Shown in pieces: positions 1 through 33,210 of a stretch of DNA of 33,210 nucleotides. Below the pieces are notes generated by a model. That model made no database searches and was not told where the DNA came from. It saw nothing but the letters and a program-made list of their open reading frames with translations. Within the stretch, counting starts at the first letter, position 1; each line of letters begins with the position of its first letter. The position numbers were made by a program, and so were the translations under genes. The DNA comes from an uncultured Gammaproteobacteria bacterium (GTDB lineage: Bacteria; Pseudomonadota; Gammaproteobacteria; Pseudomonadales; Pseudohongiellaceae): assembly GCA_903887045.1 (NCBI GenBank), contig CAISOD010000029.1, positions 1 through 33,210 on the forward strand, given 5' to 3'.

Positions 1-1231
1 CTCCCTGGTCGCCGTGGTGATCATGGGCGCCATGGCCTACATCACTGAAAAGATCACAGGCAAGCGCCTGAAAGATGCCAATGAACAAATGAACAAAGGC
101 ATGGGCCACATGGTGAACAGCCTGCGCAATGCCGAGATCATTGCAGCACTTGGCATGACCGGCAGCGTGCGTAACCGCCAGATGGGGCTGAGTGACGAAG
201 TCTTGCGCCTGCAAACAGAAGCCAGCAAGCTGGCGGGGATGATGTCGTCAATGTCGCGGGCAATCAGGATGTTGCTGCAGTCGCTGATTCTGGCCCTCGG
301 TGCCTGGATGACAATCGGCGGCAATTTCACCGGCGGCAAAATGATAGCTGGCTCATTGCTGCTATCCAGAACCCTGGCCCCGATTGATCTGCTGATCAGC
401 ATATGGAAAAACATTGCGGTTGCACGGGATCAGTACGAGCGCCTTTGCAAACTACTCGATAACGTACCCGCAGAGCCGGAGCGCATGCCGCTGCCTGCAC
501 CGCTGGGCAATCTTGCGCTGGAACAAGCTTACATAACACCGCCAGGTGCCAATGCGCCGGTGTTGCGTGGCATTTCTTTCCAACTGGATGCTGGTGATGT
601 GCTGGGAGTAATCGGCCCCAGCGCGTCTGGCAAGTCCACGCTTGCACGCGCAATTTTGGGTTTGTGGCCGGCATTCAGCGGCAAGGTCCGTCTTGACGGC
701 GCGGATATCCTGAAATGGCGACGGTCTGATCTCGGACCTTATCTGGGGTATCTGCCGCAGGATATTGAGCTGTTTGACGGCACGATCGCCGACAACATCT
801 GCCGCTTCAGCGAGCCGGATGCCGAGAAGATCGTCACTGCTGCCAGGCTCGCAGGTGTACACGAGATGATTCTGCGCCAACCCGAGGGTTACGACACCAT
901 GATCTCCGGCAGTGGCGGTGTGCTTTCCGGTGGCCAGCGCCAGCGCATAGGATTGGCTCGCGCCATTTATGGCGCTCCCAAACTGCTGGTATTGGACGAA
1001 CCCAACTCCAACCTCGATGATCAGGGTGAACGTGAACTGGTGGCAGCCATCCACAGGATCAAGGCACTTGGCTGCACTATCATCATCATCAGCCACCGCA
1101 CCATGGTGCTGGCGGCGGTGGACAAAGTACTGGTGCTGAAAGACGGTGTTTCCATCGGTTTCGGCCAACGCGACCAGGTACTGGCCCAGCTGAAACAAAG
1201 CGCTGCCCAACCGACAGCCCTGGCTTCGTGA
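1..1231 (+). CDS. Type I secretion system permease/ATPase (PrtD/HlyB-like ABC exporter), 5' truncated by window edge
   Basis: Frame is open to the left edge. Walker A GPSASGKST, signature LSGGQRQRIGLARA, Walker B LLVLDEP, preceded by a membrane domain. Followed by HlyD and TolC-like genes. Confidence 0.93.
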   Translation, partial: SLVAVVIMGAMAYITEKITGKRLKDANEQMNKGMGHMVNSLRNAEIIAALGMTGSVRNRQMGLSDEVLRLQTEASKLAGMMSSMSRAIRMLLQSLILALGAWMTIGGNFTGGKMIAGSLLLSRTLAPIDLLISIWKNIAVARDQYERLCKLLDNVPAEPERMPLPAPLGNLALEQAYITPPGANAPVLRGISFQLDAGDVLGVIGPSASGKSTLARAILGLWPAFSGKVRLDGADILKWRRSDLGPYLGYLPQDIELFDGTIADNICRFSEPDAEKIVTAARLAGVHEMILRQPEGYDTMISGSGGVLSGGQRQRIGLARAIYGAPKLLVLDEPNSNLDDQGERELVAAIHRIKALGCTIIIISHRTMVLAAVDKVLVLKDGVSIGFGQRDQVLAQLKQSAAQPTALAS

Positions 1232-1275
1232 GTGCGCGGGCAGCTTTACCCCATCCACTGTATCAATGTGAGTAA

Positions 1276-2682
1276 GTGACTGTGTCTGACGATATTGATG
1301 AATCCCAAGAGTTGGTAGTACGCCCTGCAGCCAAAGATACGGGCAAGGGCAAAAGCCTGTTCGCCCGTGCTGAAGAGCGGCTGCTCGCAACCAACGGCGA
1401 CTTCATGAGTGACAAAAATCTCAACTCACCCAAACGGATCGGCCTGATCATTGCGTTCCTGGTTTTTGGCGTGTTCGGAGTATGGGCAGCTGTGGCTCCG
1501 TTGGATGGCGCCATTCATGCGCCGGGGTTTGTAGTGCTGGAATCGTACAGAAAGCCGATCCAGCACTTCGAAGGCGGCATTGTGAAATCGGTGCTGGTGC
1601 GGGATGGCAGCATTGTGGCGAAGGGAGAACCAATCATAATCCTGGACAACACCCAGTCACTGGCCAATCTGGACATACTGCAGGGGCAGGAACTCGCACT
1701 TTTGGCGCTGGAGGCCAGGTTGGCAAGCGAGCGCGACTCGTTGGACAACATCGAATTTCCACCGGCACTGGTCGCTGCATCCAACCCCGTCGCGCAGATC
1801 GAAATGAATGCACAGAACCAGATCTTTACTGCTCGCAAGACATATCTCGACGGTGAAACCGAAGTCCTGACTCAACGAATCACGCAATTGCAGTCGCGGA
1901 TAGAGGGATTGAAGGCCAGCAAGGAAACACTGCTGGATTCCTTTGACGCCGAAATCAAGGATGCGACTGCTTTGCTGGCTGAAGGTTTTGTCGAGAAAAC
2001 CCGCATGCGAGAACTTGAGCGTACCCATGTGGCCACTGCTGGAGATATCGCCGAACAGACCGCCACCATCGCCTCCACCGAGGTGCAGGTCGGCGAAACA
2101 AAGCTGCAAATTCTGCAGCTGCGCAATCAACGCCAAAGCGATGTAGTGGGTGAGTTGTCTGAGGTGCAGACACGGCTGAATGACGTTCGGGAAAGGATCA
2201 TCGCGCTGGAGGATATCGTGGAACGAACAGAAATACGGGCGCCGGAAGCCGGCGTGATCAGTAACCTGCAAGTGCATTCGCCAGCTACCGTGGTACCTGG
2301 TGGGGCACTTATTGCAGAACTGGTTCCACAAGAGGAAACCCTGATTGTCGACGCGCGTGTAATGCCCATGGATGTTGACCGGGTTCACGCCGGGCAGGTC
2401 GCGTCCATCACGATGACGGCACTGAATGCCCGGCGGGTTCCCTCGCTGTCCGGCAAAGTCATCACAATTTCGGCCGACAGCGTGTTGGACCGCGGCACCG
2501 GCGCCACCTATTTCCTCGCGCGACTTGCGTTGGATCCCGAGTCATTCGCCAAACTCGACGGCAATCAGCTTGTTCCGGGCATGCCGGCTGAAGTTTTCAT
2601 CTCTACCGGCTCCAGAACCTTCCTCCAGTACCTGATGAAACCGATCACGGACTCCATGGCACGCTCGTTCCGGGAAGATTGA
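1276..2682 (+). CDS. HlyD-family type I secretion periplasmic adaptor (membrane fusion protein)
   Basis: Single N-terminal TM (IGLIIAFLVFGVFGVWAAVAPLDGAIHAPGFV), coiled coil, C-terminal beta domain; GTG start; between ABC ATPase and TolC-like genes. Confidence 0.92.
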   Translation: MTVSDDIDESQELVVRPAAKDTGKGKSLFARAEERLLATNGDFMSDKNLNSPKRIGLIIAFLVFGVFGVWAAVAPLDGAIHAPGFVVLESYRKPIQHFEGGIVKSVLVRDGSIVAKGEPIIILDNTQSLANLDILQGQELALLALEARLASERDSLDNIEFPPALVAASNPVAQIEMNAQNQIFTARKTYLDGETEVLTQRITQLQSRIEGLKASKETLLDSFDAEIKDATALLAEGFVEKTRMRELERTHVATAGDIAEQTATIASTEVQVGETKLQILQLRNQRQSDVVGELSEVQTRLNDVRERIIALEDIVERTEIRAPEAGVISNLQVHSPATVVPGGALIAELVPQEETLIVDARVMPMDVDRVHAGQVASITMTALNARRVPSLSGKVITISADSVLDRGTGATYFLARLALDPESFAKLDGNQLVPGMPAEVFISTGSRTFLQYLMKPITDSMARSFRED

Positions 2683-2684
2683 TC

Positions 2685-4022
2685 ATGTCCAAACTGCACT
2701 TTTCTTCACTTTATCTGGCGCTTTTTTGCTTCTCGGCTTCGCACGTCCATGCGGCCGAAGCGGCCGGCACCACGCTGGAGGAGTTTTTCACCGCAGCGTT
2801 GGTTTTCAGCCCGATGCTGAAATCAGCTGAGGAGCGCTGGAAGGTTGGCGATGCAGGTATCGATATTGCGAACGGCCAGTTGTTGCCGCAGATCAGTTCC
2901 AATTTCAACTCCTCTGACAACACACGCGAGGAAGCCGGCCGGCCAGAACAGGAATACCGTGGCCGCAACATGTCTGTGCAGCTCAGTCAGGTGCTGTTCA
3001 ACTGGCAAGCCTTCGGCAGTCGTCAGCAGGCATACCTGCAGGAAAACATGGCTGAAGCGGAGTACTACGCCGCGCTGGCTGACGTTTTCACGCAGGTGGC
3101 AGACGAATATCTCAGAGTATTGGAAGCAGAGGACGCGCTAACCTCCATCAAATCGGAACTGGAAGCCATTACCAACCAGTTGACACAAATCCAGCGTTTG
3201 TATGACTTGCAACTGGCAAGGATTACCGATCTCTACAACGGCCAGGCACAACAGGCGGCAGTACAGTCCCAGCTGGTGACTGCCGAAGCCAACCTTACTA
3301 TTGCCCGCGAAACCTTGTTTGCCAACACGGGTCTCGCTGTCGGCGGTTTGAATCGGCTGCCTGAGGAGGTAAAGGTCATTCCGCTGCAGGGCACGCTGGA
3401 GGAATGGCTGCAACGCGCTGCCGCCAACAACAAACGCATTGAAGCAAGTACGCTGGCCTTGCAGGTGGCAGAGAAGGTTGTCTCCATCCGCAGGGGTGCT
3501 TACATGCCGCGGGTATCCCTGATCCTGCAACACCAGACCAGTAACCTTGGGTTCCAGAACGCCCCCCTTAATCGCGCCGACAACAACTACATCGGAGTCG
3601 ATGTGACGATGCCGCTGTTTGCCGGCGGTAGCAATAGCGCCCAGGTAAGGGCGGCGCAAAGCCAGCGCAACATTGCGGAGAGTGATCGTCAACAAGTGAG
3701 TCTCGATGTCTACAACAATGCGCGCACGGCGTACTTCCGGATCAAGGCTGGCGAATCAAGCATTGAAGCGGCAAAGTTGCTGGCCCAGTCGACTGCCATG
3801 GCAGCTACTGCCATGCGACGCGGCTTCGAGCTCGGCACCGAAACCAGTGTCAACGTGCTGAATGCACTGCGCGACCAGTTTCGTGCCCAGCGCGACCTGC
3901 AAAGGGCACGTTATGAACTTATCCGCGCAACACTGTTGCTGGAAAGCGAGGCAGGCACCTTGTCGGCCGATGATCTGCAACAGGTGAGCAACTCGTTGAC
4001 CGCGCCGCCGGCTACACCCTGA
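2685..4022 (+). CDS. TolC-family outer membrane efflux/secretion protein
   Basis: Signal peptide, duplicated alpha-helical TolC-like repeats, overlaps the end of the HlyD gene region; ATG at 2685. Confidence 0.9.
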   Translation: MSKLHFSSLYLALFCFSASHVHAAEAAGTTLEEFFTAALVFSPMLKSAEERWKVGDAGIDIANGQLLPQISSNFNSSDNTREEAGRPEQEYRGRNMSVQLSQVLFNWQAFGSRQQAYLQENMAEAEYYAALADVFTQVADEYLRVLEAEDALTSIKSELEAITNQLTQIQRLYDLQLARITDLYNGQAQQAAVQSQLVTAEANLTIARETLFANTGLAVGGLNRLPEEVKVIPLQGTLEEWLQRAAANNKRIEASTLALQVAEKVVSIRRGAYMPRVSLILQHQTSNLGFQNAPLNRADNNYIGVDVTMPLFAGGSNSAQVRAAQSQRNIAESDRQQVSLDVYNNARTAYFRIKAGESSIEAAKLLAQSTAMAATAMRRGFELGTETSVNVLNALRDQFRAQRDLQRARYELIRATLLLESEAGTLSADDLQQVSNSLTAPPATP

Positions 4023-4749
4023 GCATTGCTGCCATGCGTTGCGTTATCCACTCCTGCAACGACAACGCCAGATCAGCTTGGCCGTAGCGATAGAACGCTT
4101 CTGCCCATTGCACGCCAGCCGGTAATGTCAATGTGCGCAAGAGGTTGAGTGCACAAACCACGGCTTGATAGTTCTTTTCGCCGAGTTGGCTGACATAACA
4201 CTCGATTGCCTGTTGTTTTATCGCCATTGCAATCGAAATGTCGACAAGGCAGTTGGCTGGACACTGGCCAGTGATCTCGTACGCAATCGCCTGTGGCGCC
4301 TGGGCCCCAATCAATTGCAGACTGCGCCACACCAGCAGTGCGGTGCTACGGTGGTCGGGATGAAGTTCCAGCACTCCCGGAAAGAACACCGCCGCCGGTT
4401 TGCGCTGTGTGATGATGGCTGCCAGCTGCAGCGCCAGTGAGTCGTCCGTTTTGAGCCCTCGATCGGGCTCACCAAGAAATTGCACGCTGTGCAAGCCCAG
4501 TACCTGAGCAGCCGCGCGCACTTCCTGCTGGCGGCGCTCAACAAGATTGCTGCCAGTGCCGCCGAGTGCGCCATCGGTCACCACGATGAGATCGACAGCA
4601 ATGCCCATTGCCACGGCCTTGGCGATACTGCCCCCCATGCCGAAACTCTCGTCGTCAGGATGGGGCGCAAACACCAGCCACGGCCCTGACTGATGCGGCA
4701 GTGGCTCGGTTTCATACGGCAACAGTTGATATTCCAGCAGCAGGCTCAT
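4012..4749 (-). CDS. PIG-L/LmbE family deacetylase
   Basis: Motif FAPHPDDESFGMGGSIAKA and HPDHRST; start ATG at 4749 overlaps the upstream GNAT stop (ATGA). Confidence 0.9.
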   Translation of the reverse strand: MSLLLEYQLLPYETEPLPHQSGPWLVFAPHPDDESFGMGGSIAKAVAMGIAVDLIVVTDGALGGTGSNLVERRQQEVRAAAQVLGLHSVQFLGEPDRGLKTDDSLALQLAAIITQRKPAAVFFPGVLELHPDHRSTALLVWRSLQLIGAQAPQAIAYEITGQCPANCLVDISIAMAIKQQAIECYVSQLGEKNYQAVVCALNLLRTLTLPAGVQWAEAFYRYGQADLALSLQEWITQRMAAMLRV

Positions 4750-5753
4750 AAGTAATCCGTATCTCCGGCAGTCAGGCACCAACGATCCTGCAATACTTCA
4801 GGCTTTGGGCTATCCGAATAGATATTGGCTGGCGTAATGATGGGCAGCACCTTTACTGGCAATGCGCCAAGATGCAGGCTCGGCACCCACGCAGAACTCA
4901 GCCAGAACACCAAGGGCAGGTTGTGCTCGCGCATCATGGCATTTGCCACCCACTGTACTACGCGCGGGAAATCGGTAGCTGCCGCCACAACATCCATGAG
5001 CAATGCCCGCGACGGCTCCTCTTTCACCACTGCCAGAGCGAGTGGTTTGCCGCTCAAGCGGTGTCGCCAGAACAAACAACGATAGTGGTTCTCGGGGTGC
5101 TGCAGATAACGATAGTGGATTCGTTGTGAATCCTTGCGCAGAAGTATGGCCGCCGGCAACGAAGTCTGCATGCTTTGCCACAACGAATCGATGGCGCCGG
5201 CATACTGCGGAAAATTTTCCGCAGTAATCGTACGTCGTTGCAGCAACAACTCAGTGGGAAGACGGGTAGTGCTGCCTTCCACCGACAGTTCACTCATCCC
5301 TCCTACCGACGCATACAGCCCCAGGCGCTGTGCCAGATGCAAATGCCGATCGCTGGGAAATCCATAGCCGATCAAATAGGTTCGCCGGTACCCGACATAG
5401 CGTTCAATAAACCTGCTGGTAGCCAGAAAGAACGGACTGTGTGTGCGAACACCGTACCGCGCAGACGGTGCTACCATGACATCAACAATCTGCACGGCGA
5501 GGGCTGGCTTGCCGTCAAAGATGACGTCTACTCCGACCCCGCCATAATGTGCGACAAGCCTGTCATCATCCCATACCCCCATTCCATGGCTGTTGCTATT
5601 GCGGTATTTCCAGTTCCAGAACGCTTCGCTCATCGGTTTGCCGAATATGCTGCCAAATAGCAACCGCATCTCGGCAGCATTGGCAACGTCGATTTCACCT
5701 GTTCGCAAGGAAGGGGCTGCAGGAGGGGTTTCGGGCGGCGGGACCAGTGACAC
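4746..5753 (-). CDS. GNAT-family N-acetyltransferase-like protein
   Basis: N-terminal EAFWNWKYRNSNSHGMGVWDDDRLVAHYGGVGV...VDVMVAPSARYG pattern typical of GNAT (Acetyltransf_9-like) proteins; coupled to the PIG-L gene; GTG start. Confidence 0.7.
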   Translation of the reverse strand: MSLVPPPETPPAAPSLRTGEIDVANAAEMRLLFGSIFGKPMSEAFWNWKYRNSNSHGMGVWDDDRLVAHYGGVGVDVIFDGKPALAVQIVDVMVAPSARYGVRTHSPFFLATSRFIERYVGYRRTYLIGYGFPSDRHLHLAQRLGLYASVGGMSELSVEGSTTRLPTELLLQRRTITAENFPQYAGAIDSLWQSMQTSLPAAILLRKDSQRIHYRYLQHPENHYRCLFWRHRLSGKPLALAVVKEEPSRALLMDVVAAATDFPRVVQWVANAMMREHNLPLVFWLSSAWVPSLHLGALPVKVLPIITPANIYSDSPKPEVLQDRWCLTAGDTDYL

Positions 5754-5856
5754 GCAATAGGCTCTGGAGACAAGACACGCTGCAAGGTTAACATGGCGCC
5801 CTATGCGCTGACGCCATGACTGCGGTGGGCGTAAACGTGAGTATCAGGAGGCTGCT

Positions 5857-6429
5857 GTGTTGATTCTGCCCAACTCTTGTTTCCTGCATGTGCCGAAGAC
5901 TGGCGGATCGTGGGTCAAGACAGCCATATTGGCATCCGGCATCCAATGCGAGGCATTCAGCCCCGGCGGCAACCATCATCCCGGACTCAACGAGTGCCCG
6001 GCTCCTGACAAGTTCAAATTCGCCTTCGTGCGGCATCCATTGGGGCTGTACCGCTCATACTGGCAATACAAGATGACCTACGGCTGGGACAACCGTAGCG
6101 CCATCGACGAGTACTGCCACGCCGACAATTTCGACGCCTTTGTCACCAGGGTGATTACCAGAATGCCGGGGGTGTATAGCCAAAGCATCGCGGATTTTGT
6201 TGGCACCGAGCAGCAGCCGATTGATTTCATCGGCAAGTACGAGAGTCTGGTTGAAGACCTGATCAAAGCGCTGACCATGGCCGGGTGTCGCTTCAGCGAA
6301 AATGCTATCCGTGCCTTGCCTCCGATCAACGTGAGCAACAAAGAGGCATTCCCTGCCGAATACAGTCCGGAACTGGAGGCAGCAGTCCTGCGTACCGAAG
6401 CCGGGATAATCAATCGCTTCAATTATTGA
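5857..6429 (+). CDS. Sulfotransferase-family protein
   Basis: 5'-PSB-like HVPKTGGSWV and 3'-PB-like FVRHPLGLYRSYWQY motifs; AGGAGG upstream of a GTG start. Confidence 0.8.
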   Translation: MLILPNSCFLHVPKTGGSWVKTAILASGIQCEAFSPGGNHHPGLNECPAPDKFKFAFVRHPLGLYRSYWQYKMTYGWDNRSAIDEYCHADNFDAFVTRVITRMPGVYSQSIADFVGTEQQPIDFIGKYESLVEDLIKALTMAGCRFSENAIRALPPINVSNKEAFPAEYSPELEAAVLRTEAGIINRFNY

Positions 6430-6431
6430 AA

Positions 6432-6453
6432 GCGCTGTGCGCAGCCACAGCGC
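6432..6453. terminator. Candidate bidirectional terminator between convergent sulfotransferase and GT2-GtrA genes
   Basis: Perfect inverted repeat GCGCTGTG-cgcagc-CACAGCGC. The minus-strand 3' side reads TTTCAATAATT, so the U-tract is weak. Confidence 0.45.
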
Positions 6454-6462
6454 CTGTCCCTG

Positions 6463-7545
6463 TCAGAGCGAACCAACGTCTCTCTCGTTATGAAAGGCGG
6501 CAAAGATCAGATCATGCTGCACAGAAAAACTCACAATAAACAGAAGCGATTCTGCCAACAGCTTCGCCATCAACGTAGACAGTCCGAACCACGCCTGCAA
6601 CTCTTGTATCGACAGATAAGATATTGAGGCCAGCAAAACCACCAAGGCCAGATATTGCACGAGCACGCCGTAACCGCCGCCTCGCTGGCGGAATACCATG
6701 CGCTTGTTCAGGGCAAAATTGACGCCCAGCGCTGCTGTGCGTCCGCACAACATGCCGGCAGCCAGGCTGCCACTCCACAGAAAGGCCAGCGAAAAAACCA
6801 GGAAGTCCACTACACTCGTCGACAACGACGACAACGTAAAACGCAGCAGCACGAAATAGATCTTCATCGAATCGCGTATTACATTGAAATGCGAGCTGCT
6901 GTTGCCGTCGAGATAGATTGTTTTGATCACCACTTCTCGCAGCGGCCTGCGATATCGCAACGCATCGATGAGCATGCTGCTTTCATACTCGTAACGTTCG
7001 CCGGGTACTTTGAGCATTGACGGCAGTGCAGTGAGCGGTAATGCCCGCAGACCGGTTTGCGTATCGCGCACGTTGAGGCCATATAAGAGACGGAATACCA
7101 GCCGTGTCAGCGAATTGCCGAAACGGCTGCGCAGTGGTACGTCCTGGCCGAATTCGCGTACCCCCAGCACCATTGCCGCTGGCGTCTCTGCCAACGCAGT
7201 AGCCACTCGTGTTATGTCGTGCGGACTGTGTTGGCCGTCAGCATCAGCGGTGACCACTCCAAGCAATTGCCGTTCGTGCAGCAGGCAATGATTGAATGCA
7301 GTTTTGAGTGCACGCCCTTTGCCGGTATTGATGGCATGGCGCAGCAAGGTTACGCGTGGATGCGCCGCTACTGCGGCAAACACCGGGTCCGATGTGGTTG
7401 CGGAACCGTCGTCGACCACGATCACTGCAGCAAAGTCGTAGAGAAGCAGCGCATCCACCAGCAACACGAGTGTCTGTGTCGGGTTGTAAGCCGGAATGAT
7501 GACCGCCATCAGTGCCAACGGTCCGGGTGGCACCCCTGTAGTCAC
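6463..7545 (-). CDS. Fused GT2 (polyprenyl-phosphate glycosyltransferase, GtrB/DPM1-like) + C-terminal GtrA-like membrane domain
   Basis: N-term AVIIPAYNPTQTLVLLVDALL...VVDDGSATTSD...TADADGQH; C-term hydrophobic GtrA-like domain with NFALNKRMVF; GTG start overlaps the upstream TGA. Confidence 0.88.
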   Translation of the reverse strand: MTTGVPPGPLALMAVIIPAYNPTQTLVLLVDALLLYDFAAVIVVDDGSATTSDPVFAAVAAHPRVTLLRHAINTGKGRALKTAFNHCLLHERQLLGVVTADADGQHSPHDITRVATALAETPAAMVLGVREFGQDVPLRSRFGNSLTRLVFRLLYGLNVRDTQTGLRALPLTALPSMLKVPGERYEYESSMLIDALRYRRPLREVVIKTIYLDGNSSSHFNVIRDSMKIYFVLLRFTLSSLSTSVVDFLVFSLAFLWSGSLAAGMLCGRTAALGVNFALNKRMVFRQRGGGYGVLVQYLALVVLLASISYLSIQELQAWFGLSTLMAKLLAESLLFIVSFSVQHDLIFAAFHNERDVGSL

Positions 7546-9386
7546 TGTGAAGCACCCGATTGGGGACAGTGCAAGCGCATCAGTCGCACACCATTACCGG
7601 CGACCAGGGTTTGCAGTGAACCATTGGCCAAGGCCGGGCCGATGACGGCTGGAAAAATAGAATCATGCAGCAGCACGTAGCGAATTTCATTGTGCCGCGC
7701 AATCGTTGGCAGCAAGTCGCACAGCAAAGCGCCGTTCTGCAGTGCTGCCGCCGTTTGTGGCTGCATATGACTGGCTCCGTAATCATTGAACCAGAAGGGT
7801 CGCAGTTCACGTATCGCCACCATGGGTGGATAAGTGGTGTACACCGAGCCGGCTGCTTCCGCATCCATGGCGATTTCCAACAGGCGAGTGTTGAAGTCGG
7901 CATCGCCTGTGAGCTTCCGCCGCTCGTTGGTACGAAGCTCCCACAGCGCTGCGTTGGCCGGCAACAGCGAGGCCACCAGCACCAGCAGCGACAATACCGG
8001 TAACACCCGCTGCAGGAATACTCCATCACCGAGGCTGCGGGTCTGCAGGGGTTCCTCCGTCCATTGCTTCGAAAGCGGCATCCAGCCGTAACCGTTGGCA
8101 ACGGCCAACAACACGAAGGGAATACCAGGCAAAAGATTGCGGCCGTCATACGAGAAAAATGCCGCCCATACCAGCACATAACCAAAACCGACAACCGCGT
8201 AGAAACGTCCATCCCGGTCACGCAGTGCCAGCAACAGGCCGGCGATGCCGAGTATGGAGATGATGGAGTTGCGGGTCTGGTTTTCGCCGATGCGAAGCAC
8301 CTGTGGCAGCGTTTGCGTGAGTGCGCGTTCAACACGCTGGCGCAGGGTTTCATTGCCGTAGATGTCGCCGGTAACGTACGTGATCACGCTATCACCCGAC
8401 TCATACAGCGCGGTCAGAGCGTACCAGGGTACTGTCAGCGCCATAAGCAGCAGGAGTGGCCGCCGCCACACCAGCGAAGGAAAATTACAGCGCCAGCAAC
8501 CCCACACAAACAGGCCGAGCGCGAGAATGCCACTTTGCTTCGTCAGCATCGCCAACGCTGTGGCGACGGCAGCATAAAACAACCAGCGCGAACGCCGCTC
8601 AACATCCTGTTGCGCAAGCATCATCCAGTGGCCGGTCAACAACGTTGCGAAAGTCACCGGCACATCGACATAACCCGTGTCGAGCACCGCGCGGTAAGGG
8701 CCGAGCAACAAGCCCGTGGTCGCTGCGCCGGCCAGCAGCAGACTCCAGCGCCGCCAATGCACAAACGCAGCGAGAAACGCCAGGACCAGCCCCAGTGGAA
8801 ACAGGCCCATCAGGATACGAACGAAGAATTCGATCTCCGTGCTTTGTTGCCACACATACAGCACTGACCAAAGTACAGGCACCAGTTGTGGATAACCCCA
8901 GGTCAGGTATGGCCAGTCACCGTGAGTCCAGTCCCGCGCCCAGCGATTCCAACTGACTACAGCATCCCAGCCTTCCAGTACGCCAGGCCAGTGGCCAACG
9001 ATGGTACGCAAGAGGCCGGCCAGGCAAAACACATAGACCAGTAACGACAACAGGCTCACCAGCGGCAACGACAATGGTTCCGCGCGCGCACCTTGCGGTT
9101 GTTGGCGTTGCCGCACCAGCAGCAACAGTGCCACCACCTGCGCCCAGCCGAGTGTCATCCACACTGTACGCTGGTGCAGCCCGGTGACATGCAGCAGCAG
9201 TGCAACAGAAAAGCTGATGACGCAGCTGCTGGCGAAGACAAACAGCAAGCTATCGGTGATGGGCACGACCAGGCGATCACGCGAGAGCCATTGCTGCAAC
9301 AACATCCCAGGCAGCAAGGTCAATTGCAAGAGGCCGCCAATACCCGAGAACAGCGTACCCAGTCCCTGCTGCGCCAGCCATTCCAC
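7542..9386 (-). CDS. Polytopic membrane glycosyltransferase (GT39/ArnT-like or GtrC-like)
   Basis: Many TM segments, soluble C-terminal region. The annotated ORF start at 9452 overlaps the Wzt-like gene; an in-frame GTG at 9386 lies 1 nt after the upstream stop. Confidence 0.75.
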   Translation of the reverse strand: MEWLAQQGLGTLFSGIGGLLQLTLLPGMLLQQWLSRDRLVVPITDSLLFVFASSCVISFSVALLLHVTGLHQRTVWMTLGWAQVVALLLLVRQRQQPQGARAEPLSLPLVSLLSLLVYVFCLAGLLRTIVGHWPGVLEGWDAVVSWNRWARDWTHGDWPYLTWGYPQLVPVLWSVLYVWQQSTEIEFFVRILMGLFPLGLVLAFLAAFVHWRRWSLLLAGAATTGLLLGPYRAVLDTGYVDVPVTFATLLTGHWMMLAQQDVERRSRWLFYAAVATALAMLTKQSGILALGLFVWGCWRCNFPSLVWRRPLLLLMALTVPWYALTALYESGDSVITYVTGDIYGNETLRQRVERALTQTLPQVLRIGENQTRNSIISILGIAGLLLALRDRDGRFYAVVGFGYVLVWAAFFSYDGRNLLPGIPFVLLAVANGYGWMPLSKQWTEEPLQTRSLGDGVFLQRVLPVLSLLVLVASLLPANAALWELRTNERRKLTGDADFNTRLLEIAMDAEAAGSVYTTYPPMVAIRELRPFWFNDYGASHMQPQTAAALQNGALLCDLLPTIARHNEIRYVLLHDSIFPAVIGPALANGSLQTLVAGNGVRLMRLHCPQSGASQ

Positions 9387-9387
9387 G

Positions 9388-10638
9388 TCAAAGCACCTGC
9401 CATTGATGTGGAAGTGTGACAATGCCGAGTTCGAGACCGCGTTGCTCGACATTGAGCTCGGCCACCTGCCGCACGCGCTCGTAGATATGCAGCCCCTGTT
9501 CGCACAACAGGTAAACTTCGATTACGTAGCAACCTTTCAGCAAAGGAAAGTCCGGCAACGTCACCATCACAGAACCAGTCAAATCAGCGCCTGCGCGCAG
9601 TGCAATGCCATCGTTGACAGTACCCATGCTGGCAACATAACGGCCATCGCCACCAAGTATGACCAGACCCACACTCGGCACCGGCAGTGCAGCAACCGAC
9701 AGGAATCGCACTTCCACTTCGATACGACTCTTGCCGCTTTGCACCGCATGAACACGGGCTTCAGTGCCGTCAACTCTCACTTTCACGGCCATCACTCGCG
9801 GCACTGCCTGTGCCGCGACCGGTGTCGCTACCGTAGTGGCCGTTGATGCTGCTTCTGCTGTTGCTGTTACCAGGGGCGGTTGCACAATGGCCGACTCCTG
9901 CTGCAGGAAATCACCATAGGCAGTGATGACCTTTGCCGGTGCGCCCTCGGCACGCACGCGGCCACCATCAAGCCACAGCACCCGATCGCACAGCGCCTCT
10001 ACCTGGTACAGCGAGTGGGAACAAAAGAAGATGGTCTTGCCGGCCTGGCGGAATTCCATGATGCGATCGAACGAACGACGGGCAAAGACACCGTCACCGA
10101 CCGACAGGGCTTCGTCGATGATGAGAATGTCGGGGTCAACGTGCGTAGCGATGGCAAATGCCAGCCGCATCACCATACCACTGGAATAGGTTTTCACCGG
10201 CCGTTGCATGAATTCACCGATGCCGGCGAAATTGACAATCGCTTCATAGGCTGCCGCGGTTTCCTGCCGGCTCAGACCCTGTATTGCACAAGTAAGGTAG
10301 ACGTTGTCGTGCCCTGTCATCTCGGGATGGAAGCTGGCGCCAAGTTCAAGAATTGCCGACACGCGGCCGTTGATCTCGAGTTGGCCACTTGAGGGCTGCA
10401 GCGTGCCTGCCAGCAGTTTGAGCAGTGTGCTCTTGCCGGCGCCGTTCTTGCCAACGACACCAATCACTTCGCCTTTCGCCACCTGCAAGCTGAGAGGCTG
10501 TAATGCGTCGTATTGGTAGTGCCGCACTTTGCCGGTAAGGATTTCCAGCGCACGATCAATATCGCGCGTGTAGCTGCGATAGCTTTTGCCGACGCCAATC
10601 AGGCTGATGACTTTGTTGCCAAAACCACTGTCAACCAT
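9388..10638 (-). CDS. Polysaccharide/O-antigen ABC exporter ATP-binding protein (Wzt-like, with C-terminal carbohydrate-binding-type domain)
   Basis: Walker A GVVGKNGAGKSTLLKLLAGTL, conserved KTYSSGMVMRLAFA, DILIIDEALSVGD; about 120-residue C-terminal Wzt_C-like extension. Start ATG 10638 overlaps the permease stop (TGATG). Confidence 0.92.
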   Translation of the reverse strand: MVDSGFGNKVISLIGVGKSYRSYTRDIDRALEILTGKVRHYQYDALQPLSLQVAKGEVIGVVGKNGAGKSTLLKLLAGTLQPSSGQLEINGRVSAILELGASFHPEMTGHDNVYLTCAIQGLSRQETAAAYEAIVNFAGIGEFMQRPVKTYSSGMVMRLAFAIATHVDPDILIIDEALSVGDGVFARRSFDRIMEFRQAGKTIFFCSHSLYQVEALCDRVLWLDGGRVRAEGAPAKVITAYGDFLQQESAIVQPPLVTATAEAASTATTVATPVAAQAVPRVMAVKVRVDGTEARVHAVQSGKSRIEVEVRFLSVAALPVPSVGLVILGGDGRYVASMGTVNDGIALRAGADLTGSVMVTLPDFPLLKGCYVIEVYLLCEQGLHIYERVRQVAELNVEQRGLELGIVTLPHQWQVL

Positions 10639-11447
10639 CACAACAGCTCCCGCACGTGCAGCTCGGTACGGCGAAACCACAACCAGCATGGCACCAGCAA
10701 CAGCAACCACAGTGCCAGCAGGCGCGCTACGCTCTCGAGGGGCAACACCCCACCATTCAGCCAGGCATGGATCAACAGCATCCAGTCAGACATCGGGTTC
10801 AGCCACAACCATATACGCATACCGGCCGGCAACATGTCAGGGAAGTACAGGATCGGGGTGAGGTACATCAGCAATGTCAGCACAAACGGCAGCGCCTGCC
10901 CGAAGTCGCGCACAAACAATCCGGCGACGGCACAGAGCAATACCAGCGGCAATGTCCACACCAACAGCAGCGGGATCACCACGACTGCCTTCAGGGCTGC
11001 CACCAAACCGAGCAGCCACATTGCTGTCAGCACCAGCACAGGCGTGTACACCAGCATCGGCATCACCAGCGCCATCGTGGGGAGGACTTCGAGCGGAAAC
11101 CGCGATCGCGTGAACAGCGGGCTGAATTCGCGGAACAGGCCGGTGGCTCGAACCAGCACTTCGCTGAAGCACAACCATGGCAGCATGCTCAGCAACATGT
11201 ATTGCGCAAATCCGGGGCCACGCACGTTGCGCATGTCGTACACCACCGCAAACAGGAACCAGAAACCCAGTATCTGCAGCGCCGGCTGCAGTAGCGGCCA
11301 CAGTCTGCCGAGTGCAGTGCCGGATGTGCGACTTGCAATTTCACGCTGCACCAACATGCGCACCAGCGCGCGGTGTTTCACCGGTGCCAGCAGCGGGATG
11401 CTGAGGCTGTCTGCGCACAGGCGCAAAAGGCGCAGCAAAAATGTCAT
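10638..11447 (-). CDS. ABC-2 type polysaccharide exporter permease (Wzm-like)
   Basis: About 6 TM, ABC-2 permease pattern (LVQREIASRTSGTALGRLWPLLQPALQILGFWFLF); adjacent to Wzt-like ATPase; ATGA overlap with gspK. Confidence 0.9.
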   Translation of the reverse strand: MTFLLRLLRLCADSLSIPLLAPVKHRALVRMLVQREIASRTSGTALGRLWPLLQPALQILGFWFLFAVVYDMRNVRGPGFAQYMLLSMLPWLCFSEVLVRATGLFREFSPLFTRSRFPLEVLPTMALVMPMLVYTPVLVLTAMWLLGLVAALKAVVVIPLLLVWTLPLVLLCAVAGLFVRDFGQALPFVLTLLMYLTPILYFPDMLPAGMRIWLWLNPMSDWMLLIHAWLNGGVLPLESVARLLALWLLLLVPCWLWFRRTELHVRELL

Positions 11448-12580
11448 TCTGCAAACTCCGCTTCTGCTGGCAGGGCAGTCAAAGGCAATTTCTGGTAGGG
11501 GTTGATCTTCATTACTTGTGGACGCTCAGTGAAGCCGGGCACATAAACAGTTTCGGCATAGGCAGCCAGCAGCGGATCATTGATCGTCGTGCGGTCTTCT
11601 GTCGCAACATCATTGTTTTCCTTGTCGTTTTCCTTGTTGGCAGTATCTTCATGGTCACCCGTCGTGGTCGGGCGCGGATAGACCATTATCGTGTAGTAGC
11701 GGGTCTCCTTGCGACTGTTCAGCCATTGACGCACATCCGTCATGTTCTCGGCCGGAATGAGCTGCGCTACATCACCATTACCCTGGAAATCCTTTTCCTC
11801 GCGATATTCAAGGATGTCGGCAATCAACTCATCGTCCAGCCCCGGTATCAACCGCATTGCTTCAATGGTGGCCACATTGAGATTGATCAGTTCATCTTCG
11901 CCGTAGATGGTAAAGGCAGCCTCAAGGTTGACGTCGCTGAAAACTTCGGCAAATCCACGAATGGACAGTATCTCTTCCACACTTTCGATCGGGCCGTTAC
12001 GCGGCGCGTAGGGCACAGGCAAGCTGAGGTAGTAGTCTTTCTCCGCGCCATTGGGGCTGGGGCCGTCATTAAGATCAAGCCAGTCGTTCCACGCATCCAT
12101 GAGCTGATCAATCTGCTGCTGGTCTGCTTCCTGCGGACCACCAAGCTTCTTCTCGATCATCATGCGCAACCGGGCGCGGCTCATCTGCCGCATGTTGATC
12201 TTGCCGGCGTGATCATAGATGCGCACAACAATGTTGGGGTCCTGCGGGTAGTACAACTCCAGCGAGTCGCCACGGTGGCGTTGATACCGTGGAATGCGGC
12301 CGATGGCGTTCATGCTCTCGGAGAAACTGTCAAACTCCTCGCTTTCTGCCGGCAAGGGCATCTGCTCCAGCATCAGGTCCATCTCGGCGCGATTGACTGC
12401 CGCCTGCTCACTGGCCCAGATCGCAAGCCCCTGCTGGTGGAAATGCGCCACCTGTGCCGACAGGCGATTCTGCGAAGCGATGACGGTAACCAGTATCGTC
12501 ATCAGCGTGATCGTCCACAGTGCCACGATAATGACGGAGCCGCGTTGTTGCAGTGAACGCTGTAGTCGAAACGACCGCAT
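11444..12580 (-). CDS. gspK: T2SS minor pseudopilin GspK
   Basis: N-term QQRGSVIIVALWTITLMTILVTVIASQ (pseudopilin lacking Glu5, as usual for GspK), large globular domain, position after gspJ. Confidence 0.9.
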   Translation of the reverse strand: MRSFRLQRSLQQRGSVIIVALWTITLMTILVTVIASQNRLSAQVAHFHQQGLAIWASEQAAVNRAEMDLMLEQMPLPAESEEFDSFSESMNAIGRIPRYQRHRGDSLELYYPQDPNIVVRIYDHAGKINMRQMSRARLRMMIEKKLGGPQEADQQQIDQLMDAWNDWLDLNDGPSPNGAEKDYYLSLPVPYAPRNGPIESVEEILSIRGFAEVFSDVNLEAAFTIYGEDELINLNVATIEAMRLIPGLDDELIADILEYREEKDFQGNGDVAQLIPAENMTDVRQWLNSRKETRYYTIMVYPRPTTTGDHEDTANKENDKENNDVATEDRTTINDPLLAAYAETVYVPGFTERPQVMKINPYQKLPLTALPAEAEFAE

Positions 12581-12581
12581 G

Positions 12582-13220
12582 TCAGTTCACCACCACCGGT
12601 TCAATATCGGGGTTGCGCCAGCTGCGGATGGGCGCGAGGATTTCCAGCACATCGTCGTTGCTGTCGCGCTGCAGTGGGCGCAGCACCAGCTCTACTGCCA
12701 ATGGCAGACTCTGGCGGACATTGCCCTCCCACTCTTCCAGCCATTCCTTGCTGTCGATATCTTTCTGCACCAGATAACGCAGCTCGGCACGATAGCCAGG
12801 CAAAAGTGGCACTGCATCAAGTGCGTCGAGGCGTTCATCCGGGTTGTCACTGAAAGCGGGCGTGATCTTCAACAGCACGCCCTCTTTGTCGTCCGACAAC
12901 AATTGCCACGCGGTAAGGCCGGAGTTGCGTTGTGGCGATACTGTGGAGATGAAACTCACATTACGTTCGTCACCGGTGAAATAAATGAAGCGCGCCAGTT
13001 TTTCGGGATCAACGTAGGTGTGGGCAAACGCGGCCTGCAGCGCGCGGTCGAGTTGCAATACCACCAGGGATTTGTCGAGTGCACGATCCAACCCCGAGGT
13101 TTCACGCTTCCAGTCATTGACCACACTGTACAAGCCTGCACTCAGCATGCCGAGCAGCATTGCTGTCAGCGTCATCGCCAGCACCAGCTCAAGCAACGTA
13201 TAACCGCGCGCGCGCTTCAT
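12582..13220 (-). CDS. gspJ: T2SS minor pseudopilin GspJ
   Basis: Type IV pilin-like N-term ARGYTLLELVLAMTLTAMLLGML; ATGA overlap with gspI. Confidence 0.9.
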   Translation of the reverse strand: MKRARGYTLLELVLAMTLTAMLLGMLSAGLYSVVNDWKRETSGLDRALDKSLVVLQLDRALQAAFAHTYVDPEKLARFIYFTGDERNVSFISTVSPQRNSGLTAWQLLSDDKEGVLLKITPAFSDNPDERLDALDAVPLLPGYRAELRYLVQKDIDSKEWLEEWEGNVRQSLPLAVELVLRPLQRDSNDDVLEILAPIRSWRNPDIEPVVVN

Positions 13221-13669
13221 TGCGGAAGGCCCAGTGGATTGGAGACGTCTTGCGACGAGGATCCGGCGCCTTCCAGCGTTATCTGCTGCTGTCGTATCCA
13301 GTAGGAACCATGTACCAGCGTTTCGCCGTTGTCGTCTTCAATATGAAAATCGCGGAGATTGTCCAGAGTGCCGGCTGTCTTGCGATCGGGGGCTTCGATC
13401 TCTTCACCGCTGACAAGTTTGAATTCGCGCTGCTGCTCGCCAATCAACACTTCGCCTTGCTCGTCGTTCAACTGCGCGACATTGATCATGCTGCGCACCT
13501 GCATGGATTGCACCAGTACATCTTCGGCTCGCCACGCCAGCCGCTTGTTGCCGCCGATCACGCTGAACAGTGCGCCGAGCGCAAGCGCGGTGATCGTCAG
13601 TGCCACCATGACTTCGAGCAGCGTAAAACCATGGGCCTTCGCGTTTGGCAGGCTGCTAAAACGCTGCAT
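13217..13669 (-). CDS. gspI: T2SS minor pseudopilin GspI
   Basis: MQRFSSLPNAKAHGFTLLEVMVALTITALALGALFSVIGG. The listed ORF start at 14050 is an upstream frame extension; ATG at 13669 is the likely start. Confidence 0.88.
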   Translation of the reverse strand: MQRFSSLPNAKAHGFTLLEVMVALTITALALGALFSVIGGNKRLAWRAEDVLVQSMQVRSMINVAQLNDEQGEVLIGEQQREFKLVSGEEIEAPDRKTAGTLDNLRDFHIEDDNGETLVHGSYWIRQQQITLEGAGSSSQDVSNPLGLPQ

Positions 13670-14222
13670 CAAGCGCCTCCTCATCGATCTGCTCTCCGCT
13701 ATAGGCCACCGAAATCCGGCCAGTAAGCGAATCAACCCGCACATCGGCGTGAAAGTCAGCGCTGTCAAAACCAAGGACACCGCCGGTACTACCGCCCTGT
13801 GGAAAGAACACCACTTCGATGTCATCGCGGTCTTCGGCGCGCTGGTTAAGGTCGCTGCGGAATTGCAGGGTGATGCTGTCACTGATCCAGTCGGCAGGAT
13901 TGCGCTGTGCCTGCAACTCGCGCTGCCGCTCAGCGAAATCAGCGCTGCGTGCATCAAGCGCAATAAAGCGGGCAATACGTGGCGAACCTTCAACAATGGC
14001 CACGCGGCGCGCGTACTTGAGTATCGCGACTGCCTGTCGCACATCCGCATTGAAGCTGCTGGTAGCGGTAGTGGAGAGATTCGGAATGATGAGGCCGGTG
14101 CCTATGAGGATCAGTGCCAGCACCACCAGCAGTTCCAGCAGCGTGAAGCCTGCGGCACGGCGCGAGACGCCAGCGTGCAGGCTGCTGTCGTCAGCGACCA
14201 ATGTCGGCGTCATCGTCCTCAC
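13656..14222 (-). CDS. gspH: T2SS pseudopilin GspH (start possibly 14213)
   Basis: RRAAGFTLLELLVVLALILIGTGLIIPNL pilin-like N-terminus; gene order G-H-I-J-K. Confidence 0.87.
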   Translation of the reverse strand: MRTMTPTLVADDSSLHAGVSRRAAGFTLLELLVVLALILIGTGLIIPNLSTTATSSFNADVRQAVAILKYARRVAIVEGSPRIARFIALDARSADFAERQRELQAQRNPADWISDSITLQFRSDLNQRAEDRDDIEVVFFPQGGSTGGVLGFDSADFHADVRVDSLTGRISVAYSGEQIDEEALDAAF

Positions 14223-14604
14223 CGCCAGGGGTGCCGTCCTTGCCGTAGGACATCAATACAAAATCCTTGTCGCCGGGTTGGTAGAAGTAGTCGTTGCCCC
14301 ATGGATCTTTCGGCAGGCCGCCGCGCAGGTAGGGCCCATTCCAGGTGTCACGGCCGGTGTCGTTTTCCACCAGCCCTTCCAGCGTTTCCGGATAGCGACC
14401 GATCTCCAGCAGGTAGGTATCCAGCGCTGTTTCCAGATTGCTGACCTGCGACGCCGCCGTGGCGCGCTGACCCTTGCCGAGGTTGCTGAAAATGGCCGGG
14501 CCAACCAATGCCGCCAACATGCCGAGGATGGCAAGTACCACCAGCAGTTCGATCAGCGTAAAGCCTTTGGGACCGGATTTGGTTTTCGTGTTAGTGAGTT
14601 TCAT
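14191..14604 (-). CDS. gspG: T2SS major pseudopilin GspG
   Basis: PKGFTLIELLVVLAILGMLAALVGP; KDPWGNDYFY; acidic C-terminus GKDGTPGGEDDDADIGR typical of GspG. Confidence 0.96.
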   Translation of the reverse strand: MKLTNTKTKSGPKGFTLIELLVVLAILGMLAALVGPAIFSNLGKGQRATAASQVSNLETALDTYLLEIGRYPETLEGLVENDTGRDTWNGPYLRGGLPKDPWGNDYFYQPGDKDFVLMSYGKDGTPGGEDDDADIGR

Positions 14605-14624
14605 GGGTTTTCCCTCGTCGGAAA

Positions 14625-16766
14625 TTACAGGCCGGCGGCGTCGAGCAATTTGCCGACTTCGGTGAAGCCTTCGCGCATCGCTGCCATGGTGGCGGCGTCG
14701 CGCTGGTCGCCGTAGATGATCTGCGGTCGCAGGATGATGAACAGTTCGCGCCGGCTGCTCTTGATGTTGCTGTACGAAAACGCGCGCCCCAGCACCGGAA
14801 TGTTCTGCAACAGCGGTATCCCATTCTGCACATCAGCGTCTTCGTCCTGGATCAAACCGCCGAGCGTGATCGTTGTCTGGTCCGACACAACAACGGTGGT
14901 GGTGATCTCCTGATTGACGAAGGTGGGGTTGCCGGCGACGCCCGTGGTGTTGCTCTCCTCCACCGACGACAGGCTTTGTTCGATTTCGAGATTGATGTAG
15001 CCGTCTTCGTTGATCTGCGGCGTGATCTTCAACACGATACCGACATCACGATAGGTAATGTTCTCGGTGGCAAAGCCGTTGCCACTGGTGGTGGTGCCAT
15101 TGTTGACCGGCACTGCCTGACCGACCACGAACTCGCCTTCCTGGTTGTTGGCGGCAAGCAATGTGGGCCGCGCCAAAAGTCGCACTTCGTTGTCCTGCGC
15201 GATGGCATTCAGCGTAGCGTCGATCACGGCGGCTCCGTCCATGAAGGTCTTCGTCAGTACCAGCCCCGAACCCTGTGTTGCCGGGCGACCGGCATCCAGT
15301 ATCCCATCCGGCAGGAAGCGGCTGCTGAGGCGCGCGGGTCCACTGGCGGCGTTACTCGACACTCGCGTCCAGTCGATGCCGAACTGGTTGCCTTCAGTCA
15401 GCGTCACTTGCCCGATCACGGCGTTGATCAGCACCTGCAGCGGCACGGTGTCGAGCGCACTGATGGTGGTCAGCAACTGGCGGTATTCGCGCGGTGTAGC
15501 CCGCACCAGCAGGCTGTTGGTGTTTTCATCGGCGACGATGCTGACAGAGATGTTGGCCGAAGCCACTTGGTCGTTGGCAGCGGCAGCACTGGCCGCATCA
15601 AGCACTGGTGCCAGCTGGAACACCTGCGGCTGCAGGGCGCCGGCTTCACGCGCGGTACGGGCCGCCTCATCCTCGTCTTCTTCGCCGTACACATTGTTCA
15701 GCGTCTCTGCCATGGCGACTGCGTCGAGATTCTTCACCTTGTACACAAACAGCTGTTCCACTTGTTCCTGGCTGGCCGCATCCAGGATGTTGATCCAGCG
15801 ATCCACTTCAGCGAAGCCGCGTGCAGCCGGCCCGATCACCAGTACCGAATTGATGCGATCAAGACCGAGCACCTGATACGAGCCCTGTTCGCCTTCGATC
15901 AGCTTGAGGACGCCGGTCATTTCCTCCGCCACCTCGGCCGCAGGCGAATTCATCAACTGGTACAGCCTGATGCCCTGGTTGAGGAACGGGTCATCATCGA
16001 GCACTGCCAACAGCGCATTGACCCGCGCCAGCTGCTCGGGCGAGCCGGTAATGCCGACCAGGTTGGGCGCGCCCATGCGGATCAGCGTGCCGGCGGGTTG
16101 CAGCATCGGTACCAGAATCGGCTCCAGTGTTTCTACCGAGATGTAGGTGAGCGGCGTTACCTGCAGCACTTCGGAGGCATTGACGCTGCCAACTGCGCCG
16201 GGCAATACCACAGCCACCGGCACGTTGGAGGGATCACGATTGAACTCCCACACAGAGCCGGCTTGCTGGATCGATACGCCGGCGTTGCGTGCCAACAGGC
16301 GCAGTACGGGCCAGATGTCTTCATAACGCAACGGGTTGGTGGCAGAGGTGCGCAGGCTGACTTTGTAGTCGATGGTCGGGTCGATGACCATACTGATGCC
16401 GAGCAGATCACCGAGCTCCTGGATGACGAAGCGCATATCCTGTTGTTCGTAATTCAGCTCCACCACGTTGTCTTGTGGCGGCTGCCCGCCAGGCGCCTGC
16501 TCGACGCTGGGCTCAAGCGGAATCACGCGGCCGGGCCGACTGATGCCGTTGTCGCTGCGGGTGGTCGTCGTTTCCGGCACCGGTGGCGCCGATGCGGATG
16601 CAGCAGTCTGTACCGTCTGGGCCGGCGCGGGCACAACTGCCGCATTGCTGGCTTGCTGCTGCGGCAGCATGGCGCAAGCACTGATCAGGGCCAATGTCGA
16701 CGCCAGCGCGATGCGCGAGGTGTGCGGCAAGCAACGTGACAAACTGTGCCGGATGAAATCAGTCAC
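14625..16766 (-). CDS. gspD: T2SS secretin GspD (predicted lipoprotein)
   Basis: N-domains, secretin domain with NGIPLLQNIPVLGRAFSYSNIKSSRRELFIILRPQII; lipobox-like LISAC near the N-terminus; GTG start. Confidence 0.95.
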   Translation of the reverse strand: MTDFIRHSLSRCLPHTSRIALASTLALISACAMLPQQQASNAAVVPAPAQTVQTAASASAPPVPETTTTRSDNGISRPGRVIPLEPSVEQAPGGQPPQDNVVELNYEQQDMRFVIQELGDLLGISMVIDPTIDYKVSLRTSATNPLRYEDIWPVLRLLARNAGVSIQQAGSVWEFNRDPSNVPVAVVLPGAVGSVNASEVLQVTPLTYISVETLEPILVPMLQPAGTLIRMGAPNLVGITGSPEQLARVNALLAVLDDDPFLNQGIRLYQLMNSPAAEVAEEMTGVLKLIEGEQGSYQVLGLDRINSVLVIGPAARGFAEVDRWINILDAASQEQVEQLFVYKVKNLDAVAMAETLNNVYGEEDEDEAARTAREAGALQPQVFQLAPVLDAASAAAANDQVASANISVSIVADENTNSLLVRATPREYRQLLTTISALDTVPLQVLINAVIGQVTLTEGNQFGIDWTRVSSNAASGPARLSSRFLPDGILDAGRPATQGSGLVLTKTFMDGAAVIDATLNAIAQDNEVRLLARPTLLAANNQEGEFVVGQAVPVNNGTTTSGNGFATENITYRDVGIVLKITPQINEDGYINLEIEQSLSSVEESNTTGVAGNPTFVNQEITTTVVVSDQTTITLGGLIQDEDADVQNGIPLLQNIPVLGRAFSYSNIKSSRRELFIILRPQIIYGDQRDAATMAAMREGFTEVGKLLDAAGL

Positions 16767-16778
16767 AAAAGTACTCCA

Positions 16779-17984
16779 CTAGAAGTCCAGCGTGTTCATG
16801 CTGAACACTGCCGACAGCATGACAATGATGATACCGCCCACAACGACGCCCATCAGCAGGATGAGCGCAGGTTGCAGTGCATTGACAAGACGGTTCAGCT
16901 CGTCACGCACCTGGGTTTCAAAGTTGGTGGCGAGTTTTTTCAATATGATGCCGGTACGGCCGGTTTCTTCTCCTACCGTGACCAGCTGGTGCAGCAAAAC
17001 CGGAAACCGTTTTGATTTCGCCAGCGCCACCCCAAGGCCGGCACCGCCGCGTACATCTTCTTCTACCTGCACCAGATGGTGCACCAGCTCGCTGTTGGAA
17101 ATGACTTCGCGTGCGACGCGCAGGGACTTGATCAGCGGAATGCCGGCGCCAAGCAAGGCGCCAAGCGTGCGGGTGAAAATCGCCACTTCACGGTACAACA
17201 ATACGCTGCCGGCAATCGGCAATGTCAGCAGCCAGGCATCCTTGGCACGACGGCGCTGCGGATCCTGGTTGATGTAACGCAGCGCATACCACACCAGCGC
17301 AATCAACGGGATCAACAACCAGCCATAGCCCTTGATGCCATCGCTGAGGTTCAACAGCAGCTGCGCCTGCGGCGGAATACCGGTGCCCACGTCTTCAAAC
17401 ATTTTGGTGAACTGCGGCACCACATAAATCAGCAGCAAGGCTACCGAGAGTATACCGGTGAACAGCAACACCATTGGATAGGTGAGGGCAGATATCACCT
17501 GCTTCTTGGTTTCTTCAGCAGATTCAAGGAAGCCGGCAAGATCTATCAACAGTTGATCAAGAATGCCGCCGGTCTCGCCGGCGCGCACGATATTCACATA
17601 CAAGCGCGAAAACACATCCGGCCGCAGTTCCATCGCATCAGCCAGACTCTTGCCTTCTTTCACATCACGGCGGATTTCGGCCACAAGACGCTTCATGTGG
17701 GCTTTCTCGGTGATGCCTTCCAGCAGCACCAATGCCTTGTCGAGCGGCACGCGCGCGTCCACCAGCGTGCACAGGCCATTGGTGAAATCGACCAGGTCGG
17801 CATTGCGGATACGGCTGGTGCTGCTGGTCTGTATCTGCTGGCTGGCCAACTTGAGCCGCACCGGCACCAGTTTGCGCGCCTGCAACTGCGCCACCGCTTC
17901 ACGTTCGGATTCCGCGCTGAGCAAGCCGTTGCTCATGTTGCCGCTGGAGTCACACGCCTGGTATTGGTAGTGGTGAATGCTCAT
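16779..17984 (-). CDS. gspF: T2SS inner-membrane platform protein GspF
   Basis: T2SF domains (RAGETGGILDQLL, VGEETGRTGIILKKLA); ATGA overlap with gspE. Confidence 0.96.
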   Translation of the reverse strand: MSIHHYQYQACDSSGNMSNGLLSAESEREAVAQLQARKLVPVRLKLASQQIQTSSTSRIRNADLVDFTNGLCTLVDARVPLDKALVLLEGITEKAHMKRLVAEIRRDVKEGKSLADAMELRPDVFSRLYVNIVRAGETGGILDQLLIDLAGFLESAEETKKQVISALTYPMVLLFTGILSVALLLIYVVPQFTKMFEDVGTGIPPQAQLLLNLSDGIKGYGWLLIPLIALVWYALRYINQDPQRRRAKDAWLLTLPIAGSVLLYREVAIFTRTLGALLGAGIPLIKSLRVAREVISNSELVHHLVQVEEDVRGGAGLGVALAKSKRFPVLLHQLVTVGEETGRTGIILKKLATNFETQVRDELNRLVNALQPALILLMGVVVGGIIIVMLSAVFSMNTLDF

Positions 17985-19450
17985 ATCGCCCGTGTCACCC
18001 GCACCACTTCTTCCGGTGTTGTCATGCCACGGCGCAGTTTGTCGAGCGCGTCTTCACGCAAGGTTTGCATGCCTTCTGCCTGTGCCTGCTTGCGGATCAT
18101 ATTGGCATCGGCACCGCTGGTGATCAGGTGACGTATCTCGTCGCTGACCATCATCAATTCATACAAGCCGATACGGCCGCGATAGCCTGTGCCGCCACAA
18201 CGTTCGCATCCAACTCCGCGCTTGATAAGGGGATAGCTGTTCGCCTCGACTTCGAGTACCAGTGCTTCATCCGCTGTCATCGGCGCTTCAACCGTGCATT
18301 GCGTACACACGCGGCGCACCAGACGCTGCGCCTGTATCGCCAGCAACGATGAACTGATCAGATAACTTTCCACTCCCATGTCCTGCATGCGCGTTACCGC
18401 GCCGGCAGCGTCGTTGGTGTGCAGGGTCGAGAACACCAGATGGCCGGTGAGTGCCGATTCGATCGCGATCTCGGCGGTTTCGTGGTCGCGGATTTCGCCG
18501 ATCATCAGAATGTCCGGGTCCTGTCGCACTATCGAACGCAGGCCGGAAGCAAAATTGAGTCCTATATTGGCGTTCACTTGTATCTGCGTAATGCCGGCCA
18601 GCTGGTATTCAACCGGGTCTTCCACCGTGACGATCTTGTGTTTTTCGCTGTTGATCTTCTCCAGCGTGCCGTACAGCGTCGTGGTCTTGCCGCTGCCGGT
18701 GGGGCCGGTGATCAGAATCAATCCGTGCGGCTGCGTGATGACTTTCGAGTAGTTGCGCAGCACCGCTGCCGGCATTCCGAGCGCAGAGAGCTCGATCGAC
18801 AGATCCCGGCGATCAAGTATACGCAGCACGATCGATTCGCCGAGCACGCCAGGCAGGGTCGACACGCGCATGTCGAGATCGCGGTTGCCGATGCGGTAAT
18901 CAATACGGCCGTCTTGCGGCAGTCGCTTCTCACCGATGTCGAGCCGCGCCATCAACTTCAGGCGCGAGGCCACTGCTGACTGGATCTTCACGGGCAGGCG
19001 TTCGATGCGCGTCATGATGCCGTCGACACGGCAGCGTACTTCCAGATAGTTCTCGTTGGGCTCAAAGTGGATGTCGCTGGCGTTGAGATCGAGTGCCCGC
19101 GCAAACAGGTGATTGACCAGGCGGATGATCGGCGCTTCGGAATCCATGTCGGAAAAGTCATCGACTTCACTGAAGCCGCTGAACTGATCGTCGCCGCCGG
19201 CAATCTGCGGCGATAGTTCAGCGCGCCAGTGTTTGATCAAGCGTGCCACTTCATCGGTAGTGCCGGCGCGGAACACCACCTCGTCACCGATCACAAACCG
19301 TACCTTGCTGCGTAAATCCAGCGACGGCAACTGGCTGTATACCAACTGACCGCTTTGGTTGAAATCGAGCGCCGGCGCAATGCCGGCCGGCTCCAGCATC
19401 TGGCTGAACACCGGCAGCGACAGCGTTTTGGCAAGTGCGGCGGGCGTCAT
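17981..19450 (-). CDS. gspE: T2SS ATPase GspE
   Basis: Walker A GPTGSGKTTTLYG, SIVRQDPDILMIGEIRDHETAEIA, tetracysteine motif CTQC...CERC. Confidence 0.97.
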   Translation of the reverse strand: MTPAALAKTLSLPVFSQMLEPAGIAPALDFNQSGQLVYSQLPSLDLRSKVRFVIGDEVVFRAGTTDEVARLIKHWRAELSPQIAGGDDQFSGFSEVDDFSDMDSEAPIIRLVNHLFARALDLNASDIHFEPNENYLEVRCRVDGIMTRIERLPVKIQSAVASRLKLMARLDIGEKRLPQDGRIDYRIGNRDLDMRVSTLPGVLGESIVLRILDRRDLSIELSALGMPAAVLRNYSKVITQPHGLILITGPTGSGKTTTLYGTLEKINSEKHKIVTVEDPVEYQLAGITQIQVNANIGLNFASGLRSIVRQDPDILMIGEIRDHETAEIAIESALTGHLVFSTLHTNDAAGAVTRMQDMGVESYLISSSLLAIQAQRLVRRVCTQCTVEAPMTADEALVLEVEANSYPLIKRGVGCERCGGTGYRGRIGLYELMMVSDEIRHLITSGADANMIRKQAQAEGMQTLREDALDKLRRGMTTPEEVVRVTRAI

Positions 19451-20055
19451 GGCTGCGGGCCCTGCACAGGCGGGAACATGAGGGTTGCTGGTGCCGCAGA
19501 CGATGGGGCTGTTGCGGCGGCACTCGGCCCGGAGCGGCCGAAGCCAACCACGGTGAGATTGCCGGTGTACTGGCGACGATTGCGGCTGATACTGAACGTG
19601 GCAATGTGCAGCCGCGGGCGCGCGCTTTGCAGTGCCTGTACGAATGGCAGGATTTGCTGCTGATCAAGCGAGAAGCTGATGTCCTGTTCCACCAGCAACC
19701 AACTGTCGGCGCGGTTGTAGCGCGCCACACCGAGTTCGCGCAGCTCAACGCCGTAATCTGCCACCAGCTGGCGCACGCTGCGCTGCAGACTGCTGCTGAT
19801 CAGGTTCGGATCAGTGCCGGGAAACACCCAGCTTTCAAGATCAATGATTTCTGCCTGCTTCAGTTGTTCGCGTTCCTGCCACTCGGAGGTTTCAACGATC
19901 AGCGTGCGCAAACGCTCAGCCCGCTCTTCCAGCAGCGCGATGTCTTCCCGGCTCTGGCGGTAGTAGTCGAACAGCAGCGGCAACACCCGCACCACCAGCA
20001 CCAATGCAAACAGCGCACCGGCGATGATCACGAGTTGTTTTTCATTACGCTTCAT
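19447..20055 (-). CDS. gspM: T2SS GspM-like / PilO-like inner-membrane protein
   Basis: Single N-terminal TM (KQLVIIAGALFALVLVVRVLPLLF), coiled coil, ferredoxin-like periplasmic part; between gspL- and gspE-like genes; ATG at 20055. Confidence 0.72.
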   Translation of the reverse strand: MKRNEKQLVIIAGALFALVLVVRVLPLLFDYYRQSREDIALLEERAERLRTLIVETSEWQEREQLKQAEIIDLESWVFPGTDPNLISSSLQRSVRQLVADYGVELRELGVARYNRADSWLLVEQDISFSLDQQQILPFVQALQSARPRLHIATFSISRNRRQYTGNLTVVGFGRSGPSAAATAPSSAAPATLMFPPVQGPQP

Positions 20056-20065
20056 CGGCTGTCCG

Positions 20066-21379
20066 TCATTTCTGTACTGGTGGGTACTTGGCGTCATAGC
20101 CGCCGAAATCAGCACCACTCAATCGCAGGCGTATGCCAAAGCGATCACCGCGCGCACCCCCTTCACCGCCCGAACTGCTGCGGCTCTGGCTGACTTCGAA
20201 AAACTCTTCCCGTTCCGACAACTGCTCCACCAGCAGAGCCGGGTCCTGCGCGTAGCCGGTCAGATCAACCACGCCCTCTTCAAGCGAGAAATCGGTCAGG
20301 GAACTGTTGATGTACTGGTTCAGTGTCAGCAGGGTTTGCGCAACATCCTGGCGGGGATAGTCAGCCAGTGCGCCCCATTCATCTTCCATCGCGTACACCG
20401 CGGCCTGGCTCTGGCGTGCAGCTGCAGAGTCTGCGCGCAATTCCTCGATCTGGCTTTCGAGCCAGGTGGCCTGCGCCCAGTTGGCGACAAAAGGCAGAAA
20501 CAACAACGCCACCACCACTCCGGCTGCCATCGCAGCGAAACGCTTCTGCTTTTGTTGCAGCAGCCGGCGTCCATAGTGCTCAGCACCTTTCGGAAAGAAA
20601 CAATAGGGCTCCATCGGCTCGACAACTTCTCGCCTGCCGGACCAATAGTCGTGGCCCTGACTGCGCAGCCGCAAGCCAGGTGCCGCTTTGGCGGTTTCAG
20701 CCTGCCATTGCTCGGCGAACTCCTGCTGCTGCAGGTCGCGCTGGGTTGCCATGCACACCGAGTGCAACACGCCGCCGTGCAGTTCGAACTGCGCAACATG
20801 GCGTGAGTCTTCGTCAAGCAGCAACAAATCCTGTTCGCGCTGCATGGTGCCTACGAGTGCCAGCGTGCGCGGCATCACAGCAGCGAGAAACAAACCTTCA
20901 GCCTGGAATGCCATGAACAGTTCGTCGGCGTTGCGGGCCGGATACCACAGCGCCGTACCTTCGCCACTCTGGCCGTTGAGGCCAAGCAACAGTTCGTGGT
21001 CGTACGCGGGAATCAGGGTATGCGCCTGCAGTTTCAACGCCGAGCGCAGCAGGCTGTCGCCTTTCAGTGCCAGTTGGTAGTGCGTGCTGAGAAAATCGGC
21101 GGGGGGCAGCAGCAGCAGGATGCCGGCCGCCAGATCGTGCGGATTGGCCAGTTTGCGCGCGGCTTGTGCCAGCGCTTCGGCTTGGCTGCGCCCGTCTTCG
21201 AGTACGACCTGACGGTACTCACCGTTGAGGGTGTTCAACAGCAAACCATCGAACAACACGAGGCTCTGACGGATGCTGGCGAGCACATCCTGACGCACCG
21301 AATCTGCCAACAACGTCCGGCCGGCAGCCACGAGATCCGCCGGCGAGTACTTGCTGACAATGGCGCGAAGAGCCTTCAT
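20066..21379 (-). CDS. gspL: T2SS GspL-like protein (cytoplasmic actin-like + TM + PilN-like periplasmic domain)
   Basis: N-term LLLPPADFLSTHYQLALKGDSLLRSALKLQAHTLIP..., one TM (AAMAAGVVVALLFLPFVANW), PilN-like C-term; first gene of the gsp train. Confidence 0.8.
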   Translation of the reverse strand: MKALRAIVSKYSPADLVAAGRTLLADSVRQDVLASIRQSLVLFDGLLLNTLNGEYRQVVLEDGRSQAEALAQAARKLANPHDLAAGILLLLPPADFLSTHYQLALKGDSLLRSALKLQAHTLIPAYDHELLLGLNGQSGEGTALWYPARNADELFMAFQAEGLFLAAVMPRTLALVGTMQREQDLLLLDEDSRHVAQFELHGGVLHSVCMATQRDLQQQEFAEQWQAETAKAAPGLRLRSQGHDYWSGRREVVEPMEPYCFFPKGAEHYGRRLLQQKQKRFAAMAAGVVVALLFLPFVANWAQATWLESQIEELRADSAAARQSQAAVYAMEDEWGALADYPRQDVAQTLLTLNQYINSSLTDFSLEEGVVDLTGYAQDPALLVEQLSEREEFFEVSQSRSSSGGEGGARGDRFGIRLRLSGADFGGYDAKYPPVQK

Positions 21380-21388
21380 AGGGTTTGT

Positions 21389-21410
21389 CTGGCAGCCTGC
21401 AGGCTGCCAG
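21389..21410. repeat. Perfect 22-bp palindrome upstream of gspL
   Basis: CTGGCAGCCTGCAGGCTGCCAG is its own reverse complement; ends 9 nt from the gspL ATG. Confidence 0.95.
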
Positions 21411-21531
21411 CTGTCCGTTGCTGCTGCTGTCCAAGGGGGGCTAAGTCTAGTTTTATAAAGCGCACGTAACCAGCGGAATTTACTGGCTTATCTGTGCCAT
21501 TGTGTAAAGAACACGTGTCACAAAACGACAA

Positions 21532-21560
21532 AACGCCCATTCCGCGAGGAGATGGGCGTT
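21532..21560 (-). terminator. Rho-independent terminator of dsbA
   Basis: Stem AACGCCCAT/ATGGGCGTT with 11-nt loop, followed on the minus strand by TTTTGTCGTTTTG; 22 nt downstream of the dsbA stop. Confidence 0.8.
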
Positions 21561-21581
21561 TCCGATAAAGCCTGGAAGAGC

Positions 21582-22220
21582 TCAGTTCTTGCTGCTGCGT
21601 TCCTTGGCAACAAGGAAATCCACTACTTTCAGCATGTCGGCTTGGGTCGTAACGGCATCGCCCGAACTGACCCGGTACTTCCCATTAACGATCAGATTAG
21701 GCACGCCGTTGACACCATATTCGCGCATTCTCACGCCAGCCTGCTTGACGGCCGACGTCACCTGGAATGAAGTCCAGGCCTTGTCAAAGGCTGCAGGGTC
21801 GATGCCCTGCGCCACGAACAGTTCCCGTACTGCTTCCTGGGTTTCCAGATAATTGCGCTTCTGGTGGAAAGCATCAAATACCGCTTTATGAGTCTTGTCG
21901 AATGAGCCAAGTGCTTGTTCTACATAGTAAATCTGCGCATGAGTTTCCATCATGGAATTCCACATGCCGGGGCTGCGGACAAAGGCAACGTCGGACGGCA
22001 GCTTGCCAACCCAGCTTTCCAGCAAGGGCTCAAAGGCGTAGCAATGCGGGCAGCCATACCAGAACACCTCGGCGACCTCGATCTTGTTGGGGTCAGCAGT
22101 GCGCACTGGTTTATCCAGTGCTTCGTAATGGGTGCCTTCAATATAGAGGGCGGGTTGGGCCATGGCGGTACCGGCAACCAGCAGAGCCAGCAGGAACAAC
22201 GGTTTGAGCAGGTTTTTCAT
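21582..22220 (-). CDS. dsbA: Thiol:disulfide interchange protein DsbA
   Basis: Signal peptide, thioredoxin fold, active site FWYGCPHCYAFEP, cis-Pro region GVPNLIVNGKYRV. Confidence 0.96.
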   Translation of the reverse strand: MKNLLKPLFLLALLVAGTAMAQPALYIEGTHYEALDKPVRTADPNKIEVAEVFWYGCPHCYAFEPLLESWVGKLPSDVAFVRSPGMWNSMMETHAQIYYVEQALGSFDKTHKAVFDAFHQKRNYLETQEAVRELFVAQGIDPAAFDKAWTSFQVTSAVKQAGVRMREYGVNGVPNLIVNGKYRVSSGDAVTTQADMLKVVDFLVAKERSSKN

Positions 22221-22250
22221 CAGATTTCCCCAAGTCAGTGTTGGTATGGT

Positions 22251-22279
22251 TTAGACCCTGACAGGTCCCGAAAAGTTAC
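22251..22279 (-). promoter_or_regulatory. Candidate sigma-E/AlgU-type promoter of dsbA
   Basis: Minus strand GTAACTT-N17-TCTAA, about 31 nt upstream of the dsbA ATG; resembles GAACTT-N16/17-TCTRA. Confidence 0.5.
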
Positions 22280-22305
22280 ACCCTGGCTGCTTAATTTCGG
22301 CTGAA

Positions 22306-22929
22306 TCAACGCAGCCCTGCTACATACGAGGCAACTGCGGCAATTTCGGTGTCGGTCAAACGGGCCGCCATCATTCGCATGACTTCGGCTTCGTCGTTGG
22401 CGCGTTCGCCAGAGCGGAACGCTTTCAGCTGCAGCTCAACATAGGGTGTGTCTTGACCGCTGAGAGCGGGGTAGCCGGCGGCGGCATTGCCTTTGCCGTC
22501 AGGCGAATGGCAAGCCGAACATGCGGCCACGCCAATACTGGCGTTACCTGCGCGGTACAGTTCCTGGCCTACGGCAAGTTTGCTCTCTTCAACAGCGCCA
22601 ACCGGCGCATCCAGGCTGGCAAAGTATGCAGCCATGTCGGCCAGATCCTGCTCGGTGGACGCGGCCAGGATACCGGCCATCAACGGTACTTTGCGGATAT
22701 CAGCCTTGATTTCCTGCATTTGCTTCAACAAATAGCGTTCGCCCTGACCCCCCAGTTTGGGCACGTTGGGCAGCACGCTGTCATTGCCGGAAGGGCCGTG
22801 GCAGGCGGCGCAAGTTGCCACTTTGGCCTGGCCAGCCTGAGCGTTGCCCTGGGCATACGCGAAGGAGGAAGTGAGCGCGGTAAACAGCACCGCGGAAACA
22901 ACGCTTTTCACCAAAGTCTGGGTAGTCAC
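22306..22929 (-). CDS. Cytochrome c4-type diheme cytochrome c
   Basis: Two CXXCH motifs (CAACH, CSACH); Sec signal [25 protein letters not shown] at 22929 or ATG at 22980 as start. Confidence 0.92.
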
Positions 22930-23062
22930 GATAGATGTGCCTTTGCAAGTAGAATACAGGTACTTTTTGAGCGGGCGCATTGTACTCCAGGAGCCCAATC
23001 ATTCCCAAGGGAGCCTCTGCGCAACTGTGAGCCTCCCAAGTCGTCAGCCCCCCGGATACCCA

Positions 23063-23698
23063 GTGAGCCCTTCTCTCCCGTACCAGCAAGCCAGTTATAC
23101 CATCAGCGCGCCCCGTCTGGAGCTTTGTCCGACCGACTCCGAGGCCGAAGTTGCCTTCATCGGCCGCTCCAATGCCGGCAAGTCGAGCGCGATCAATGCG
23201 TTGACCAGCCAGAACAAGCTGGCTCGCACCAGCAAAACCCCCGGCCGCACCCAGTTGCTCAACTACTTCACTCTCGCCCCGGGTCGCTATCTGGTGGATG
23301 TACCCGGCTTCGGCTACGCCAAGGTATCGGCTGACATGCAACGCCAATGGCAACACCAGCTGGAACGCTATCTGCAAAAGCGCGAAGTCCTTAGCGGGCT
23401 GGTTTTGCTGATGGATATCCGCCACCCATTCATGGACAGCGACAACATGATGATCAACTGGTGCTCCCAGTCCGCCATCCCGCTGCATATCCTGCTGACC
23501 AAAGCCGACAAACTCGCGTTCGGGCCTGCCAAAACCGCACTGTTGCAAGTACGCAAGCAACTCAGCGAAAAGTCCGAACTCGCCACCGTGCAGCTGTTCT
23601 CGGCCCTGAAAAACCAGGGAGTGGACGAACTACGCGCCAAACTGGATTCGTGGCTGGCGCCAAGCGCAAAGGAAGAAGCCGGCGAAGATTCTGTTTAG
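23063..23698 (+). CDS. engB: Ribosome biogenesis GTP-binding protein EngB/YihA/YsxC
   Basis: [46 protein letters not shown] start at 23063. Confidence 0.94.
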
Positions 23699-23842
23699 AC
23701 GAAAGAAAAAGGGGGGATGCTGGCGCCGGCGGACTTGGGATGAAGCTCCCGCGGCTCAGAAATGAAGCGCACGCGGCGCTCGAAGCAACTGAACATGAAC
23801 TGCGCCGATCATCTTTTCATTAGCAACAAAAGCCAATATATG

Positions 23843-23974
23843 AAAAGACGCGGGCCCCGACCGTAGGAGAAGACAGTCGGGGCCCACTTTGCTCCTGACC
23901 CCGGCAGTTAACCATCAGGAGGTATCTCTCTCAAACAGCAGCCTGGAAAAATCGGGGAGAAAAACCAGCCTGCA
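23843..23974 (-). ncRNA. Candidate Spot 42/ErsA-locus small RNA (putative, unannotated)
   Basis: Noncoding 395-nt gap between convergent engB and polA. Contains a sigma-E-like promoter, 5' hairpin (23938-23973), middle hairpin (23892-23921) and GC-rich terminator hairpin (23850-23887) with TCTTTT. Confidence 0.6.
23850..23887 (-). terminator. Terminator hairpin of sRNA candidate
   Basis: Minus strand GTGGGCCCCGACTG-TCTTCTCCTA-CGGTCGGGGCCCGC then GTCTTTTC. The two non-Watson-Crick positions are G-U only on the minus strand (C-A on plus). Confidence 0.75.
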
Positions 23975-23979
23975 CAATC

Positions 23980-24007
23980 TTTGAACACAGTCGTTCTAAA
24001 AAGTTCC
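23980..24007 (-). promoter_or_regulatory. Sigma-E/AlgU-like promoter of sRNA candidate
   Basis: Minus strand GGAACTT-N16-TCAAA; the 5' hairpin begins 7 nt after the -10 element. Confidence 0.65.
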
Positions 24008-24093
24008 ACAAGCGTTCAAGAATTTTTCAACAACCGCTGTAATGACTTGAATAAAAGCTGTCTACACAACAGTCCGCTCAACGCGGGTTGCGG

Positions 24094-26850
24094 TCAGTGC
24101 GCCTCGTCCCAGTTGCTGCCATGGCCCATATCAACCACCAACGGCACCGACAGCGCTGCCGCCGATGCCATGCGAAACCGCACCCCCTCCATCAGCAAAG
24201 CCAGATCAGCCTCGGCCACCTCGAACACCAGCTCATCGTGCACCTGCAGCACCAGGCGGGCGTCGAGACGGGCCACATCCAGCCAGTGGTCGATGTCGAC
24301 CATTGCCTGTTTGATGATGTCGGCTGCCGAGCCCTGCATGGGCGCGTTGATAGCGGTGCGTTCAGCGGCCTTGCGCAACATCGGATTGCGCGCCTTGATG
24401 TCGGGCAGGTAGAGACGTCGGCCGAACAGCGTTTCAACATACCCCTGCTCGGCAGCCTGCAAACGCGTGTTCTCCATGTAATCACGCACGCCTGGGTAGC
24501 GATGGAAATAGCGTTCGACATATTCCTGTGCCTCGCTGCGGCCGATACCGAGCTGGGCAGCAAGTCCGAACGCCGACATGCCATAGATGAGGCCGAAGTT
24601 GATTGCCTTGGCGCTACGGCGTTGATCGCTACTGACCTCGTTCAGCGCACAACCAAAAATTTCAGCTGCAGTTGCCCGATGCACATCGAGTCCTTCGGCG
24701 AACGCACGTACAAGGCCGGCATCGCTGGACAGATGCGCCATGATGCGCAGCTCAACTTGTGAATAGTCGGCTGCCAGCAGCAACTTGCCGGGGTCGGCAA
24801 CGAAGGCGCGACGAATGCGGCGACCTTCCTCGGTGCGAATCGGAATGTTCTGCAGGTTCGGGTCCATCGACGACAACCGGCCCGTTGCTGCCACTGCCTG
24901 TTGGAACGTACTGTGGATGCGACCACTGTCGGGCTGGATGTCAAGCGGCAGCTTGTCGGTGTAGGTGCTCTTGAGCTTGGCAAGGCCACGCTGCTCGAGA
25001 ATCACCTTCGGCAAGGGATAACCGTGCGTTTCCGCCAGCTCCTGTAACACCGGCTCGGCCGTGGACGGCTGACCCTTGTCGGTTTTGCTGATCACGGGGT
25101 AGCCCAGTTTCTCGAACAGGATTTTCTGCAACTGTGCCGGCGAACCCAGATTGAATTCTTCACCGGCCAACTCGAAGGCTTTTCGCTCCAGCTCAACGAG
25201 CCGCACCGCCAACTGCTGGCTCTGCGTAGCGAGCGCCTGCACGTTGACCTTGATGCCAGTCGCCTCCATACGTGCGAGTACCGGCAGCAGCGCAATTTCG
25301 AAATAGCGATAGACGTCAGCCAGCCGGCCAGTGTGCTCCAGCTTGTCGCTCAACAGGTAATGCAGGCGCAAGGTGAGATCGACACAGCGCGCGCTGTAGT
25401 CGGTCGCTTTGGCGATGTCGAGCTGGGAGTAAGTGAGTTTGTTGCGGCCTTTGCCCAGCAAAGATTCCGTGTCGGGCAAAATCTCGCCCAGATAATGGTC
25501 GCAACACTTTTCCAGCGTGTGTTTGAGTGCAACCGAGTCGAGCACGTACGACTGCAACATGGTGTCGTAGCGACGGCCACGCAAACGGATGCCGTGGCGT
25601 CGCAGCACATGCGACATGTATTTGAGATCGTGACCCACCTTGAACAGCGCCTGGTTTTCCAGCGCCGGCTTCAACAATGCGAGCACGCTGTCAGTCGACA
25701 ACTGTGCTTCGGCGCCGAGCATGTCGTGGCCAAGCGGGATGTACACGGCGTTGCCCGGCTTGCTGGCAAGTGCGATGCCGGTGATGCGCGCGAGCTGGAA
25801 GTGGGCATCGTCAGTCATCAGCGTGAGCGCGAGGCGTGGCGCGCTGGCGAGCGCGGCAAGGTAGTGCTGTAAATCAGTTTCGTTGTTTAGCGTACGGTAA
25901 TTCACCGTTGCTGGTGCTTGCCAGAGCGGCCCTTCAGCATTTGTTGTTGCAGACGGCTCAGGTGGGGCGCTTGCCGCTGGCGTCGATTGTATGCCTTGCT
26001 CTTCCAGCTCCCTGATCCAGCTCTTGAATTCGAGATCGCGGTAAAGCGACAGCAACGCTTCCTTGTCTTCTGCATTGTGCTTGAGGTCTTGCGGGCCGAA
26101 ACCGAGCGCAACATCAAGCTTGATGGTTGCCAGTTGGTACGACAACTTCAGCACGTCGATGCTGTTCCGCAGGTTGTCGCCTACCTTGCCGCCCACCTTG
26201 TCGGCCTGCGCAATCAGCGCATCGACCGAATCGAATTCCTGAAGCCATTTCACTGCCGTTTTCGGACCTACACCCTGCACACCTGGAATGTTGTCGACAC
26301 TGTCGCCCATCAAGGCAAGGTAGTCGATGATGCGTTCAGGCGGCAGGCCGAACTTGGTTTTGACACCTTCAATGTCGAGCCGCTCGTTAGTCATCGTGTT
26401 CAGCAGCGTGACGTGATCGTTGACGAGCTGCGCCATGTCCTTGTCGCCGGTCGAAATCAGTGTCGGCAATTTCTGCAGCCATGCCTGCTGCGCCAGTGTG
26501 CCAATGACATCGTCGGCTTCAACATCGTCAACCACCAACAGCGGCAACCCCATCGCGCGGATGATCGAGTGGATCGGTTCGATTTGTGAGCGCAGATCAT
26601 CGGGCATCGGCGGGCGATGCGCCTTGTATTCCGGATAGATATCGTCGCGGAATGTTTTGCCTTTGGCGTCGAACACTACAGCGATCGTACTGTTCGGGTA
26701 TTGTTTAATCAGGCTGCGGATCATGTTGATCACGCCCTTGATGGCGCCGGTCGCCTGGCCCTTGGTGTTGTTCAGCGGCGGCAGCGCGTGATACGCGCGA
26801 AACAGGTACGACGAACCATCGACCAGCACCAGCGGGGCTACATCACTCAT
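24094..26850 (-). CDS. polA: DNA polymerase I (3'-5' exonuclease site apparently inactive)
   Basis: 5' nuclease motifs (FRDDIYPEYKAHR, VDDVEADDVIGTLA), polymerase motifs A (AADYSQVELRI), B (RRSAKAINFGLIYG), C (QVHDELVFEV); start [19 protein letters not shown]. Confidence 0.97.
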   Translation of the reverse strand: MSDVAPLVLVDGSSYLFRAYHALPPLNNTKGQATGAIKGVINMIRSLIKQYPNSTIAVVFDAKGKTFRDDIYPEYKAHRPPMPDDLRSQIEPIHSIIRAMGLPLLVVDDVEADDVIGTLAQQAWLQKLPTLISTGDKDMAQLVNDHVTLLNTMTNERLDIEGVKTKFGLPPERIIDYLALMGDSVDNIPGVQGVGPKTAVKWLQEFDSVDALIAQADKVGGKVGDNLRNSIDVLKLSYQLATIKLDVALGFGPQDLKHNAEDKEALLSLYRDLEFKSWIRELEEQGIQSTPAASAPPEPSATTNAEGPLWQAPATVNYRTLNNETDLQHYLAALASAPRLALTLMTDDAHFQLARITGIALASKPGNAVYIPLGHDMLGAEAQLSTDSVLALLKPALENQALFKVGHDLKYMSHVLRRHGIRLRGRRYDTMLQSYVLDSVALKHTLEKCCDHYLGEILPDTESLLGKGRNKLTYSQLDIAKATDYSARCVDLTLRLHYLLSDKLEHTGRLADVYRYFEIALLPVLARMEATGIKVNVQALATQSQQLAVRLVELERKAFELAGEEFNLGSPAQLQKILFEKLGYPVISKTDKGQPSTAEPVLQELAETHGYPLPKVILEQRGLAKLKSTYTDKLPLDIQPDSGRIHSTFQQAVAATGRLSSMDPNLQNIPIRTEEGRRIRRAFVADPGKLLLAADYSQVELRIMAHLSSDAGLVRAFAEGLDVHRATAAEIFGCALNEVSSDQRRSAKAINFGLIYGMSAFGLAAQLGIGRSEAQEYVERYFHRYPGVRDYMENTRLQAAEQGYVETLFGRRLYLPDIKARNPMLRKAAERTAINAPMQGSAADIIKQAMVDIDHWLDVARLDARLVLQVHDELVFEVAEADLALLMEGVRFRMASAAALSVPLVVDMGHGSNWDEAH

Positions 26851-27754
26851 CGCGCTCTCCCATGCAGTGTTGCAGTGCGGATGCCAGCTGGCGCAGCAGC
26901 AGTGCATAGGCATCGGCAGCAGGGGCTATTGCCACGCCCAGCACATCGGCACTGACAATGCTGATCTCGCTGCCACTGAGCAAGGCATCAAGCTGCTGAT
27001 GATTTTCCGTGGGCTCGGTCAGCAGACAGTGGATATCCTGCGCAGCCAATTGCGCGCGCAACGCCACCACGCTGCGCACGCCGGGCGCGTTGTTGCTGCT
27101 GTCGGCAAGAGTCAGTGGTGCTTGCAGTCCGTGCTGTCGGGTGAAGTAACGGAAAGCATCGTGGCTTACTGACCATGGTTGCGTTTGCAACGGCTGCAGC
27201 GATAGCGCGAGCTCTGCGTCGACTGCGTCCAGCTGCAAGGAGAACACTTGCACATTGAATACGTAGCGATCTGCGTTGGCGGTGTCGAGCTGCTGCAGTT
27301 CCGTGGCGAGTGCAGTCGCGATGTGACGGGCATTGTGGCTGTCAAGCCAGAGATGCGGATCAATGGCGCCTTCAATTGAACCCAATTGGATACCGGGCAG
27401 TAGTTGTGCCGTTACCACACGTGCATCAATGTCGCTGATCACATCAACCAAGGGTACTTCCAATGCAGGCCCTGCCCACAACACCAGCTCCGCGTTCTGC
27501 AGGGCACGCCGTTCGGACGGCCGTAATGACAGATGATGCGGATCCTGGCCGGCACCGACAGCCAACTCAGGGGTACTGATGCCATCGGTGACGGCCGCCG
27601 CAATCAACTGCAACGGCTTGATACTGACGACCACAACGGGCGCGGCGACGCTGACACTGGCGCACAGCATTACAATGAGAGCGCACACAGCGCACTGCCA
27701 CAAACGGCACAGCGTCGACAGCGGCCAACAAAGCGAAAACACTAGGTAAATCAT
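26843..27754 (-). CDS. znuA: Zinc ABC transporter substrate-binding protein (ZnuA-like)
   Basis: [62 protein letters not shown] at 27754; divergent from znuCB. The listed ORF to 28645 extends antisense through znuC. Confidence 0.9.
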
Positions 27755-27781
27755 GGGATAACGGCACAGTCTGGCAGGGTT

Positions 27782-27800
27782 GAATGCTATGATACACCAC
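27782..27800. promoter_or_regulatory. Candidate Zur operator / divergent znuA-znuC promoter
   Basis: GAATGCTATGATACACCAC in the 72-bp divergent gap; left half close to GAATGTTAT, right half weaker; includes extended -10 TGCTATGAT. Confidence 0.35.
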
Positions 27801-27826
27801 CGATTTGCAAGGCCACGGACCCTGTC

Positions 27827-28702
27827 TTGAACCAGCCGACTTCTCCGCCCAAGACCGATACCGCCACTGCTGCCACCTGCATTCCGCAGGCCTTGCTGCA
27901 CCTGCACGCGGTGGATTTCCATGCCGGTGACCGCCACATCCTGCAACAGGTAAACCTGCATCTGACGCAGGGCCAGATCCTGACGCTCATCGGCCCCAAC
28001 GGTGCCGGCAAGACCACACTGGTGAAGATCGCTCTCGGGCTGGTGGTGCCCAGCAGCGGCACTGTCAACCGCAGTGCCGACCTGCGCATCGGCTACATGC
28101 CGCAGCGCTTGCAGGTGGATGCCACCTTGCCGCTGAGTGTGCAGCGCTTCCTGCAGCTGGCGCCGCGCTCCACTGCGGCCGACATCACTACTGCACTGCA
28201 GGAAGTAGGTGCCGATCATCTGCGCCACAGCCGCCTGCAATCCCTTTCCGGCGGTGAGCTGCAGCGCGTATTGCTGGCGCGGGCGTTGCTCGGCAAGCCG
28301 CAGCTGCTGGTACTCGACGAACCCACCCAGGGTGTCGATCTCAAAGGCCAGGCCGAGTTGTACGACCTCATTACCCGCATTCGTGACCGCCATGGCTGTG
28401 GCGTGTTGATGGTGTCGCACGATCTTCACCTGGTGATGTCGGCCACCGACGAAGTGATCTGCCTCAACCAGCACGTGTGCTGCCATGGCCATCCGGAACA
28501 AGTCGGCAACGATCCCGCGTATCTCGAACTGTTCGGCAAGGCCGGCGTAGAGGCGATGGCTGTATACACCCACCATCATTATCACGAGCACGATCTGCAC
28601 GGGAATGTGGTGGACGAACATGTACACGACGCCAACTGTCAGCACTCACCTGCGCCAAGTCTGTTGTTGCATCCGAACGCACCGCGCAGGAGTTCGCACT
28701 GA
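27827..28702 (+). CDS. znuC: Zinc ABC transporter ATP-binding protein ZnuC
   Basis: [44 protein letters not shown]; His-rich C-terminal tail; TTG start. Confidence 0.93.
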
Positions 28703-29478
28703 TGGCTGATTTTCTCTGGCGCGCCATCACTGCGGGCTTGTTGCTGGCTGTGGTGGCAGGTCCACTGGGCTGCTTCATCGTCTGGCGCCGCATGGCGTAT
28801 TTCGGTGACACGCTATCGCACTCGGCCTTGCTCGGCATTGCGTTTGGGTTGTTGTTCGATCTCAATTTGCAGGTAGCAGTTGTGGTTTCATCTGCCGCTA
28901 TCGCGCTACTGCTGGTGTTACTCGAACGCCACAAGTCGCTCGCTACTGATACCTTGCTCGGCATTCTTGCCCACAGTGCCCTCGCGCTCGGCCTGGTATT
29001 GCTCAGCTTCACGCCAACACAAATCGATCTTCAGGCCTATCTGTTCGGCGACTTGCTGACAGTAACCAGCAGTGAGTTGCTGTGGCTGGTGTTCGGTGCT
29101 GCTTGCGCACTCGCGCTGTTGCTGACGCAGTGGAATGGGTTGCTGTCGTTCACCCTGCAAAGCGAACTGGCGCAAGTGGAAGGCCTCAACGTGGCACGCC
29201 TGCGCGTTCTGCTGATGCTGATGATTTCGTTGGTGGTGGCAGTATCGATGAAGATAGTGGGCGTATTGCTGATCACGTCACTGCTGATTATTCCAGCCGC
29301 CACCGCTCGCTTGTTTGCGCACTCGCCGGAGCAGATGGCCTTGGGTGCCAGCCTTTGCGGTTGTATTGCAGTCCTCGGCGGCATTGCTGCGTCGTGGTTC
29401 TGGGACACCCCGACCGGGCCCAGCATTGTGGTGGTTGCCGCATTGCTGTTTGCGGTGGGTTCGTTGCGCAAAGCCTGA
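28702..29478 (+). CDS. znuB: Zinc ABC transporter permease ZnuB
   Basis: [50 protein letters not shown] overlap with znuC. The listed ORF start at 28477 is an extension. Confidence 0.94.
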   Translation: MADFLWRAITAGLLLAVVAGPLGCFIVWRRMAYFGDTLSHSALLGIAFGLLFDLNLQVAVVVSSAAIALLLVLLERHKSLATDTLLGILAHSALALGLVLLSFTPTQIDLQAYLFGDLLTVTSSELLWLVFGAACALALLLTQWNGLLSFTLQSELAQVEGLNVARLRVLLMLMISLVVAVSMKIVGVLLITSLLIIPAATARLFAHSPEQMALGASLCGCIAVLGGIAASWFWDTPTGPSIVVVAALLFAVGSLRKA

Positions 29479-29539
29479 GTTTTTTGTCTCGTTGTCGCTT
29501 CTTTCATGCAGTCGGTTCTTACCCGCAGAGGAATGCCGC

Positions 29540-30028
29540 ATGTGGTTCGATGAGTTCGCAACACCCATTGGCAAGCTCACGGTTGCCGTAGACGACACCG
29601 GCGTACGGTATGTGCTGTTTGAATCCAGTCGCCATCCCATGCCTGCGCAAGACGACTGGAAGCGCGACAGGAAGGCAACGCGCGAGGTACGTGAACAATT
29701 GCTTGAGTACTTTGCCGGCAAACGCAAAGGCTTTGATCTGCAGGTGAATGCGGTCGGCACGCCTTTCCAGCGCAAGCTCTGGCTGGCCCTTGCAAAGATT
29801 CCGCACGGCAGCACCGTGAGCTACGGCGAGCTGGCGGCAAAGATAGGCAGGCCGGCTGCATCACGCGCCGTTGGCGCTGCCAGCGGCCGCAATCCGCTAC
29901 CTATCCTGTTGCCGTGTCATCGCGTGGTGGGCAGTGATGGCAGCCTTACTGGTTTTGGCGGTGGCTTGCCGGTGAAGGCGTGGTTATTGTCGCATGAAGG
30001 GGCAGGGACTTATCTGCTGTTCGACTAG
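29540..30028 (+). CDS. ogt: Methylated-DNA--[protein]-cysteine S-methyltransferase
   Basis: GTPFQRKLWLALAKIPHGSTVSYGELA; active site ILLPCHRVVGSDGSLTGFGGG. Confidence 0.93.
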   Translation: MWFDEFATPIGKLTVAVDDTGVRYVLFESSRHPMPAQDDWKRDRKATREVREQLLEYFAGKRKGFDLQVNAVGTPFQRKLWLALAKIPHGSTVSYGELAAKIGRPAASRAVGAASGRNPLPILLPCHRVVGSDGSLTGFGGGLPVKAWLLSHEGAGTYLLFD

Positions 30029-30035
30029 CCGCCGA

Positions 30036-30683
30036 TTATTTCCTGGCTTCCAGCACCGAACGGAATGTCACCAGCATCTTCTGTGGATCAGTTGGTGACT
30101 TGAAGAAGCCCTGGAAATCGCCCTCTGGGTTGATCAGCGCAATTTCGCCGCTGTGCGTCACTTCATAGTCGGTTTCGTTTTTCCCGGGCAGGTAGCCGAA
30201 GGCAATGTTGAGCTGGTGGGCGAGGTTGAATATCTCGATGTACTCACCGGTGGCACCAACGTAATCCTTGCCGAAGTACTGCACATAGGCGCCGAGTTTT
30301 TCCGGCGTGTCACGCATAGGATCAACGGTGACAAGCGCAACCTGCAGGTTGGCGCCAGCGACCGTATCGGCTTCATTCAACAACTTGTGGAACTGATTGA
30401 TGCTTGCCATGGTGGTGGGACACACATCAGGGCAGGTGGTGTAGCCGAAGAACATCAGCGTCCAGTGGCCTTGCAGCCAGGCCTTGGTGAATGGCTGGTT
30501 GTTGTAGTCGGTCAGTTTGAAATCAGCAAAGCGGCGCGGCACGTCGTAAACGAACAAGCCCTGCTCGCTCATCTGCGCCTGCGTCATTACCGCTGGCGAC
30601 AGAATCCTGTTCGCGGTCAATCCCACCACGAGTGCCATGAAGGCAGCGCAGCCTATAACCGTATTGGCAACACCCTTTTGCAT
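30036..30683 (-). CDS. SCO1/SenC family copper chaperone for cytochrome oxidase
   Basis: MFFGYTTCPDVCPTTM and VTHSGEIALINPEGDFQGFF; next to cyoE and ctaA. Confidence 0.94.
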   Translation of the reverse strand: MQKGVANTVIGCAAFMALVVGLTANRILSPAVMTQAQMSEQGLFVYDVPRRFADFKLTDYNNQPFTKAWLQGHWTLMFFGYTTCPDVCPTTMASINQFHKLLNEADTVAGANLQVALVTVDPMRDTPEKLGAYVQYFGKDYVGATGEYIEIFNLAHQLNIAFGYLPGKNETDYEVTHSGEIALINPEGDFQGFFKSPTDPQKMLVTFRSVLEARK

Positions 30684-30695
30684 GAAGATTCCGCG

Positions 30696-31574
30696 TTACA
30701 GGTAATGATCGATCAGCAGCACGATGAACAACGCGATCAGGTAGAAGATAGAGAAGCGGAATGTCTGCATGGCGGCCTGAGGTCGCTTCGTCACCATCAG
30801 GTTGATCGAGTGGTAGAGGAAGCCGGCGCCAAGTACCAACGCGGACATCAGATAGAACAAACCGCTCATGCCTGTCAGATAAGGCATCACGCTCACCACC
30901 AGCATGATGATGGTGTAAAGCAGCGTATGCAGCTTGGTGAGCGCCTCACCGTGCGTAACGGGCAGCATCGGGATATTGGTTTTGGCGTAATCGTTCTTGC
31001 GGTGTATCGCCAAGGGCCAGAAATGAGGTGGTGTCCACGCAAAGATGATCAGCACCAGCAGCAAGCCACCTGGTTCAACGGTGCCGGTAACAGCCGTCCA
31101 ACCCAACAACGGTGGCATGGCCCCAGAAAGTCCGCCAATCACAATGTTCTGCGGCGTCGCCCGCTTGAGCCAGCCGGTATAGATGATGGCGTAGCCAACG
31201 AACGACGCCAACGTGAGCCATGCACACAGCGGGTTCACCAGCCACATCAGTATCGCCATGCCGCTGAGGCAGATCGCACAAGCGAACAACAGTGCCTGCG
31301 TCGGTGTCACCTTGCCTTGTGGTATCGGCCGCTTCAGCGTGCGTTGCATGATGGTGTCGATGCGGTGATCAATCAGGTGATTGACGACAGCACCGGCGCT
31401 GGCTACCAGCGCAATGCCGACGTTGCCCCACAACAAGGCATCAAGCGGCACCATGCCCGGGACGGCGAGGAACATGCCGACCATCGCAGTGAGGATCATC
31501 ATCATCACTACGCGCGGCTTGGTCATCTCGTAGTAGTCGCGCCAACTGGCGCGCTTGGGTAGAGCGGTATCCAT
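30696..31574 (-). CDS. cyoE: Protoheme IX farnesyltransferase (heme O synthase)
   Basis: UbiA-family; YYEMTKPRVVMMM, NHLIDHRIDTIMQRTLKRPIPQG, WTPPHFWPLAI. Confidence 0.95.
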   Translation of the reverse strand: MDTALPKRASWRDYYEMTKPRVVMMMILTAMVGMFLAVPGMVPLDALLWGNVGIALVASAGAVVNHLIDHRIDTIMQRTLKRPIPQGKVTPTQALLFACAICLSGMAILMWLVNPLCAWLTLASFVGYAIIYTGWLKRATPQNIVIGGLSGAMPPLLGWTAVTGTVEPGGLLLVLIIFAWTPPHFWPLAIHRKNDYAKTNIPMLPVTHGEALTKLHTLLYTIIMLVVSVMPYLTGMSGLFYLMSALVLGAGFLYHSINLMVTKRPQAAMQTFRFSIFYLIALFIVLLIDHYL

Positions 31575-31580
31575 CGGGAT

Positions 31581-32606
31581 TTACCAGGTGGTAGTGGCTT
31601 TGTGCAGGCGGTAGTTCAGGGTGATAAGAGCCAGCAAGAGTAGCGCGCCGCCAGCGTTGTGGGCAACGGCGACAGCCAGTGGCAACGACCAGATGACATT
31701 GCTGAGCCCAAGGCCGATTTGCAGCACCAGCAATCCCAACAGCACATTGGCCATGCTCCGCATCTGCGGACCACCAGCGTAGCGATACAGTCGCGAGATA
31801 AGGAAGCCGAGATACAGAGCCACCAAAATGGCACCGATGCGATGCGTCATATGTATCGCCACGCGGGCGCTGCCATCGAGCTGGCCACCGAGGTAATTGG
31901 GACCGATTTCCTGCGCAAAGTTGAAACCACTGCCGAAGTCCATCGTTGGCCACCAGCTGCCCTGGCAGGTTGGCAGGTCAGGACAGGCAAGGGCAGCGTA
32001 GTTGGTGCTGGTCCAGCCGCCAAGTGTGATCTGGCAGATAACGAGCACCATCGCGATTAGCGACGACATCTTCAGTTTGCGCCAGTGATGCAACGATACT
32101 GCCGGCGCCGGCCACTGCCACGTCAGCAGGCGCAGACGCAACAGCCACAACAGACTCAGCGTTGAGAATCCGCCGAGCAAGTGCAGCGTAACGATCTGCG
32201 GCCACAGCTTCAGCGTCACCGTCCACATACCGAACAACCCTTGGGCAATGACAAGTGCCAGCAAGAGCAGCGGCAATCTGATCGGCTGGCCACGCTCATT
32301 ACGGTGTTTGTAAGCGAATGCGTTGACTATGATGATCAGGAAGCCGAGCGAACCAGCGAAATAGCGGTGCATTACTTCAGGCCAGGCTTTTTCGTGTTCA
32401 AACGGGGCATCGGGAAATGCCTGTTCGGCAGCAACAACCTGCTCGCTGGTTTGCGGCCACAACACGTGTCCGTAACAACCCGGCCAATCGGGACAGCCGA
32501 GGCCTGCATCTTTCAATCGCGTAAATGAGCCCAGTACGACAACACAGAATGCCAACGCGAGGGCAAGTTGGACGAGCAGGAAAGAGGGCTTGTTGGTAGT
32601 CATCAT
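31581..32606 (-). CDS. ctaA: Heme A synthase (COX15/CtaA family)
   Basis: FTRLKDAGLGCPDWPGCYG, EVMHRYFAGSLGF, TLGGWTSTNYAALACPDLPTCQG, HMTHRIGAI. Confidence 0.95.
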   Translation of the reverse strand: MMTTNKPSFLLVQLALALAFCVVVLGSFTRLKDAGLGCPDWPGCYGHVLWPQTSEQVVAAEQAFPDAPFEHEKAWPEVMHRYFAGSLGFLIIIVNAFAYKHRNERGQPIRLPLLLLALVIAQGLFGMWTVTLKLWPQIVTLHLLGGFSTLSLLWLLRLRLLTWQWPAPAVSLHHWRKLKMSSLIAMVLVICQITLGGWTSTNYAALACPDLPTCQGSWWPTMDFGSGFNFAQEIGPNYLGGQLDGSARVAIHMTHRIGAILVALYLGFLISRLYRYAGGPQMRSMANVLLGLLVLQIGLGLSNVIWSLPLAVAVAHNAGGALLLLALITLNYRLHKATTTW

Positions 32607-32633
32607 CGTTCTCCCGCAATGGGCGCTTGCGTG

Positions 32634-33210
32634 TCAACCAAGACTGCTCTGATCGAGCAGCTTGTCGATATCGTCGAGTATCTGGTCAGCATCGTTGGAG
32701 GGCGTGAAATACAACATGATGTTGCCAACAGGGTCCATCACATAGATGTAATGGCCGGCAATTGGATCCTCTCCGTCTTTCACGGTGCGCTGCAGCACTT
32801 GTGCCAGCTTTCCGGCATCGGCATGCAGCACGCGCATGTCGCCTTGTTCTTTTTGCAGGTAGTCCACCGTGCTTTGGGTAAGCACGTCATCGCCAGCCAG
32901 TACGTATGCCCGCTCTAAGCGACTGCTTTCACTGCCGAGGCGGATATGCAGCTGGCGCAGGAAGTACAAGCGCTCCTGACACTCTGCTTCGCAATCAGCA
33001 CTGCCGAGGTACAGCAGTTGCCATGGGCGCGGGTCATAATCCTCAGGACTGACGTTCGTGGTCATTTCTTCGAAGCTTTGGTACGCAGGCTTGCCGCCGG
33101 CATCGGTGAGTTGCAGCTCGGCGATATCGAGCACCGGAATCACCAGGGTGCCTTTGCTTGTGGTGCCGATATTGCCTTTGTTGATGCTGAACTGGTACAG
33201 CAGTGTGGCC
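32634..33210 (-). CDS. Sco-like/thioredoxin-fold protein of cytochrome oxidase assembly cluster, 5' truncated by window edge
   Basis: Frame open to the right edge (...ATLLYQFSINKGNIGTTSKGTLVIPVLD). CX3C motif ADCEAECQERL and distal GHYIYVMDPVGNIMLYF parallel Sco motifs. Confidence 0.65.
   Translation of the reverse strand, partial: ATLLYQFSINKGNIGTTSKGTLVIPVLDIAELQLTDAGGKPAYQSFEEMTTNVSPEDYDPRPWQLLYLGSADCEAECQERLYFLRQLHIRLGSESSRLERAYVLAGDDVLTQSTVDYLQKEQGDMRVLHADAGKLAQVLQRTVKDGEDPIAGHYIYVMDPVGNIMLYFTPSNDADQILDDIDKLLDQSSLG

Follow-up and report, generated by a model that had tools for sequence, protein, structure and literature searches.

Does the gap between polA and engB in the window (the whole 33,210-nucleotide stretch of DNA analysed here, from an uncultured gammaproteobacterium) hold a small RNA (sRNA) gene of its own, and what would such an RNA do? 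The question was put more broadly in 2013 by the authors of the sX13 study, who asked whether the polA loci of other bacteria encode similarly acting sRNAs (PMC3771888). In the window, polA (DNA polymerase I) is an open reading frame at 24094–26913 on the minus strand, the upstream same-strand neighbour of the element considered here, while the convergent neighbour is an open reading frame for an engB/yihA-type GTPase at 22844–23698 on the plus strand; the true start of either gene may be internal. A sequence-only reading had placed between them an unannotated minus-strand sRNA candidate with a sigma-E/AlgU-type promoter, and the promoter, stem-loops and terminator that it listed are all present where it put them.

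The promoter (23980–24007, minus strand) consists of a −35 element GGAACTT (24007–24001), a 16-nt spacer and a −10 element TCAAA (23984–23980). It is followed on the same strand by a predicted sRNA of about 132 nt, with a probable start near 23974 and a probable end near 23843, supported by its fold, by covariation and by a covariance model, R1. Stem-loop 1 (SL1, 23938–23973) pairs GCAGGCTGG (23973–23965) with CCAGGCTGC (23946–23938) at eight of nine positions and encloses an 18-nt loop, TTTTTCTCCCCGATTTTT, between 23965 and 23946; this carries the near-invariant UUUUUCUCCCCGAUUUUU, in which CUCCCC is the proposed pairing seed. SL2 (23892–23921) is the stem CTCCTGA (23921–23915) with TCAGGAG (23898–23892), extended by a few pairs in the lowest-energy fold. 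SL3, tail included (23843–23887), is an intrinsic terminator with an 8-nt loop, CTTCTCCT, and the tail GTCTTTTC (GUCUUUU in RNA). The terminator and its TCTTTT, a short U-run, were as first read, but the stem has 15 pairs (23887–23850) and not 14; this was the only site returned by a terminator scan of the polA–engB gap. The 132-nt segment 23974–23843 has a folding energy of −63.0 kcal/mol; its dinucleotide shuffles give −44.8 ± 3.5 (z = −5.3), and none of 200 reached an energy as good.

We then looked at the same gap in relatives, where the absence of conserved hairpins and promoter, or of covariation, would have spoken against the gene. The C-terminal 400 amino acids of PolA found a match in 70 of 72 genomes. 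Searching the polA–engB gap in 58 genomes gave matches in 14 (the window's own and 13 relatives), and the copies lie between polA and a syntenic engB wherever the contig extends far enough. Homology among these syntenic gaps is limited to the promoter and the RNA, and the flanks do not align. All 14 syntenic copies have the promoter GAACT[TA]-N16-TC, with its spacing fixed while the spacer letters drift. The SL1 loop UUUUCUCCCCGAUUUU and the terminator-loop UCUCCU are almost unchanged, and the stems beneath them change with compensation: double-sided changes occur at 10 of 23 pairs, and the covariation score is 0.342, compared with 0.182 ± 0.016 after shuffling and at most 0.154 with partners slid. 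SL2 persists with altered letters and variable loop length in most relatives of the window's genus (g1) and of a second genus (g2); in a few copies, as in a third genus (g3), it cannot be clearly recognized. Across the relatives, SL1 and the terminator hold 39 G-U cells, which would be mismatches on the other strand, against 4 converse A-C cells; the minus strand is therefore the folded one, as the sequence-only reading had argued from G-U pairs in the window.

R1 matched 10 of the 11 genomes of g1, five of the six of g2 (the sixth copy is cut by a contig end) and all five g3 members seen (74–90 bits), and gave no good match in the remaining genera of the window's family. No Rfam family matched the window RNA, either at gathering cut-offs or at E up to 5. 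Weak matches to mir-4523 and AaHKsRNA54 were rejected as compositional, as was CcsR1 (RF02791; E = 0.086), which shares a C/U-rich terminator loop and whose 17.4 bits fall far under the gathering score of 65.3. From its fold, covariation and conservation, we regard the polA–engB element as very probably a real sRNA gene, almost certainly an undescribed one, kept for its folds, loops and promoter of envelope-stress type in three genera of uncultured gammaproteobacteria. That it is merely a polA 3′ untranslated region, with a terminator that ends or stabilizes the polA mRNA, is highly improbable: the same strand, the position directly 3′ of polA and the terminator would all fit, but a terminator needs neither invariant loops nor a promoter, still less one of sigma-E type whose spacing is fixed over drifting letters, and the ErsA gene at the same place produces an independent transcript, sigma-22-dependent by experiment (PMC8395346).

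The sRNA gene is absent from the polA locus in sister genera g4–g8 (G013, G014, G016, G017 and G022); in g4, g6, g7 and g8, polA passes almost straight into engB. Should the gene go back to the ancestor of the order, its absence here looks like loss. R1 matches of 18–28 bits in g5 were rejected, and the polA-downstream regions read in that genus show no such gene. A pattern scan of named genomes gave 17 matches, 15 of which were accepted; these are metagenome-assembled genomes (MAGs), almost all of which carry the label Gammaproteobacteria or Pseudomonadales, and the names of several suggest that they come from lakes. The other two, L057 and L059, were set aside as chance on taxonomy alone. 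One record, L063 (CAMDML010000007.1), is titled as a Klebsiella pneumoniae MAG and carries the polA–sRNA–engB locus of the window's family; its name looks wrong.

Which sigma factor would read this promoter? Its motif is of the textbook RpoE/AlgU type, and this locus is the one place in the 3.39-Mb genome where GGAACTTN16TCWRA is found. The genome encodes an RpoE (TIGR02939, 289.7 bits; cut-off 236) whose nearest solved relatives are 6in7 (an AlgU-type sigma, named sigma-H there) and 8z6g and whose region-4 stretch CPVGTVRSRIFRAREAID is identical to AlgU. An RseA-like open reading frame adjoins rpoE, at 31 bits, under that family's cut-off. ErsA, at the same locus, is AlgU-dependent. Some observations would suit a promoter for another factor, whether another ECF sigma or sigma-70, and an RNA unlinked to envelope stress: the eight Sigma70_r2 matches in the genome include several other sigma factors, and the region upstream of its rpoE (L016:1050–1440) has no sigma-E-type motif, although rpoE autoregulation is usual elsewhere. 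A genome-wide scan with a strict sigma-E motif, aimed at the wider regulon, found no excess over reversed controls. As no sigma-70-type site was found in the polA–engB gap and the motif and the region-4 agreement point to RpoE, we consider another sigma factor improbable and RpoE control of the sRNA, judged from these sequences, quite probable.

The nearest described systems lie at the same locus. ErsA (Pseudomon-1, from Pseudomonas) shares with the window RNA the polA-downstream position and strand, a sigma-E/AlgU-type promoter, three stem-loops with C-rich stretches and an intrinsic terminator, so that the positional analogy to ErsA drawn in the sequence-only reading holds. The kinship in sequence that a covariance comparison with the Spot 42 and ErsA models might have revealed was not found: the ErsA model RF01719 (gathering score 50 bits) and that of Spot 42 (RF00021) left the window unmatched even when E values up to 5 were allowed, nor did the sX13 model (RF02232) match. 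As a positive control, RF01719 scored 121 bits on a Pseudomonadaceae-like copy, L091 (family labels of this kind are our own reading), and it gave 30–40 bits to two other families. In ErsA, moreover, SL1 and SL2 are separated by a long targeting domain that is U-rich and unstructured. Fold and alignment give the window RNA a short purine-containing linker there, and its proposed seed lies instead in the SL1 loop.

Lacking such a U-rich domain, the window RNA is nearer in layout to Xanthomonas sX13 than to ErsA. The sX13 RNA (Xanthomonadaceae) likewise lies downstream of polA and has three strong stems and C-rich apical loops, but it has C4 or C5 in three loops, whereas the window RNA has C4 in loop 1 only and CUUCUCCU in the terminator loop. 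Spot 42, from enterobacteria, also lies between polA and yihA/engB; it is not a sigma-E gene, is repressed by CRP and targets carbon metabolism, unlike the targets proposed below. The alpha-r7 sRNAs of alphaproteobacteria, a distant class that we liken to the window RNA by description only, share the polA locus, three stem-loops and apical C-rich motifs (PMC3771888).

To place these RNAs in a wider frame, we read the region downstream of the polA stop in about 60 genomes, with most families of the Pseudomonadales represented by a single genome. The motif GAACT-N17-TC[AT] occurs within 260 nt of polA in 29 of 70 regions, against 0.35 in shuffles; about half of the 29 come from the clade of the window itself, and among the others a few are so distant from polA that they may be chance matches. 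With the window's genus left out, N17 stands out sharply as the commonest spacing, at 20 regions against 6 for the runner-up. Inspection showed that some 15 other families have a sigma-E-type promoter, mostly 20–90 nt after polA, followed by an RNA of 70–145 nt that closes with a terminator; nearly all of these RNAs contain CCCC, and it is often unpaired. Since RNAs this rich in C have a fair chance of containing CCCC anyway (0.1–0.75 by shuffling), the case for a family link is carried by position, strand, promoter and spacing in combination. A sigma-E-type promoter soon after the polA stop, a short C-rich RNA and a terminator, the features of the proposed group of polA-linked, sigma-E-driven C-rich sRNAs, were found together in the window and 13 relatives. 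Two further arrangements were seen at this locus. In L089, L090 and L094 (f10 g17, 6–7.4 Mb), two tandem ErsA-like sRNA genes lie about 205 nt apart downstream of polA, each with its own sigma-E-type promoter and with any RF01719 scores below gathering. In L106 (f34), the polA-linked sRNA is a weak sX13 match (34 bits) and has a hairpin loop, UUUCUCCCC, like that of the window RNA.

These loci could still have been filled independently, the polA–engB gap being a permissive site at which C-rich sRNAs arose repeatedly and the window RNA a real sRNA without ErsA kinship. The failure of RF01719 and Spot 42 to match would be expected on that account, as would the failure of R1 to recognize the genes of other families convincingly (beyond f1 its best score was 23.5 bits, on L094) and the lack of sequence similarity among the published polA-linked sRNAs (PMC3771888). 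Yet strand, distance from polA, promoter type and spacing, and CCCC are alike in nearly all families inspected, ErsA included, and one old gene with a fast-evolving RNA body is the simplest reading; repeated origin thus appears rather unlikely. In our reading the window RNA, although by sequence not a member of ErsA, is a sequence-divergent lineage of the sigma-E-driven sRNA locus that is found next to polA through much of the Pseudomonadales and includes ErsA; it and ErsA are probably divergent forms of one old polA-linked gene. Given similar genes in many families, the positional analogy becomes likely common descent.

How might the RNA act? We propose a stand-alone, trans-acting sRNA, transcribed from the minus strand between its own sigma-E (RpoE/AlgU) promoter and its intrinsic terminator. 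Envelope stress would free RpoE, the sRNA would be made, and the UCUCCCC loop of SL1 would base-pair to ribosome-binding sites rich in G and thereby prevent translation, with outer-membrane TonB-dependent receptors as the chief targets; the terminator loop CUUCUCCU, a possible second seed, may pair with such sites as well. The C-rich loops of sX13 repress in this way, through G-rich ribosome-binding sites near starts (PMC3771888). ErsA shows sigma-22 control at the same locus and is Hfq-dependent in Pseudomonas (PMC8395346, PMC8575079). Hfq, which the genome encodes, would probably take part in the pairing step; sX13 differs in acting without Hfq. Taken jointly, a real sRNA gene, RpoE control and action through C-rich loops make up a likely account.

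The search for targets extended over part of the genome. A search for the nine-base seed before ATG in five genomes gave 19 matches against 4 for the reversed seed, but most of them fell away from true gene starts, and no gene was hit in more than one genome. Guided by ErsA, we examined algC/glmM-type starts and found no conserved G-rich site, and so, unlike ErsA, the window RNA gives no sign of algC as a target. hfq is a target of sX13; here its start reads ACAGGAGATGAACATG, with no GGGG. Neither the seed search nor the algC-type search yielded a single conserved target.

A class of genes gave a different picture. The genome has 55 TonB-receptor plug matches, and in it (G000) GGGGA stands just before the start codon of 16 of 47 receptors (34%) compared with 10 of 330 other genes (3%), a figure that was not pre-planned, since receptors were examined after the motif had been noticed in a first listing, and for which the other genomes serve as the check. 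The generic word GGAG did not differ between receptor and other starts. Under a uniform pipeline, five genomes with the sRNA have GGGGA at 25–50% of their receptor starts, and three genomes lacking it have 8, 20 (G013) and 36% (G014), compared with 1–7% of the starts of other genes; gene starts were called by a simple script whose preference for Shine-Dalgarno-like starts applied alike to genomes with and without the sRNA. Pooled, the motif precedes 31 of 76 receptors with the sRNA and 12 of 65 without it (p = 0.006, over few independent lineages). In a flank comparison, the 31 GGGGA sites fell into 31 groups, although one evident orthologous pair (L211 and L213) escaped grouping. Receptors with a GGGGA Shine-Dalgarno sequence include L222 and L254 in the window's own genome and L213 and L238 in relatives.

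The main targets may equally lie elsewhere, GGGGA being a receptor-specific translation signal or the site of another regulator while the sRNA itself is real and RpoE-driven. Two of the three sRNA-less relatives, G013 and G014, keep the receptor excess, the sX13 authors noted that G-rich motifs can be translational enhancers (PMC3771888), and duplex energies did not cleanly separate sRNA-bearing from sRNA-less genomes; the pooled excess with the sRNA pulls the other way. We see this alternative as evenly poised. TonB-dependent receptors as the target class of the window sRNA are thus a good hypothesis, not a finding, and their repression by the sRNA is a tentative proposal. More doubtful still is the widest form of the idea, in which one ancestral RpoE-driven gene next to polA, with ErsA and the window RNA among its descendants, would extend across much of the Pseudomonadales and its C-rich loop would act as a class-wide brake on GGGGA receptors.

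For the Pseudomonadales, the presence half of the 2013 question on polA loci is answered by sequence, and the half that concerns action is made testable. If the reading is true, ErsA, described in Pseudomonas, would be joined to an older gene that has kept its position and promoter through turnover of the RNA body, a useful case for the study of sRNA evolution. The reading would also suggest, as a simple hypothesis, how bacteria rich in receptors might reduce an entire class of outer-membrane proteins when the envelope is stressed.
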